From Caldicellulosiruptor morganii (GTDB taxonomy: Bacteria > Bacillota > Thermoanaerobacteria > Caldicellulosiruptorales > Caldicellulosiruptoraceae), in assembly GCF_026810225.1 (NCBI RefSeq), contig NZ_CP113865.1, forward strand, positions 2,128,001-2,192,000: DNA of 64,000 nt, in the 5' to 3' direction. Below the pieces are notes generated by a model. The model did not search any database. It saw only the letters and a list, made by a program, of their open reading frames with translations, and was not told where the DNA came from. Positions 1 to 64,000 of this stretch are shown here, piece after piece (the first letter of the stretch is position 1; each line of letters starts with the position of its first letter). The position numbers and the translations under genes are program-made.

Positions 1-1
1 T

Positions 2-184
2 GACAATATTTATCGTGAGATGGCAAATATTCTTTTTAAATCCAATTTAATTGACTTTTCGACCATTGACCCATTTGCGGGAATATCAAAAAATAGTATT
101 TACATGAGAATATACTGGTTTTTCTATATATTTGTCCTAATATACCTAACTATTAAAAAGTTTGAAAAAAAGGATTTGACATAA
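2..184 (+). CDS. ABC-2 type permease, C-terminal end (cut by window edge)
   Basis: The last 60 codons of a membrane permease run in from the left edge and stop at TAA 182-184. The same protein tail is encoded at 10818-11001, with only about three base differences over 184 bases. There it follows hydrophobic segments typical of ABC-2 permeases that work with an ABC ATPase in export. The visible part ends in one hydrophobic helix and a lysine-rich tail. Upstream sequence is not available, so this copy may be complete or broken. Confidence 0.6.
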   Translation, partial: DNIYREMANILFKSNLIDFSTIDPFAGISKNSIYMRIYWFFYIFVLIYLTIKKFEKKDLT

Positions 185-189
185 TAAAT

Positions 190-237
190 GGGGCTGTGCT
201 TTCCTCTTTTCAAGCCAGCCCCATTGATATCAATCAA
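190..237. repeat. 48-bp direct repeat, copy A (hairpin plus palindrome)
   Basis: These 48 bases recur identically at 12943-12990. They contain a stem GGGGCTG...CAGCCCC with an 18-base loop, followed by the perfect palindrome ATTGATATCAAT. In both places the repeat lies just after the ABC-2 permease tail and at the 3' end of a convergent gene, so it is plausibly a shared transcription terminator. It lacks a clean T-run, so a terminator role is not proven. The FtsX gene's stop codon lies inside it. Confidence 0.7.
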
Positions 238-2467
238 CCTGCTGTCTTAATATCTCAACCGGCATAACCTTTGCTATTTTCTGCCTTGCCAGAAATCTTG
301 AAATTAAAAAGACCAAAAGAAGTATGGCAAATGTAGACAGGATGCTATTTACACTCAAATCAAGGCTCATTGCAAAATCGATATCTCTTGTTGCTGTGCT
401 CATAAGCCAATCCATTGTAAACCTGGATAGTGGAATTCCTGCAGCAAATCCTACAAAAAACGAAATATAATTAAAGCCAAGAATCATTTTAAAAATACTT
501 CCTTCTCTGTACCCCAGCATTTTCAAAATACCAATGTTCTTTTTGTTTTCATTTAGAGTCAAAGTAGATAGAACATACACAATCAAAAGAGCAAGAATGG
601 CAGCAATTAGCGCCATCACGCCTATACTTTTTGACAAATCCCCGGCAGATGATTTTATTGTATTTACAAGTTCAGCTTTTGCATAACTTTCAAAAATCAT
701 GCCCGGTGGAATCTCAAGCTTTTCCTTTGAAAATATCCCGGCATATTCTTCACTTCTGTATCCAAAAATCCTGTTAAAACTCTCAAGCTCCATATACCCG
801 TTGTTCCCAACCGGAAGGTCTGCTACTTTCCCTATTTTTAAAGTATATTCTTTGCCTGTAAATTTGTTCTTCAGTTTAATCCTATCACCCTCGCCAACCC
901 CAAGTTTGTTTGCAAGCGGCCTGGTTATAATAAGCTCACCTGACACAGGAATTTCTTTCCCTTTCTCATCATACAGCTCTATCATCTCTGAGCTGCTTTT
1001 TATTCCATAAATTGCTATGCCAAGCCTGGTACCTTTTACGTCAAAATACAAAAGGTTGAATGGTTCAGCTTCAGAAATCATATTAATCTCGGAATGTTTT
1101 GATATGGAGTTTAGCAAATAAAGATAACTGTACTTAAAATTCTTTTCATATGTTTTTTCTATTGCCGTAACAATTGCATCCTTTGCAGTCAAGCCGTACA
1201 TCATCAGGATTGTTGAAAAGATTATTCCAACTGCTAAAATAAGTTCTCTGCCCATATGCCGCCAGCCATACTTTAGCATAATCCTTGTTTTAAACTCAAA
1301 TCTATCAAAAAACTTTATTGAAGGAAGCTTGCCAAACTTTATTTCATCAATGCCATGAAGCATCTGAACAATTGTGAGCTTGAAAAAGTTTTTGATTGCA
1401 AGGTAGCCTGAAAGAAAGATAAATATTGCTGGCATAAGCATTGCAACAAATACATGCTGCCATGGTAAAATTGACTTTATCTCTGGTAATGTAAAGTATG
1501 ACCTGTAAAACCTGGCAAAAGGCGCAGCTTCAATAATCCCAAGCAGCACTCCAGAAACAGAACCAAAAAGCCAGATATAAAGCGGAAATTTCATAAAAAC
1601 CTTCAGCACATCTTTCTGTGCATATCCCATCGAATAGATTGTGCCAATTTCAGCATGCATGGTGTTTATTACCCTTCGCATGACAATAAAGAGTATAAAA
1701 GATGATACAAAAATTATAAAAAGACTGAGTGGCAAAGTTAGGTTCTTTGCATTTTTAACTTTTATCTCTGTATACATTATTCGTGGATTCTGGTCTCTTT
1801 GCATAAACTTCAAAAGTTCCCAGTTGCTATTTAAAAACTCTTTGAACCTGTCAATGTCTTTTATCCTGCCTTTAAAACAGTAATAATGAACAGGAAAAGT
1901 GTTGAAAAGTTTCTTCATCTCATTTCCATTCATAAGAGCAAAGCCAAAATGCTCAGGGTCAGGTAAAAAATCCTGGTCATTTTTAATAATGTAAATATAA
2001 TCTGGAAGATAAGCAATACCAGAAACCCTGAAATTCTGTCCACCTATATTAAGTACAGAACCTATTGTGAGATTGTGCGCTCTGTAAAATGCAGGGTCTA
2101 CAAGTATTTCACCTTTTGATGGCATTCTGCCCTTTTCGATATATGGTTTGTTTATTTCCTCTGGTATTGAGAAAACTCTGAGTACAAAATTATCTTCCTG
2201 AGCATCTACAAAAAGCCTCTCTTCTGCTCTAATACCAAATCTATCTTTTAAAAGCTTTAAATCAACCTCTTTTGCAGTAATAAAATTCCCATCTTCCTGG
2301 TTGTATTTATCCTTAAACACTTCATAGTTATAATCTATATCTTGCATTGACACAGCAAAAAGCGTATATGTCATTGTGGCAATAGCAACAAGCAGCATTA
2401 TAGATAAGAACTGTAAAAATTCTCTTTTAATCATTCGCAAAGGAATTTTTTTAATCACCATCACCAT
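230..2467 (-). CDS. FtsX/MacB-type ABC transporter permease
   Basis: A 745-residue membrane protein with the double FtsX layout. It has one N-terminal membrane helix (about residues 17-40), a large extracytoplasmic domain, a three-helix FtsX block (about 245-375), a further helix near 410-430, a second outer domain, and a C-terminal FtsX block (about 620-735). The second block carries the usual lysine-rich loop before a conserved KMLGY motif. The family couples with a LolD/MacB-type ATPase in peptide or drug export, or in mechanical signalling across the membrane. The gene overlaps the upstream ATPase gene by 7 bases, so the two are co-translated. The substrate cannot be told from the sequence. 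Confidence 0.9.
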   Translation of the reverse strand: MVMVIKKIPLRMIKREFLQFLSIMLLVAIATMTYTLFAVSMQDIDYNYEVFKDKYNQEDGNFITAKEVDLKLLKDRFGIRAEERLFVDAQEDNFVLRVFSIPEEINKPYIEKGRMPSKGEILVDPAFYRAHNLTIGSVLNIGGQNFRVSGIAYLPDYIYIIKNDQDFLPDPEHFGFALMNGNEMKKLFNTFPVHYYCFKGRIKDIDRFKEFLNSNWELLKFMQRDQNPRIMYTEIKVKNAKNLTLPLSLFIIFVSSFILFIVMRRVINTMHAEIGTIYSMGYAQKDVLKVFMKFPLYIWLFGSVSGVLLGIIEAAPFARFYRSYFTLPEIKSILPWQHVFVAMLMPAIFIFLSGYLAIKNFFKLTIVQMLHGIDEIKFGKLPSIKFFDRFEFKTRIMLKYGWRHMGRELILAVGIIFSTILMMYGLTAKDAIVTAIEKTYEKNFKYSYLYLLNSISKHSEINMISEAEPFNLLYFDVKGTRLGIAIYGIKSSSEMIELYDEKGKEIPVSGELIITRPLANKLGVGEGDRIKLKNKFTGKEYTLKIGKVADLPVGNNGYMELESFNRIFGYRSEEYAGIFSKEKLEIPPGMIFESYAKAELVNTIKSSAGDLSKSIGVMALIAAILALLIVYVLSTLTLNENKKNIGILKMLGYREGSIFKMILGFNYISFFVGFAAGIPLSRFTMDWLMSTATRDIDFAMSLDLSVNSILSTFAILLLVFLISRFLARQKIAKVMPVEILRQQVD

Positions 2468-3159
2468 GTCACCTCTTGACTTGAGAGCTTTTGATGATTT
2501 TCTGAAAATTCTACAAGTTTGCCTGATCTGAGTCTCAATGTTGCATCCGCCATTTTGGAAATAGCAAGGTTGTGTGTAATTATCAAAATGGTTGTGCCAA
2601 ACTTTTTGTTTACATCTTCTAAAAGTTTTAGCACAAGTTTGCTGCTGTCATAGTCAAGCGCACCTGTTGGCTCATCGCACAGAATTAATGCAGGATTTTT
2701 GACAACTGCTCTTGCAATTGCAACCCTTTGCTGCTGCCCGCCTGATAGCTCAAATGGGAATTTGTCTTTTTCAGAATCTACTCCCACCATTTTCAAAACC
2801 ATGTCAACATCCAGGGGGTTTTTGCTGAGCTGTGCACTTGAGAGCACATTTTCATAAACAGTAAGCCCATTTATGAGGTTGAAGAACTGAAACACAAAAC
2901 CAACATAATCGCGCCTGTAATCAGAAAGCCTTTTTTGGTCCATAGCAGTTATCTCTTTGCCATCAACAAAAACCCTGCCTTTATCCGCTCTGTCAAGCCC
3001 GCCAAGGATGTTAAAAAGTGTGGTCTTACCCGACCCGGATGGACCTATCACTGTGTAGATCTTTCCCTTTTCAAGTTCAAAACTAACATCGTCAAGAGCC
3101 CTAATTTCGCTTTTGCCCATCCTGTAGATTTTAGAAAGATTTTCTACTTTGATAAACAC
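2461..3159 (-). CDS. ABC transporter ATP-binding protein (LolD/MacB family)
   Basis: 232 residues, the usual length for the family. Walker A is GPSGSGKT (residues 39-46), the signature is LSGGQ (138-142), and Walker B ends in CDEPTGALD (about 161-169). The TGALD ending is typical of MacB/LolD exporters. The start is GTG at 3159 with an AAGGAG site about 10 bases upstream. The protein powers the FtsX permease encoded just downstream. A promoter and tandem operators at 3199-3232 lie directly upstream, so the pair is probably controlled by the adjacent TetR protein. Confidence 0.93.
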
Positions 3160-3198
3160 TGAGGTTCATCTCCTTAACCTTTTATTTTACTACTATAT

Positions 3199-3232
3199 AT
3201 TATGACTCATTGGTCATATGACTGTAAAGTCA
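3199..3232 (-). promoter_or_regulatory. Promoter and tandem TetR-type operators of the ABC operon
   Basis: On the minus strand there is a -35 TTTACA (3228-3223) and a -10 CATAAT (3204-3199) with an 18-base spacer. Over them lie two adjoining inverted repeats: TATGAC-N6-GTCATA (3201-3218) and TGAC-N6-GTCA (3219-3232). A related half-degenerate site overlaps the TetR gene's own promoter. Binding would cover both the -35 and -10 boxes, which predicts repression of the ATPase/permease pair. Confidence 0.65.
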
Positions 3233-3243
3233 CATTTATATTT

Positions 3244-3879
3244 CTACTTTTTACCAATTCCTTCTTTTATTAAAATCCAGAACTGCGACATAGCATTTTT
3301 GAAATAATCTATATCGATGTCAAGTGTAGTTGACATGTTTTGCAAAGCCTGTTCAACTATAAATTTTTTCATATAAAATCCTGCACCCTCTAAAAATATA
3401 GCAATTACAGCTGGGTCAATGTCATCTCTTACAATTCCTTTTTCCTGATTGTATTTTATAACCTCTATTAGAAAGTCTCTTGACTGTTTTAGAAACTTCT
3501 CATTTACCTCATCTCTAAAAGGTGCGTCATGTGAAAAAAATGCACGTTCTATGAGCATATATTCATACTTTAATTCTTTTATCGCAACCCATATACTTTT
3601 CAATGAACTTTCGTAATAATCAAAAATGTTTATATGAACCATATCAAGCTTCTCAAGAAGTTTTAAAAACCTCCGGTAAGAAATTTCTATTGCGTAAAAA
3701 TACATATCCTTTTTGTTTTCAAAATACTGATACATACTCCCCTTTGCAACACTGCACTCTTTTGCAACATCCGATATATCAACCTCATGATAGGGCTTTT
3801 GTGAAAAATGTTTTATTAACGTGTTTGTTATAAGATTTCTCTTCTCTTCCGGAAGGTTTAAAAATGTCTGCTTGGGCAT
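3244..3879 (-). CDS. TetR family transcriptional regulator
   Basis: 211 residues when started at ATG 3879, which has GAGGTGAG seven bases upstream. The open frame continues upstream to 4032, but that extension runs through the promoter and is not protein-like. Residues about 25-50 form the TetR helix-turn-helix (DISDVAKECSVAKGSMYQYF). The rest is a helical ligand-binding and dimerisation domain. The gene lies directly upstream of, and in line with, the ABC exporter. Matching operators sit over both promoters, so it likely represses itself and the exporter and is released by a transported compound. Confidence 0.88.
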   Translation of the reverse strand: MPKQTFLNLPEEKRNLITNTLIKHFSQKPYHEVDISDVAKECSVAKGSMYQYFENKKDMYFYAIEISYRRFLKLLEKLDMVHINIFDYYESSLKSIWVAIKELKYEYMLIERAFFSHDAPFRDEVNEKFLKQSRDFLIEVIKYNQEKGIVRDDIDPAVIAIFLEGAGFYMKKFIVEQALQNMSTTLDIDIDYFKNAMSQFWILIKEGIGKK

Positions 3880-3897
3880 AAATCTCACCTCAAGGTT

Positions 3898-3926
3898 ATT
3901 ATGACTTTTTGGGCATGTGATGTAAA
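3898..3926 (-). promoter_or_regulatory. TetR gene promoter with a degenerate operator
   Basis: Minus-strand -35 TTTACA (3926-3921) and -10 CATAAT (3903-3898) are separated by 17 bases, and the ribosome site follows. The forward sequence TATGAC-N6-GGCATG (3900-3917) matches the exporter operator TATGAC-N6-GTCATA in one full half and four of six bases of the other. It covers the -10, as expected for autoregulation. Confidence 0.5.
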
Positions 3927-4010
3927 GAAAAAATTTATTTTGATTAAGATCTGGCACGCAGTATATAAATAAAATAACAAGAAGCGAATCAGTTGTATAA
4001 AACAAATGGA

Positions 4011-4035
4011 CCTTTGCAAACCTGGTTTGCAAAGG
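4011..4035. promoter_or_regulatory. Perfect 25-base palindrome
   Basis: CCTTTGCAAACC and GGTTTGCAAAGG are exact reverse complements around a single T. The site lies about 130 bases upstream of the TetR start and 75 bases before the adjacent insertion sequence. The form suits a dimeric repressor operator, perhaps for a neighbour displaced by the insertion. A bare hairpin is the alternative. The rest of 3927-4109 shows no gene. Confidence 0.5.
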
Positions 4036-4175
4036 CCACCACTCTCAATTAAGCAAAGCAATTAAAAGCTGTAACTTCCTTGACTTTTCATCCCTTAGTT
4101 ATATTTTTCTAGCCTTTTGCATAAACGCTCAAGATGAGCGTTATCAAGCTTTTCAAAACTTTTAAAAAAGTCTTC

Positions 4176-4237
4176 CTTCCTCCTCATAGATAGTGTAAAA
4201 TCTATCTATATAAAACATACTTTCTATGAGGAGGAAG
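4176..4237 (+). promoter_or_regulatory. Hairpin burying the IS4-type transposase ribosome site
   Basis: Perfect 15-base arms CTTCCTCCTCATAGA (4176-4190) and TCTATGAGGAGGAAG (4223-4237) are separated by 32 AT-rich bases with TATA-like sequence. The right arm contains the AGGAGG ribosome site of the ATG at 4243. A transcript entering from outside would fold and hide the site, while one starting in the loop would not. Confidence 0.6.
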
Positions 4238-4242
4238 ATAAA

Positions 4243-5684
4243 ATGTTCAAAAGTCAAAACAAACAACTATCTTTTTTAGATCTCTATGAGCACGTTAAAA
4301 ACGTTGCTTCTTAGTAACCCACACACTTTGCTCGGCTTTTTCAGCAATTTCATTGATTTAAACCAGTTCATACCTACATCCTTCTTCAAAACTTACTACA
4401 AACACTTCGGAAGACAAAGAGATTTCTCTTTGCAATCTATGCTCTGTGCTTTCTTTGTACAAAAAATACTCAAACTCCCTACATTAACTCAGCTGCGCGC
4501 TATCCTACTCAACTCCTACAAACTCAGAATCTTTTGCAACTTCAATAAAATTCCTTCTATCTCTACCTTCTCAAGATTCAGAAAAATCTTCTGCCATGAG
4601 ATTGAAAAACTCTTCTACAATATCGCAAACTATGCCCATAATATCGCCCTTAAAATAAACCCTGACCTTGCTTCTACTATCATCTTCGATACTACCGCTT
4701 TAGAACCCAAGGTCAAAGAAAATAACCCTAAATTCATTCAATCACAACTTAAAAAAACTAAGTCACAAAACCCTGACCTACAATCTCATCTTGTCTATTC
4801 CCTCACATATTCTAACCTCCCTCAAACTGCTTCTGCTTCACCATATATCACTCGTATGTTCGCTAACGGTCATTTCTGCTATGCTTACAAATTCTCTATA
4901 CTAACTAATGGCTTTGGTATCCCTCTTGTAATCTCACCTGCTTTTACTTTCCCTCAAGCTGATACATCTGATCCATCCTTTGCTAAAGCTATCTCCGATT
5001 CAAAAGCTCTTATCCCTGCTCTGATTACTTTGAATAAAAACTTTCAATACTCTTTCTCAACCTTCATTGCTGATAGTGCTCTTGACTCATATGCAATTTA
5101 CTCTACTTTAATCAATAACTTTAAGTTCTTCTTATGCCATTATCCCTATAAACCCAAGAAACTCAAAATCAAATTCAACCTCACCCACTTCCGACCCAAA
5201 TATCTCTATATCTCCAGAAGGTGTGACCTTTTTGTAATAAGAAGAGCAACCCTTTTATCCGTGAAGGCTTTTGTAATGGTAAAAACGCTTGCTACGTATC
5301 AAGTGGCGTTGTCCTTGCTCTCAAATTAAAGATGGTAAACGCTTTTGCAACTGCCCTCATCCCTGTACTTCTTCTAAGTCTGGTAGAATGTTTTATACCT
5401 ACCCAGACTCTGACCTGCGCAACTTCCTTGGCATAGACAGAAATTCTAATGAATTTGAAAAACTCTACAAATCAAGAGTTACTATAGAACAAACTATCTT
5501 CCAGTTAAAGTCTTCCCTCGGTCATGATACATTATTTTTCCATGACCATACTTCACTTTTTTCTGACCTCTTGCTCTCCGCCATCTGTATGCTTTTGATT
5601 TTTATTCTCTCTTACTTTATCTTAGAATCTCACAAAAACATTACTTACAAAAAACTTCAAAAACTTAAAAAACTTATAGTATAA
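4243..5684 (+). pseudogene. IS4-superfamily transposase, frameshifted
   Basis: Reading starts at ATG 4243 with AGGAGG upstream. An extra base near 4310 (clear against the 26.8-kb copy) shifts frame. The main frame then runs from about 4300 to 5220, and the zinc-ribbon-like middle changes frame at least twice more (NPFIREGFCNGKNA in one frame, RIKWRCPC in the next). The last part, up to 5684, keeps the IS4 signature Y-x2-R-x3-E-x6-K (YKSRVTIEQTIFQLK) and two cysteine pairs. An FDTTALEPK motif marks an earlier catalytic aspartate. With three or more breaks the gene cannot make an intact enzyme. Confidence 0.75.
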
Positions 5685-5939
5685 GCCTATCTTCAGCTTC
5701 TAACACAAATTCCTTTTTGCTTATGCTGCATAAACTTTCCTCTTCATCTAAAAGCCCTTTAGCAATCACTTTCAAAAGGGTTTAGGATTACTTTGTCTTC
5801 TTTTAGTTTGGTATCACTTACCATTTGTCTGGTATATGCTTTTATTGTTTGCAATGCTATATATTGGCATCTGTAAATACTCTTATCTATCATCTGCCTT
5901 GTTACTTATTACTTCATTTCCATTTTATTGCTCATGTTT

Positions 5940-7832
5940 TCAGCTATTTTGCAAACGCCTATTATATTTTTCTTCTAATACACCTTCCTGTTGAATTAAT
6001 GCATTGAGCCGTGAAATTTCAGCTGAAATTTCCTCACTTTTTGCCGTTAGCTCCTCACTTAAAGCACTCTCATTTACTAAAGAGCTGTTTATACTTTCAA
6101 TTGTACTCAGTATACTTTCTGTTAAATTAGGAATCTCGTTCATTAAGTTAATCATGGTATCGAATTCTTTTTTCACAACAGACGTCTCGACTTTCATTCT
6201 ATCTGCAAGTTTTCGTATTTCTGTAGCTATAACAGAAAAGCCTTTTGACTCGGTTATCTTTGAAGCTTCAATAGAAGCATTTAAAGCATAAAGAGATATA
6301 CTACTTCCAATATCCTGGAGTATATTGTTGGTTTTGTTTAGAACATCTATTTTCGAAGACAACTCTTTACTAATATTATCAAGCAACTTAATCTGTTCTA
6401 ATATACCAGAAACCGCAGAAGAGATATTCTCAATTTCTTTAGCATTCTCACTATATCCAACTGCTATTTCTTGCATACTCCTATCTACAACATCTGTTGC
6501 AAATGCCACTTCTTTTATTAACTTTTCAAGTTCAATTTTAGTATTGTGTATTTCATCTAATAACTTGTTAATTTGGGTATTCTTGTAATGCAACTCCTCA
6601 TTTTCAAGAGACACTTTATCTTTTAAGTAATTAACACAATTTTCTTTCCTGTTATATCCATAATAGATTGCAATAGCCATTTCTTCGCAAGAATCATGTC
6701 CACATGCGGAGCAATTCAAATTTCTCCTTTCAGGCGTGGTTTTTAGCATTTCATTGTAGATGTTTTCTAATACATCGGCAGAAGGTTTTTCTAAATACTT
6801 GCGCTTGTTTTGGTATGTTGTTATATAGTCCTCTAATTTAAGTTTCTTATCAAAAAAATTAAATAGTCTTTTACTTTTGTACTTGTTAAATGTTCTCTTC
6901 TTCATAACATCAAATTCATAATCTATTACGTCGATAGGAGTATCTAATTTAGTAGCTGTTCCTTTATTACATCCCTCGTGGCAGTTTAATATGTCAACAA
7001 TTAGAGGTTTTTGATTGTCTGGAGTATTCAAATAGTCTTTTTCTAAATACTCAAATACTATATCACCCTCGATCTGTTTTACTTTTGCATCTTTGAAATA
7101 TGCATTAACATTTTCTTTTAAACCACCTGGTCTGCTAAAAAGTTTTCCTAAATATCCTTCAGCATAATCAAATTTTCCTGTATCAGCAGCCTTGTTGTAT
7201 ATATCACCAAATTCTTCTATTAAAGAAACATACGTTACATTCAACTGGACAATATCAGGAAATCTTGCTATTTCGTCTTTTTTAGCAATACATGGAGAAA
7301 TAAAAACTATTGGTTCGGTTTTTTTCAAATATTTTCTCAGATAAATGCTTACACACATCATTGGACTTTGGACAGGAATTAGATAATCAAGTAGTTGAGG
7401 AACATGTTTTTCTATGTAATTAACTACTACAGGGCATGGCTGAGCAATAATACTTTTTTTTGAAAAACGCTGAATATACCTGATATAAGCCCAAGTGGTT
7501 ATATCTGCACCAAAAGAAACGTCGTAAACCTCTTTAAATCCAATTTCTCTCAGAGTATTTATGAGCTTTCCTATTTTGAAATTAGCTCTTGCAGAAGGAG
7601 CAACAACTGCAATAGGTTTTACACCAGAAGCTAACATCTCTTTAAGCAAAGTAATATCATCTTTAAATTCCCTTGCTCCATGTTCACAGTATTTTACACA
7701 CCTTCCACACTTGATGCAAAAATCATTGTCTAGTTCAATATATTCTCCCTTAATAGTATTAGCAAATTGCACAGGACATACACGTATACACTTGTAACAC
7801 TTTACACACTTTTCTTTGTTGATAGCAATCAT
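5940..7832 (-). CDS. Soluble [FeFe]-hydrogenase-like chemoreceptor (Fe-S / MCP fusion)
   Basis: 630 residues with no membrane helix or signal peptide. Domains in order are: two 4Fe-4S motifs (Cys 9/12/15/19 and 39/42/45/49); a hydrogenase large-subunit-like domain (about 75-300) that keeps Cys133, Cys181 (SPCIAKKDE, the L2 motif) and the Cys284-x3-Cys288 pair, that is, the four H-cluster cysteine positions; a further four-cysteine Fe-S domain (Cys 374/377/382/399); a coiled coil; and a chemoreceptor signalling tip (LYALNASIEASK near 514-525). Related proteins are sensory hydrogenases. This one probably senses H2 or redox state and signals to CheA/CheW or a kinase. The start has an AGGGGG site and overlaps the upstream transposase fragment's stop as TAATG. 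Confidence 0.85.
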   Translation of the reverse strand: MIAINKEKCVKCYKCIRVCPVQFANTIKGEYIELDNDFCIKCGRCVKYCEHGAREFKDDITLLKEMLASGVKPIAVVAPSARANFKIGKLINTLREIGFKEVYDVSFGADITTWAYIRYIQRFSKKSIIAQPCPVVVNYIEKHVPQLLDYLIPVQSPMMCVSIYLRKYLKKTEPIVFISPCIAKKDEIARFPDIVQLNVTYVSLIEEFGDIYNKAADTGKFDYAEGYLGKLFSRPGGLKENVNAYFKDAKVKQIEGDIVFEYLEKDYLNTPDNQKPLIVDILNCHEGCNKGTATKLDTPIDVIDYEFDVMKKRTFNKYKSKRLFNFFDKKLKLEDYITTYQNKRKYLEKPSADVLENIYNEMLKTTPERRNLNCSACGHDSCEEMAIAIYYGYNRKENCVNYLKDKVSLENEELHYKNTQINKLLDEIHNTKIELEKLIKEVAFATDVVDRSMQEIAVGYSENAKEIENISSAVSGILEQIKLLDNISKELSSKIDVLNKTNNILQDIGSSISLYALNASIEASKITESKGFSVIATEIRKLADRMKVETSVVKKEFDTMINLMNEIPNLTESILSTIESINSSLVNESALSEELTAKSEEISAEISRLNALIQQEGVLEEKYNRRLQNS

Positions 7833-9097
7833 TAGATATTCCCCCTCTCTTTACTGCTCTTATTTACCCGCTTTAAAAACTTCTTTCCTCCCCTTTTCTC
7901 TAAAGCCCTGATTTTACTCGGCTCCTCTAAAAGCTCTTTTGCCTTCTTAATAAGCCTTTCCCTATCCTGCTTGTCTTTTTTAGCTCTCTTGCTTGAATAG
8001 GTTATCACCATCTTCTCTTCTAACTTGTACTTTTTGCCGTTTTCATCTTTTACACAATTCTCATAATCTATTACTTTAAATTTAAATTCTTCTCCATAAA
8101 TGCTTTCAAAATCCTTTTTTGCTAAGTATTTATATCCATCATCGTTAAATACTTCTTCTAAAACCATTTTGCTCATGTTCTTAAGCCTCGACGCCACAAT
8201 ATAGTCGTATCCTGCTTCCTTTATTATCTTAAGATTTAAGCTTTTGTTTATGCCTTTATCTGCTACTATTACAACTTTGTCTATACAAAATTTCTCCTTC
8301 AGTTTCTCTAAAATTTTTATAATAGTCTTGCTATCTATAGTATTACCAGGAAAAAGCTCATACCCAACAGGTCTTCCTTCTTTATCTATCAGCATTCCCA
8401 TTGCTACCTGTACTTCATTGACTTTGTTGTCTTTGCTAAATCCACACATCCTTAGACTGTCCGCTTTTACCCTCTCAAAGTAAAAAGTTGTAACATCATA
8501 AAACACAACATCTACCTGAAAGTTAAACAATGTCTTGTTCATCTGGTAAAGATAAATCTCCAGTTCTTCCTTTGCTTCTGCTAATATATCTAAGCTTCTG
8601 TAAAGATGGTTTAAATCAATTTCCTGCAATGGAAAACCAAAATATTGATGTCTCTTTTCATATGTTTTAAATTTACTAACTGGTTGCAGTAGTCTTTGAA
8701 CTGTCATTAAAAAACTTACAATGTCAATATCAAATTTGATTTTGTATCGTCTTAAGCAGTATTCTTCTAAGAATTTGTCTATTTTAAAAAGTTCCCACAG
8801 TTTGCGACAGACAATATGTCCGTAGTTCAATATTGTTCCTTCAGAAATATTATCTTTTGTCAATTCCATGGTGGCATTTTTATTTTTTTCTTTAGCAAAT
8901 ACTTCATAAAGTTTGTCTACTACATTTACAAAAGTCTCATTATTTTTTAAAAGATCATGTCTACCGAGGTTAAGAAGGACTTTTTGTTTTATTTTGCCAT
9001 TTTCTCTATAATTATGGACAATTTTAACATACTCATATCCATCAGCTTTAGTAATTTTAACAAATAAGAGAGACCACTTGAGAATGTTTTTGGAATA
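7832..9097 (-). pseudogene. IS1634-family transposase, C-terminally truncated
   Basis: The first ATG (8869) gives 345 residues, against 499 from the equivalent ATG in the intact copy. The sequence diverges after KRVNKSSKE and ends in a junction-encoded tail at TAA 7832. The DDE core aspartates are present (VVFYDVTTFYF, VVIVADKGIN), but the YxxLxxxExxxxxxK region is gone. In-frame family-like sequence extends upstream of the ATG to about 9097 without any ATG, GTG or TTG (see finding). The stop overlaps the next gene's start as TAATG, so any residual translation would feed into the hydrogenase-like gene. Confidence 0.75.
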
Positions 9098-9145
9098 TCA
9101 TACTACAAAAATATCAATAAATCAAGTTATATGTAGATAAAAATC
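7848..9145 (-). mobile_element. IS1634-type element remnant, copy 1
   Basis: Nearly identical to 21432-22729 of the full element at 20868-22845. On the left it stops at about 7848, where the native leader of the hydrogenase-like gene begins, so the last third of the transposase and one terminal repeat are lost. On the right the match ends at about 9145, where the IS481-like element begins. It therefore predates that insertion or was truncated by it. Confidence 0.75.
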
Positions 9146-9154
9146 TCGAATAGG

Positions 9155-10402
9155 TGTGAAGATATTTACCATAGCGAAAGAATGTGCGAAAATAATGAAG
9201 AGAAGGTCATAAAAAGAATAGAGGCTGCCTCCATCTTGTTTGATATAATTAAAAAGTGTAATATTTCATTCAAAAGAAACATCAAAAAACTACCAGGATG
9301 GGAGGGCAGCCTACTATGAATATTATATCATACCATGAGTTAAGAAAAATATCTCCTGAAAAAGCAAGAGAATTACTCCGAAAAGTGTTTGAAGTAAATA
9401 ACAAAAACGTATCAAAAACTGCTAAAATATTAGGTGTATCAAGAGCTACTATTAGAAGGGCAATTTACGGTCCTCTTGAGGATAAATCCAGAAGACCTAA
9501 AACTTGTCCAAGAAAACTTTCTTCTGAACTTGAAAATCTCATTATCCAAGAGGCTAAAAGAACAGGATTTAGATACAGACGTCTTTCACTTTATTTGTTC
9601 AGAAAATACGGAGTTAAAATAAGTGAAAACACGATAAAGTCAATTCTTAAAAGAAATGCTGTACCAAGAAAGACAAGAAAGGCAAAAAAAGGTGAAAGAA
9701 GTTTGTATGACTACGAAACTCTCATTCCATTTTCTGAATTTCAGCTTGATACAAAGCATCTTTTAGACAAAGATAGTCTTCCAAAAGAAGTATATGAACA
9801 TATCAAAAAATACAATCTCCCACTCTATGAGTGGAACATGATAGACGTTGCAACAAGAACAAGATTTACAGCTTATTCTTATGAACTTTCTTCTGCCTTT
9901 GGCTTTATGTTTGTATCCTTGGTTGCATTATGGCTAAGAACTCACAATGTCAGAAGCCAAATAAGAATAAGGTTAGACAATGGAGCAGAATTTTGTGGAG
10001 GAAGCAAAAGAAAACTAAAGGAGTGGAATGAGATGCTGTCATTTCTGGGAGTAGAACTAACTCCTATTCCACCAAAAGCTAAACACTTGATGGGTATAAT
10101 TGAAAATTCACACAGAGCAGATGATGAGTATTTCTTAATGATTCATGCGGAAAGATGTAAAACAAAAAATGAATTTATTCAAAGAGCCCAAAGATGGCAG
10201 GATACATGGAATTTTTTCAGACCTCATAATGGTAAAGGAATGAATGGGAGGACACCATTTGAAAAATTCAAAGACTCTAAAACTTTGGTTTCCTCCCATG
10301 TATTTCAGTTTCCTACTTTACTTCTTGATGACATTATGAAAAAGGTAGGTACTTTCTATTCTCTGTTCTGTAATAAATTAGGTGGTAAATATGTCTTCAC
10401 CA
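9155..10402 (+). mobile_element. IS481-like insertion sequence
   Basis: Imperfect terminal inverted repeats are visible: TGTGAAGATATTTACC at 9157-9170 on the left, and GGTAAATATGTCTTCACCA at 10385-10402 on the right, which reads TGGTGAAGACATATTTACC on the other strand. Between them lies one transposase gene with a retroviral-integrase-like DDE core. The element lies inside an ABC-2 permease gene whose tail continues at about 10405. The left flank is an older IS1634 remnant. Ends are accurate to a few bases only. Confidence 0.6.
9222..9312 (+). promoter_or_regulatory. Transposase promoter inside a ribosome-site-hiding hairpin
   Basis: The -35 TTGTTT (9236-9241) and -10 TAATAT (9259-9264) have a 17-base spacer. 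They sit between the arms AGGCTGCCTCCATC (9222-9235) and GATGGGAGGGCAGCCT (9297-9312). The right arm contains the GGAGG site (9301-9305) for the ATG at 9316. Transcripts from the internal promoter lack the left arm, so only read-through RNA from outside can form the hairpin. Confidence 0.55.
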
Positions 10403-11001
10403 CGTGCCTTGAAAATTACAATGTTCACACAATCATTGTTCGTCCAATTGCACGCTGGAAATATGTACTTGCAAGATACCTGGGTGCTTTAATTTTTATA
10501 ACCTTATATTCAACTGCAATATTCTTTAGCATCTACACTATCAATAAGACTGTGGGATTTTCTATTGATCACCCAATCTCACAGATAGTTTTGGGATGGC
10601 TTCTGTTTGAATTAATTGCTGTTGTGCTTTTAACTGTTACAACATTTTTCAGCACATCGTTTTCAACTCTTGCAACAGGGATACTTGTTGTACTTCTGTT
10701 TGGATTTGCTATGATAGGAGGTTTTCTGGAGCAGATTGGCTACGCAATAGCAAATTTTTCAAAGGCATCAACAACGCTTCAGACAATCGGTATTGTATCA
10801 AGTTTAATCTTGCCAACTGACAATATTTATCGTGAGATGGCAAATATTCTTTTTAAATCCAATTTAATTGACTTTTCGACCATTGACCCATTTGCGGGAA
10901 TATCAAAAAATAGTGTTTACATGAGAATATACTGGTTTTTATATATATTTGTCCTAATATATCTAACTATTAAAAAGTTTGAAAAAAAGGATTTGACATA
11001 A
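9316..11001 (+). CDS. IS481-like transposase fused in frame to an ABC-2 permease tail
   Basis: Start ATG 9316 has GGAGG 10 bases upstream. The in-frame ATG at 9298 overlaps that site and is unlikely. The first ~360 residues are a transposase: a helix-turn-helix (SKTAKILGVSRATIRRAIYG), then an integrase core with D in FQLDTKHL, D in IRLDNGAEF and E in GIIENSHRAD. The reading frame has no stop at the element's right end. It continues through about 200 residues of a membrane permease with five to six hydrophobic segments. The fused protein would be roughly 560 residues. The transposase half looks intact, and whether the hydrophobic tail is tolerated is unknown. Confidence 0.7.
   Translation: MNIISYHELRKISPEKARELLRKVFEVNNKNVSKTAKILGVSRATIRRAIYGPLEDKSRRPKTCPRKLSSELENLIIQEAKRTGFRYRRLSLYLFRKYGVKISENTIKSILKRNAVPRKTRKAKKGERSLYDYETLIPFSEFQLDTKHLLDKDSLPKEVYEHIKKYNLPLYEWNMIDVATRTRFTAYSYELSSAFGFMFVSLVALWLRTHNVRSQIRIRLDNGAEFCGGSKRKLKEWNEMLSFLGVELTPIPPKAKHLMGIIENSHRADDEYFLMIHAERCKTKNEFIQRAQRWQDTWNFFRPHNGKGMNGRTPFEKFKDSKTLVSSHVFQFPTLLLDDIMKKVGTFYSLFCNKLGGKYVFTTCLENYNVHTIIVRPIARWKYVLARYLGALIFITLYSTAIFFSIYTINKTVGFSIDHPISQIVLGWLLFELIAVVLLTVTTFFSTSFSTLATGILVVLLFGFAMIGGFLEQIGYAIANFSKASTTLQTIGIVSSLILPTDNIYREMANILFKSNLIDFSTIDPFAGISKNSVYMRIYWFLYIFVLIYLTIKKFEKKDLT
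10405..11001 (+). pseudogene. ABC-2 type permease, C-terminal half, split by insertion
   Basis: From about 10405 the protein reads like an ABC-2 permease: HTIIVRPIARWKYVLARYLG followed by five or six hydrophobic stretches. Its N-terminal half is absent upstream, replaced by the IS481-like element and an IS1634 remnant. The last 60 residues match the fragment at 2-184. The gene can be read only as an extension of the transposase frame, so as a transporter it is dead. Confidence 0.7.
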
Positions 11002-11176
11002 TAAAAGACCAGCTAATTAAAGTCAAGAGTTTTTTTAAAAAATTTTGACACCATTTTATGGTATAAGATTCTTTAAAGAGGGCGCAAAAAGGTAAGCCAT
11101 CCATTAGAAGTTGACATAACATATGGAGGCTGAGTAGTGTTATTGTTAACTAATGTTTCGTAAACAGAACAATTGT

Positions 11177-12469
11177 TTATGCACTACAAACTGCAGTTTT
11201 ATTAAAGTATTTTTGAATATGTTCTTCTGGAGTTCTAAGTTCAAAAGGTTTTTTATCGCGCATAACAGCAAAGATAATACAAATAATTTTTCTCATAACA
11301 GCACCTAATGCAACTTTTTTGGGCTTTTGTTGGCACTTTTTCTGATAGTATTCGAATAATACAGGATTACAAGGTTTAGAATTTCTTTTTGTTCTGATAT
11401 TGGCAAGAGCAATTGTAAATAAGATTCTTCGCAAGATTTTAGAACCACGTTTAGACATTTTATTTTTTGTGCCAACAAATTGCCCCGATTGATTTACGGA
11501 AGGATCTACACCAAAGAAAGCAACAAGCTTGTTGGGTTTTGAAAATTTTTCGAAATCACCTATTTCAGCAAGGATAGTTGCAGCGGATAGAAAACCTATG
11601 CCGGGGATAGATTGAAGGAGGTTAATATTTTCCATGAGTGAAGGCTGAGATTGCGAAGATTGCTGAACAAGTTGATTTATGGCTTCAAAAATTTTGTCGA
11701 TATTCTGCTGTAAATTCAGGACCATGTTAATATAGACTTTAAGCATAGTAACAGTTGCTAAGTCTGATATAGAAAAAGGTTGAAACTGTTTAGCTTTTGC
11801 GACAAGTAATTCATATTTTTCTTTGGCCCATTGATAGCTTTTTTTAGAGGTTAGCTGAATGATGGAAATAAGTTTTTCGCTGTCAGCGCCTAAGATATCG
11901 GTTGGAGTTGGGTAGTTTTCAAGTATAGCCAAGGATGTTTTAGAACAAATGTCAGGGAAGACCTCTTTGAAATTGAGCATAATTTGATCGACGACAGAAG
12001 TAAGTCTGTATTTGTAAGAGGTTAGTTCATCACTGAGGTTGTAATACTGGCGGCATAGGTTTTTCAAGCAGTCGAGGATTTCAGATGAAGGTTGTACTAC
12101 AGTAGAGTCAGTAAGTCTAAAAGTTAATGCAATCCACAGGGCATCGGTTTTATCATTTTTTACTTTTCTAACTCCCGCATTTTTGATAGAATTAGATTGG
12201 ATGGGATTGATAATTGAAACATCCCAGCCATTAGAAGTAAAGAAGCGGGAGAGGATTTTGTGGTAATGCCCTGTGGCTTCCATGACGATGATAGGGCGTG
12301 CTGCGAAATCCTCTTCAACTTTTTTAAGGATTTCAATAGCCCTATCAAAATCAGAGGGATTATTGTGACGGATAGTCAAGCGGGCAATTATTTCATTTGT
12401 AGGAGATATAATCACCATTTCGCTGAAATACTTGGCTACATCAATCCCGGCAATAGGTTTTAGATTCAT
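11177..12469 (-). CDS. IS110-family transposase (DEDD recombinase)
   Basis: 430 residues from ATG 12469, which has AGGGAGG upstream. The open frame reaches 12550, but the earlier part overlaps the structured leader. The N-terminal RuvC-like domain shows AGIDVAK, then MEATGHYH, then NDKTDALWIA, giving the DEDD acidic set. The C-terminal Tnp20 domain has the helix-hairpin-helix LLQSIPGIGFLSAATILAEIG and a serine-containing SVNQSGQF motif. It appears intact. IS110 recombinases are guided by a non-coding RNA from their own element, which fits the structured leader upstream. Confidence 0.9.
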   Translation of the reverse strand: MNLKPIAGIDVAKYFSEMVIISPTNEIIARLTIRHNNPSDFDRAIEILKKVEEDFAARPIIVMEATGHYHKILSRFFTSNGWDVSIINPIQSNSIKNAGVRKVKNDKTDALWIALTFRLTDSTVVQPSSEILDCLKNLCRQYYNLSDELTSYKYRLTSVVDQIMLNFKEVFPDICSKTSLAILENYPTPTDILGADSEKLISIIQLTSKKSYQWAKEKYELLVAKAKQFQPFSISDLATVTMLKVYINMVLNLQQNIDKIFEAINQLVQQSSQSQPSLMENINLLQSIPGIGFLSAATILAEIGDFEKFSKPNKLVAFFGVDPSVNQSGQFVGTKNKMSKRGSKILRRILFTIALANIRTKRNSKPCNPVLFEYYQKKCQQKPKKVALGAVMRKIICIIFAVMRDKKPFELRTPEEHIQKYFNKTAVCSA

Positions 12470-12479
12470 AGCAATTAAA

Positions 12480-12900
12480 CCTCCCTGCAAGTGATTTTGA
12501 AATTGAATTAGGGCATGAGTTTTCCATTCCGAGCAAAGGTAAGTATACAACCTTGCACGTGATGCGAGGAACCAGCTTTGATTAGGATCTAAGCTGGCCT
12601 CAACCAGCCAAATAGTTTAGACTTACCTGGAATGGAATAATAATCTTTTTCACGGGTATACGGAAAGAAGTTCCGTTCCCAGGGGGCGCGTACAGGTAAA
12701 TTCCATGCCCAGATAGAAAGAATTATATCAAAGTTAGAATGGCTGGCAAGAGGCCAGCGTTAAAGTGGCTAAAGATTAGAAGCCACAAGCAGCAGGAAGA
12801 GACTTTGCGCTGCTTTCCTCTCAAAGAGGTAGTATTTGAGATGTTATTTTAAGGATGAGACTCAAAATCTTATGTTAACCGAAACTTTGGTTGTTATTTT
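12480..12900 (-). ncRNA. Candidate IS110 guide (bridge/seek) RNA leader
   Basis: This non-coding stretch upstream of the transposase is dense in inverted repeats. TTCCATTCC..AGGTAAGT (12522-12544) pairs with ACTTACCTGGAATGGA (12621-12636). CCAGCTT pairs with AAGCTGG (12572-12578/12591-12597), and CGGAA with TTCCG (12661-12675). GCTGGC pairs with GCCAGC (about 12743-12758), and GTGGCT with AGCCAC (about 12765-12785). The location matches the upstream leader that encodes the guide RNA in the IS110 group. Exact ends, strand and guide loops are inferred. Confidence 0.5.
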
Positions 12901-12942
12901 ATTAGAATTTTTTTGATGTGTCTTACGAAAATAATTATACAA

Positions 12943-12990
12943 GGGGCTGTGCTTTCCTCTTTTCAAGCCAGCCCCATTGATATCAATCAA
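12943..12990. repeat. 48-bp direct repeat, copy B (hairpin plus palindrome)
   Basis: Identical to 190-237. Here it is separated from the permease tail by IS110 element 1 and overlaps the end of the small gene at 12987. The same GGGGCTG/CAGCCCC stem and ATTGATATCAAT palindrome are present. It probably served as the transcription end of the permease gene before the insertion. Confidence 0.7.
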
Positions 12991-13334
12991 GAACTTTTTT
13001 GATTTTTCAGCTCTTCCAAAACCTCATTCGGATTCACTCCGAATCTCTCAAGTGAAGCAAGAATCCCCAGACACACTGTAATATGAGCAAAAACCCTTTC
13101 TGCTAACTTTTTCCCTCTCTCAACTGTAGAAAATTCTATGTAGCTTTGCAATTCGCTCTCCACATCCTCTTTAGAAGAGATGAACATTTCTTTTAGCTCA
13201 TCAAAAGACCTTGCAACAGGCCCAAGCTTAATATAAGTCCTTTGTGAACTCTTAGTAGCAGTCCACTTTAGATACAAAATAATAACAGCAATGCCCCCTA
13301 CAAACCCGGTTATAAAAATAAATGTGTTATACAA
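12987..13334 (-). CDS. Small membrane-anchored protein of unknown function
   Basis: 115 residues from TTG 13334, which has AAGGGGAG six bases upstream. An earlier TTG at 13352 is in frame but lies on top of that site. One N-terminal hydrophobic helix (FIFITGFVGGIAVIILYLKW) anchors a charged, helical cytoplasmic domain of about 85 residues. I do not recognise the family. A promoter with an extended -10 lies directly upstream. It is convergent with the permease remnant. Confidence 0.65.
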   Translation of the reverse strand: MYNTFIFITGFVGGIAVIILYLKWTATKSSQRTYIKLGPVARSFDELKEMFISSKEDVESELQSYIEFSTVERGKKLAERVFAHITVCLGILASLERFGVNPNEVLEELKNQKSS

Positions 13335-13357
13335 ATCATCACTCCCCTTCAAACTTG

Positions 13358-13391
13358 ATTATACCACATCAAACAATCTGTTTTTTTATAC
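13358..13391 (-). promoter_or_regulatory. Extended -10 promoter with a shared leader motif
   Basis: On the minus strand TGGTATAAT (13366-13358) is an extended -10 just upstream of the small membrane gene. Before it lies GTATAAAAAAACAGATTGT (to 13391), which recurs with one A fewer at 13852-13869, upstream of the next small gene. No good -35 is present, as is common with extended -10 promoters. Confidence 0.45.
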
Positions 13392-13475
13392 GAATTACAA
13401 ATTGTTTAAAGAATAACTACATTTTATTAAACTCACCTCCTCTCTTTTATGTTATTTTAAATTTTTGCAGGAATT

Positions 13476-13760
13476 TTAATACATTCTGATAGGAACTGTG
13501 CTGCGCCCGTTTAAGACAAACCTGTCATGCTGCCAAATGGACTTGAACAAGAAAGGCAAATCGTAGAACTTCCTTTGAAGATGAGGTTTTTGCTTGTAAT
13601 GATGCAGACAGAACGGTTTTGTTGAAGATTCATTGTATTCTATAAGCCATTCATCACAGATAGTTCTCACTCTCACAACCCAGGGTGTAACCTCATACAC
13701 TCTAAATCCGTACTTCTGAGCCAGCCTTGTTGCTTCTTCGAACAACCAGTTCTGGCTCAA
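13476..13760 (-). CDS. Small hypothetical protein
   Basis: 94 residues from TTG 13760, which has AAAGGA about nine bases upstream. A TTG at 13796 is also in frame but has no ribosome site. The protein is rich in aromatic and basic residues, with a predicted alpha-beta start (EEATRLAQKYGFRVYEVTPW) and a basic, histidine-containing C-terminal half. There is no membrane helix or known motif. It shares a leader motif with the gene at 12987. Function unknown. Confidence 0.55.
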   Translation of the reverse strand: MSQNWLFEEATRLAQKYGFRVYEVTPWVVRVRTICDEWLIEYNESSTKPFCLHHYKQKPHLQRKFYDLPFLFKSIWQHDRFVLNGRSTVPIRMY

Positions 13761-13963
13761 AAAATCACATCCTTTCTTTTGATATTTTATTTTCAATCTT
13801 CTAAAAACTTTTTACTTTTTTCCTTTTAGCACTCTGCCCTCCTTTCAAATCACAATCTGTTTTTTATACTGCAAAAAGTAGCCAATTTTTTATTATATGC
13901 AAAACGGTATTATAAAAAAGTTCAAATTTTATGCGAAGTTATTAAACAAGAATTGGCTTGAAA

Positions 13964-13993
13964 TTGAAACAGGGTAATTTAAAATAGTATAAT
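13964..13993 (+). promoter_or_regulatory. Promoter of the DUF815-type ATPase gene
   Basis: TTGAAA (13964-13969) and TATAAT (13988-13993) with an 18-base spacer. The expected start is near 14000, giving a leader of about 70 bases to the ATG at 14070. The rest of 13797-14069 shows nothing gene-like. Confidence 0.55.
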
Positions 13994-14069
13994 ATCCTGT
14001 TAGTAACTCATTTTTCAAACGTCCAAACCATCTTTGTCAAAATAAATAGCAAAGGAGACAATGTAAGAT

Positions 14070-15392
14070 ATGAGTGAAAAAATAAAGATTTACAGATTGT
14101 GTTTCGAAAGTCTAAAAGTTTACCGGAACCTTCTTGAGGATATGGTGCTTAAAAATCTGTACAATCTTATTTGCCACATTGACGACCAGAATCAGGATTT
14201 TAAAAAAGTTTTAAACCTGTACAGTACATTTTACTATAATCTTTTAGAAGCGGGTAAAGGATGCAGTCTTAAAGAATATATTATCGAAAAGATTTTATTT
14301 GGTGAAAATACTTTTGCAAAATTAGCATCAAATGCTATCGGTAAATCAATGATAGACCAGTTTATCAAAAAAGCTGCAAGCTGCGATTTGGACTGTCTTG
14401 AGTTCATCTCAAATTTCTCTGCAAAAGAAATAGAAGATTATCTAAAAGAATCTTCTGCTATACCCGATTTTTTAGCCGAAAGTTTTCTGGATGTCAAAGG
14501 TACAAATACTATGCCGCAAAATGCCAATGATAATTTTATAAAAATCATCATTGAAAAGTTTTTGAATGTATCCCCCTGGAGCAGTTTAATTGAAGATCTT
14601 ATAGAATTTTACAAACAAAATGGTTATGGGATTTTTGCAAGATACAAAGGCTTTTCATGGGATGGTGAAAAGCTTATCGGCATTGAGAATTTAGATCCAG
14701 TAAGACTTGATGATCTTGTAAACATTGAAAGGCAGAAAAAGATTGTTGTCGAAAACACTCTGGCATTTTTAAGAGGTCAGAGAGTCAACAATATTCTGCT
14801 ATATGGCAGCAGAGGAAGTGGTAAATCTTCAACTGTTAAGGCAATTTTAAATGAATTTTATCATATGGGTTTAAGAATGGTTGAAGTTTTTAAAGACCAG
14901 CTTTATACCTTCCCGGAGTTAATAAGAATATTAAGAGATGTGCCACTTAAGTTTATAGCCTTTGTAGATGATCTGTCTTTTGAAGACATAGAAGAAAACT
15001 ACACCAAACTGAAAGCCATTTTGGAAGGATCTTTGGAAGTAATGCCCCAGAATGTTGTAATATATGCAACATCAAACAGAAGACATTTTGTAAAAGAAAA
15101 ATTTGATGACAGAAACACCTTTTATAGCGATGAAGTGCACTTTAAAGACACCCTGGAAGAAAAACTTTCTCTTGCTGACAGGTTCGGAATAATAGTAACA
15201 TATACCTCTCCAACCCAGCAGGAATACCTTTCAATTGTTGAGGAGATTGCAAAGAAAAGGAGAATTGAAATTACAGAAGAGCTCTACAATCTTTCTCTGC
15301 AGTGGGAGATGAACTACAACGGCCGCTCAGCAAGAACAGCCAAGCAGTTTGTTGACTGGTACGAAATGCAGATTAAAATGGAAAAGGGCTAA
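14070..15392 (+). CDS. DUF815-type AAA+ ATPase
   Basis: 440 residues. The N-terminal ~190 are helical and poorly characterised in the family. The C-terminal half is an AAA+ module: Walker A LLYGSRGSGKSS (about 245-256), a Walker B-like acidic strand FIAFVDDLSFED (about 300-311), and a sensor-like YATSNRRHF. A C-terminal helical segment ends in RSARTAKQFVDWYEMQ. Members of this family are predicted cytoplasmic ATPases with no settled role. The gene has its own promoter and a strong terminator, so it is a single-gene unit. AAAGGAGA lies upstream of the ATG. Confidence 0.85.
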   Translation: MSEKIKIYRLCFESLKVYRNLLEDMVLKNLYNLICHIDDQNQDFKKVLNLYSTFYYNLLEAGKGCSLKEYIIEKILFGENTFAKLASNAIGKSMIDQFIKKAASCDLDCLEFISNFSAKEIEDYLKESSAIPDFLAESFLDVKGTNTMPQNANDNFIKIIIEKFLNVSPWSSLIEDLIEFYKQNGYGIFARYKGFSWDGEKLIGIENLDPVRLDDLVNIERQKKIVVENTLAFLRGQRVNNILLYGSRGSGKSSTVKAILNEFYHMGLRMVEVFKDQLYTFPELIRILRDVPLKFIAFVDDLSFEDIEENYTKLKAILEGSLEVMPQNVVIYATSNRRHFVKEKFDDRNTFYSDEVHFKDTLEEKLSLADRFGIIVTYTSPTQQEYLSIVEEIAKKRRIEITEELYNLSLQWEMNYNGRSARTAKQFVDWYEMQIKMEKG

Positions 15393-15431
15393 GGCATTGG
15401 CAGATTTGCACTTAGCCCTTTTGAGTTTTTT
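15382..15431 (+). terminator. Intrinsic terminator after the ATPase gene
   Basis: AAAAGGGCTAAG (15382-15393) and CTTAGCCCTTTT (15411-15422) pair perfectly, followed by TTGAGTTTTTT. The ATPase stop codon lies inside the left arm. It separates this gene from the convergent endonuclease gene. Confidence 0.8.
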
Positions 15432-15446
15432 AATATCTCTATACTT

Positions 15447-15872
15447 TTATAGCAATTTTAAATTTGCTCTTTTGACAAAATCTTCAAAAGATATTATTTC
15501 TACTAAGTTTCCCTCTTTTATGTAGTCAACGTGCTTTTGATTTAGATAAAAATCTTTTGCTTTTTCAGTATACCCTGTTCCGCTGATTACAATGTAAGCT
15601 TTTTTATATTTTGAATTTTCTTTCAAAATTTTCACTAAAGTGATTATCTCATAAACTATTTTTTGCTCTGCAGTCCCACGTGTTTGCTGCCATTTAGCAC
15701 TTATAATTATCTCATCATTTAAAACAAAGTCAGCTCTATATTTATTCCCAAAGAGATCATTGCCAACTACAAATTGTCCCTTAAAAGCACCAGCATAATT
15801 TTGCAATAAAGCCTGTTCAATAAGCTTCTCATGAACTTTTCCAGTTCGAGTACCTCTTCCACCGGGTGACAC
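15447..15872 (-). CDS. PD-(D/E)XK-type endonuclease, probable restriction enzyme
   Basis: 141 residues from GTG 15872, which has AGAAGGTG upstream. The central segment reads KYRADFVLNDEIIISAKWQ: D48 is followed by a strand ending in K60, the arrangement of the PD-(D/E)XK nuclease fold, though the residue two before the lysine is serine rather than Glu/Asp. The following helix carries E69 and E75, and one of these could be a migrated acidic residue. The gene begins 15 bases after the adenine methylase gene, on the same strand. That position makes a type II restriction enzyme the best reading. Recognition site unknown. Confidence 0.7.
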   Translation of the reverse strand: MSPGGRGTRTGKVHEKLIEQALLQNYAGAFKGQFVVGNDLFGNKYRADFVLNDEIIISAKWQQTRGTAEQKIVYEIITLVKILKENSKYKKAYIVISGTGYTEKAKDFYLNQKHVDYIKEGNLVEIISFEDFVKRANLKLL

Positions 15873-15887
15873 AATAACACCTTCTTT

Positions 15888-16760
15888 TCAATAATTAGTT
15901 ATAATAACTTCTTTATGCCCAGTCCTTCTTTCTGCACTTGAATTAATAAGCCTTTTTGCTTCTATTACCTCAATGTGGTAACTTCTATAAAGATCTCTTA
16001 TAAATTCTGAATCTGAGTTGCTTATCATAACAAAACAACCCTTTTTGCTCAGGTTATCACAAACATTTTTCAGTCTTACTTGCTCCTCTTTTGTAAAACC
16101 TGCAACTGTGTAGTCAGTAAAATTAGCTGTTTTTGATACAGGCATGTATGGAGGGTCAAAATACACAAAATCAAATTTTGAAGCTTTCTTCACCGCTTCT
16201 TCAAAGTCTGCATGTAAAATTTCAACAGATTGTAACATATTTGAAAAGGCAAATACTTCTTCTCTACTTGGCATTTTAGGATTTTTATATCTTCCAAAAG
16301 GAACATTGAATTCGCCTTTGGAATTCACCCTGTAAAGCCCATTGTAACAGTGTCTGTTCAAATAGATCAATAACACTGCTTTGAGTAAGTTTTCATTTTC
16401 GATTGCATCTACATTTTTTATTTTAATAGAATTGTAAAGCGCCCTTGCTTTGTAGTAATCCTCTTCGACATTCTTAAAATCTAAATTTTTTATATAGTAA
16501 ACCACTTCATCCGGATAATATTTAATTGCAGTGTAAAGGTTTATGAGTTCAAGATTAATATCAGAAACAATGGCATTCTTTAAAATTCCTCTATTATAAA
16601 GCTCTATCAAAAGTGCTCCGCCACCCAAGAAAGGCTCAAAATATGTGGAAAAATGGCTTGGCAGCTTATTAAGTAAACTCATTATTATCTGCCTTTTGCC
16701 ACCCGCCCATTTCACTATGGGCACAATTTTTTGATGGAAAGAAGTAATTTGAGTCCTCAT
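15888..16760 (-). CDS. D12-class DNA adenine N6-methyltransferase
   Basis: 290 residues, typical of the Dam/DpnM (D12) group. Motif X is VKWAGGKRQ (16-24), the SAM-binding motif I is FEPFLGGGAL (41-50), and the catalytic motif IV is DPPY (202-205). It methylates adenine at a short site. It is the first gene of a two-gene unit with the endonuclease and has a good promoter at 16802-16830. Whether the site is GATC cannot be read from the sequence alone. Confidence 0.92.
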   Translation of the reverse strand: MRTQITSFHQKIVPIVKWAGGKRQIIMSLLNKLPSHFSTYFEPFLGGGALLIELYNRGILKNAIVSDINLELINLYTAIKYYPDEVVYYIKNLDFKNVEEDYYKARALYNSIKIKNVDAIENENLLKAVLLIYLNRHCYNGLYRVNSKGEFNVPFGRYKNPKMPSREEVFAFSNMLQSVEILHADFEEAVKKASKFDFVYFDPPYMPVSKTANFTDYTVAGFTKEEQVRLKNVCDNLSKKGCFVMISNSDSEFIRDLYRSYHIEVIEAKRLINSSAERRTGHKEVIITNY

Positions 16761-16801
16761 TGCAAAATCATACTCCAGATTTAAAATTAACTTTTGTTTT
16801 A

Positions 16802-16830
16802 ATTATACCATACATTTGTTTGGTGTGCAA
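16802..16830 (-). promoter_or_regulatory. Promoter of the restriction-modification pair
   Basis: Minus-strand -35 TTGCAC (16830-16825), 17-base spacer, and TATAAT (16807-16802) preceded by TGG, an extended -10. The start would lie about 35-40 bases before the methylase ATG. No obvious controller-protein operator is seen. Confidence 0.6.
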
Positions 16831-16935
16831 GAAATAAATTTTTCTTCTCTAAATTGCAATACTAATCTAAATTGCAATATTAAATGCAACACTTTTTTGT
16901 GATGAAACTGGAAATTATAACTTGATTAAAGCAAC

Positions 16936-17743
<808 letters not shown>

Positions 17744-17756
<13 letters not shown>

Positions 17757-18491
17757 TCAATATTTATTGCCCCTGTTGCATTTAATTTTACAACAAACAT
17801 ACAACAAACATTGAGAATTTGGATGAATAAAACTCTTGACAGGTTCTTTAAAAGATGTTTAAAATAAAATTGTGTATTTAACTAAAGGAGAACAATTTAA
17901 AAAAATGTATCATAGTTTATAATAGTTAAGAATATGATAACCAAGCAAATAATTAACATGTACCACATATCCTTATAAACTAAATTTAAACAGAACCTGG
18001 CTAAGATTTGTTGGATTGCTATTTATTTAAATGACCAGAATAAAAATACAATCAATAATTTTTGCCTATCTGTCCTGCTATCTTGTCTTGCAAATTAATT
18101 GATTCATCCTATAACAGATTTCACTTAGATCATTGGTTTTAAATAAGCTTTTTTGAAAGTTTGATAATCCAAACCATCAAAAAGTCTTGGTTCATCCTGC
18201 TTAAAGGAAGAAGAAAAGTAAATTTAATTAAAAATGACTCTTAGAATAGACTTCAAGCTTTTTATTCCAAGAAAATCATCTGAAATTTTTTCTGTTTCTT
18301 TCAACTGACGGATATTTACACATCAAGTCAGGATTAATTTGAAAATCAAACAGTCTACATGCTATGTTGTTTTAATTTTGATTGATTTGGGGTCGGTAAA
18401 AATATTCTATGCATTATTTTTTCTTGGCAAATAAGTCAAGACTTTGCATTAAAAAAATATAGAAAATTATGGTAACAAGGGGACAGGTTAA
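17744..18491 (+). other. Intergenic stretch with an orphan promoter
   Basis: About 750 AT-rich bases without a gene. A good promoter, TTGACA (17836-17841) and TAAAAT (17860-17865) with an 18-base spacer, is followed by AAAGGAG (17884-17890) and an ATG (17905) whose frame closes after five codons. This looks like the start of a lost gene. The rest, up to the glycosyltransferase, shows no coding pattern I can support. Confidence 0.4.
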
Positions 18492-19751
18492 ATGAACATT
18501 TTGTTGTCTGCTTATGCATGTGAACCAAATAAAGGTTCTGAACCAGGGTTTGGTTGGAATTGGGCATGTCATTTATCCCAGAGAGGGCACAAAGTTATAG
18601 TTCTAACAAGTGAAAGATATAGAACAAGTATTATCGCAGAAGTAGAATTACATAGAGAAAAATATAAAAATCTTTATTTTATATATGTTAAAGAACCACC
18701 TTTAGAAAAAATTTTTGGAAAGAATGAAATAACAATAAGATTAAGGTATATAATGTGGCAATACAAAGCATTTAAACTGGTCAAGAAACTAAAGCTTGAA
18801 AATGAGGTTGATATTATCCATCATGTAACATGGGGAAGTTTGCAAATGGGTTCTTTACTGTGGAAATTGAATAAACCATTCGTATTTGGTCCTGTTGGAG
18901 GCGGTCAAACATCATCAAAAAAATTTAAAAAATATTACGGTATTAAATGGTATATAGAAATATTAAGAGATTTTTATACCAAATACTTTTTTAGATTTTT
19001 TTCAACTTCAAAAGCAGCCTCAAAGAGTGATCTAATACTTGTGACCAACGAAGAAACTCAAAAACTGGCACAAAAAATGAAAGCTAAAAATACTAAGTTA
19101 ATGCTTGATAGCGCTTTAAAAGAAGAGTTTATCCCCGAACAGTTTATTGTTCGTAGCAGTGGTTTGCATAACAAAAAAACAACTGTTTTATGGGTTGGCA
19201 GGCTTTTAAAAAGAAAAGGTGTAGGTTTGTTGATTGATGTGGCAAAAAAAATAAAGGGAAAAAATATTGAAATAGTTGTAGTAGGTGATGGTGAGGAGAA
19301 AAAACTTATAGAAAATGAATTGCAAAAAGACAATAATTTACCAATCAAATTAATAGGACATGTTAAATGGCAGGAGATAGCAAAGTGGTATTCAAAGGCA
19401 GACATATTTGCTTTTACAAGTTTGAGAGATTCATTTGGTATGCAACTTTTAGAAGCAATGGCATTTGGACTACCTATTATTTGTTTGAATCAACATGGGG
19501 CACGTAATTTTGTTCCTGATAATGCAGCAATAAAGATAGAGGTAGAAAATAAAAGTTTGGATGAAATAATAGAAGAATTCGCCAGTTCAATAATGATTTT
19601 AGCTGAAAATTATGAACTTAGAATCAAATTGGGTCAAAACGGTTATAGATTTGCACTTGAAAATACCTGGAATAAACGAGCAGAAGAGATAGAAAAATAC
19701 TATTATTCTATAATCTACAATAAAAATTTGCAAAATAGTGTCGTTAACTGA
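18492..19751 (+). CDS. Glycosyltransferase, GT4 family
   Basis: 419 residues in two Rossmann-like halves. The N-terminus (LLSAYACEPNKGSEPGFGWN) has the acceptor-side glycine loop of the family. The C-terminal half carries TTVLWVGRLLKRKGVGLLI and the nucleotide-sugar binding E-x7-E-like motif in SFGMQLLEAMAFGLPI. It transfers a sugar from an activated donor, probably at the cytoplasmic face during surface glycan assembly. The ATG has an AAGGGGAC site. It is the only rightward polysaccharide gene in the region and is convergent with the pyruvyl transferase gene. Confidence 0.85.
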   Translation: MNILLSAYACEPNKGSEPGFGWNWACHLSQRGHKVIVLTSERYRTSIIAEVELHREKYKNLYFIYVKEPPLEKIFGKNEITIRLRYIMWQYKAFKLVKKLKLENEVDIIHHVTWGSLQMGSLLWKLNKPFVFGPVGGGQTSSKKFKKYYGIKWYIEILRDFYTKYFFRFFSTSKAASKSDLILVTNEETQKLAQKMKAKNTKLMLDSALKEEFIPEQFIVRSSGLHNKKTTVLWVGRLLKRKGVGLLIDVAKKIKGKNIEIVVVGDGEEKKLIENELQKDNNLPIKLIGHVKWQEIAKWYSKADIFAFTSLRDSFGMQLLEAMAFGLPIICLNQHGARNFVPDNAAIKIEVENKSLDEIIEEFASSIMILAENYELRIKLGQNGYRFALENTWNKRAEEIEKYYYSIIYNKNLQNSVVN

Positions 19752-19829
19752 TAATAAATCACCCCGGCGTAAAATACCTGAAAGCAATAAAATAAAGTAT
19801 CATTAAACAAAAAAATCAGCTCCTCCATT

Positions 19830-20840
19830 TTATAATGAATTTAATAACTTTACAAACTCGAGCTCATAAGCTCGAATATTATATTCATCTATCTTTACAT
19901 CTGTTCTCCATTCACTGTTGATGAACAATGGCAGCTTGTCAATTTTTTCTCTCTCCAGGATAGGAATATTATGCTCTTTATTAAATGATTTTGCTCTGTT
20001 GTCAATAGCTATAATTAATGTTCTTTTCTTAAATTGCAAAGCTCTAATACCACCATGAAGTCTTGTCCCCACATAATCTATGTTCTCCTCTTCTTTCAAT
20101 AACTTATCATACTCATTCAAATTACGAGCAAGGACCTCCACCTTTTTAATATCCCTGCCAAGCAAATCTTTCAAGTAATCGTAATCACTTATTCCCTGTG
20201 GCCATGCAAAAATCTCATTGTAATTTTCCAGTAATATTTCTATCATTTTTTTGTCATAAAAATAATCTCTATCATAATCGCTGACAGTAAATATAACTTT
20301 TTTACTTTTTTTTGTTGGTATGTTTTTACAATGGTTTTTATTTAACTTCCACAAAGTAGGACATCCAGTATTAACAACATTATCAACACCCCACTTTTTT
20401 AAAATATTTTTGGAAATTTCATCACGTACACTGTGGATAAATTCCCGGTTTATAATTCTCTGCCACATATAAGTTGAATAAATTCTTCTTATCAGTTTAA
20501 GTTTACTTTTCTGTGAAAATTGTGTTCCGACACCAAGTAAAATAATATCTTTTACATACCCCAATTCGTAAAATGCTATCCTCCAGCAATTAAAATGTTT
20601 AAATGGAGTAAAAAGCATATTAAAAAGATTTGTTCCACACAAAATTTTTAAATCCGATTTAGTTAATATACGCTTCTGCTCTGCAGTAAGAGGAAGATGA
20701 GTAGGCAAATAATAAATTTCAATATCTTCTTTTTTTAGCTGATTCATTATTCTATCAAACCACTCTTTAATCGATTCCATAATTATTTCATCACCCAAGT
20801 TGTCACTGCCTATACTTGTATCCAGCAAAGTTATTATCAT
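19830..20840 (-). CDS. Polysaccharide pyruvyl transferase family protein
   Basis: 336 residues with the family start (ITLLDTSIGSDNLGDEIIME) and a C-terminal YVGTRLHGGIRALQFKKRTL motif. The family (CsaB, WcaK, ExoV) adds ketal-linked pyruvate to surface sugars from phosphoenolpyruvate. In SLH-bearing bacteria that group can be the anchor for S-layer proteins. AGGAGG precedes the ATG. An IS1634-type element ends 28 bases upstream, so its native promoter has been displaced. Confidence 0.85.
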   Translation of the reverse strand: MIITLLDTSIGSDNLGDEIIMESIKEWFDRIMNQLKKEDIEIYYLPTHLPLTAEQKRILTKSDLKILCGTNLFNMLFTPFKHFNCWRIAFYELGYVKDIILLGVGTQFSQKSKLKLIRRIYSTYMWQRIINREFIHSVRDEISKNILKKWGVDNVVNTGCPTLWKLNKNHCKNIPTKKSKKVIFTVSDYDRDYFYDKKMIEILLENYNEIFAWPQGISDYDYLKDLLGRDIKKVEVLARNLNEYDKLLKEEENIDYVGTRLHGGIRALQFKKRTLIIAIDNRAKSFNKEHNIPILEREKIDKLPLFINSEWRTDVKIDEYNIRAYELEFVKLLNSL

Positions 20841-20867
20841 TTTATGTGATTACCTCCTATTTTGCAC

Positions 20868-22845
20868 AATTATCTTGACTTTGTCAGTTGAAAATTTAAA
20901 AAGCTTGAGAGTACTGGGATTGGAAATAAAAGAGTGGGAAATTTGTCACTACACTATTTCCTTACCCCATATTTTTCTATTGCTTCCTCTATCATCATCA
21001 AATTCTTTGGCATATCTATCTTCATAACCTGTAATATCTCCTTCGCTTCTTGCTCTATCTTCGCCTTCAGTAAAATCTTCTTCCCTTCTACATCTATTTG
21101 CATAAAATTCATCGAATTTATTGCTTCCTTTATTTTTTCACTACTCATATCTTTTCCTTTTTCTCTTAATTTAAATTCCAATGTCCTTTCTAACAGAAAT
21201 ACCAAAAAACAAACTACAAAATGTCCTCTTATTCGTTTCTCGGTCCAATGAAAAATGGGTCTTACCTCCAAGGAACTTTTCATCACCCTAAATGATTCCT
21301 CTATTTTCCATAAATCATGGTATGCTCTTAAAATCTCTTCAGCTGTCATGTCTAATTTACTTGTTTGAATTGCATAATACCCATCAAATCTTTCATCTTC
21401 CTTTATCGCTTCTTCATCAAGTTGATACTCCTCTTTACTGCTCTTATTTACCCGCTTTAAAAACTTCTTCCCTCCCCTTTTCTCTAAAGCCCTGATTTTA
21501 CTCGACTCCTCTAAAAGCTCTTTTGCCTTCTTAATAAGCCTTTCCCTATCCTGCTTGTCTTTTTTAGCTCTTTTGCTTGAATAGGTTATCACCATCTTCT
21601 CTTCTAACTTGTACTTTTTGCCGTTTTCATCTTTTACACAATTCTCATAATCTATTATTTTAAATTTAAATTCTTCTTCATAAATGCTTTCAAAATCCTT
21701 ATTTGCTAAGTATTTATATCCATCATCGTTAAATACTTCTTCTAAAACTATTTTGCTCATGTTCTTAAGCCTCGACGCCACAATATAGTCGTATCCTGCT
21801 TCCTTTATTATCTTAAGATTTAAGCTTTTGTTTATGCCTTTATCTGCTACTATTACAACTTTGTCTATACAAAATTTCTCCTTCAGTTTCTCTAAAATTT
21901 TTATAATAGTCTTGCTATCTATAGTATTACCAGGAAAAAGCTCATACCCAACAGGTCTTCCTTCTTTATCTATCAGCATTCCCATTACTACCTGTACTTC
22001 ATTGACTTTGTTGTCTTTGCTAAATCCACACATCCTTAGACTGTCCGCTTTTACCCTCTCAAAGTAAAAAGTTGTAACATCATAAAACACAACATCTACC
22101 TGAAAGTTAAACAATGTCTTGTTCATCTGGTAAAGATAAATCTCCAGTTCTTCCTTTGCCTCTGCTAATATATCTAAGCTTCTGTAAAGATGGTTTAAAT
22201 CAATTTCCTGCAATGGAAAACCAAAATATTGATGTCTCTTTTCATATGTTTTAAATTTACTAACTGGTTGCAGTAGTCTTTGAACTGTCATTAAAAAACT
22301 TACAATGTCAATATCAAATTTGATTTTGTATCGTCTTAAGCAGTATTCTTCTAAGAATTTGTCTATTTTAAAAAGTTCCCACAGTTTGCGACAGACAATA
22401 TGTCCGTAGTTCAATATTGTTTCTTCAGAAATATTATCTTTTGTCAATTCCATGGTGGCATTTTTATTTTTTTCTTTAGCAAATACTTCATAAAGTTTGT
22501 CTACTACATTTACAAAAGTCTCATTATTTTTTAAAAGATCATGTCTACCGAGGTTAAGAAGGACTTTTTGTTTTATTTTGCCATTTTCTCTATAATTATG
22601 GACAATTTTAACATACTCATATCCATCAGCTTTAGTAATTTTAACAAATAAGAAAGACCACTTGAGAATGTTTTTGGAATATCATACTACAAAAATATCA
22701 ATAAATCAAGTCATGTTAGGATAAAAATGGAAGTTATTTGTCCCTACATGACAAAAAATTTTTTATTTTTTTTGGTCCGCAAACCCGCATAAATTAAAAC
22801 TTTTACATTTTTTGGACCTCAAAAACTGACAAAGTCAAGATAATT
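20868..22845 (-). mobile_element. Full-length IS1634-type element, copy 2
   Basis: 22-base perfect terminal inverted repeats: AATTATCTTGACTTTGTCAG.. at 20868-20889, and its reverse complement ending at 22845. The 1.98-kb element holds one transposase gene. A truncated copy lies at 7848-9145. I could not identify a target-site duplication with confidence. Confidence 0.85.
20954..22453 (-). CDS. IS1634-family transposase
   Basis: 499 residues from the first ATG (22453). The DDE core shows VVFYDVTTFYF, VVIVADKGIN, and the C-terminal YHDLWKIEESFRVMK signature of the IS1634 branch. Family-like sequence continues in frame upstream (KADGYEYVKIVHNYRENGK and VLLNLGRHDLL) up to a stop near 22682. No ATG, GTG or TTG lies there, so the true start is uncertain. 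The gene otherwise appears intact. Confidence 0.85.
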   Translation of the reverse strand: MELTKDNISEETILNYGHIVCRKLWELFKIDKFLEEYCLRRYKIKFDIDIVSFLMTVQRLLQPVSKFKTYEKRHQYFGFPLQEIDLNHLYRSLDILAEAKEELEIYLYQMNKTLFNFQVDVVFYDVTTFYFERVKADSLRMCGFSKDNKVNEVQVVMGMLIDKEGRPVGYELFPGNTIDSKTIIKILEKLKEKFCIDKVVIVADKGINKSLNLKIIKEAGYDYIVASRLKNMSKIVLEEVFNDDGYKYLANKDFESIYEEEFKFKIIDYENCVKDENGKKYKLEEKMVITYSSKRAKKDKQDRERLIKKAKELLEESSKIRALEKRGGKKFLKRVNKSSKEEYQLDEEAIKEDERFDGYYAIQTSKLDMTAEEILRAYHDLWKIEESFRVMKSSLEVRPIFHWTEKRIRGHFVVCFLVFLLERTLEFKLREKGKDMSSEKIKEAINSMNFMQIDVEGKKILLKAKIEQEAKEILQVMKIDMPKNLMMIEEAIEKYGVRK

Positions 22846-23173
22846 TAGCTAACTTTTCATCTTTTGTTCCTTTTACAAAAAGGTAATGCAAAATTTAAGA
22901 GTCTATGGTAATATTGTATTGAGCTATTTCCTATCCCTCCAGTTAGATTTTTGTTCTGTTTCTATTTCTATTCTAACCAGAGGGTGGGGAATGGCTCAAC
23001 CACTTTTTACACAATTATATAGACTTAACTGATTTTAGAGCATAAAAAATTAAAAGACAATAAATAATATGTAACATAAGAAAATTTAAAGGAAAATTTC
23101 AAAGTAATGCCATCGCCCAATTTTTTTAGAAAGTTAAAAAATGGACTTGTGATAGGCATTTTTCTGTGGGTGA
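22846..23173 (+). other. Intergenic stretch with a long RNA-like hairpin
   Basis: No gene is seen in these 330 bases. At 22921-22997, arms of 26 and 25 bases fold back on each other: GAGCTATTTCC..GTTAG pairs with CTAAC..GGGGAATGGCTC, with a 26-base loop. Three of the differences become G-U pairs in a plus-strand RNA. What it belongs to is unknown. Confidence 0.45.
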
Positions 23174-23674
23174 TTATAATCGTTTTGATGAAGATTCTGT
23201 TTTAGTCTTTTGACATATTTTGAAGATTAATTCATAAATTATAATTCCTGTAAAAGCTCCAATACCATCAATTAAAACATCAGTTGCTTTTGCACCTCTC
23301 CCTGGAACAAAAACCTGGTGTATTTCATCAGTTGCAGCATAAAGAAAGCAAAACATTAAAGAAAAGAAAAAGGCTTTGCAGCCTTTAATTCCACTTATTA
23401 CAAATGCATTGATCACCAATATACCTAAAACCAAATACACTGCCACATGGGCATATTTTCGTATAACATCATTGAGCTTTTTTAATGCGTTTCTTCTTGG
23501 TTCAATTTGAATGTTGGGAATACTTACCTTTTGTGTTGCCTTAACAACTTGCTTTGTCACACTTTCGCTAAGCCTATTGGAGTCTTTTGCAGGCTGGGAG
23601 GATAAAGAGAATATAATTAGCAACCATAGGATGACAATTATCCAAGATAGTAATTTATGTGTTTTTTTGTTCAT
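23174..23674 (-). CDS. VanZ family membrane protein
   Basis: 166 residues with four hydrophobic segments: an N-terminal one (IIVILWLLIIFSLSSQP) and three near 75-160. The family signatures KYAHVAVYLVLG and ATDEIHQVFVPGRGAKATDV-like sequence are present. VanZ proteins are small membrane proteins of mostly unknown role, one of which gives low-level teicoplanin resistance. They are common beside surface polysaccharide genes. It stands alone here, with no clear partner. Confidence 0.85.
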   Translation of the reverse strand: MNKKTHKLLSWIIVILWLLIIFSLSSQPAKDSNRLSESVTKQVVKATQKVSIPNIQIEPRRNALKKLNDVIRKYAHVAVYLVLGILVINAFVISGIKGCKAFFFSLMFCFLYAATDEIHQVFVPGRGAKATDVLIDGIGAFTGIIIYELIFKICQKTKTESSSKRL

Positions 23675-23910
23675 ACTATAAAAGTCCCCTTTTTAGTAAG
23701 ATTATATTATATATTTTAGTCATAGTCTAAAAGATAGTTTAAGATAGTCTTAATAAATTAGAAAGTATTGATAGTTATTTTTTATATTAAAGATTGACTG
23801 ACAAGATTCGTAAAAATAATATTGATTCTTATAGCTTTTATTTAGATATTCCTCTCTTAAGCGGTTTGCTTATTTATTAATAAATATATTTAGTTATAAC
23901 GTAAATAATT

Positions 23911-24141
23911 TAAAAAAATCTAATATCATTGCCATTTGTATATATTATCTTAACAATATTACAAAAATTACTAATCGCAATACAATTGCCTTCTATATAC
24001 CTGTTAACTACATTTCTATCACCTATTATCGCACCATTCTCAATCGTTGAACTTTAAGTATTGTAACATTACAGCCTATCCATCATACATTGTTCTTGAT
24101 GACAACTGGCTTATCTTCATTATTTATTTCATCTTTACTCC
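23911..24141 (-). pseudogene. Decayed hexapeptide-repeat acyltransferase
   Basis: Translation of the minus strand gives KPVVIKNNV, a stop, then WIGCNVTILK, a frame disturbance, then TIENGAIIGDRNVV and EGNCIAISNF. These are the C-terminal left-handed beta-helix coils of a maltose/serine-type O-acetyltransferase. There is an in-frame stop, missing coil residues and no start. It explains most of the 500-base gap between the VanZ gene and the Fe-S protein gene. It probably once acetylated a surface sugar. Confidence 0.6.
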
Positions 24142-24175
24142 ATTATATTTTTAAATTGCATACTCTCATCTCTCC

Positions 24176-25348
24176 CTACGTATCTGCATGTAGCATTTTT
24201 TTCAACTTATTTTTTGCAAAAGCATAGATTTTACTCAATAACCGAATTATATCATTTTGAGTTTTAATTTCTTTATTAACTACTTCATTGAATCCATTTT
24301 TTCTTATCATTTCTATAATGTAATCTCTTTGCTTAGGTCTTTTATAATAACCTGAACAAATGCGAATGTTATGCTCAATAGCTTTATCTTTCTCAACTTC
24401 TTTTAATTCAATTCTATTGTTCCTTCTCAATTCTTCAATGACATGTATTCCAACTGAATTATTTGCAATAATTAAAGAAACCCCCTCATCTTTTATATCA
24501 TATTCTTTTTCAATCCCCCAGAAATCCCCGAGTGTAATATCACCCTGTCTTGGTAATCTGCTGAACGGACAAGAATAACAAGCCTCATTTAGATAATAAT
24601 TCTTTAAATATCCTACAAAGAATTTATCCCTATAATGTACATTAGAAAACTTTCTTTTTTTGCCATAATAAGTTAAACTATAGTTTCTCCAGCCGGTAAT
24701 TTTATCTCGAAAATCCACTTTCTTAATCTCATCATTAAAAGATTTTACAAAAGATTTAAAAGGAATATAAGAAGATACACCATGACATATTAAATCACAA
24801 GTTATTAGTCTCTGATTATTGACAAATTTTTTCAAACCCGCAACTTGACATGGAGTGCCTACAAAAAGAACAATTTTTTGAGTATTTTCTAAAACTTCTT
24901 TGATTTCTCTGTAAACCAAACCTACTTTACTTTGAATATATTTAGATCCTCTCAATAAATACAATTTATCGACTGAATCTACCTTAATATGTTCTACTTC
25001 CAGAAACTCATCCCAAGCAGCCCCATATACTATGCCACCATTTTCTAAAACGTACAAAGCAATTTCGCTAAAAACTCCACCCGATGAAGAACTTTTTCTA
25101 ATCTGTTTGTTTCTACTCCACCCCATATAGAACTTAGGTTCAGCGTTATTTAAATATTCAGGATATAAAGCCGGGCATTTTTCTACACAAATTCCGCAAT
25201 TAGCGCATTTTTCCTTTGAAATAAAAGGCTTATAAAAACCATCATCAGTCATTTCTATCTCAATAGCTTGATTTTTGCAAACATTGTAACATGCATAACA
25301 ACCTGTACACATTTTTTTACTTATTAAACTTAATTTAATTCTATCCAT
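24176..25348 (-). CDS. FrhB-like Fe-S protein (F420 hydrogenase beta-subunit family)
   Basis: 390 residues. Two N-terminal 4Fe-4S motifs (Cys 14/17/20/24 and 48/51/54/58) precede a FrhB N domain (SSSGGVFSEIALYVLENGG..) and FrhB C domain (ITCDLICHGVSSYIPFKSFV, then RQGDITLGDFWG). In polysaccharide clusters this family commonly sits next to pyruvyl transferases and glycosyltransferases. There it is thought to oxidise or reduce a sugar using flavin and Fe-S centres. A pyruvyl transferase gene lies directly upstream. AAAGGTG precedes the ATG. Confidence 0.85.
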   Translation of the reverse strand: MDRIKLSLISKKMCTGCYACYNVCKNQAIEIEMTDDGFYKPFISKEKCANCGICVEKCPALYPEYLNNAEPKFYMGWSRNKQIRKSSSSGGVFSEIALYVLENGGIVYGAAWDEFLEVEHIKVDSVDKLYLLRGSKYIQSKVGLVYREIKEVLENTQKIVLFVGTPCQVAGLKKFVNNQRLITCDLICHGVSSYIPFKSFVKSFNDEIKKVDFRDKITGWRNYSLTYYGKKRKFSNVHYRDKFFVGYLKNYYLNEACYSCPFSRLPRQGDITLGDFWGIEKEYDIKDEGVSLIIANNSVGIHVIEELRRNNRIELKEVEKDKAIEHNIRICSGYYKRPKQRDYIIEMIRKNGFNEVVNKEIKTQNDIIRLLSKIYAFAKNKLKKMLHADT

Positions 25349-25484
25349 AAAATTTCACCTTTTCTTATGTTTTAAATATGTAATTTATTATTAAATTCTC
25401 TAATTTATTCCAATAAATGCTAAATAATTAATTTTTGTCTTATCTATTCCTAAATAATATTCTGCATTATATTATTACATTCAA

Positions 25485-26660
25485 TTACAAATCTTTGAAA
25501 ATAATATTCAATACTTCCCGCGCCTTTTCTGAATATTCTGGCATTTTCCCCTTCAGTAATTCTCTTAAATAATTTTCGTTTTTGATTATATATTCAAAAG
25601 AGTCAATTAAAAAATCTTCCTTTGCATTCCTTATGTCAACCACATAATTTTCTTCCGTCCCGAATATATCCCTTGCAATTCCTTTTGCCTTAGTACTATA
25701 TGCGATAGCAAGTGTAGGCACACCTGTAGAATAGGCAGCTATTGTTGAATGAGTTCTTGCTCCGACAAAAAAGCGAAGTTTACTTATGATATACTTCAAT
25801 TGGGAGGCTGTATACTTTTTTTCAATAATTCTAATTCTTTCTTTACCTCTTTCCTTATATTTATTGTAAATATAAGATAAAATATTAAAATCATTTTGAT
25901 AAACACTATTTTGCTGCATAACATGAGGTATCAGCACAATATTAAAATTTGTTTTTTCCAAAATAAATTCAATAAATTTATATATTTCTTTCTTCGTTTT
26001 TTCAGCTTCACTTGTATAACTCAAAGCTAAAGGACTTAAATTTATACCGACACTATTTTCTGGAACAAATTCATCAACACTTTCTATTGTAAGTGTAAAA
26101 GCTGGATCAGGATATAAATAAATATTTGAAAGACCCTTTTCTTTTAGCATACCATAAGATATCGATTCTCTTGTAATAATAAGGTCAAATAATTTTAAAT
26201 CCTCCAACGTCTCTTCATCTAAATTAAACTCTTCAAATGAAGCTCCCCAAATAACTAACTTTTTGTTTAGAGCTTTTACTTTTTTATCAATACTATTTAA
26301 TAGGTAAATTAAATTCTTATCATAACAGTAATTATCGCCACCAATAGAAATGCAGATATCACTTGATCCAATATACTTAGTCAAATGGGATGTCTTTAGG
26401 TTCGCTGATAAATTATACTTTTTGCACATTTGAGCAATTTTGGCTAAATATTTATTAATTGAAAGATAACTCGGAATATGCCTCACATAATAATCTATTT
26501 TTATGTCATTTCGCCTTTTATCATTTTTATAATCAAACGTAGCAAGTATAAACTTTACTTCATCATTTATTTGTCTTATTGTCATTTCTGTTATACTCTT
26601 AACAATCGCTTCGCAACCTCTATTATAAAATGAACCTTGACCAAATAAAAACACATTCAC
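25485..26660 (-). CDS. Polysaccharide pyruvyl transferase family protein
   Basis: 391 residues from GTG 26660, which has GGAGG seven bases upstream. An in-frame extension to 26765 runs through the end of an insertion sequence and is not native. The start VNVFLFGQGSFYNRGCEAIV and the C-terminal FVGARTHSTIAAYSTGVPTL are family motifs. It is a second, divergent pyruvyl transferase in the window and pairs with the FrhB-like gene. The IS4-type remnant begins 28 bases upstream, so the original promoter or upstream operon gene has been lost. Confidence 0.85.
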   Translation of the reverse strand: MNVFLFGQGSFYNRGCEAIVKSITEMTIRQINDEVKFILATFDYKNDKRRNDIKIDYYVRHIPSYLSINKYLAKIAQMCKKYNLSANLKTSHLTKYIGSSDICISIGGDNYCYDKNLIYLLNSIDKKVKALNKKLVIWGASFEEFNLDEETLEDLKLFDLIITRESISYGMLKEKGLSNIYLYPDPAFTLTIESVDEFVPENSVGINLSPLALSYTSEAEKTKKEIYKFIEFILEKTNFNIVLIPHVMQQNSVYQNDFNILSYIYNKYKERGKERIRIIEKKYTASQLKYIISKLRFFVGARTHSTIAAYSTGVPTLAIAYSTKAKGIARDIFGTEENYVVDIRNAKEDFLIDSFEYIIKNENYLRELLKGKMPEYSEKAREVLNIIFKDL

Positions 26661-26687
26661 TTTCTTACCTCCAAAATTGTATTTTAA

Positions 26688-27243
26688 TAGCCTTTTGTAA
26701 AAACGCTCAAAATGATCGTTATCAAGCTCTTTAAAACTTCTAAAAAAGTCTTCCTTCCTCTTCATAGATAGTGTAAAATTTATCTATATAAAACACACTT
26801 TCTATGATGAGGAAGATAAAATGTTCAAAAACTAACACCAACAATTATCTTTTCTCGATCTCTGTGAGCAGGTTAAAAACGTTGCTCTCAATAAACCACA
26901 CACTTTGCTCGGCTTCTTCAGCAATTTCATTGATTTAAACCAGTTCATACCTGCATCCTTTTTCAAAACCTACTACAAATACTTCGGAAGACATAGAGAT
27001 TTCTCTTCGCAATCTATGCTCTGCGCTTTCTTCGTACAAAAAATCCTCAAACTCCCTACATTAACTCAACTGCGCGCTATCCTACTCAACTCCTACGAGC
27101 TCAGAATCTTTTGCAACTTCAATAAAATTCCTTCTATCTCTACCTTCTCAAGATTCAGAAAAATCTTTTGCTCTGAATATGTTTGCTAATGGCCATTTCT
27201 GCTATGCTTACAAATTCTCTATTCTAACCAATGGCTTCGGTAT
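26688..27243 (+). mobile_element. IS4-superfamily element remnant, copy 2
   Basis: The left end and leader hairpin (arms near 26752-26766 and 26799-26813, one mismatch) match the element at 4110. Transposase sequence follows: GFFSNFIDLNQFIP.., broken early by a stop in MFKN. A deletion of about 670 bases joins FRKIF to a later MFANGHFCY-like segment. The copy is cut at 27243 by the end of an IS21 element. Confidence 0.75.
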
Positions 27244-27668
27244 TGTCCCCACTTTTGATAATATTTTTTCCCCACCTGTGCTCAAAAAAATTAATTTTCA
27301 GTACTTAACTGATTTTTGGAATCATCTGTTAAAGCTTTTATAACACCCTACCTTTGCTTCATTCTATAACTTTCACCTTTGATAACTACAAAATGACAGT
27401 GATGTACAAACCTATCTAATATTGCTGTAGCTAATACTGGGTCATAAAATATCCTTGTCCACTCTTCAAATACCTTGTTTGTAGTTATTATTATAGATCC
27501 TCTTTCATATCGCTTTGATATTATCTCATAAAAATCGTCTACACTGCTTTGGTTCAATTTCCTTAAGCCCAATTCGTCTAATATCAACAAGCCCACATTA
27601 ACATAGTTTTTTAGCTTTTGTTGATATGAATCATCCGCTCTTGAAATATACAACTCTTCTAACGGATT
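27244..27668 (-). mobile_element. istB: IS21-family remnant with istB fragment
   Basis: The end TGTCCCCACTTTTGATAA and a following TTTTTCCCCACCTGTGC resemble the repeated termini of IS21 elements. Inside, the minus strand (27667-27348) encodes the C-terminal ~105 residues of the IstB helper ATPase: Walker B LLILDELG, sensor SIIITTN, and the closing VVIKGESYRMKQ. Walker A and all of istA are missing. It is cut at about 27668 by the IS3 remnant. Confidence 0.75.
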
Positions 27669-27670
27669 AA

Positions 27671-28570
27671 CCCCCGAAGTTTGGACAAAATCTCTCTAAA
27701 TCTACGAATATCTTAAAATATCATTTTAAATTACATTATTATTAATTGGTTTTGCATACATTAACCGGTTGCCCCTTACATTGAGCATCGAAAGGCTATG
27801 TTCCGTTACCTTGAAGGCCACCATATAAGGCCAGCTAAAACCAAGGCTACCATGCCTGCCCTCAATGTAAAGGTTACGTTTTGCCTACATTACTATAGGC
27901 TATAGATATATAGCCATGCTTTCGATTTCCTTACCTTTATTTAGTTCATAAAATATTTCTGGTGCTTTATATTTTAAGCTGGAGTGAAGCCTTTTTGTAT
28001 TGTAGCGCTTCATAAACCTTGCAACTTCAGCATAGGCATGTCCAAAACTACAAAACTCGTGGATCCCTAAGCATTCATCCTCAAAGATTCTGTGAAATGC
28101 TTCTATATGTGCATTTTTATTAGGAGTCCTGCAAGGAATTCTTTCAAGATATATATTTATTTCTTTGCAGCTTTCCTCAAAAAGGTTACTTGTAAACTGA
28201 GGTCCATTATCAGTTCTTATTACTGGTTTTACATCAGCACTAAAGAGCTCCCTTTTTAAAAGACAACGCTTCAAAAGTCTTACAGCATCTATGCTTTCGC
28301 ACCTGTAGCCTATGTGATACCCTATTATTGATCTGTCAAAAACGTCAATTACAGACAATACAAAGAAAAACTTGTTTTCACCTTATTGTTGTTGGAGCAA
28401 TGCCATGATTTCTTGCGACTAATGACATATTACCTGTTTCTTCAACTTCTTCTAAAATTTGTTGCTTTAATTCTTCTGAATGAGCTTTACCTTTCATCTT
28501 AGACTCCCCTTAAACTTGTTATTTTTATTTTACCTAAAAGTTCATAGATTGTCCAAAATGATTAAGGGGC
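27671..28570 (-). mobile_element. IS3-family remnant
   Basis: Related ends: CCCCCGAAGTTTGGACAAAATC at 27671, and on the other strand CCCCTTAATCATTTTGGACAATC at the right end (about 28568). It contains the first 39 codons of orfA (28497-28378, GGGGAG upstream, helix-turn-helix-like NMSLVARNHGIAPTTI) joined by a deletion to the C-terminal half of orfB (28358-27900), which keeps IRTDNGPQF and the catalytic E in NAHIEAFHRIF. The 240 non-coding bases at 27670-27899 include a GC-richer hairpin region (27774-27873). It is not functional. Confidence 0.75.
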
Positions 28571-28579
28571 TTAAGAGTT

Positions 28580-29701
28580 TTATCTAGTTAACTCAACTAT
28601 ATCCTTACTAAATCTACTAATAATATCTAATTTTAGTATCCAATAAATAAAAATTCGTAAATTCCACTTAAGCGGGTTAATAACCATTCCCATAATATAT
28701 CCGTAAATAATTGGTATTATAAATCTCTTTTTATATAAATTTGATAATACCATTAAATTTATTCTACTATGTAAAAGTTTCTTATTTAATATTTTCCTAA
28801 TTATTTGTTTAATTATTTTATCATTTGCTAAATCTAATAAAGCTTCCCTTCTTTCCTTCTTACTATTATACAAACCTTTTGAATATATATACTGTATGTT
28901 TCGCAAAATACATTTGCCTATTTCTGCATATAAATCATTTTGATATTCAATTGGATTAATACCAATTCGTTGCATATAGGAAATAGTATTATTAAGCTTT
29001 CTTAAGTAAACCTCATGATAATTCTTTATTGGTTTACGCATTGCACTATAGTTTAATAGGTAATAATTGTAAAAAGCACGTGGCACCAATACAATTTTAT
29101 GGGCTGAAGGGAAAATTAATCTGTTAAATTCTAAATCTTCACCTTGTTTTAAGTCAACCGGAAATTCAGCACCAATTTCTTCAATAAGTGTCCTTCGATA
29201 TAACTTATTACAAGGTGAATTCCCAATTACTGTATCTTTGCATAATAAAGGAATTATTTCCTTTTTTAATCTGTTATCGTTATATACTTCTAAGTTCTGT
29301 GTTATTTGTTTTATTACTCTTCCTCTTGCCGCATGATATATAATTCCGCTTATTACTATATCTGCATTATAATCTTTAGCAATCGCATAAAGAACACTAT
29401 ACATTTCTTTGTCAACCCAATCATCACTATCTACAAATGCAATATATTCTCCCTTTGCAATTTTTAATCCAATATTTCTAGCTATACTGACTCCCTGTCG
29501 AACTTTATTATGAATAACTAAAATTCTTTCATCTTTTTTAGCGTAAAAATCTGCTATCTCCCCTGACAAGTCACAAGAACCATCATTTATAAGAATTATT
29601 TGAATTTCCTTTAAATCCTGTTCTATTAAAGAAGTTATGCAACGTTCCAAATAACTTTGTGAATTATAAAATGGAACTATAATACTTACTTTTATTGGCA
29701 C
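28580..29701 (-). CDS. Glycosyltransferase, GT2 family
   Basis: 373 residues from GTG 29701, which has AAGGTG upstream. It overlaps the polymerase gene's end by 10 bases. The GT-A fold motifs are clear: VSIIVPFYNSQSYLERCI, INDGSCDLSG, and the metal-binding AFVDSDDWVD (about 90-99), then GEDLEFNRL. The C-terminal ~100 residues are basic with hydrophobic patches that may rest on the membrane. It is the last gene of the leftward block before the insertion-sequence remnants. Confidence 0.9.
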   Translation of the reverse strand: MPIKVSIIVPFYNSQSYLERCITSLIEQDLKEIQIILINDGSCDLSGEIADFYAKKDERILVIHNKVRQGVSIARNIGLKIAKGEYIAFVDSDDWVDKEMYSVLYAIAKDYNADIVISGIIYHAARGRVIKQITQNLEVYNDNRLKKEIIPLLCKDTVIGNSPCNKLYRRTLIEEIGAEFPVDLKQGEDLEFNRLIFPSAHKIVLVPRAFYNYYLLNYSAMRKPIKNYHEVYLRKLNNTISYMQRIGINPIEYQNDLYAEIGKCILRNIQYIYSKGLYNSKKERREALLDLANDKIIKQIIRKILNKKLLHSRINLMVLSNLYKKRFIIPIIYGYIMGMVINPLKWNLRIFIYWILKLDIISRFSKDIVELTR

Positions 29702-31176
29702 GTTTTCACCTTCTTCTGAACCTTTATATTATATCTATAACTTAATTTATCTTGGTAAAACTTCTTTATAATATAATAAGCTATTAAAGGAAAAATTATA
29801 TTATATAATATCTCCCTAGGTATTGGATAATATGCATTGCGAACTGTCCATAACAGGTTAGGAATAAAACTATACAATAAAACTGAAACAAATGGATTTT
29901 TTATTTTATAAATATATGAAGAAAAAAATGCTATTAAAAAACCAATACCAATAAAAAACATCCAAGATAACCATCCAAAGTTATAAAATGCTTCTTCAAT
30001 AATTGAACCACCAAATCTTACTCCAACAATATCGGAAATAATCATAGGTACATTTGCTTTTAGCATCGCCTGATTAGGGCTATTAACATTAAAATTAGGT
30101 ACAATCATAAAAATCGAATATAAATAACTTATTCCTTTCCCATAAGGCAATATATAAGGTATTAGACAGATAGCCGCTGCTGTTGGGCCAATAGCTGTAC
30201 CTAGTTCAGTTATAATTGATAAAATCGGATTTTCTTTAACTGCTTCAATAAAAAAGAATGAAATATTGGACACCCATTCTGTCAAGGGAAATTCTCTTAC
30301 TAGACGTATTAAAACTAGTATACTTGATATTGGATAAAACAATATAATGCCAAATAAAAAAACCCTTTTTGAAATTGGTTTAATAAAATTATGCCAAACC
30401 CAAATCAAAGTTATAACTTGTAATAAAAGAAAACCTCTCGCACCCCAGAATATCTGTAAACCATAAAAGATCATTCCAAAAATAAAAATAGTTTTAGAAA
30501 TACTAATTTGTTCCTTGTATGCAATCATCAAAGTTATTAAACCTATAAAGAAATATTGAGCTATTTTCTCATCAACAGATTCCAATCCATATCGAACATT
30601 GCTATAGACACCAATATATCCTCTAATACTAGCTAGTATAAAATTATTGTAAAAAAGTGACAAAGATGATTTAATTGAAATAATTACTAATAGCCACCCC
30701 ATATACCGTAATATATTATAAATGTCGTTGTCATATACATTATTTCTCTTTTGCGCAAAATTTCGTGAAAATCCAAATAGATAGTAAACTAATACTCCTA
30801 AATGCATTCCCATTAAACAATATAAAGATAATATTGTTGCCTTTATAATAATACTACTGGAGTAGTAGTCGATCATTTCTAAAATTCTAGGATTGTCATA
30901 ATGGAATACAACTCGTAACGTTAGTTGACCAAATAAACATATAAAGTACATTATTAAGTACATGACATATGGACTACCTAATTTTTTTTCAAAAATATAC
31001 GCTGTTAAAAAACACCAGATAAAAACGATTATAGATATAAAATATGTAAAAAGCAAACTATTTCCCTGTAGATCTAAATTAGTTAAAATAAAAGAAACAA
31101 ACACAAATAAAATAATATGTATTATCATAAGCACCAATAATTTATTATTTTTTACTCTTTTTGTGTCATATTTCAA
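29692..31176 (-). CDS. Wzy-like polysaccharide polymerase (membrane)
   Basis: 494 residues with about 12 membrane helices and a lysine-rich C-terminus. Start TTG 31176 has GGGGGA upstream. There is a hydrophilic loop in the centre-right of the protein (near 330-390, with NFNVNSPNQAM). This is the pattern of O-antigen/oligosaccharide repeat-unit polymerases, which join lipid-linked repeats outside the membrane. Sequence conservation in the family is low, so the call rests on topology and neighbours. A second, different polymerase is encoded at 44198. Confidence 0.75.
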   Translation of the reverse strand: MKYDTKRVKNNKLLVLMIIHIILFVFVSFILTNLDLQGNSLLFTYFISIIVFIWCFLTAYIFEKKLGSPYVMYLIMYFICLFGQLTLRVVFHYDNPRILEMIDYYSSSIIIKATILSLYCLMGMHLGVLVYYLFGFSRNFAQKRNNVYDNDIYNILRYMGWLLVIISIKSSLSLFYNNFILASIRGYIGVYSNVRYGLESVDEKIAQYFFIGLITLMIAYKEQISISKTIFIFGMIFYGLQIFWGARGFLLLQVITLIWVWHNFIKPISKRVFLFGIILFYPISSILVLIRLVREFPLTEWVSNISFFFIEAVKENPILSIITELGTAIGPTAAAICLIPYILPYGKGISYLYSIFMIVPNFNVNSPNQAMLKANVPMIISDIVGVRFGGSIIEEAFYNFGWLSWMFFIGIGFLIAFFSSYIYKIKNPFVSVLLYSFIPNLLWTVRNAYYPIPREILYNIIFPLIAYYIIKKFYQDKLSYRYNIKVQKKVKTCQ

Positions 31177-31340
31177 AACTTATCCCCCATTTTTTTACTA
31201 TATTTTCTCATAAGCAATCTATATTCTATATTATTTTTTATATAAGATTTTTATATAAAAATTTTAGTAACAAAGATATACTAAAAGTTAGTAACATTTA
31301 TATAAAATTTTTTATTTTTTAAACATTAATAATAAAATTA

Positions 31341-32474
31341 TCAATCCATATAAATCTTTTCGATCTCTTTAACAACTTCATCTACATCAAATTTTCTTTT
31401 TTTATAAGCTTCCCGTATTTTACTGAAATTTTTTAACTTAGTTCCCGCTCTTTTAACTATCTTATCTACCCATTCTTCAACCGGGGCATCCAAAGAAACA
31501 AATTCAATTAAATTTAAACCAAAATCCACTTCTCTACTAATCCTGTCTGACACAATACATGGTGTTCCAGCCGCTTGAGCTTCTACCAATACTACTGGTA
31601 GTCCCTCATAGAGAGATGGCATTATAAAGACATCAAACATATTCATAAGTTCAGGAATATCTTCTCTTATGCCAAGGAATTTAATATATTCATTTAATTC
31701 TTCTACCTTTACAATATTTTCAATATCCCTTCTTAATTCACCATCACCAACTAACACTAAAAAAATATTTAAAGAATTAGCTTTTACATATTTCATAAGT
31801 TGAACTAAAAATTTATGATTTTTTGGCTGAGAAAATCTCCCAACATGTCCTAATATAATTGATTCTATTGGCAAATTCAATAAGTGTTTTAATTCGATTG
31901 CATTTTTTTCAGACAACAATTCATATTTACTTAGATCAATTGCATTTTGAAATATAAATACATTTCCAGATTTCATTGAAGACGTCCCAAACAAGAAAGC
32001 TCCTGCTTCATTACTACAAGCAAGCATTTTGGTTGCAAAGATTCTTATCAAAACACGCATAATTCTAAAATATAACCTTCTCAGAATATTATTTGTACTC
32101 ATATCACTAGTGGTATGGGAATGACAAATACGTTTACGTATACCTGCAAGAAATGCAGCAAATGCAACTATTCCTGAGTGAAATTGAGTGTGAGCATGTA
32201 TTGCAATAAAAGGGCCGTATTTACGCATAACACGCATCATGTCATAAATATGCTTTATTATTCCTACACTCTTCGGGGGATCAATATGAATTATTCTCCC
32301 TCCTAAAGATCTAATTTCTTCGTCATAATGATGTTCTCCTCGTTTCATACACAAAAAATCGAATTGTATTTTGGTCCTGTCGATTTTTCTATAAAAATTC
32401 ATTATCATTGTTTCCGCCCCACCACGATCCATACCACCTACAACATGTAATACACGCAACGGCTTAGGCTGCAA
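31341..32474 (-). CDS. Glycosyltransferase, GT4 family
   Basis: 377 residues if started at TTG 32474, which has GAGGTG six bases upstream. An ATG at 32498 is in frame but has a weak site. The opening RVLHVVGGMDRGGAETMIMN is the typical GT4 start. The donor-binding half shows LGHVGRFSQPKNH and MPSLYEGLPVVLVEAQAAGTP. It probably adds one sugar of the repeat unit on the inner membrane face. It is part of a leftward run of three GT4 genes. Confidence 0.9.
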   Translation of the reverse strand: MQPKPLRVLHVVGGMDRGGAETMIMNFYRKIDRTKIQFDFLCMKRGEHHYDEEIRSLGGRIIHIDPPKSVGIIKHIYDMMRVMRKYGPFIAIHAHTQFHSGIVAFAAFLAGIRKRICHSHTTSDMSTNNILRRLYFRIMRVLIRIFATKMLACSNEAGAFLFGTSSMKSGNVFIFQNAIDLSKYELLSEKNAIELKHLLNLPIESIILGHVGRFSQPKNHKFLVQLMKYVKANSLNIFLVLVGDGELRRDIENIVKVEELNEYIKFLGIREDIPELMNMFDVFIMPSLYEGLPVVLVEAQAAGTPCIVSDRISREVDFGLNLIEFVSLDAPVEEWVDKIVKRAGTKLKNFSKIREAYKKRKFDVDEVVKEIEKIYMD

Positions 32475-32538
32475 ATCATCCACCTCTTTGCAAAACATAT
32501 CTATTGCTTCTTATTTTTCAGAAAGTTTTTCTTCATAT

Positions 32539-33708
32539 TTAAATCGAATAAGTAACAAATTCATTCAAAAATTTTTCTCTTCTTTCATCAAGTAATTCTT
32601 TTACATAATCTTTTGACTTTTCAAAATTCCTTATTGCTTGTTCTTTCATTAAATCTTTATCATTCACTAACTCTAATATCTTAAATGCAAGTCCTCTAAA
32701 ATCCTTGGGTTTAATAACAAAATTATTATCTATAAGCTCAGGTATTCCCCCTACCCTTGTACCAATTGCAGGACAGCCTCTGCTCATTGCTTCAATTAAA
32801 GCACGTGGCAATCCTTCTTGTAAGCTGGGTATCAAAAATATATCAATGTTATCCAACCAGTCAAAAACAGGCTCTCCTGAAGGTACTACACCACAAAATG
32901 TAACTTTTTCTTTTATCCCAAGCCTTTCAGCAAAATACTCAAGTTTTTGTTTGCTTCCTCCTCCAAGACATAAAAGGCGAAAGTCAAATCCTTTGTTTTT
33001 CAATAATGCCAATGCTCTAAAAGCTGTTTCATGTCCTTTATATTTGATATCAAGATTACCTATAATCCCTAAGTTTATAGGTCTATCTTTCATACTTTCA
33101 ATTCTTCTTAATCGCTTTTCTATTATGTCCTCAGAAAGTGAGGGTATCACCACATCTGAACAACTAAGTTTATAACCCTTAGTTGGATAACGTCTCTGAA
33201 GAAATTCATTAGAAACATAAATAACAAATTTTGATTTCAAAATCCAACGCCTGTACAAAAAAAACATAAAAGGTGCTATAATTTTTCCTTTTAGACTGTA
33301 ATTCCATAAAGCATCCCATATACATCCCACAACCTCAACTAAACAAGCTTTTTTAAATTTTTTAGCTGCTTTTGCAGCCATTAGTCCTAAGGTACTCGTT
33401 CTAGCAATTACTCCATCACATTCTTTAACAATATTTTCTATTTCTTTTTGGACAAATTTTATATTAAATAAACCCCGTATCGAGTTTACATTTGGCATTC
33501 CTACGAATTTAATTTTATTTGAGGTTATTAAATTTAAATTTCTCACTTGATTTGAATCAATTCGCTCCACTCTTCCTATAACAATTAACTCATCACACAG
33601 CTTTGTATATCTTTCGAACACCTCATTATTAAAAGCACCTCCAGAATATAAATTCCCTTTCTCATCTAATTTAAACTTATTGTCATGAGCAAAAACAAGT
33701 TTTACCAA
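32539..33708 (-). CDS. Glycosyltransferase, GT4 family
   Basis: 389 residues from TTG 33708, which has AAAGGAG seven bases upstream. The frame is open to 33738. The donor-side motifs are NLGIIGNLDIKYKGHETAF and IPSLQEGLPRALIEAMSRG. The N-terminal half (LVFAHDNKFKLDEKGNLYSG) is less usual and may recognise a specific acceptor. It sits between two other GT4 genes with short gaps. Confidence 0.88.
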   Translation of the reverse strand: MVKLVFAHDNKFKLDEKGNLYSGGAFNNEVFERYTKLCDELIVIGRVERIDSNQVRNLNLITSNKIKFVGMPNVNSIRGLFNIKFVQKEIENIVKECDGVIARTSTLGLMAAKAAKKFKKACLVEVVGCIWDALWNYSLKGKIIAPFMFFLYRRWILKSKFVIYVSNEFLQRRYPTKGYKLSCSDVVIPSLSEDIIEKRLRRIESMKDRPINLGIIGNLDIKYKGHETAFRALALLKNKGFDFRLLCLGGGSKQKLEYFAERLGIKEKVTFCGVVPSGEPVFDWLDNIDIFLIPSLQEGLPRALIEAMSRGCPAIGTRVGGIPELIDNNFVIKPKDFRGLAFKILELVNDKDLMKEQAIRNFEKSKDYVKELLDERREKFLNEFVTYSI

Positions 33709-33756
33709 ACTACCACTCCTTTTGTTTTTATATACCACAAATCTAATTAAACTTAA

Positions 33757-34875
33757 TTATTTATATAGGTTATAAATTGTTTTCATGTGCTCACAAATTA
33801 CTGATATAGAGAAGTTAGATATTTTCTCTAAATTCTTTTTGCCAATTATACTTCTCAAATCCTTATTATTATACATATTCTCTATTGCTTTATCAAAGCT
33901 AACAACACCCTTAATATCAATTAGTAAGCCATTTACACTATCTTCTATCAAATCTACATTCCCTCTAATTCTTGTTGCAATTACTGGTAACCCGCAAGCC
34001 ATTGCTTCCATTAAAGCTCTTGGTAAACCTTCTTGTTTGGATGGAAAAACAAATACATCTGAAGCTTTGAGAATTTCTATGACATCCTTTCGATGCCCCA
34101 AAAATACAACATGATCTTCGATATTTAATTTTTGAGATAATCTCTTTAATTTCAACTCTAAAATACCTTTTCCTACAATTAAGTAATATATATTTTTACT
34201 TCGAATATCAATTTTTGAGAGAGCTTTAATTACTTGAGAGTGATTTTTTCTTGGTATTAATTCCCCCACACTTACCAATACAAATGCATTTTCTGGAATA
34301 CCCAATTCTCTTCTCTTTTGAATTTTATCAACTTCTATCATTTTTATCCGCTCAACGTCTATACCTACTCCAGGGACATAAAACAATTTCCCATCTTTTG
34401 CGAGTTTAAATGTTTTGGCTCTTTCATAATCCTCTGAATTGATTGTTATTAGTCCATCTGTATACCTTGCTAAAAATTTTTCTATAGGGTAATACAACAG
34501 CCAATTAATAATTGGTGCTCCTTTGTAAAAATGAAACCCGTGAGCTGTATATAAAACTTTTGTTCCTCTTTTTCTTGCATTTATAGCTGCTAATCTTGCT
34601 AACACACCACCCATTGGTGTGTGGCAATGAACAAGATCATATTTATTCTCCTCAATTATTCTCTTCAATATGAAATATGCTCGTATATTGTTCAACCTAT
34701 AAGGCGATCTTTCTATAGGAATATTAAACTTTTTATCACAATATGGTAAATCTAAATCTCCTTTAGCTGCAACATGAAGTTCCCATCCTTCTTCTTTTAG
34801 CATTTTAAAATAAGGTAAGTGAAATGCTTCAAAATGATAATCTACTGTAGCAACAAATAATATTTTTTTATTCAT
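33757..34875 (-). CDS. Glycosyltransferase, GT4 family (EpsD/PglA-like)
   Basis: 372 residues from ATG 34875, which has AGGGTG upstream. A GTG at 34884 is in frame. The start ILFVATVDYHFEAFHLPYF and YDLVHCHTPMGGVLARLAA are shared with EpsD/PglA/CapM-type enzymes. The C-terminal half has VSVGELIPRKNHSQVI and FPSKQEGLPRALMEAMACG. It starts inside the end of the aminotransferase gene. Given the PglF/C/D/E-like genes upstream, it could add the second sugar onto a bacillosamine-type lipid-linked primer. Confidence 0.88.
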   Translation of the reverse strand: MNKKILFVATVDYHFEAFHLPYFKMLKEEGWELHVAAKGDLDLPYCDKKFNIPIERSPYRLNNIRAYFILKRIIEENKYDLVHCHTPMGGVLARLAAINARKRGTKVLYTAHGFHFYKGAPIINWLLYYPIEKFLARYTDGLITINSEDYERAKTFKLAKDGKLFYVPGVGIDVERIKMIEVDKIQKRRELGIPENAFVLVSVGELIPRKNHSQVIKALSKIDIRSKNIYYLIVGKGILELKLKRLSQKLNIEDHVVFLGHRKDVIEILKASDVFVFPSKQEGLPRALMEAMACGLPVIATRIRGNVDLIEDSVNGLLIDIKGVVSFDKAIENMYNNKDLRSIIGKKNLEKISNFSISVICEHMKTIYNLYK

Positions 34876-36016
34876 ATCTGTCACCCTTAAAAATGCTCTT
34901 TATAAGAGAAATAATGACACTTTGTTCTTCTTCATTTAAATTCACTCCTGAAGGCAAACAAATCCCCTTTTCAAATAAAGTTTTTGATACATCAGTATCG
35001 TGTTCAAAATATCTAAATTTACTAAATATGGGTTGTAAATGCATCGGTTTCCACACCGGTCGCGATTCTATATTATTCTTTTCTAATCCATTAATAATTG
35101 CATCAGGTGTTACATTACAATTTTCGTCAATTGTCATCACAGAAAGCCAATAATTCGGCTCCCCTTCTTCAAAAATTGGCATCATTTGAATGGACAAATC
35201 TTTAAAAGCTTCTTTGTATCTGTAATAAATTTCTTTTTTTCTTTTAACTCGATATTCAATATCTTTTAACTGTGCCCTGCCTAATGTAGCACAGATATTC
35301 GACATTCTATAGTTATATCCTATCTCTTTGTGTTCATAATGCCTAACAGGTTCACGTGCTTGGGTTGCCCAAAACCTCATTTTCTTTATGGCATCCTCAT
35401 CATTAGAAACTACCATCCCGCCACCAGAAGTTGTAATTATTTTATTTCCATTAAATGAAAATATTCCTATATATCCAAAAGACCCACACTTTCTGCCTTT
35501 ATATGATGCACCTAAAGCTTCTGCAGCATCTTCAATTACAGGAACTTTATAATACTCACATATTGGTAATAATTTATCATAGTTTGCACTTTGACCATAC
35601 AGATCTACAACTATAACCGCCTTGGGTAATTTACCTTCTTTCTTTGCCCAATAAAAAGCTTTCTCCAGTGCCTCTGGGGACATATTCCACGTTTCAGGCT
35701 CAGAGTCAATAAATACAGGAATGGCCTTTTCATATAAAATTGGAAAGCAGGTCCCTGCAAATGTCAATGTAGAACAAAAAACTAAATCGCCTTCTTTTAC
35801 ACCCACATATTTTAACGCCAAATGAATTGCAGCAGTCCCTGACGAAGTTGCCAATCCATATTTTACTCCTACGTATTCACAAATCTCTTTTTCAAATGCT
35901 TCAACATGTGGCCCCAACGGAGCTATCCATCCTGAGTCTAAAGCATCTAATATGTAACCTTTTTCGATTCCTGATAAATACGGTGGTGAAAGATAAATTC
36001 TATTTTCATTTTTCAT
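34868..36016 (-). CDS. DegT/DnrJ/EryC1/StrS aminotransferase (PglE-like)
   Basis: 382 residues from ATG 36016, which has AAGGTG six bases upstream. The frame is open to 36040. It is a PLP-dependent sugar aminotransferase: the LATSSGTAAIHLALKYVGV segment, the VVDLYGQSANYDKL loop, the IEDAAEALGASYKG aspartate, and the PLP lysine in FSFNGNKIITTSGGG (residue 192). In the Pgl pathway PglE converts the 4-keto sugar made by PglF to a 4-amino sugar, using glutamate. The neighbouring acetyltransferase and dehydratase support that role. Confidence 0.9.
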   Translation of the reverse strand: MKNENRIYLSPPYLSGIEKGYILDALDSGWIAPLGPHVEAFEKEICEYVGVKYGLATSSGTAAIHLALKYVGVKEGDLVFCSTLTFAGTCFPILYEKAIPVFIDSEPETWNMSPEALEKAFYWAKKEGKLPKAVIVVDLYGQSANYDKLLPICEYYKVPVIEDAAEALGASYKGRKCGSFGYIGIFSFNGNKIITTSGGGMVVSNDEDAIKKMRFWATQAREPVRHYEHKEIGYNYRMSNICATLGRAQLKDIEYRVKRKKEIYYRYKEAFKDLSIQMMPIFEEGEPNYWLSVMTIDENCNVTPDAIINGLEKNNIESRPVWKPMHLQPIFSKFRYFEHDTDVSKTLFEKGICLPSGVNLNEEEQSVIISLIKSIFKGDRYE

Positions 36017-36026
36017 TTTTTTCACC

Positions 36027-36668
36027 TTATCTTGTTTCATTAAGTTTAATGATCTTTTTTATTTCACCCGGTACACCGGCTATCATAACATTATCCGGAA
36101 CATCTCTTATTACAGTTGAACCTGCTGCAATAATGCAATTTTTACCAATGTTTATATTGTTAATGATCGTTGCACCAATACACACCCATGTATTATCACC
36201 TATATTGACTGACCCACCAATCGTTACACCTGGTGATATATGAACTCCATCACCAATTTGACAATCATGGTCTATGCTTGCATTTGTATTTATTATACAT
36301 GCTTTCCCTATTACAGTATTTGTATTAATTATACTTCCTGGCATTATCACAGTTCCTTTATTAATTTTAACATTATTGCTTATTATACTACTTGGGTGAA
36401 TTAAAACAGGAATTTCATAATTCATTTCTTCCAAGTATTTAAACCACTCTACTCTCTTCATATTGTCACCTATAGAAACAAAAGCATGCGTAAACTCCTT
36501 TCTCAATTCCTTTATCTTATCCAATGTACCTATTACCTTGATACCATTAATTTCCTGTCCCACTTTATTATCATCAAGAAAATAAATGTCATCCCACTTT
36601 TTCATAAGTAGTGCTATTTCAGATACAACCTTCCCATGTCCACCAGCACCCAAAATTAATAACTTCAT
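36027..36668 (-). CDS. Sugar O/N-acetyltransferase, NeuD/PglD family
   Basis: 213 residues. An N-terminal Rossmann-like unit (LLILGAGGHGKVVSEIALLM) is followed by a left-handed beta-helix of hexapeptide repeats (about 95-205). The helix includes NASIDHDCQIGDGVHISPG, with the catalytic-type histidine, and closes in VPDNVMIAGVPGEIKK. PglD acetylates the 4-amino group of UDP-bacillosamine precursors. The gene overlaps the PglC-like gene by four bases and lies 10 bases before the aminotransferase gene. Confidence 0.9.
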   Translation of the reverse strand: MKLLILGAGGHGKVVSEIALLMKKWDDIYFLDDNKVGQEINGIKVIGTLDKIKELRKEFTHAFVSIGDNMKRVEWFKYLEEMNYEIPVLIHPSSIISNNVKINKGTVIMPGSIINTNTVIGKACIINTNASIDHDCQIGDGVHISPGVTIGGSVNIGDNTWVCIGATIINNINIGKNCIIAAGSTVIRDVPDNVMIAGVPGEIKKIIKLNETR

Positions 36669-37303
36669 GTTGCTATTTTTTCTCCTTTTTTACTTGCCAT
36701 TATTTCATCGAATCTTGGCATAGTAAGATAATCACTACTATTGACACCTTCCTTTTTAAGCACCTTAATTAAGGTAAGTAAAATAATTTTCAAGTCAAGC
36801 ATAAAAGACATATTTTCTACATACCAAACATCATACTTAAATCTTTCTTCCCAACTCAGTAGATTTCTTCCATTTACTTGTGCCCAGCCAGTTATTCCTG
36901 GAAGTACTTTATGTCTTTTTAGCTGATATTCATCATAATACTCAAGATATTCAACTAATAGAGGTCGAGGGCCAACAAAACTCATTTCTCCTTTAATTAT
37001 ATTAAAAAGTTGCGGTAGCTCATCAAGTGAGAATAATCTCAAAAATCTTCCCAATCTTGTCATCCTTTCAAAATCAGAAAGTTGTCTGCCATCTCTGTTA
37101 GTTTCTACTATCATCGTTCTGAATTTATATATCGTAAATACTTTATTGTCTTTTCCCACTCTCTTTTGTTTATATAGAATAGGCCCTTTTGAATCAACTT
37201 TTATCAAAAGAGCAATAATTAACATTATAGGTAAGCATATTATTAAAAGAATAAAGGCAGCTATCAAATCCAGAACACGTTTTACAGTGGGATAGAAAAT
37301 CAT
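36665..37303 (-). CDS. Initiating sugar-phosphate transferase, PglC-like
   Basis: 212 residues. One N-terminal membrane segment (ILLIICLPIMLIIALLIKVD) precedes the monotopic phosphoglycosyltransferase domain: YKQKRVGKDNKVFTIYKFRT, the catalytic Asp-Glu pair in FSLDELPQLFNII, GEMSFVGPRPLL and LPGITGWAQVNGRN. It transfers a sugar-1-phosphate to undecaprenyl phosphate and so begins a glycan. Start and stop overlap both neighbours by four bases, which indicates tight coupling with the PglF- and PglD-like genes. Confidence 0.92.
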   Translation of the reverse strand: MIFYPTVKRVLDLIAAFILLIICLPIMLIIALLIKVDSKGPILYKQKRVGKDNKVFTIYKFRTMIVETNRDGRQLSDFERMTRLGRFLRLFSLDELPQLFNIIKGEMSFVGPRPLLVEYLEYYDEYQLKRHKVLPGITGWAQVNGRNLLSWEERFKYDVWYVENMSFMLDLKIILLTLIKVLKKEGVNSSDYLTMPRFDEIMASKKGEKIAT

Positions 37304-39180
37304 ATTTCCCCTTTCTCCTCCATAACAGTAATTAGAGGTTGTTCAAATTCTTCAATAAGAGCTTTTAAATAAGTTTTAATTTCCTCCGAATTTAATACTT
37401 CAATTTTATCTTTAAGGAAAAACAAATTGCTCAATATGTCTTCCTTTTGGCTTAAAACATTGTGATTTACTTTTTCAATCCATATCTTATCATTCTTAGT
37501 AGCCACACAATTTTCCTTATCAATCAAAAGCTCTTCATATAACTTCTCCCCTGGGCGAAGCCCAGTGATTTCAATTTTAATATCTTTATCCGGTTCATAG
37601 CCATAAATTCTTATCAAATCTCTTGCTAAGTCAATTATCCTAACAGGTTCTCCCATATCCAGTACAAAAACCTCGCCACCTTTTGCAAAAGCTGCAGCTT
37701 GCAGTACAAGCTGCACAGCTTCATTAATGGTCATAAAATACCTTCTTACTTCTTCATGAGTAACTGTAACAGGACCACCTTTTTCTATTTGCTTTATAAA
37801 TAAAGGCACAACACTGCCATTGCTTCCCAATACATTGCCAAATCTGACAATTGAAAATTCAGTTTTGCTCTTTGCATTAAAAGCCTGAACAAGCAGTTCA
37901 CAAATTCTTTTTGTCATGCCCATTACACTTGTAGGATTTACTGCTTTGTCTGTTGAAATCATAATAAACTTCTGCACATTGTATTTTTCTGATACTTCTA
38001 TCAAATTGAGTGTTCCAAATATATTGTTTTTAACTGCTTCTTGAGGATTCTCTTCCATAAGTGGAACATGTTTATGTGCAGCAGCGTGAAAAACAACCTC
38101 TGGTCTATATTTGTTAAATATGCTTTCCAATCTACTGACATCCCTTATGCTTCCAATTAGAAACCTGCATTTAGAAATATATGGGGTACTTCTCAGTTCT
38201 TGCTGTAACTCATACAATGTATTTTCGTATATATCCAAACATACAACCTCAGCCGGTTCAAACCTTAAAACCTGCCGAACAATTTCTGAACCAATAGAAC
38301 CCCCCGCTCCTGTTACAATCACTCTCTTATTCACTAAAAATTCAGTTACATCTTCTAAATCAATCTTTATTTGCTCTCTCTTTAGTAAGTCCTCTAAATT
38401 TATCTTTCTTATGTTTCTTGCATTTAACACCTGTGGATTCCGCAATATCTCATATATTCCCGGAATAGTTCTAAGCTCTACTTTTGCTTGATTGCAAAGT
38501 TCCAAAACATGTCTCAGTAAATTAGAAGGTGCTGAAGGAATAGCATAAATTATCAGATCAACACTCTTTTCTTCAACAGCATATGGCAAATCTTCTATAT
38601 TACCCAGAACAACTACACCGTTTATGTATCTTCTATGCTTGCTTTTATCGTCATCAAGAAAAGCAACCGGTTTTATCCCCATTTCAGGATGTTTTTTTAT
38701 TTCATCCAAAATTAACTGCCCTGCTGATCCCGCTCCAACAATTATTGCTCTCCTCTGTTTCTGACTTTTTACACCTTTTGTTATGCCAATTTTTCGATTT
38801 GCATACATGTACACAATTCTAATCCCTGATAAAAAGATTGACGTTAACACAAATGTAAGAATTGATATACTACGGGGAATACTCATCTGGAAAATATAAC
38901 ATATAAAAGTTGCAAAACTGCAACCAATCAAGATTGAAAACAGCAACTTTATAAGTTCATCAGCTGTTGCGTATTTCCATATTATGTGATATCCCTTAAA
39001 TAGCCAAATCGAAACGGTAATTGATATCACAAAAAACAATGTGGTAATTAAAATATTTCTGTAATATGTATAATCGATTTTAAAATCAAATCTAATCAAA
39101 TATGAAGAAAAATACGAAAAGGCAATTAAAATAGCATCAAATAGCACAAGAGCACTGGTCTTTTTATTAAAGTAAAACAT
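37300..39180 (-). CDS. UDP-GlcNAc 4,6-dehydratase, PglF/CapD family (membrane)
   Basis: 626 residues, the usual size. Four N-terminal membrane helices (to about residue 130) are followed by an inactive nucleotide-binding domain (RRAIIVGAGSAGQLILDEIK) and a second Rossmann domain (VIVTGAGGSIGSEIVRQVLR, about 288-307). The active-site region MISTDKAVNPTSVMGMTKR has methionine in place of the SDR tyrosine, which is typical for this family. It makes UDP-4-keto-6-deoxy sugar, the first step to bacillosamine or related sugars. It heads a coupled set with PglC-, PglD- and PglE-like genes. Confidence 0.92.
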   Translation of the reverse strand: MFYFNKKTSALVLFDAILIAFSYFSSYLIRFDFKIDYTYYRNILITTLFFVISITVSIWLFKGYHIIWKYATADELIKLLFSILIGCSFATFICYIFQMSIPRSISILTFVLTSIFLSGIRIVYMYANRKIGITKGVKSQKQRRAIIVGAGSAGQLILDEIKKHPEMGIKPVAFLDDDKSKHRRYINGVVVLGNIEDLPYAVEEKSVDLIIYAIPSAPSNLLRHVLELCNQAKVELRTIPGIYEILRNPQVLNARNIRKINLEDLLKREQIKIDLEDVTEFLVNKRVIVTGAGGSIGSEIVRQVLRFEPAEVVCLDIYENTLYELQQELRSTPYISKCRFLIGSIRDVSRLESIFNKYRPEVVFHAAAHKHVPLMEENPQEAVKNNIFGTLNLIEVSEKYNVQKFIMISTDKAVNPTSVMGMTKRICELLVQAFNAKSKTEFSIVRFGNVLGSNGSVVPLFIKQIEKGGPVTVTHEEVRRYFMTINEAVQLVLQAAAFAKGGEVFVLDMGEPVRIIDLARDLIRIYGYEPDKDIKIEITGLRPGEKLYEELLIDKENCVATKNDKIWIEKVNHNVLSQKEDILSNLFFLKDKIEVLNSEEIKTYLKALIEEFEQPLITVMEEKGEI

Positions 39181-39347
39181 TACTCAATACACCTTCTCTG
39201 TTTTTTTATAGCAGAATCTCAGTACTTACTATACAATTTTTATATATATACCAAGTCTAATTTTTAGTATTTTACAATAATCTTATTATATCCATCCCAA
39301 TTTTAAACCTCCAAAATTACCCACCCAATAGAAATATTAATTTCAGT

Positions 39348-41807
39348 TTACTTAAACATAGCACGAAGTAAAACTGTCACAACCTCCGCCCTTGTTGCAT
39401 TTGCCTTTGGCACAAAAGCATTTTGTCCTCTTCCTTCCATAATGCCATTTTTAACAGCTATCTCAACATACTCTTTTGCCCAGTTAGCTATTTCATTTTT
39501 ATCTCTGAAATCATGTTTATCGCTGTCAGAAACAAGTTTTTTCCCCGTTTTTAAAAGAGAAATTGATATAACTTTGGCAATCTCTTCTCTTGTAACTGGT
39601 TCATTTGGTGCAAACCTCTTTTCACTTTTCCCATTTATTATCCCTAAATTATAAAGTGTAGTAACATAGGGATAGAACCAGTCTGTTTGTTGTACATCCT
39701 CAAATTTTGCAGTGTTCTGAGATATTATATCAAATTGAAAAGCCTTTACAACCATTTTGGCAAATTCTGCCCTTGTCACCAATTTGTTTGGTCGGAAGGT
39801 TTTGTCCGGATAACCCTCACATATTCCTTTGGCACAAGCTGCCTGAATGCTTTCATAAAACCACGCCTTCAAATCCAAATCTGAGTAAGTTTTTCTAAAA
39901 ACAGTCGCATAATATGCACCATTAAAAGCTTTTTCAATAAACAAACTGCTTATTGTTGATATATATATGCTCGGAACAATTTCATTTTGGTTCTCAGATA
40001 TTCTATAAACAGCAACAGACAAATTATCTGATGCTTTATCAGAAATTTTAAGTATTAACGTTACAGGTTTATTCAAAGTCTTGTGCTGACTATCACCTGT
40101 AGTTATACTTACATAAATCGCTGGAGATAAAGCATCAGAAACCTGCTTTTGAGCTATATTTATTGCCAATTGTTTAGAAGGTAAATCTGTAACCGAAAAA
40201 ATAATTGTGGCATCTTGAGTAGCCAACAATATGTTTTTAATTTTATTTTCGTTTTTTATTTTTTCTATTGCTTCTTTTTCAAAGATGACAACAGCATTTT
40301 TGTTTTTAGTTGTAACATTTAGAGAAAGAACATAATTAACGTTATTTAGAACTTTTCTTAAAACTTGATTTGAAATAGACTGCATAGCCAGAGCAATTCT
40401 CTCTGTTTTTGAAATCACTACAGGTATATCATTTTCATCAATCTTAAATATTACATTCGCCGACTCTTCTGTCTTTTTTGGCACTAATGCAACTGCCTCA
40501 TAAGCCTTAACAAACAACCCCGTTATTTCAAACTTCAGTTCTTCGAGCAGGTGCTGTTTCTCCACATTTGAAATTGATTGTTTCTGGATATTTAAAGCAA
40601 CCTGATCTGCAGCCTTTATTAGACTTTTCATAATAGAATCTTTATCAGACTCATTTAAAACCTTATGCAAAACTAAAGCTACCTTTTTCGTAACATTTTC
40701 AAAGATCAATACTTCTTTATTTATATCTCTTTCAGATGCTAAAACCGAAGGCAAAACATTAAGAATTTCAGGTATTTGACCAAACTTTTCTTGATTAATT
40801 ATTTGTTCAAGGCGTTCTGTAAAATCTGCTATCGTTGCAAAACTGGGTTGTTGGACGTTTTGAGGATTCTGAGTTTGTCGGGAATCTTGGACCGGCAAAG
40901 TACCATCCGGTATCCCTGCACTACTGCTGTTTGTGCCATTTTCGGAGGATATTGGCTGTATCTGCTGTGCACTTTGATTAGGCTGAACCTGCTGAAGTGC
41001 CCCATCAGTTTTGCTATTTTTTTCATCTATACTGCTCGCATTTGAGTTGGTGCTTGTAGAAGGAACCACAAGCAAAAAACCATACGCTTCCAATAAGGCT
41101 CTTGCCCCTTTTTTTTCATCCAGTGTTCTAGATGCATTAATGTTTGTGACAAATGTTACAAAAGCAGCAGTTATTAAATCTTTAATTTTTTGTGAGTCAA
41201 TAGAACCCCCCAGAACTGTACTTGCAATACCAATTAAATTATCCAAACCTGTCTGATTAATATAAAAAGTAAATGTCGATTCATCAAGCTTTGTCGTTTT
41301 TAACTGGTTACTTGCTCTCATCAAACTTATTAACATATTCATTTTGCTCAGCTGTGATTCAGCCTGTTTAATATCACCAACCAACGCCACATATTTATTT
41401 GCAAAATCAATGGCTGCATTATCTAATATCTTACTGTCATTTGATGTCACAAGATTTACAAGCCAAAATTGATTTGAACCATCCTGATAATTGAACACCC
41501 ACTCAAACAAATAACTTAGCGCCTTTGTATTTAATCCTAAACTAGAAAGCTGACTAAACAAATCTGTAAGAAGCACCTTACCACTACCATTAATAAATTT
41601 ACCAATCTGTTCAGCTGTTTGTGAAGGTGAATCTGTTTTTTTAGCATAATCCACCATGTACTGCAAAAGATTTTTAGCAGCATCAATACAACCTTGATTT
41701 GCTATTTGGGAACTTGAATCCCCGAAAGCAATTATATTGCATAACATAACTGCTATAGCTATTTGTAAACTAATTATTTTTTTTATTGATTTTTTAAAAC
41801 CATGCAT
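39348..41807 (-). CDS. SLH-domain surface protein 1
   Basis: 819 residues with a signal peptide (IAIAVMLCNIIAFGDSSS). A helical N-terminal region (to about 255) is followed by a Gln/Ser-rich linker (about 255-315), a middle domain, and three C-terminal SLH domains (near 640-690, 703-758 and 766-819). Each SLH domain has its WFY or WAK and TRAE/TREE motifs. It would bind the pyruvylated cell-wall polysaccharide. It is a paralogue of the protein at 55457. The ribosome site GAGGAGG lies over the stop of the phosphatase gene, so it is coupled to the kinase/phosphatase unit. A short stem (41812-41824) partly covers that site. Confidence 0.9.
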   Translation of the reverse strand: MHGFKKSIKKIISLQIAIAVMLCNIIAFGDSSSQIANQGCIDAAKNLLQYMVDYAKKTDSPSQTAEQIGKFINGSGKVLLTDLFSQLSSLGLNTKALSYLFEWVFNYQDGSNQFWLVNLVTSNDSKILDNAAIDFANKYVALVGDIKQAESQLSKMNMLISLMRASNQLKTTKLDESTFTFYINQTGLDNLIGIASTVLGGSIDSQKIKDLITAAFVTFVTNINASRTLDEKKGARALLEAYGFLLVVPSTSTNSNASSIDEKNSKTDGALQQVQPNQSAQQIQPISSENGTNSSSAGIPDGTLPVQDSRQTQNPQNVQQPSFATIADFTERLEQIINQEKFGQIPEILNVLPSVLASERDINKEVLIFENVTKKVALVLHKVLNESDKDSIMKSLIKAADQVALNIQKQSISNVEKQHLLEELKFEITGLFVKAYEAVALVPKKTEESANVIFKIDENDIPVVISKTERIALAMQSISNQVLRKVLNNVNYVLSLNVTTKNKNAVVIFEKEAIEKIKNENKIKNILLATQDATIIFSVTDLPSKQLAINIAQKQVSDALSPAIYVSITTGDSQHKTLNKPVTLILKISDKASDNLSVAVYRISENQNEIVPSIYISTISSLFIEKAFNGAYYATVFRKTYSDLDLKAWFYESIQAACAKGICEGYPDKTFRPNKLVTRAEFAKMVVKAFQFDIISQNTAKFEDVQQTDWFYPYVTTLYNLGIINGKSEKRFAPNEPVTREEIAKVISISLLKTGKKLVSDSDKHDFRDKNEIANWAKEYVEIAVKNGIMEGRGQNAFVPKANATRAEVVTVLLRAMFK

Positions 41808-41817
41808 AACAGAGGTT

Positions 41818-42573
41818 TTACCTCCTCAAAGTTTTTTTAAATATCATTTTAATGAAATTGTCTTTCTTGAAAGCGACAGATTTTACTGTGGTTATATCCC
41901 CAATTACCGCCTGCTGGTTTTGCAACAAAAGAACATCAACCTGCTCTTTAGAACCATATTTGCCAATCAAATATCTTTTTGCATCACTAACATAAAATCT
42001 TCTTTTTTGGCTATCATGTGCATCAGAAGCTAAAAAATGACATAAACCCTTTTCCATCAGTTGGATAGCAAACTTCTGGACTTCTCTTCCAAATATCCCG
42101 AGAATACTTCCGCATGTAATTTGAAAATAAATACCCATTTCGCTGAGCTTATAAAGCTTCTCCATGTCTTTTATAGCAAAAGATCTTTCAGGGTGAGCAA
42201 CAATAACCTCATACCCGGCAACTCTAAGCTCATAAATTTGATTAAATATATAGTCACCAAGAAAACCATGTTTAATTTCTATCAATACATATTCAGAACC
42301 GGCCAATGTAGTAAGCTTTCCCTTCTCCAAGAGTGCATCATGAATACTATATTCACAGCCTTTGTGAAGAATAATCCCTTTATTGCTGGCAATTTTTTTT
42401 ATTTCTTCAAACCTGCTTTCATATAAATTTTTTAGCCTCGCTGAGTAATGAGGTGTTACTATAATCTCTTTTATCCCTTCTTCTTGAGCAAGTTCAAGCA
42501 TTTTCTCTGCTTCATCTATTGTTTGTGGACCATCATCCACGTTCACCATCAGATGGCAGTGTATATCTATCAT
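41818..42573 (-). CDS. PHP-type protein-tyrosine phosphatase (CpsB/YwqE family)
   Basis: 251 residues with PHP metal-binding motifs: MIDIHCHLMVNVDDGPQT (H-x-H and DDGP), VTPHYS, VIVAHPERSF and ASDAHD. This family dephosphorylates the tyrosine tail of the partner kinase and so tunes polysaccharide length and output. Its start (AGGAG upstream) lies 41 bases inside the kinase gene, just before the kinase stop, so the two are translationally tied. Confidence 0.92.
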   Translation of the reverse strand: MIDIHCHLMVNVDDGPQTIDEAEKMLELAQEEGIKEIIVTPHYSARLKNLYESRFEEIKKIASNKGIILHKGCEYSIHDALLEKGKLTTLAGSEYVLIEIKHGFLGDYIFNQIYELRVAGYEVIVAHPERSFAIKDMEKLYKLSEMGIYFQITCGSILGIFGREVQKFAIQLMEKGLCHFLASDAHDSQKRRFYVSDAKRYLIGKYGSKEQVDVLLLQNQQAVIGDITTVKSVAFKKDNFIKMIFKKTLRR

Positions 42574-43309
42574 TTTTTCTTCTCCTACTGGCTTTTTTCT
42601 TTTTTACTTTTTCATCATTTTCGTCGTAATAATAGTAATAGTAATAATAATAGTAGTAATAATATCCCGAAGCCTTTCTTTTTACTTTGTTTAGAACAAC
42701 TCCTAAAATGTTTGCATTTACCTTCTGAAGGTTTTCCTTTGCCTGCTGAATTGCCTCAATTTGCACCTCTCCTGCAGCTGCAACCAATATTACCCCATCC
42801 ACAATTCTTCCTACTATAGCAGCATCGGTTAAACTACCACACGGCGGTGTATCAATAATTATATAATCATAATTCTGACAGCATGTGTTTATGAAGTTTT
42901 CAAATTTTTTTGAACCAAGCAACTCGGCTGGATTGGGTGGAATTGGACCTGATGTTATAATATCCAATCCCTCTACACCGTTTTTCAAAACAATATCTTC
43001 AAATTTTTTATTTTCGACAAGTAAATTGGTTAAACCCATTTTGTTATTAATACCAAAAACTTTATGTACGCTGGGTCGCCTCAAGTCAGCATCTATTATA
43101 AGAACTTTGCTACCAGCTTGTGCCATCACAACCGCCAGGTTTGCAGAAGTAATTGTTTTTCCTTCCGAAGGACCTGTACTGGTAACAACTATGGTTTTTA
43201 TTGGCTTGTCCAAGCTTGAATACTGAATGTTTGTCCTCAGCATCCTATAGCTTTCAGTAATAGGTGACCGAGGTTCGTGCAGGGCAATAACTTCTTTTAC
43301 AACATTCAT
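42533..43309 (-). CDS. Bacterial tyrosine kinase (CpsD/CapB family) with poly-tyrosine tail
   Basis: 258 residues. Walker A GPSEGKT (46-52), Walker A' LIIDADLRRP (70-79) and Walker B IIIDTPP (150-156) define the BY-kinase family. The tail has 13 consecutive tyrosines (216-228), then acidic and strongly basic stretches. Autophosphorylation of tail tyrosines regulates ring assembly with the Wzz-like partner. The partner gene ends four bases upstream and the phosphatase gene overlaps the 3' end. The homopolymeric tail is unusual, since relatives mostly have mixed Tyr/Gly tails. Confidence 0.95.
   Translation of the reverse strand: MNVVKEVIALHEPRSPITESYRMLRTNIQYSSLDKPIKTIVVTSTGPSEGKTITSANLAVVMAQAGSKVLIIDADLRRPSVHKVFGINNKMGLTNLLVENKKFEDIVLKNGVEGLDIITSGPIPPNPAELLGSKKFENFINTCCQNYDYIIIDTPPCGSLTDAAIVGRIVDGVILVAAAGEVQIEAIQQAKENLQKVNANILGVVLNKVKRKASGYYYYYYYYYYYYYDENDEKVKKKKASRRRKNDRYTLPSDGERG
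42626..42664 (-). repeat. Trinucleotide run encoding 13 tyrosines
   Basis: Thirteen successive TAT/TAC codons (eight TAT, five TAC by my reading) at the kinase C-terminus. The mixed third base breaks a pure microsatellite. The tract could still change length in steps of three by slippage or recombination without shifting frame. Confidence 0.9.
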
Positions 43310-43312
43310 CTA

Positions 43313-43996
43313 CTATTTTCCTCCTTCATTCATATCTGTTATAATAGCCAATACAGGAAGCTCCAGGTATTTCTCTACATCATCAGGTGTTTTAATGGTA
43401 TTATCCATGTATTCAACAAAAAATGCTATACCTACTCCACCCATCAAACCTATTACAAAAGCTACCACTGTGTTCAGGAGCTTTTTGGGCTTCTCCGGTT
43501 TTTTGGGGATTACAGCATTATCAACAATTTGCACATTTTCAATTTTCATGATTCTCTGTACCGCCTCTATAAAAACTTCTGCCAGCTTATTTGCAATAGT
43601 TGCGGCCATCTTTGGATCTCTGCTTTCAATACTTATCATAAGTATCCGGGTATCATTTTTAAGCTGCACAGAAACCATGCTGCCAAGCTCTTCAGTTGTC
43701 ATATTTAAATTCAGCTCTTTTATCACTTTTTCTAAAACATTTCGGCTTACAGCTATCTCTCTGTAATCTTTTACAAGTTGCTGACCTAACAGAACATCAC
43801 TGTACAGAGTTTGGATGGTGTCCTTATTTCCGTCACTATTTGTAGATCGCCCCGCAAAGAGTGTAACACTTGCCTTATAAATCGGAGGAAGAACATAAAA
43901 ACTCAATAAAAGTGCAATTAAAGTTGAAATCAAGGTAGTTGAAATTATTAAGGGAAGCCTTTTTCTAATAATTAATACATACTCTTTTATTTCCAT
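43313..43996 (-). CDS. Wzz/CapA-type chain-length protein and kinase activator
   Basis: 227 residues with two membrane helices, near 18-38 and about 175-195, flanking an outside helical domain. The Wzz opening is EIKEYVLIIRKRLPLIISTT, and a proline-rich PKKPEKPKK precedes the second helix. The short cytoplasmic tail follows the pattern in Firmicutes, where this protein activates a separate tyrosine kinase, encoded immediately downstream. It controls polymer length and export. AGGAGA precedes the ATG. Confidence 0.92.
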   Translation of the reverse strand: MEIKEYVLIIRKRLPLIISTTLISTLIALLLSFYVLPPIYKASVTLFAGRSTNSDGNKDTIQTLYSDVLLGQQLVKDYREIAVSRNVLEKVIKELNLNMTTEELGSMVSVQLKNDTRILMISIESRDPKMAATIANKLAEVFIEAVQRIMKIENVQIVDNAVIPKKPEKPKKLLNTVVAFVIGLMGGVGIAFFVEYMDNTIKTPDDVEKYLELPVLAIITDMNEGGK

Positions 43997-44197
43997 ACCT
44001 GCATCCTCTCCTATTTTTATTGTATTTTTCCTTTGGTTAAATAGACATATTCATGCTTCATGCTAATAGTTTCGCTACATACATAATTATACTATTAAAA
44101 AAGTGCATTTTTCAACAACTTCAGAAAACTTTTTTATCCTTTGTTTTATTATTAAAAATCAAATGGTTAAAAATAGAATAAATCAGATGTGAGTAAC

Positions 44198-45487
44198 TCA
44201 CTGATAATTTTGTCTGGTTTTTAAATTAAAAAATTCGCTTTTAATGTCAATACCATCTTCGGATGTCTTTTTCAATATATATGTTAGTAAATACATTAAT
44301 ATTGTTAATAACTGTAAATTAAAGCTGATTGTTGTCAGGTTTGCTTCTGTCAAACCCCGAACAGAAAAATAAGTAAAATACAATAACGCCATCAATGTTT
44401 CAATTTCGTACTTTTCTCTGAAATAAAATATACAGGTTAACAGTTTTTTAATGTATGTTATAAAAACAAATAAATATAAACTCAAACCAATAGCTCCAAA
44501 ATTAAATATAACATTTAAAAAATCATTATGAGCGCTTCCAATTCTCACCGCTGCTACCTGTGGTCCAACTTCTCTGAAAGCCAAAAATCCATATCCCATA
44601 AGTAATCTTTCCTTTATCATATAAAGTGTATATTGCCAGATTATTGTCCTACCCGTTAACGTAGAAATTAATCTTTGATTTTCAATATAATCAGTTATAT
44701 AATCACCAATAAAATACCTGTACACAATGTAAAAAACCCCAGTGAAAAATAAAATGAGAAATAACTTTGTTTTAAAGGTAAGTCTGCTGAATAAAATAAG
44801 CACCAACATTGTTACCGTAAAAGCTATAATTGCAGTCTTACTGATGGTCAAAAACAAGCAAACCATTAAAAAACTCAGCACAACTACATCTACTACTCTA
44901 AACCCTTTGTAACGGTATCTATACTCATACATGCAAACTACACTACCAATTAAAGACATCGATAGTAAATTCCCCAGAACATTGGGATGCAAAAATTCAT
45001 CATTGCCAAGCCTGCCCACACTGTTGAACCCATTGAAGAGAGCAATTATAGCCAGTATTACGCCACCCACAATTATGCCCTTCAGAGTATGCTCTAAAAC
45101 TTTTTCTATCTCAAAGGTTTTTAAAAAAAATAAAATTGTAAAAACATCCGCCATGGAAGTTAGCCAGTATACAAATGCTGAAAAAAAGTTTGCTGCTGTC
45201 CATAAAATAGATAGAAACATCCATCCCAAAAATAAAATTAAAACAAACGGTATATTACTCAGTTTCATGTAATTTCTATCCAGTGGTCTTATTCTTGAAA
45301 AATATATGATAACTATGCACAGATATACTATTTTAACCATTAAGATAGTTAATGTGCCTATTTGAGGATCTTTCCTAAAAAAAAGCAGATGTATTGAATG
45401 CAAAAAGTAAAATATTATCCAGTAAAAAGAAATCAAACTATATCCTTTTGATGTATTAACACTTATATTATTCATTTTATAGATCAT
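44198..45487 (-). CDS. Wzy/WaaL-like O-antigen polymerase family protein
   Basis: 429 residues with about 11 membrane helices. The large outside loop holds the conserved GRTIIWQYTLYMIKERLLMG and SAHNDFLNVIFNFGAIGLSL (H-N-x-F/L motif) of the Wzy_C family. It would polymerise or ligate lipid-linked repeats outside the membrane. It lies between the Wzz-type gene and a glycosyltransferase gene. The start is uncertain by a few codons (ATG 45487 or 45475), and no strong ribosome site is seen. Confidence 0.85.
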   Translation of the reverse strand: MIYKMNNISVNTSKGYSLISFYWIIFYFLHSIHLLFFRKDPQIGTLTILMVKIVYLCIVIIYFSRIRPLDRNYMKLSNIPFVLILFLGWMFLSILWTAANFFSAFVYWLTSMADVFTILFFLKTFEIEKVLEHTLKGIIVGGVILAIIALFNGFNSVGRLGNDEFLHPNVLGNLLSMSLIGSVVCMYEYRYRYKGFRVVDVVVLSFLMVCLFLTISKTAIIAFTVTMLVLILFSRLTFKTKLFLILFFTGVFYIVYRYFIGDYITDYIENQRLISTLTGRTIIWQYTLYMIKERLLMGYGFLAFREVGPQVAAVRIGSAHNDFLNVIFNFGAIGLSLYLFVFITYIKKLLTCIFYFREKYEIETLMALLYFTYFSVRGLTEANLTTISFNLQLLTILMYLLTYILKKTSEDGIDIKSEFFNLKTRQNYQ

Positions 45488-45602
45488 ATTTCCATTTCAC
45501 CCAAACTTTCGTAAATTTGTGCAAATTTATACTGTCTGGACATGTAATAGCCCACCGACTTTCAAAAGCTGCCTCAATCCAATCGGGTGGTTTTCGAAAC
45601 AA
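45477..45602 (-). CDS. Possible small ORF or gene remnant
   Basis: The 120 bases between the glycosyltransferase and polymerase genes are open in one frame from TTG 45602 to TAA 45477. They give a 41-residue protein-like sequence rich in Trp, Pro and charged residues (KPPDWIEAAFESRWAITC). It has no clear ribosome site. It could be the leftover 3' end of a lost gene or a true small protein. No family recognised. Confidence 0.3.
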   Translation of the reverse strand: MFRKPPDWIEAAFESRWAITCPDSINLHKFTKVWVKWKYDL

Positions 45603-45609
45603 CCGGCAG

Positions 45610-46800
45610 CTATTCCATTACTCTCGACAATACATTGCCAAAAACTTTAACAGTATTATTTTCAGCAAATTTTTTACATCCCATTTTCAACAATTCGTAT
45701 ATACTTTTTTCTTTCATAATTGTCTCCAGGCAACTTCTCAAACTATTAAAATTACCATAATCAAATGTTAAGCCAATGTTATTAGTCTTTACTCTGTATC
45801 CAATCAATCCGTGAGAAGTAGTGATTACAGGAACCCCTGTAGCGCACGCTCTTACCAAAACACCGCTTGAAAAACCAAACTCTTTTGAATACGGAAGCAA
45901 AATAACATCTGCCACAGCAAAAGAGTATGCTATTTCATCCTCGCTTAAAAACCTATCAATATATATAATCCTTTCCGGATATTTACCTACAATATTTCGC
46001 AATGTATTCTCTTCTATCTGGTTTTCTATTTTCCCGCTAATAAAAACAACAATATTTCTATTTATTTGTAAAATATCCTCCAAATGTAATAAAATAAACG
46101 AAAAACCTTTACGTTTGTTCTGCCTTCCAATCAATGATATTACAAATTTATCATCCCCTATGTTGTATCTTTTTCTGGCACTGGCTCTTAAATTACCTGA
46201 ATAAGGACCCTCCCAGGGATCAGGCAAAATATAAAACCCCTTCTTAACACAAGCAGGTAATTCCCGCACCCGTTCATCAAATACCAATATCTTAAATTTT
46301 CTTGCAATCAGGTACTTTAATAAAGTAATCACGGTAAACTGCTTTATCTTCTCTAATGTGTTAGTGCCGGTGTAAAGAATTCTATATCTTATCCCAAAAT
46401 ACCTAATGCCTTTTTTTCTGAGCAGAAAAAATTCGTGTAACATAACAAAAGGCAAAAAATAATCATCCAAAGCCATAAAAATCACATCAATCTTTGCATT
46501 ATCTTGCATCCTTAGTTTGTTAATTAAATCTCTTAAAGTTTTAAACACTGCTTTCATCTCTTTTATTGTGAGTTTTTTAAGCCAGGCGTTTTTCAAATCT
46601 AAACTTTCAATTGCAACTACGGTGTATTTGGCTTCTGTCCTGGCTGAAAATTCCTTAAAGTGGTCTGTAAAATAATCTTTCCTTGTTATTATATAAATTT
46701 CATCATACATGTTTTTTAAAGAATTTAAGGTGTAAAAGAGTATTTGTAATCTACTGCCTCTAAAAATCGGCTCTAAAAGTATCAGGTATTTCAAAATCAT
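45610..46800 (-). CDS. Glycosyltransferase (GT4-like)
   Basis: 396 residues from ATG 46800, which has AGAGGCGAT upstream. The N-terminal half is unusual, with many charged and aromatic residues. The C-terminal half is a GT4 donor domain: FVISLIGRQNKRKGFSFIL, the VADVILLPYSKEFGFSSGVL acidic loop, and CATGVPVITTSHGLIGYR. It probably adds a sugar of the upper cluster's repeat unit. Confidence 0.8.
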   Translation of the reverse strand: MILKYLILLEPIFRGSRLQILFYTLNSLKNMYDEIYIITRKDYFTDHFKEFSARTEAKYTVVAIESLDLKNAWLKKLTIKEMKAVFKTLRDLINKLRMQDNAKIDVIFMALDDYFLPFVMLHEFFLLRKKGIRYFGIRYRILYTGTNTLEKIKQFTVITLLKYLIARKFKILVFDERVRELPACVKKGFYILPDPWEGPYSGNLRASARKRYNIGDDKFVISLIGRQNKRKGFSFILLHLEDILQINRNIVVFISGKIENQIEENTLRNIVGKYPERIIYIDRFLSEDEIAYSFAVADVILLPYSKEFGFSSGVLVRACATGVPVITTSHGLIGYRVKTNNIGLTFDYGNFNSLRSCLETIMKEKSIYELLKMGCKKFAENNTVKVFGNVLSRVME

Positions 46801-46886
46801 ATCGCCTCTTTTCAAATTGTTTTTTACCTTTTCTTACAAGTTGAAAAAACAACTTTAATTCATTCTTTAAAATATTTGTTCATAAT

Positions 46887-48053
46887 TTATTTAAGAACCT
46901 CTGTATATATCTTTTCTATTATATCCCAATTTTTTGTGCTTATATATCTATCTTCAATATACACCTTGTTTCCCTCACTCTCTTCCATACCATTCTTTTC
47001 CAGGTTATCTAAAACTTTTAATATCACGTCAGGCAAATTCTGTTCAGAGAAATCAAATAAGTATCCGTTCACACCCTCTTTAACAATCTCAGATACTCCG
47101 CCTAAATTATTTGCTAAAACAGGAGTTCCAACGCTGAATGCTTCCAGAATAGTCATTGGAAATCCTTCAAACCAGATGCTTGGAAATATCAGTAATTTTG
47201 CTTTGCTTATTAGCTCCAATACTTTGTCTCTCTTCTGTGCTCCCAAATATTTTATATTGTTTAACCTGTTTTTTTCTATGAAATTTATAACATCCTGCCT
47301 TAAAGGACCATCTCCAACAACCAAAAGTGTTATTTTTCTCTCAATTTGCTTCATAGCTTCTAATAACAGCATTATCCCTTTTTCATATGAAAGTCTGCCA
47401 ACAAAAATTATATAATTTTCTTTGGTGCAGACCGGATTTATCTCATCCACAAATATAAAGTTGGGTTTAACTGCTATTTTACTGTAAGGAATACCAAATT
47501 TTATAAATAAATCGCGCGCAAAGCTTGTCAATGCAATAAGTTTATCAACATAATCAAATACATTTTTCTTATAATTAATCATATTTGCCAAGGCAATAGC
47601 AATATTTCTAATCCAGTTATTTGAACAAATTGTATAAAATGTTGCACCAATTCCTTTGTCCAAACATTTAGTACATATTTTCTTCTTTTTGTAGTCAAAA
47701 AAAGTTGCATTGGCACAAATTAAACGATAGTTATGTAACGTTTGAATTACCTTTGCTCCACTTTCTTGGGCAGCAATATATACTGAAGGTGAAATGTAAG
47801 GAAAAATATTGTGGCAATGCACTATATTAATCTTTTTCTCTTTTACAACCTCTCGGACCTCATTGTATGTTTTCCTGTTAAAGATCATATTTTTAGTTAA
47901 TAATGGCAAATCAAAAAAACTTATTTCTGAATTATGATACGTATATTCAAAAACTTCAATCCCATTTTGAATAAGTAGCTTTCTTTCCTGCTCGAATACT
48001 CTATCTTCGCCTCCATACTGTCGATAAAATGAATGAACAAGTAAAACTCTCAT
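46887..48053 (-). CDS. Glycosyltransferase, GT4 family
   Basis: 388 residues. The start RVLLVHSFYRQYGGEDRVFE is characteristic of one GT4 group. A four-cysteine stretch (FDYKKKKICTKCLDKG and nearby Cys residues, about 115-145) is common in that group. The donor half has IIFVGRLSYEKGIMLLLEA and FPSIWFEGFPMTILEAFSVG. GAGGAAGAG precedes the ATG. It is one of two glycosyltransferases between the WecG-type and polymerase genes. Confidence 0.9.
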   Translation of the reverse strand: MRVLLVHSFYRQYGGEDRVFEQERKLLIQNGIEVFEYTYHNSEISFFDLPLLTKNMIFNRKTYNEVREVVKEKKINIVHCHNIFPYISPSVYIAAQESGAKVIQTLHNYRLICANATFFDYKKKKICTKCLDKGIGATFYTICSNNWIRNIAIALANMINYKKNVFDYVDKLIALTSFARDLFIKFGIPYSKIAVKPNFIFVDEINPVCTKENYIIFVGRLSYEKGIMLLLEAMKQIERKITLLVVGDGPLRQDVINFIEKNRLNNIKYLGAQKRDKVLELISKAKLLIFPSIWFEGFPMTILEAFSVGTPVLANNLGGVSEIVKEGVNGYLFDFSEQNLPDVILKVLDNLEKNGMEESEGNKVYIEDRYISTKNWDIIEKIYTEVLK

Positions 48054-48211
48054 TTTTTCTCTTCCTCTTTAGATAATTTACCTTTAATTGCTTTTTTGTT
48101 AAAAACATAAAAACATGCTTCCTCCCAAAGTTCCATTTCACTTTCAGCATGTAAACATTTTATTAACAATTCCCTCAATTTTCCTTCCCTTAGAAAAAGT
48201 TCACTTTCAAT

Positions 48212-48955
48212 TTACTTTGCTATCTGGTTGTGTAACATTAAACAAATAAATTTAAAATTTGTATACAAATATCTCCTCCATAACCTTCGTGGCTCCTGGA
48301 TTAATCTGTACAGCCACTCAAAACCCAGCCTTTGCAACCATTGAGGTGCCTGCTTTACTTTACCTGCATGAAAGGAAAAAGCAGCACCCACGCCCAGCAT
48401 AACTGCGTTTATTCTACCTTTGTTTTTTATAATCCACTTTTCCTGTTTGGGACAACCCAATGCAACAAAAAGAATCTGAACTTTACTTTCATTTATATTT
48501 TTCACAATATTCTTTTCTTCTTCCTTTGTTAGTTCTCTGAAAGGAGGAGCAAATGAATACACTATGTTCAATGCTGGAAATTTCATCTTCAATTTACTTA
48601 TCAAGCTATGCAATGTGTCGCTGTCACTCCCGTATAACCCTATGTTGTACTGTTTTTTTTCTGCCAACTCGCAAATCTCCAGCATCATTTCCGGACCATA
48701 TACTCTTTCTTGATACACCTCACCGTTTTTTCTCAGCCACCAAACCAGAGGCATTCCATCCGGGCAAACAACATCAGCATAATTATTCAGAAGCTGCTGA
48801 AATTGATTGTTCTTGTAACTTTCTATGTTCATGTGCACATTTGCAAAACAAATCACCCTGCTTTCCCTTTTTTCTGCCCATTTGGATACAATTTCAAGCA
48901 ATTCATTCTTTGAAATTGAATGAAGTTTCATATTGTTGATATAATATGTTTTCAT
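48212..48955 (-). CDS. WecG/TagA/CpsF family glycosyltransferase (GT26)
   Basis: 247 residues from ATG 48955, which has AGGTGG seven bases upstream. Family motifs are FANVHMNIESYKN, the DVVCPDGMPLVWWLR donor loop with its conserved Asp, and FVALGCPKQEKWI. The C-terminal RLGFEWLYRLIQEPRRLWRR is a basic membrane-contact helix. These enzymes add the second sugar (for example ManNAcA, or another HexNAc-type sugar) to a lipid-linked first sugar. Confidence 0.93.
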   Translation of the reverse strand: MKTYYINNMKLHSISKNELLEIVSKWAEKRESRVICFANVHMNIESYKNNQFQQLLNNYADVVCPDGMPLVWWLRKNGEVYQERVYGPEMMLEICELAEKKQYNIGLYGSDSDTLHSLISKLKMKFPALNIVYSFAPPFRELTKEEEKNIVKNINESKVQILFVALGCPKQEKWIIKNKGRINAVMLGVGAAFSFHAGKVKQAPQWLQRLGFEWLYRLIQEPRRLWRRYLYTNFKFICLMLHNQIAK

Positions 48956-48983
48956 TTCCACACCACCTAAGGCAAAAGTTCAT

Positions 48984-49913
48984 TCAGATTAGCTTTCTGA
49001 AATAATCAATGGTTTTTAGTAATCCTTCTTTCACGGCAGTTTTCGGTTCCCAACCCAGTATTCTTTTTGCACAAGAAATGTCTGGTTTCCTTCTTTCCGG
49101 ATCATCTTCTGGCAGAGGTAAATATTCAACTTTACTTTTGCTGTCTGTCAGTTTTATAATCATCTCAGCCAGATCTCTTATTGTATATTCCTCTGGATTT
49201 CCAATATTTACTGGTTCATGGTATTCAACCTCCATTAATCTTAGAATACCTTCAATCAAATCATCAATATATTGGAAGCTTCTGGTTTGTTTCCCATCAC
49301 CATAAATTGTAATGGGTTCATTTTTAAGTGCCTGAGTAATAAAGTTTGAAACAACTCTACCATCATTTGGATCCATTTTGGGACCGTAGGTATTGAATAT
49401 TCTAACAATTCTTACTGATAAACCATATTTTCTTCTATACGCAGCAATCAGAGCTTCGGCATATCTTTTAGACTCGTCATAAACACTTCGAGGACCTATG
49501 GGATTAACATTACCCCAGTAACTCTCTGTTTGGGGATGAACTAAAGGATTACCATATACTTCACTGGTAGAACTAAATAAAAACTTTGCCCCTTTTCTCC
49601 GAGCCAATTCAAGTAAATGCAAAGTGCCTTCACTGTTTACTCTCATGGTCTCTACAGGATATTTCAAGTATTTAGGAGGACTCGCTGGGCTTGCCAAATG
49701 AACAATCCAATCAAGTTCTTCTTCTATGTCAATAGGTTCAATTACATCGTGATTCATAAAAGTAAAATTTGAAGTATTTAAAAACTCTTCAATGTTCTCA
49801 ATTCTCCCTGTTATGAGGTTATCAACCCCTATAACCCTGTGGCCCTCGGTTAATAGTCGCTCAACAAGGTTGCTGCCTATGAAACCACATGCACCTGTTA
49901 TTAAATATCTCAT
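48984..49913 (-). CDS. UDP-glucuronate decarboxylase-like SDR epimerase (UXS)
   Basis: 309 residues. The NAD-binding motif is ITGACGFIGSNLVERLL (4-20) and the active site is YDESKRYAEALIAAY, with a serine-rich SSTSEVYGNP loop. Sequence such as RVVSNFITQALKNEPITIYG and FQYIDDLIEGILRLM is typical of UDP-xylose synthases. It converts UDP-glucuronate to UDP-xylose with loss of CO2. The gene overlaps the UDP-glucose dehydrogenase gene by four bases, which supplies the substrate. A closely related epimerase role is the alternative. Confidence 0.88.
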   Translation of the reverse strand: MRYLITGACGFIGSNLVERLLTEGHRVIGVDNLITGRIENIEEFLNTSNFTFMNHDVIEPIDIEEELDWIVHLASPASPPKYLKYPVETMRVNSEGTLHLLELARRKGAKFLFSSTSEVYGNPLVHPQTESYWGNVNPIGPRSVYDESKRYAEALIAAYRRKYGLSVRIVRIFNTYGPKMDPNDGRVVSNFITQALKNEPITIYGDGKQTRSFQYIDDLIEGILRLMEVEYHEPVNIGNPEEYTIRDLAEMIIKLTDSKSKVEYLPLPEDDPERRKPDISCAKRILGWEPKTAVKEGLLKTIDYFRKLI

Positions 49914-51274
49914 CTCCCTACCCCCACATATTTAAAATTCAGCTTGCTTAATTGTTCTTCATCCAATGCATTTCTCCCATCTACAATCAAATTCCCTGCC
50001 ATTATATTCTTCACTTTTTCCCAATCCAGTTCTTTGTACTCATCCCAATCTGTTACAAGAATTAATGCATCACAATCTTCTACCATTTGATAAACATCTT
50101 CATTCACCACTACATTCAAACTGGAATACATACTTCTAAAATTATCCAGTGCTACAGGATCATGTACTTTTAAGTGCGCCCCTCTCTCTAACAATGTTCT
50201 TATTATATCAATAGCCGGTGAATCTCTCAGGTCATCAGTATTTGGCTTAAATGCCAACCCCAGGATTCCTATTGTTTTGCCCTTTACAATCTTTAATTTT
50301 TCATAAAGCTTTTCTATAATTCTTTTCCTTTGAAGATAATTTACTTTTCTAACTGCTTCAATAATGTGCATTTCAAGTCCATATTCTTTGCCCATCTCAA
50401 CCAATGCTGCAGTATCTTTACCAAAGCAGCTGCCACCCCAGCCAACTCCTGCATTTAAAAACTTTGAACCTATTCTTGAGTCAAGTCCAATTCCCTTGGC
50501 AATTTCCTTAATATCGGCTCCAACTTTTTCGCACAGGTTTGCTATTTCGTTTATAAAACTAATCTTTGTCGCTAAGAATGCGTTGGATGCATATTTTATT
50601 AATTCAGCCGACACTAAGTTTGTAGTAATTATTGGTACAGCACTCAACCCGTTGGGTCGAGGTAGAAACGGAGGTGGATTAAAACTCTGATTCATTATTG
50701 GGCGGAACAATTCCAGCAAAACTTCAAAAGCCCGATTATTATCAGCACCAATAACAATTCTTTCTGGATAAAAGGCATCATACAATGCAGAGCCTTCTCT
50801 TAAAAATTCAGGATTGGAGGCAACAACAAAGTTATGTCCTTGATTGCTTCTACACTTATCATTAAGGTTGGTTTTAATAACTGACTCAACCCAATTTCCT
50901 CCTCCTACAGGAACAGTTGACTTGTTAACAATTACTTTAAATTTACCATTCAGATATCTTCCTATCTCTTTTGCCGCTGCTGTTAAACCTGTTAGATCTG
51001 GTTTCCCATCTTTATCAGGTGGAGTTCCCACACAAATGAATATGATATCAGCCTTTTCAATTGCCTCCTTGTATTCTGTAGAAAATTCCAAATTACTGTA
51101 TACTAAATTCAACATCTCTTCAATATATGGTTCATAGAATGGTATAACTCTGTTTTTGAGTTTCTCTATTTTTTGTCTGTCTATGTCAACAAAAATAACT
51201 TTATTGCCCAAATATGCAAATAACAAACCTGTTGTCAGCCCCACATAGCCCGTACCTATTACCGACACATTCAA
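49910..51274 (-). CDS. UDP-glucose/GDP-mannose dehydrogenase family (UDP-glucose 6-dehydrogenase)
   Basis: 454 residues. The N-terminal NAD site is VIGTGYVGLTTGLLFAYLG, followed by ICVGTPPDKDGKPDLT. The catalytic cysteine lies in GVGWGGSCFGKDTAALVEM, and the C-terminal domain has GLAFKPNTDDLRDSPAIDII. This makes UDP-glucuronate from UDP-glucose in two NAD-dependent steps. The overlapping UXS gene points to UDP-glucose rather than another substrate. Confidence 0.92.
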   Translation of the reverse strand: MNVSVIGTGYVGLTTGLLFAYLGNKVIFVDIDRQKIEKLKNRVIPFYEPYIEEMLNLVYSNLEFSTEYKEAIEKADIIFICVGTPPDKDGKPDLTGLTAAAKEIGRYLNGKFKVIVNKSTVPVGGGNWVESVIKTNLNDKCRSNQGHNFVVASNPEFLREGSALYDAFYPERIVIGADNNRAFEVLLELFRPIMNQSFNPPPFLPRPNGLSAVPIITTNLVSAELIKYASNAFLATKISFINEIANLCEKVGADIKEIAKGIGLDSRIGSKFLNAGVGWGGSCFGKDTAALVEMGKEYGLEMHIIEAVRKVNYLQRKRIIEKLYEKLKIVKGKTIGILGLAFKPNTDDLRDSPAIDIIRTLLERGAHLKVHDPVALDNFRSMYSSLNVVVNEDVYQMVEDCDALILVTDWDEYKELDWEKVKNIMAGNLIVDGRNALDEEQLSKLNFKYVGVGR

Positions 51275-51315
51275 AGCAAATCACCTCACTTTCAAAAAAA
51301 TCTGTCCGATAATTT

Positions 51316-52707
51316 TTATCGCCCTGTCATTTTCAAAACAGCCATTATCGTCTTTAGTAATAGTACAATATCTAAAAGCAAGTTTCTCTTCATAACATAC
51401 TCTTTGTCCATATTCATCCATTCACAATAACTGACGCTGTTTCTACCTGACACCTGCCAAATGCATGTTAAACCCGGCTTCACCGCATGCCTAATCTGGT
51501 GTTCTATTTCGCACTCAATCCCTTCACTTGTTGGTAATGGACGCGGACCTACCAAACTCATTTCGCCTTTTAAAACATTTATAAGTTGAGGTAATTCGTC
51601 CAAACTAAGTTTTCTTAAAATTTTCCCAATTCTTGTTATTCGTGGATCATTTGTAATCTTGAAAACCGGCCCATCCATTTCATTATATTTTGCTAACTCT
51701 TTCTTTCGTTTCTCTGCATCTGGTATCATTGTTCTAAATTTAATGAGTTTGAACCTGCGCCCATTTAAACCAATTCGCTCCTGAATGAAAAAAACCGGTC
51801 CTTCTGGAGAATCAATTTTTATTAGTATAGCAATAAGCAGGAAAAGTGGCGACGTTAAAACCAGAGCAGCTGCAGACAATATTATGTCAAACAACCGTTT
51901 TACAAATTTGTATACAGTTGAGGTTTCAACCGGTCTTAATTCAAAAATAAGCTTATCATCGACAGCAGCAAAATAAACCTTTTCATTGCCAAATTCATTT
52001 CGGAAAATTATCTTCAGCCTTCGCCCTGTTAATTTGCATATGTTGATCACTTTTTGTTGAAATTCCTTATCGAGCGTATCACATGCAAGAATCACAACCT
52101 CGTCAACTATTGAATTTTTTACTAAATTGATTAGCATTTCAATCGCAGCATTATATGAACTTTGATCCATATTATCAATTGTAATGTCATGTACTTTGGT
52201 TTTCATTTCTTTGTTCAAATTCAAAAAAATATTTTCCAACTTTACAAATTTTAGTTGGTTTTTTGTTCCAATAACTGCTATGTAATAGTCAGTCGAACAC
52301 TTAAATATTAGTTTTTCAACTTTTAGCAAACCAATTTTAAAGATTGCTTCAAGTAAGATATAAACAATTAGAAATGTTGCAATAAAAATTCTACTTAAGT
52401 CAAGCTTGATAACCAAGCTTATACATGCGACATAAACAAATATTAACCCTGCTCTTTTCAATATATGCAGGACAAATAAATTTCTTACAGTTATTTTATT
52501 TGTATTTAATTCTTTAGAAAATCCAAAAGCAATTAGTAATAGAAAAATAAAAATTAGTACATATAATAATTTATAGTCACTTTTCTCAAATACTATCTCC
52601 TTCTGCCCAAATCTAAATTTATACCCCAAACAAAAAGACAGGCTCAGCGAAATAAAGCTTGTAAAGTTATAAACAATTTTTCTAAATGCCTTGAGCTCAT
52701 CAATCAA
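51316..52707 (-). CDS. Polyprenyl glycosylphosphotransferase, WbaP/EpsE type
   Basis: 463 residues from TTG 52707, which has GAGGAG upstream. Four N-terminal membrane helices (to about 125) are followed by a soluble linker domain and then a C-terminal phosphoglycosyltransferase: another helix, FIQERIGLNGRRFKLIKFRT, the catalytic Asp-Glu in LSLDELPQLINVLKG, and VKPGLTCIWQVSGRNS. It starts a glycan by moving a hexose-1-phosphate to undecaprenyl phosphate. It is the second initiating enzyme in the window, distinct from the short PglC-like one. Confidence 0.93.
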   Translation of the reverse strand: MIDELKAFRKIVYNFTSFISLSLSFCLGYKFRFGQKEIVFEKSDYKLLYVLIFIFLLLIAFGFSKELNTNKITVRNLFVLHILKRAGLIFVYVACISLVIKLDLSRIFIATFLIVYILLEAIFKIGLLKVEKLIFKCSTDYYIAVIGTKNQLKFVKLENIFLNLNKEMKTKVHDITIDNMDQSSYNAAIEMLINLVKNSIVDEVVILACDTLDKEFQQKVINICKLTGRRLKIIFRNEFGNEKVYFAAVDDKLIFELRPVETSTVYKFVKRLFDIILSAAALVLTSPLFLLIAILIKIDSPEGPVFFIQERIGLNGRRFKLIKFRTMIPDAEKRKKELAKYNEMDGPVFKITNDPRITRIGKILRKLSLDELPQLINVLKGEMSLVGPRPLPTSEGIECEIEHQIRHAVKPGLTCIWQVSGRNSVSYCEWMNMDKEYVMKRNLLLDIVLLLKTIMAVLKMTGR

Positions 52708-52724
52708 TTATGGTCTCTCCTCTT

Positions 52725-53654
52725 TTATTTATAATTATCAATAAACCATTTATATGTCATTCTGAGTCCTTCTTCTAACCCAACTTTTCTTTGCCAGCCC
52801 AAATTCTTAAGTCTTGTTGTATCAAGTAGCTTTCTGGGCGTCCCATCAGGCATTTTTGAATTAAAAACAATTTCACCCTTGTAACCAACAACCTTTTTTA
52901 TTAGTTCAGCAAGTTCTGCAATAGAAATTTCTTCACCGCTCCCCACATTTATCCACAGTTCGTCATCATAATTCTCCATTAAAAATACACAGGCATCTGC
53001 TAAATCATCTACATATAGAAATTCTCTAAGTGGTTTGCCAGTACCCCAAACCTCCACATAGGGATAGTTATTAATCTTTGCTTCATGAAATTTCCTAATC
53101 AATGCTGGAATAACATGAGAAGTATTTAAATCAAAATTGTCATTAATTCCATATAAGTTTGTTGGCATGCAACTTATAAAGTTAGCTCCATATTGTCTTT
53201 TGTAAAACTGACATAGTTTTAAACCCGCAATTTTGGCTACAGCATATGCCTCATTTGTTTGTTCTAAATATCCCGATAACAGGTATTCCTCCTTCATTGG
53301 CTGAGGACAATCTCGAGGATATATGCAAGAACTGCCCAAAAATAAAAGCTTCTTTACTCCAAATTTATATGCACTATGAATAACATTGCATTCTATCATA
53401 AGATTCTGATAAATGAACTCTGCCGGGTATGTATTGTTGGCATAAATTCCACCAACTCTTGCAGCAGCTAAAAAAACATATTCCGGCCTGTGTTCTTCAA
53501 AAAACCTCTCAACCTCTTCCTGTCGGGTTAGATCTACCTCTTCTCTCCCCTTCAGTATCAGATTAGTATAATTCTCTTTTAAAAGTCGCCTTACAATTGC
53601 CGAGCCAACCAGACCACGGTGTCCCGCTACATATATTTTGCTGCTTTTTTCCAT
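52725..53654 (-). CDS. fcl: GDP-L-fucose synthase
   Basis: 309 residues. NADP site [17 protein letters not shown], the [19 protein letters not shown] loop, the catalytic Tyr-Lys in [15 protein letters not shown], and the [14 protein letters not shown] segment are diagnostic. It converts GDP-4-keto-6-deoxymannose to GDP-L-fucose by 3,5-epimerisation and reduction. It starts 14 bases after the gmd stop (GAGGGG ribosome site), in the normal gmd-fcl order. Confidence 0.95.
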
Positions 53655-53668
53655 TTTTTTATTCCCCT

Positions 53669-54757
53669 CTATTCAATATAAGTTTGCTGGTATATATATC
53701 CTCTATTTTTAAATAATAATTCTTTTTCAACTTCTTTTAAATCAGAGTCCATCATTATTTGAACAAGCTCATCAAATGAAACTGTTGGTTGCCAGCCCAG
53801 AACTTCCCTTGCCTTTGATGCGTCACCAACTAATATATCAACCTCAGTAGGTCTGAAATATCTGGGATCCACTTCTATCAGGACTTTTCCTGTGTTCTTG
53901 TCAATGCCTTTTTCATAAATACCCTTTCCAATCCATTCTATTTCTATCCCGACATAACTAAAAGCTTTTTCAACAAATTCTCTAACGCTGTGAACTTCAC
54001 CAGTTGCAATTACATAATCATCAGGTACTTCATGATTCAGTATCATCCACATTGCACGTACATAATCTTTTGCATAACCCCAGTCTCTCTTTGCATCAAG
54101 ATTACCCAAATAAAGTTTATCTTGAAGTCCGTATCTTATTCGTGCAACTGCACGAGTTATCTTTCTTGTTACAAAAGTCTCTCCTCGTATAGGTGACTCA
54201 TGATTAAATAATATCCCATTGCATGCAAAGATACCATAAGCTTCCCTGTAATTAACAGTAATCCAGTATGCATACAGCTTAGCAACAGCATAAGGACTTC
54301 GTGGATAAAATGGCGTTGTCTCTTTCTGAGGAATTTCTTGAACTTTGCCAAAAAGTTCACTCGTTGATGCCTGGTAGAACCTGGTTTTACTTTCCAATTT
54401 CAATATCCTAATAGCTTCTAACAAACGCAGAGTCCCCAGTGCATCTGCATTTGCTGTGTATTCGGGAGATTCAAATGATACCTTGACATGGCTTTGCGCT
54501 GCAAGGTTATAAATTTCATCTGGTTGAACTTCTTGAATTATTCTTATCAAATTTGTTGAATCAGTCATATCACCGTAGTGAAGGTAAAATCTCCTGTTTT
54601 CACAATGAGGTTCTTCATAGAGATGATCTATTCGCTGTGTGTTAATTAGAGAACTTCTTCTTTTTATACCATGAACCTCATAACCCTTTTCTAATAAATA
54701 TTCTGCCAAGTAAGCACCATCTTGGCCGGTGATGCCGGTTATCAATGCCTTTTTCAT
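53669..54757 (-). CDS. gmd: GDP-mannose 4,6-dehydratase
   Basis: 362 residues, the usual size. The NADP site is [19 protein letters not shown], followed by the family motif [16 protein letters not shown]. The catalytic Tyr-Lys is in [15 protein letters not shown], and the [13 protein letters not shown] segment matches the GDP-binding region. It makes GDP-4-keto-6-deoxymannose for the downstream fcl product. A TAGGTG site lies before the ATG. Confidence 0.96.
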
Positions 54758-54794
54758 AATTATAACACCTACTCTCTAATATTTATATTATTTA

Positions 54795-55358
54795 TTACTT
54801 TTTATAGTATTTGTAATAAATCTCCTTCAATCTGTTCTTCTGCTGGGAACTAAGTCTGGCACTTAATATTTGTTTAAACTTTCCTATTGCCTCAGCTTTT
54901 TTACCCGACTTGTACATATTTGTTAGTTCTTTTATTTCAGAGATAGACATTACTGATAAGATAATTTTCATTACTTCAACCTGATCCGAATATGCTATTT
55001 TTATATTGCCTGTATTACTTTTTTGCACCTCCGATTGATTAACATTGCTAATACTTTCTTGTGTTTTTACTGAGTCTTCATCAAATTGATTATTTTCCAC
55101 TAAAATATTTTTAGAATTCACATTTTTTTCGTTTATACCTGGCGTGCGATAAATTTCTCGTTGCACTTCTTCTGGTGTTATAGCATTTTTTGCAATCTTC
55201 TCAATTTCTTTTTTTAAATCTTCGTCTTCCATTAACTGTTTAACCATGGTGGGTGATATAATCGAGTTCACAGTTTTCTCCACCATTACGACTATCAGAA
55301 TACCCACTACAATGATTAAAATTGTTATTATCAAAAGAGTCTTCCTTTTTTTCGTCAC
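54795..55358 (-). CDS. Membrane-anchored hypothetical protein
   Basis: 187 residues from GTG 55358, which has AAGGAA about nine bases upstream. A GTG at 55367 is too close to that site. A single N-terminal helix (LLIITILIIVVGILIVVMV) leads to an outside domain. The first part is charged and helical, the middle is an Asn/Ser/Gln-rich linker, and the C-terminus (about 130-187) is a helical bundle with basic ends. I do not recognise it. It lies between an SLH gene terminator and gmd, so it may be the first gene of the polysaccharide block. Confidence 0.6.
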   Translation of the reverse strand: MTKKRKTLLIITILIIVVGILIVVMVEKTVNSIISPTMVKQLMEDEDLKKEIEKIAKNAITPEEVQREIYRTPGINEKNVNSKNILVENNQFDEDSVKTQESISNVNQSEVQKSNTGNIKIAYSDQVEVMKIILSVMSISEIKELTNMYKSGKKAEAIGKFKQILSARLSSQQKNRLKEIYYKYYKK

Positions 55359-55379
55359 TATTACCACTTCCTTCTAAAA

Positions 55380-55414
55380 TGCCTTGAGGTCTCATCAACT
55401 GAGACCTCAAGGCA
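55380..55414 (-). terminator. Strong hairpin between the SLH protein 2 gene and the polysaccharide block
   Basis: TGCCTTGAGGTCTC and GAGACCTCAAGGCA are exact complements around seven bases. On the minus strand only a short T-run (ATTTTAG) follows. It likely ends most SLH transcripts while letting some read into the genes below. Confidence 0.7.
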
Positions 55415-55456
55415 ACATATTATTCACAATTTTCTTAAATTGTAACTCCAACCTAA

Positions 55457-58294
55457 TTATTTGAGAAATGCCCTCATAATAACCGCTGCAGTCTCTGCTC
55501 TGGTTGCATTGCTCTTGGGCGCAAAAGCATTATTTGCTCTGCCTTCCATTATTCCATTTTCGACCACAGTGGATACATATCCTTTTGCCCACTCTGCAAT
55601 CTGATCATTGTCAGTAAATGTATATTTTGCCTCTGTAGAATTCGAGATTTTACCAGTCTTCAACAGTACCATTGCAATTATTTTTGTCATTTCTTCTCTT
55701 GTAATTGGTGCATTTGGAGCAAACTGCGTTGCACTTCTACCATTTACAATTCCCAAATTATACAATGTAGCAACGTATGGATAGAACCAGTCTGTTTTCT
55801 TAACATCTTTAAATTTGGTAACCTCCTGATCTTCCACGTCAAACTGGAAAGCCTGAACAATCATCTTTGCAAACTCTGCTCTTGTCACATTCTTCTGCGG
55901 TTTAAATGTTCCATCCAAATAGCCCTCTGTAATACCTTTTGCAGAAACTAATTGAACATATTCAAAATACCATGCCTTTGAATCAACATCCTTATATGTC
56001 TTGGAATAATTACCAATATAAATGTATGAGCCAAGTCTATTTATATTTACTATAAAACTGTTCAAAGCTTTTGCGTAGTTACCAGGAACAATACCTGTTC
56101 CTAATGTGTCTGCACTGTAAGCAGCATAATTTGTCTCTTTATCAATCTTCTTATTCAAGATTAAAACAATAGATAATGATGGATTCACTTTTGTAAGCAT
56201 CTCATCACCAGCACTTATACTTACTGCAACAGCCTGTGAAACAGCATCCGAAATTGTTGTCGGCGATACAGTAATAACAACTTTATCACTACTAATAGCT
56301 GATTTTGGAACAAAAATCACAAAGTTTTTAGAAGTCAACAATACACCGGTAATCTTGCTGTCACCATTTATCTTTTCAATGGCGTCTTTTTCTATGACAA
56401 TGTTTGCTTCTTTGTCACCCATTATACCAACTGGCACAGCACCACTAATCATATTTATCAAATTCTTAAATGCCGCATTTTTTATTTTGCCAGCTACAGT
56501 GCTCATATATGAAGTTTTTGAAAGTGCATCTGCAACAAAACTGCTGTCTACTGAGTAGGTAATGCTATCTTCACTTTCAATCATCTTTGGAACAACAGCA
56601 CTTATTGCAAATGCCTTTACGAATATGCTGTAGAGCTCATTTTTTGTTTTCCCATAAATTACCGTTTTCTGAACTGCTGATAATGAGCTATTTTGTACAA
56701 CTTTATCAAAAGCATTTGCAATATTAACTGCATTATCAATTATGCTCTTTACTTGATTCGTATTGCTGAACTTGTCAATTGCATTTACAATTGTTTGGCT
56801 TACTTTTTCAAAGATATCTACTGCATTGTTTGCATCCTTTTCACTGGCCAACTTATTCGCTAATTGCTGTGATAAAGTTACAAATGTATCAATATCACCT
56901 GATTTACTTGTCTCATCCATTCTATCTAAAATCTCTGGTATAGTCAAAACCTCAGGAGTCGGTTTGGGAGTTACTGTTGGCTTTGGAACAGGTGTTGATA
57001 CAGGTGTTTCTGTGGGAGCTACTGTTGGTGTTGGTGTCACAGATGCTGTTGGTTCAGGTGTGACAACAGGACCGACTATCGGACCCGGAATAATTGGACT
57101 TCCAATAGGCAATGTTGGTGTTGCTGTTGGGGTTGGTGTTGGTGTCTCTGTTGGTGTTGCTGTTGGGGTTGGTGTTGGTGTCTCTGTTGGTGTTGCTGTT
57201 GGGGTTGGTGTTGGTGTCTCTGTTGGTGTTGCTGTTGGGGTTGGTGTTGGTGTCTCTGTTGGTGTTGCTGTTGGGGTTGGTGCTGGTGTCTCTGTTGGTG
57301 TTGCTGTTGGGGTTGGTGTTGGTGTCTCTGTTGGTGTTGCTGTTGGGGTTGGTGTTGGTGTCTCTGTTGGTGTTGCTGTTGGGGTTGGTGCTGGTGTCTC
57401 TGTTGGTGTTGCTGTTGGGGTTGGTGCTGGTGTCTCTGTTGGTGTTGCTGTTGGGGTTGGTGCTGGTGTCTCTGTTGGTGTTGCTGTTGGGGTTGGTGCT
57501 GGTGTCTCTGTTGGGGTTGGTGTTGGTATAACTTCAGTGTAAATTAATCCGAGCGAATCTAAAACAAGTTTTGCACCAACTTTTTCCTGTTCATTTCCAA
57601 CTAAATTGACGGCATCTACAATAATTTGAAATGCATCTCTTATTGCCAACTTATTGTCAGCTGACTCAATGGGATCAGTTAACTGAGTATTCAGAAGATC
57701 TATTAAATTATAAACTCCATGATCGTAGACATAAAATTTATTTTCTTTCTCATCATATATAATTGGCTTATACTCATTACCAATGTAACTTAATATTATA
57801 ATTCCATCTCTTACTTTCTTCAAAAGATACTCTGCTTTGCTCACATCACCCACAATTTCTATAAGCTTATTTACAAAATCACCTGCAGCAACATCCAGGG
57901 AAACAGTACCATTTACCAGGCTCACAAACCAGCTCTGCCCCTCGTTACTCTGTGAAGGTGGATAACCTGCCATCCAGGAAAGAAGATTTTCTATCGCTGT
58001 TTCATCCAATCCCAAAACATCCTTAAGCCTTTGTGCAGCCCCTGGTCCACTCGATAGCTTTTCAAAAGCGTCTATCAAGTATTGCTTACCTTCACCACTT
58101 ACAAACTTGCTAATAAGTGCAGCAATCTCTTCGGCTGCATTTGAATCTTTAACTGCTGAAATAAACCTACTCAAAATCTCTTCAGTATAGCTCTTGCAGT
58201 TGTCATAGGAAGAACTTTGCCCGTATGCAATTATGTTTACCAGTAGAAACGCACATATCATTCCAAGACTAACTATTCTCTTGATTTTTTTCAT
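55457..58294 (-). CDS. SLH-domain surface protein 2 with Thr-Pro repeat linker
   Basis: 945 residues from ATG 58294, which has GAGGAGG seven bases upstream. A GTG one codon earlier is too close. A signal peptide ([16 protein letters not shown]) precedes a helical N-domain like that of SLH protein 1. A Thr/Pro-rich linker of about ten 12-residue units (about 255-390) follows, then a middle domain, and three C-terminal SLH domains (from about 768 to the end) with TRAE/TREE motifs. The linker resembles O-glycosylated spacers of surface proteins. Expected location is the S-layer. Its upstream region is shortened by an IS110 insertion. Confidence 0.92.
57112..57540 (-). repeat. Tandem 36-base repeat coding for the Thr-Pro linker
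   Basis: About ten full 36-base units and partial ends, each encoding a 12-residue [10 protein letters not shown](A/T)P-type unit. The units differ mainly at one Ala/Thr codon. The high identity suggests recent expansion and likely length variation between strains. Open frames on the opposite strand are only repeat shadows. Confidence 0.9.
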
Positions 58295-58347
58295 CACTTT
58301 ACCTCCTCGTATAATATGATTATCAAATCACTTAAAACTTCATATCT

Positions 58348-58379
58348 CAATTGGTACATTAAATTATTAGTACCAATTG
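58348..58379. promoter_or_regulatory. Perfect inverted repeat in the SLH protein 2 leader
   Basis: CAATTGGTAC and GTACCAATTG are separated by 12 AT bases, about 55 bases upstream of the start codon. It may be an operator or a leader hairpin stabilising the abundant message. No clear promoter could be fixed nearby. Confidence 0.4.
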
Positions 58380-58559
58380 ATTACTGGAAACTGACCTTGA
58401 TAACAAAGCTTTTCTTAACACATTCACTTCTTAAAAAATTGAATATTAAAATTGACTGCTACAGTTTAAATTTGCCCTTTATCTCTGGTAAACTAATATC
58501 AGAAAAAGTTTAAGCCTGATTTAGTTTATTTGGATATTTTTTGACCACCTCCTGCTGGA

Positions 58560-58790
58560 CGTGCTTTGATATCTGCACGCCACAGCTTGAGAAAGACTGA
58601 ACCCCAAAGGATTACATGAGTAATGTTTACTCGTTTGCTGTGCACGGTCAGTTTACCACATCTGATTTGAGCATGTCAGATGTGTGCACCCTGTAAACTG
58701 CTCCGTAGCTCTAATATCGGCGAGGCTGCATTACATGTAATCCCCAGGGATAAAGGGCAAAACTTTTTTCTAACACCACACACTTTAGAA
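58560..58790 (+). ncRNA. Candidate IS110 guide (bridge/seek) RNA leader
   Basis: A chain of stems upstream of the transposase: CGTGC/GCACG (58560-58579); GAGTAA/TTACTC (58618-58632); CAGTTTAC/GTAAACTG (58649-58656 with 58693-58700) enclosing CACATCTGA/TCAGATGTG (58657-58665 with 58676-58684); and ATTACATGTAAT (58730-58741). The nested stem with internal loops is what a guide RNA with target- and donor-binding loops would look like. Ends are inferred. Confidence 0.5.
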
Positions 58791-58804
58791 AGGAGGCCTT
58801 TAAA

Positions 58805-60049
58805 TTGCCAAATACTTTAATCGTGGGCATTGATATCAGTAGTCAGTCAAATTCTATCTTCTTCATCGATGATGCCGGAAATCACTTGATTAAAAAACCC
58901 TTTTCCTTGCCTAACGATCAAGAAGGTGCTAATGAATTAATCAAAAGAGTCATTGACTGCCTCAGCCAGTATAATCTGTCCTACGTTAAATTCGGCATGG
59001 AAGCAACTTCACATTACGGTTGGCATCTGCATTTGTATCTTGCTTCCTCTTCTGAATTACTACCTTACAAACCAACCTTTTACGTGCTCAACCCAAGCAT
59101 CGTCAAAGGATTTAAAAAGATCTACACTTTCTTGCCTAAAACAGATAACATCGACGCTGTCGTTATTGCTGAATGCGTCAGGTTCAGTAAGCTAAATCCA
59201 ACACCTTTGCCTGACTTCAAATATGCTGCACTACAACGCCTTACCAGAATGCGCTATCACCTTGTTCATAATCTAACTCGCGAAAAAAACAGAGCTCTCA
59301 ATCTCATATACCTTAAATTCTCCACTTATTCTCAAGACTGCCCATTTTCTGATATCTTCGGTAAGGCATCTTGCGCTATCATCGAAAACTTCACCCCAGA
59401 TGATATTGCTTCCATGCCTTTAGAAGATTTAATTAAATTTGTATCTGACAACGGCAACAACAGATTATCAGATGTCAATAAAATCGCTGAAATACTTAAA
59501 ACCGCTGCTAATCGTTCATACAGATTACATCCTCTGTTGGCTGAGGCAAATGACTTAGCTTTGTCTATGACTCTTGAAAACATTAGATTTATGCAAGAAC
59601 AACTTAAAAAACTCGACAAAGAAATCTCAAAACTTCTTAAAGCTTTCTCCCAAACCTTGACCACCATCCCTGGCATAGGAGATGTTCTTGCAGCCGGCAT
59701 CATCGCTGAAATCGGTGATATCAAGCGCTTCAAAAATGAAGCTGCTTTAGCTAAATACTCCGGCCTTGTTTGGACTCAATACCAATCAGGCAATTTCAAT
59801 GCCCAGGAAACCTCATTGGCTAAGTGTGGTAACCAATACCTGAGATACTATCTTGTTGAGGCTGCTAACTGTGTTAGGGTGCACACAGTCCGTTATAAAG
59901 CCTTCTACAACAAGAAGTTCTCAGAGGTTACCAAACATCAGCATAAACGTGCCCTCGTCCTCACCGCAAGACGATTAATTCCTCTGATCTTTGCAATGCT
60001 CAGCAAAGGTCAAATATATCAAGAAAGAGGTGATGTTTACAATACTTAG
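58805..60049 (+). CDS. IS110-family transposase (DEDD recombinase)
   Basis: 414 residues from TTG 58805, which has AGGAGG eight bases upstream. The RuvC-like N-domain shows VGIDISSQSN (Asp10), FGMEATSHYGWHL (Glu66) and LPKTDNIDAVVIAE (Asp pair near 113-116). The C-terminal Tnp20 domain has TLTTIPGIGDVLAAGIIAEI and YQSGNF, with the family serine. It appears intact. It would use the RNA encoded just upstream to choose donor and target DNA. Confidence 0.9.
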   Translation: MPNTLIVGIDISSQSNSIFFIDDAGNHLIKKPFSLPNDQEGANELIKRVIDCLSQYNLSYVKFGMEATSHYGWHLHLYLASSSELLPYKPTFYVLNPSIVKGFKKIYTFLPKTDNIDAVVIAECVRFSKLNPTPLPDFKYAALQRLTRMRYHLVHNLTREKNRALNLIYLKFSTYSQDCPFSDIFGKASCAIIENFTPDDIASMPLEDLIKFVSDNGNNRLSDVNKIAEILKTAANRSYRLHPLLAEANDLALSMTLENIRFMQEQLKKLDKEISKLLKAFSQTLTTIPGIGDVLAAGIIAEIGDIKRFKNEAALAKYSGLVWTQYQSGNFNAQETSLAKCGNQYLRYYLVEAANCVRVHTVRYKAFYNKKFSEVTKHQHKRALVLTARRLIPLIFAMLSKGQIYQERGDVYNT

Positions 60050-60259
60050 TTAATCCCATTTCTTAATTTAATAATCTTCTCAAAACAAGCTGCCAGTTAA
60101 ATTTTTCCAGGCTGAGCGGCTCGGTATTCTATTGCCTTTTTTGCCCTAATTATCTAAAAAATTTTTTTAAAAAACCCCCTTGACATTATACCGTTTGTCT
60201 TTTTTTAGTACATTTTGTAATTAAATAGACATTTTTTTTGAAAAATTTTGAGTTTCACT

Positions 60260-60570
60260 TAAGCTTCTAAAAATTTAAATAAGGCTAAAATTTGATGGGC
60301 ATAATATACTGTTACTTTGTTGAAATTTCTTTTCAGGTAATGTCTATTAGGTACAGCACATCCAAGTACGATTGCCAATAATACACCAGGCTCTTAGCTG
60401 CACTCCTATCAACAAAAGCTTCCCTGGAATATCCAAAACCACTGTACATGCGCATTTAAACCTCATTTAGCACTTCCTCAAGGCATAAAGTTTTATCCCC
60501 CATCACCTCACTCAATTTTGTATTTTTCGTCAGTAAATTTCCCACACATTGTCTTTAATTAGGAAGACTT
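60260..60570 (-). pseudogene. Decayed coding region of unknown family
   Basis: The minus strand gives protein-like pieces: TKNTKLSEVMGDKTLCLEEV, a stop, then MYSGFGYSREAFVDRSAAKS, a frameshift, then CAVPNRHYLKRNFNKVTVYY and LALFKFLEA before a stop at 60260. I cannot assign a family. The remaining gap (60571-60932) shows no gene or clear signal. Confidence 0.35.
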
Positions 60571-60932
60571 AAAAATTTGTCGCTTCTCCAGCCAAGCATT
60601 GTTATGGACTTTTTAGAAGCCCTGACACATTAAAATTACCACTTGATATGCTGCAATTTGTTGGTTTGTTTTTGCTGACTATTTTTAGTTTAAGTTTTAC
60701 CGCAAAATTTTCTACTCTATTATTATACAAAAAAAGGTTTTATATTTTCAACATAAAATTTCTCTAATGGATTTTATCTGTAAGGCATATTTGTATTTTC
60801 TGACATATTAGGTTGCACGCTTTCATTCAATTGATTATCCTAATTCATATGCGCAAACTGCTGCGTTATTTCTGTATTGTAATCACTCAAAATATTACCA
60901 ATTTTAGATAGTGAAAAATTTGTTATATAAGG

Positions 60933-62474
60933 CTACTTTAGCAGGAATAACAACCTATACTTATTGTTTGGTGTAATGATACCATAAACACTATCATTTA
61001 TTTTTGAAATTGTTGATGTATTCAAGCTATAAGATAAAACTTTATAGCCTTTTCTCAAAAGGATAAACCATTTAACATCTCTTCGTGCAAAAATAATATT
61101 ATTGCTGTGTATAATAATTTCATTGTATTTTGCAGAAACAAGTTCTTTTGTATTTAAATCAGCAACTCCCCAATTCCCATTCAACTGAAATGCCACCAGT
61201 CCACTTTTTACTTCACCAATTAGATCATATCTAATTGGTAATAATATATCACCATTTAAGTTTAACAATCCCCATTTCTTATTCTTTTGGACTATCATAT
61301 AATTTTTTTCACCCAACCATATTGCATCATATACAGGTTTTATAACAAATTCCCCTTTTTGATTTACAACCCCCCATTTTTGACCGACTTTAACTGCAGC
61401 ATAACCTGCGTTAAATTGTGTGATTTCATCACCTTTAACTCTGTTGACAATTTTCTCTTTGTTTATATTAATGAAATAAATAAACCCATCTACATCTTTG
61501 ACACATATCAGGTTATCAGATGAGAGCATAACCGCATTCCTGTCAAAACTTTGTGTTAAAAACCTTCCTGTTTTAAAGTATATATATGTTCTATTTCCTT
61601 TTTTTAATTCGATCCACCCTTCTTTATGTGACCATGCATCTTCATAGGAAGCTGGAACTCTTTGCTGAAAAGTTTGTATATCCAAAATACCCCATTTCCC
61701 ATCTATCATAATTGGCAGACAATTCTTTACATTGATTCTAAAATCACTAAAATAAAAATTCTCAAACATTTTCTCATTTTTAGTTGATCTGGGTTTGACC
61801 ACCTTATAACCTTTTTTGTTTTTCACAAGGAAAGTTTCCTCATCTTCAAGGACTTGAACATCATCATAATCAAATGGCACAAGAACTTTATTTTCCAGTG
61901 ATATGATGCCCCATTTATTATTCTTTTTTGCTGCTATTGTTTTGTTTGTATGTATTATTATGTCTTGATACTGTGGTTTTACCAGATACCTTCCTGTATT
62001 GTCTATTATCCCCCATTTACCGCCATAGCATACCGCTGCAATTCCTTTTGTAAAAGACGTTACATTCTGATACTTACAATCAACAACCTCTTTACCATTT
62101 ATGTTAATAAATCCCCATTTTCCTTCTCTTTTAACAGGCAATAACCTTTCACATTCAGGTAATATCCTTTCAAATTGGGGTTTAACAATAATATGCCCTC
62201 GCTTATCCATAATACCCCATTTATCATTTTGTTGAAACATAATAAGATTGCTCCCTGCACTTGCTACATTTTCAAACTCTTCTTTTGATATTTTGAAATA
62301 CCCATTTGCAATTCTTGCTTTGTATGTATTATATCCAAGCACTGTAATTATTAACATTGGTACAGCAATTGCAACTGCTATAAAAAATTTTTTTAAATAA
62401 ACCATATTAATGCCTTTTGAAACCTTTTCTACAGTTTTTTTTCTCTTCTTTGCCTTTTTTTTCTTATTTGACAC
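60933..62474 (-). CDS. Membrane-anchored WG-repeat protein
   Basis: 513 residues from GTG 62474, which has AAGGGGGA upstream. A lysine-rich N-terminus and one membrane helix (FFIAVAIAVPMLIITVLGYN, about 31-50) precede at least eight WG-type repeats. Each has a KWG(I/F/V/L) core and an (I/V)KPQY/F-like end, for example NDKWGIMDKRGHIIVKPQF and GGKWGIIDNTGRYLVKPQY. These build a beta-propeller-like domain of unknown partner, most likely facing outward. It stands alone between an IS110 region and a membrane glycosyltransferase gene. Confidence 0.88.
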   Translation of the reverse strand: MSNKKKKAKKRKKTVEKVSKGINMVYLKKFFIAVAIAVPMLIITVLGYNTYKARIANGYFKISKEEFENVASAGSNLIMFQQNDKWGIMDKRGHIIVKPQFERILPECERLLPVKREGKWGFININGKEVVDCKYQNVTSFTKGIAAVCYGGKWGIIDNTGRYLVKPQYQDIIIHTNKTIAAKKNNKWGIISLENKVLVPFDYDDVQVLEDEETFLVKNKKGYKVVKPRSTKNEKMFENFYFSDFRINVKNCLPIMIDGKWGILDIQTFQQRVPASYEDAWSHKEGWIELKKGNRTYIYFKTGRFLTQSFDRNAVMLSSDNLICVKDVDGFIYFININKEKIVNRVKGDEITQFNAGYAAVKVGQKWGVVNQKGEFVIKPVYDAIWLGEKNYMIVQKNKKWGLLNLNGDILLPIRYDLIGEVKSGLVAFQLNGNWGVADLNTKELVSAKYNEIIIHSNNIIFARRDVKWFILLRKGYKVLSYSLNTSTISKINDSVYGIITPNNKYRLLFLLK

Positions 62475-62587
62475 TTTGTCAGTCCCCCTTCCTGCTGTGA
62501 TAATTATAAGCCTTGTACATTAATAATTGTGTATGATTCAAATAACCTCAAATTATCATTTTTACTTCGGCTCAGCAGAATTAAATT

Positions 62588-63991
62588 CTATTTGAATTTT
62601 ATTTGCTGACTCTTTATCTTAAGTGCTTCTAAAGTAAGAACAGTTACTATTAAAACTGATGCAAAACAATTAATACACGATACTATGGTGTTCATAGCAT
62701 CCTGTTTGATAAAATAGGTGTTCCTAAAGGCGTATTTTAGCACATCAGCTGTATTAATAAAAGACAAAATAGAAATACCTATTGTTATAAAAAACCACTT
62801 TTCTTTTCTCGTAAATTTAAAGACTAAAAGTGAAAATATTAGCGTATATATCAGGTATCTTTCATGCATTCCAGTCATAAAATTAAAAGTTACCAGGCCT
62901 ATCAGAAAAAACGAAGTGCAAAGCCCTTCAGCATAAGCAAATGTATCCTCATTGTCATTTTTCCGTGTTTTGTTATCAAACTTAGATATCAGAATCAAAA
63001 CACTGAGAGTGTATACAAACAGCAGTACAATTATATTAATGATGTTGTACATCGAACCCAATTTCACCCAGTTGAGTCCCAATGCATAGTAAATGTTGTA
63101 TGCATTTACTGTATAATAGGGATATTCACCCGCAATTTTTTTATAAAATTCTATTAACCACAGGTAATTATGATAAGGCATAAATGCCAAATAAAATCCA
63201 GCACACACAATAATAAAGCCAATAATTTCACCAAAAACAAATTTAACATCCTTCTTCCCCATCAATCGATAAAGCCACGTAAAAAATACTGCAGGAAGGA
63301 ATAACAACACCTGAGGCTTTGTAAATGTCAAAAAGCCAAGAACCACTCCACCAAATGTGTACCAATTATACCTAATACACAAAACATATAACATAAATAA
63401 AAACAGGACAAAATTATCAGTTTGCCCCCACATTGAAGACAACAAAATTAATACAGGACTCAAGGCAACAAAAATTTCAATTTTCTTCTCATTTTTTGTA
63501 CCATGCTGTTTCAATGTACCAAGCAGAAGTACAATTCCAATATCCGACATTATATTCGGTATCTTTACTAAGAAGGTATCAATAGTATTGTTGATTGATA
63601 ACTTTACGGCGATTGACTTTATCAATCCGATTATAATCAAATAACCAGGAAAATAGTCAATAAATATTCCTTTTTCGTATAATTCAAATGGTTCTGTTGC
63701 AGCAATATTCATCCATGCACGAAAACAGTTAATATCAATTGGATGCCCAGTAGTATTAATTCCTAAAATAAGCCTTATTAAAGTTGCAATAATTAAAAAG
63801 TACAAATAACTGTTTGAATTTGTAACAAAAGAACTTTCGGAAAAAAGCAAAAAGTAAGCATAAATTACTACCGCATAAAAAGCAAAGAAATACAAAGAAA
63901 TAACGTCAAAATTATTTGAATTTACTCCCATATCTTTTGCATGCAAACCAAATTCGAAAATCCACCACACAATCATTAAAACTAAAAACAT
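62588..63991 (-). CDS. GT-C-like membrane glycosyltransferase (may continue past window)
   Basis: 467 residues with about 11-12 membrane helices. An early outside loop, NTTGHPIDINCFRAWMN, carries the acidic residue expected in GT-C mannosyltransferases (DUF2029/PMT-like). Others are SSMWGQTDNFVLFLFM, FTKPQVLLFLPA and a late TGMHERYLIYTL. It probably uses a polyprenyl-linked sugar to glycosylate a surface molecule. The first ATG lies nine bases from the window edge and has no ribosome site in view, so the true start may be outside. Confidence 0.7.
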   Translation of the reverse strand: MFLVLMIVWWIFEFGLHAKDMGVNSNNFDVISLYFFAFYAVVIYAYFLLFSESSFVTNSNSYLYFLIIATLIRLILGINTTGHPIDINCFRAWMNIAATEPFELYEKGIFIDYFPGYLIIIGLIKSIAVKLSINNTIDTFLVKIPNIMSDIGIVLLLGTLKQHGTKNEKKIEIFVALSPVLILLSSMWGQTDNFVLFLFMLYVLCIRYNWYTFGGVVLGFLTFTKPQVLLFLPAVFFTWLYRLMGKKDVKFVFGEIIGFIIVCAGFYLAFMPYHNYLWLIEFYKKIAGEYPYYTVNAYNIYYALGLNWVKLGSMYNIINIIVLLFVYTLSVLILISKFDNKTRKNDNEDTFAYAEGLCTSFFLIGLVTFNFMTGMHERYLIYTLIFSLLVFKFTRKEKWFFITIGISILSFINTADVLKYAFRNTYFIKQDAMNTIVSCINCFASVLIVTVLTLEALKIKSQQIKFK

Positions 63992-64000
63992 GGAAATAAA

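Follow-up and report, generated by a model that had tools for sequence, protein, structure and literature searches.

Does a protein that joins a hydrogenase-type metal site to a chemoreceptor tip convey information on H2, or on redox state, to the chemotaxis machinery? The question is raised by a 630-aa reading frame encoded within a 64,000-nucleotide stretch of the Caldicellulosiruptor morganii genome (hereafter, the window). The signalling role of sensory hydrogenases has been assigned mostly from domain content, and a member fused to a methyl-accepting chemotaxis protein (MCP) domain would offer a direct read-out, through CheA activity and swimming, of whether such domains sense H2. The concept of a chemotactic [FeFe]-hydrogenase has been known since 2016, when the HydDB description of group C2 introduced "chemotactic (putative)" [FeFe]-hydrogenases, possible H2 sensors that would signal by way of methyl-accepting chemotaxis proteins (PMC5037454); later surveys repeat or discard the C2 class (PMC9431212; PMC12456013). 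We propose, with a probability of roughly 0.55, that the 630-aa protein belongs to the sensory [FeFe]-hydrogenases of C2 type and serves as a soluble chemoreceptor in which H2/redox sensing is coupled to CheA.

Domain architecture of the 630-aa protein

The protein exhibits a modular structure, whose coordinates are given in Table 1. In the Pfam analysis, the Fer4 pair spans residues 2–54, Fe_hyd_lg_C (PF02906) matched residues 73–291 with 103.3 bits (cut-off 22.1), and MCPsignal (PF00015) matched residues 495–612 with 45.8 bits (cut-off 34.6; 45.7–55 bits in the orthologs). The FeS profile PF04060 scored 21.1 bits at residues 372–400, marginally below its cut-off of 23, which is exceeded in most of the relatives for which this profile was listed. 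The original prediction had named these last three profiles, and it stood for Fe_hyd_lg_C and MCPsignal, while PF04060 fell just short. No membrane helix was detected among the 19-residue windows of the protein (maximum Kyte-Doolittle value of 1.34), and this hydropathy scan rules out a transmembrane receptor. The earlier picture of a soluble protein carrying two ferredoxin clusters, an H-domain, an Fe-S domain and an MCP tip is therefore upheld by the reading frame, the Pfam matches and the lack of a membrane helix. No Pfam match to a PAS domain was found after the FeS motif, and the MCP hairpin comes directly next.

Sixteen of the 17 cysteines occupy cluster-ligand positions, those of the C-terminal Fe-S motif being C374, C377, C382 and C399, and C160 is the sole extra cysteine. 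The dN/dS values among intact orthologs were low (~0.08–0.10 for diverged pairs and 0.18–0.19 for the two closest pairs), with purifying selection acting on both halves of the protein (~0.07–0.12 between diverged pairs, and ~0.07–0.09 for the MCP half). Because of these low values and the invariance of the ligands in 33 sequences, the reading frame is not a product of chance; together with the Pfam scores, they rule out a chance match or a frame artefact. The AF2 models, built from 5–6 alignment rows, were of low confidence (pLDDT 53 and 58). The low-confidence model places the hairpin helices at residues 397–525 and 530–629, and Foldseek searches with the AF2 models ranked [FeFe]-hydrogenases first, a result that supports the fold only and not the geometry of the cysteines.

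Table 1. Features of the hydrogenase–MCP gene and its surroundings (positions in the window)
Feature	Position	Strand	Basis or remark
Whole gene, 630 aa	5940..7832	-	Ferredoxin pair, H-domain, FeS, MCP hairpin; ORF and Pfam
Residues 1–54, two 4Fe-4S motifs (C9 C12 C15 C19; C39 C42 C45 C49)	7671..7832	-	Fer4
Residues 73–291, [FeFe]-hydrogenase H-domain	6960..7616	-	PF02906 and alignment to solved HydA 7p5h
Motif L1, QPCP (131–134)	7431..7442	-	C133 = CpI C300; P132 in place of the proton-transfer Cys C299
Motif L2, SPCIAKKDE (179–187)	7272..7298	-	C181 = CpI C355; K184 = CpI K358; S179 for M353
Motif L3, LNCHEGCNKG (282–291)	6960..6989	-	C284 = CpI C499; C288 = CpI C503; L282 for M497
Residues 374–399, Cx2Cx4Cx16C Fe-S motif	6636..6713	-	Exact match to the M2e/M2f motif; invariant
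Residues 400–630, long antiparallel helical hairpin and MCP signalling domain	5943..6635	-	PF00015; AF2 hairpin
Residues 524–532, SKITESKGF, receptor tip loop	6237..6263	-	Canonical turn, RAGExGxGF, has one residue more
Remaining native leader, 14 bp, with AGGGGG ribosome-binding site	7833..7846	-	Homology to the G004 locus stops at 7846
3'-truncated IS1634-family copy, replacing the native upstream region	7847..9144	-	NF033559 match, 37–339 of 483
IS1182-family element at the stop codon	4111..5961	+	12-bp direct repeats, 4099–4110 and 5962–5973

The putative H-cluster site

In the alignment with solved hydrogenases, C133, C181, C284 and C288 line up with the ligands of the H-cluster, and the family profile aligned with HydA 7p5h in one piece that takes in the ferredoxin part and the motifs L1, L2 and L3. 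The four cysteine positions singled out in the original prediction thus correspond to the ligands of L1, L2, L3 and L3, respectively. The invariant columns of the 33-sequence alignment include all 16 cluster cysteines, K184 (CpI K358) and P132-C133-P134. The stretch from L2 to L3 is shorter than in catalytic enzymes, from which the protein also differs by several swaps near the 2Fe site (C299P, Q325M, M353S and M497L in CpI numbering). Among the sensory sequences of HydDB, Pro is found in ~10% at position 299 and Ser in ~32% at position 353 (PMC10055695), and in TamHydS, a slow enzyme, positions 353 and 497 are occupied by Ser and Leu, respectively (PMC11803613). Judged by these comparisons, the C299P and M353S swaps are among those reported for sensory enzymes, and sensory enzymes with comparable swaps retain the H-cluster and show slow turnover. 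The Cx2Cx4Cx16C motif has been given for M2e/M2f enzymes and is a hallmark of the sensory groups C and D (PMC8163306).

Maturases and chemotaxis proteins in the genomes that carry the module

The window genome, a single contig of 2.48 Mb, encodes three H-domain proteins: a HydA-type protein of 579 aa, a group D-like protein of 448 aa and the 630-aa protein. It also encodes the maturases HydE (420 bits), HydF (596 bits) and HydG (657 bits), together with two CheA and five CheW-domain matches above cut-off, two of the latter lying within the CheA frames. A further five MCP matches exceed the cut-off. On genome content, the earlier claim of a sensor tied to chemotaxis therefore survives.

Across the 25 genomes with MCP-type members, CheA was present in 24, the exception being G371 (95% complete), and HydG was above cut-off in 22. 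The genomes with MCP-type members in which HydG did not exceed the cut-off were G056 (98%), G350 (99%) and G143 (81%); the same result was obtained for the near-complete genomes G355 and G131, in which the module has a kinase or sigma-54 output. HydG was found in 27 of the 32 genomes with the module, a count that, having no phylum background rate for HydG beside it, indicates compatibility and not association. Since some of the near-complete genomes bearing the module are without HydG, H2 sensing may not be universal. G056, G350, G355 and G131 are candidates for an H-domain without the [2Fe] subcluster.

Related modules and swapped outputs

Intact orthologs were present in four of the 12 genomes of the genus. 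One of the four is the window genome, and the 630-aa protein shares 97, 90 and 89% identity with the orthologs from the other three. The remaining eight congeners lack an intact copy: in G011 the gene survives as a remnant riddled with stop codons, and no ortholog was found in the other seven. This remnant is a pseudogene at about 8732–8934 of L083. Two remoter orthologs (52 and 45% identity) occur in another family of the same class. When 398 genomes were searched, at least 20 hydrogenase–MCP fusions were found across the phylum, and the MCP domain exceeded its Pfam cut-off in every MCP-type member scanned. A contig scan with the single protein as query returned distant relatives only. Scans of viral contigs yielded next to nothing of use, the "phage" matches falling on unannotated contigs of faecal samples that look like bacterial DNA.

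A maximum-likelihood tree was built from 62 input modules, with some of the output labels set by motif instead of Pfam. The 630-aa protein falls inside a 100/100 clade of 38 modules that stands apart from the PAS and group D types. Twenty-four of these 38 modules end in an MCP domain, and the other outputs of the clade are a histidine kinase, a sigma-54 activator or GGDEF. Because the MCP label requires at least five changes on the whole tree, outputs have been swapped repeatedly; the joining of one kind of input module to kinase, sigma-54 and GGDEF outputs is as expected of a sensor. L140/L141 represent a second, separate MCP-fused lineage, and the member from Acetoanaerobium noterae (L150) shows 36% identity and a canonical tip.

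Fusions to sigma-54 activators were observed in L104, L108, L131, L132, L135, L136, L137, L144, L148 and L149, the output being confirmed with Pfam in L104, L135, L136, L137, L144 and L148 and assigned by motif in the remainder; such a fusion could possibly constitute a metal-cluster transcription activator. Fusions to GGDEF, located at L098:1477-3234 and L143:1502-3886 (the latter with GGDEF plus an HD domain), tie the module to cyclic-di-GMP signalling. In L006, from a Bacteroidetes MAG, two further H-domain sensor-like proteins encoded at 2719–4593 and 9357–11318 lie around one hydrogenase operon, and the output part of the 2719–4593 product (625 aa) gave no Pfam match.

A shortened tip in the receptor hairpin

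The tip of the 630-aa protein reads LNASIEASKITES-KGFSVIA, against the canonical LNAAIEAARAGExGxGFAVVA, so that it is one residue short and the loop glycines are gone. This gap is common to all six members of the branch (the 630-aa protein, L010–L012, L052 and L053), and it is absent from 17 other MCP-type relatives and from the five other MCPs examined in the same genome. The tip retains L517, N518, E522, G531, F532 and V534, and segments resembling methylation helices are conserved on both arms of the hairpin (SMxExxxGYSE and SAxxEELTAKxEEIS). In a narrow literature search on receptor tips, no description of the shortened tip as a lineage feature was found, and it appears to be new here.

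Members of the short-tip branch might, for instance, form a minority within mixed arrays or work with another partner. That the branch constitutes a distinct receptor type, in which an H2/redox H-cluster module acts on a rod whose glycine-poor, short tip contacts its partners in a manner unlike that of standard MCPs, is a speculative extension that we regard as rather improbable.

Insertion sequences and exchange at the locus

At the orthologous loci, the gene has a TetR/ABC-transporter group on one side and, on the other, a gene whose product is a long hydrophobic protein. In the window, insertion sequences border it at both ends (Table 1). Upstream, the stop codon of the IS1634 transposase overlaps the ATG codon of the hydrogenase–MCP gene (TAATG), and a fuller IS1634-family copy, 98.8% identical to that at 7847–9144, is located at 21431–22728. 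Downstream, the IS1182-type insertion displaced the stop codon, and the frame consequently extends a few residues beyond the end of the ortholog (EEK). The region 5965–7846 is 97.5% identical at the DNA level to the G004 ortholog, against 76–90% for the flanks, a difference that suggests a recent exchange between lineages.

Proposed function and alternative readings

For the function of the 630-aa protein we infer the following chain of events. The H-cluster would be built in the H-domain by HydE, HydF and HydG, and H2 or a ferredoxin redox signal would change the state of this domain. The change would be passed through the C-terminal FeS domain to the dimeric MCP hairpin, which would alter the activity of CheA through CheW, and swimming would then follow H2 or redox conditions in a direction that belongs to the same conditional scheme. 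In the related group D enzyme, H2 does not reduce the C-terminal cluster (PMC13104023), and transmission there is therefore likely conformational, not electron transfer via that cluster. Should the proposed function be true, bacteria that make or use H2 could steer by H2 via a metal-cluster receptor. A single kind of input module would then have been connected to chemotaxis as well as to two-component, sigma-54 and cyclic-di-GMP outputs.

In favour of the C2-type reading we counted the domains, the conserved ligands together with K358, the Cx2Cx4Cx16C motif, the residue swaps shared with sensory enzymes, the selection, the maturase and Che genes, their co-occurrence with the module and the swapped outputs. 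Counted against it were the short, glycine-poor tip, the genomes without HydG, the IS-replaced upstream region, the eight of 12 congeners without an intact copy, the unreduced C-terminal cluster of the group D relative, and the fact that no experiment on any member, that is, on an MCP-fused [FeFe]-hydrogenase, was found in the open-access literature, which is weak evidence of absence.

Several of these points also bear on other readings. The near-complete genomes that keep the module without HydG, and the residues of the 2Fe site that depart from those of catalytic enzymes, would fit a chemoreceptor for the redox state of ferredoxin that does not bind H2, whose four cysteines would hold a 4Fe-4S cluster only, as in NARF-like homologs, and whose cluster chain would report on the ferredoxin pool. 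Yet K358 is invariant, HydG accompanies the module in most of its genomes, and TmHydS and TamHydS hold an H-cluster although they too lack C299, M353 and M497; we consider this reading about a one-in-four prospect, clearly behind the C2-type reading. It is more doubtful still that the H2/redox input is retained while the MCP hairpin is uncoupled from canonical CheA/CheW arrays and serves another signalling route or acts as a weak modulator. The tip, altered in six of six branch members and in no other MCP examined, points in that direction, whereas the tip residues that are kept, the low dN/dS of the MCP half and the conserved ELTAKxEEIS segment argue against it. Finally, the gene of the window genome could be decaying and silent, left behind after the IS insertions, given that a truncated IS has replaced its native upstream region, that a second IS displaced its stop codon, and that among the congeners G011 retains a pseudogene remnant while seven others gave no match. 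Against this, the frame is intact, the ribosome-binding site and all ligands are kept, and the close DNA identity to the G004 ortholog is accompanied by a dN/dS of 0.19, so that we hold decay to be very improbable.

Relation to known systems

The 630-aa protein is probably a member of HydDB C2, a placement that draws on its domain content and its position in the tree. In both cases a hydrogenase-type input is linked to an MCP output; the branch of the 630-aa protein differs by its short receptor tip, and the description of group C2 consulted (PMC5037454) is silent on whether its members carry both parts in one chain. The novelty that the original prediction implied for a sensory hydrogenase ending in an MCP tip cannot be maintained, given the C2 class of 2016 and the MCP fusions widespread in the phylum. 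Besides the tip, what is new here comprises the IS-flanked locus, the restriction of intact copies to four of 12 congeners, and the genomes that carry the module without HydG.

TmHydS of Thermotoga maritima (group C, M2f) shares with the 630-aa protein two N-terminal clusters, an H-domain without C299 and the C-terminal Cx2Cx4Cx16C motif, but it contains a PAS domain and carries Ala 299, Gly 353 and Ser 497 where the 630-aa protein has Pro, Ser and Leu. TamHydS (group D, M2e) resembles the 630-aa protein in its clusters and H-domain, in the FeS motif at the C-terminus, and in M353S and M497L; in contrast, it has no output domain, and a 100/100 branch parts group D from the clade of the 630-aa protein. 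Soluble MCPs, such as the soluble chemoreceptor of Thermotoga maritima (PDB 3g67), likewise consist of a cytoplasmic antiparallel hairpin without a membrane anchor, from which the 630-aa protein is distinguished by its metal-cluster input and its shortened tip loop. The paralog related to TamHydS in the same genome is L023 (448 aa).
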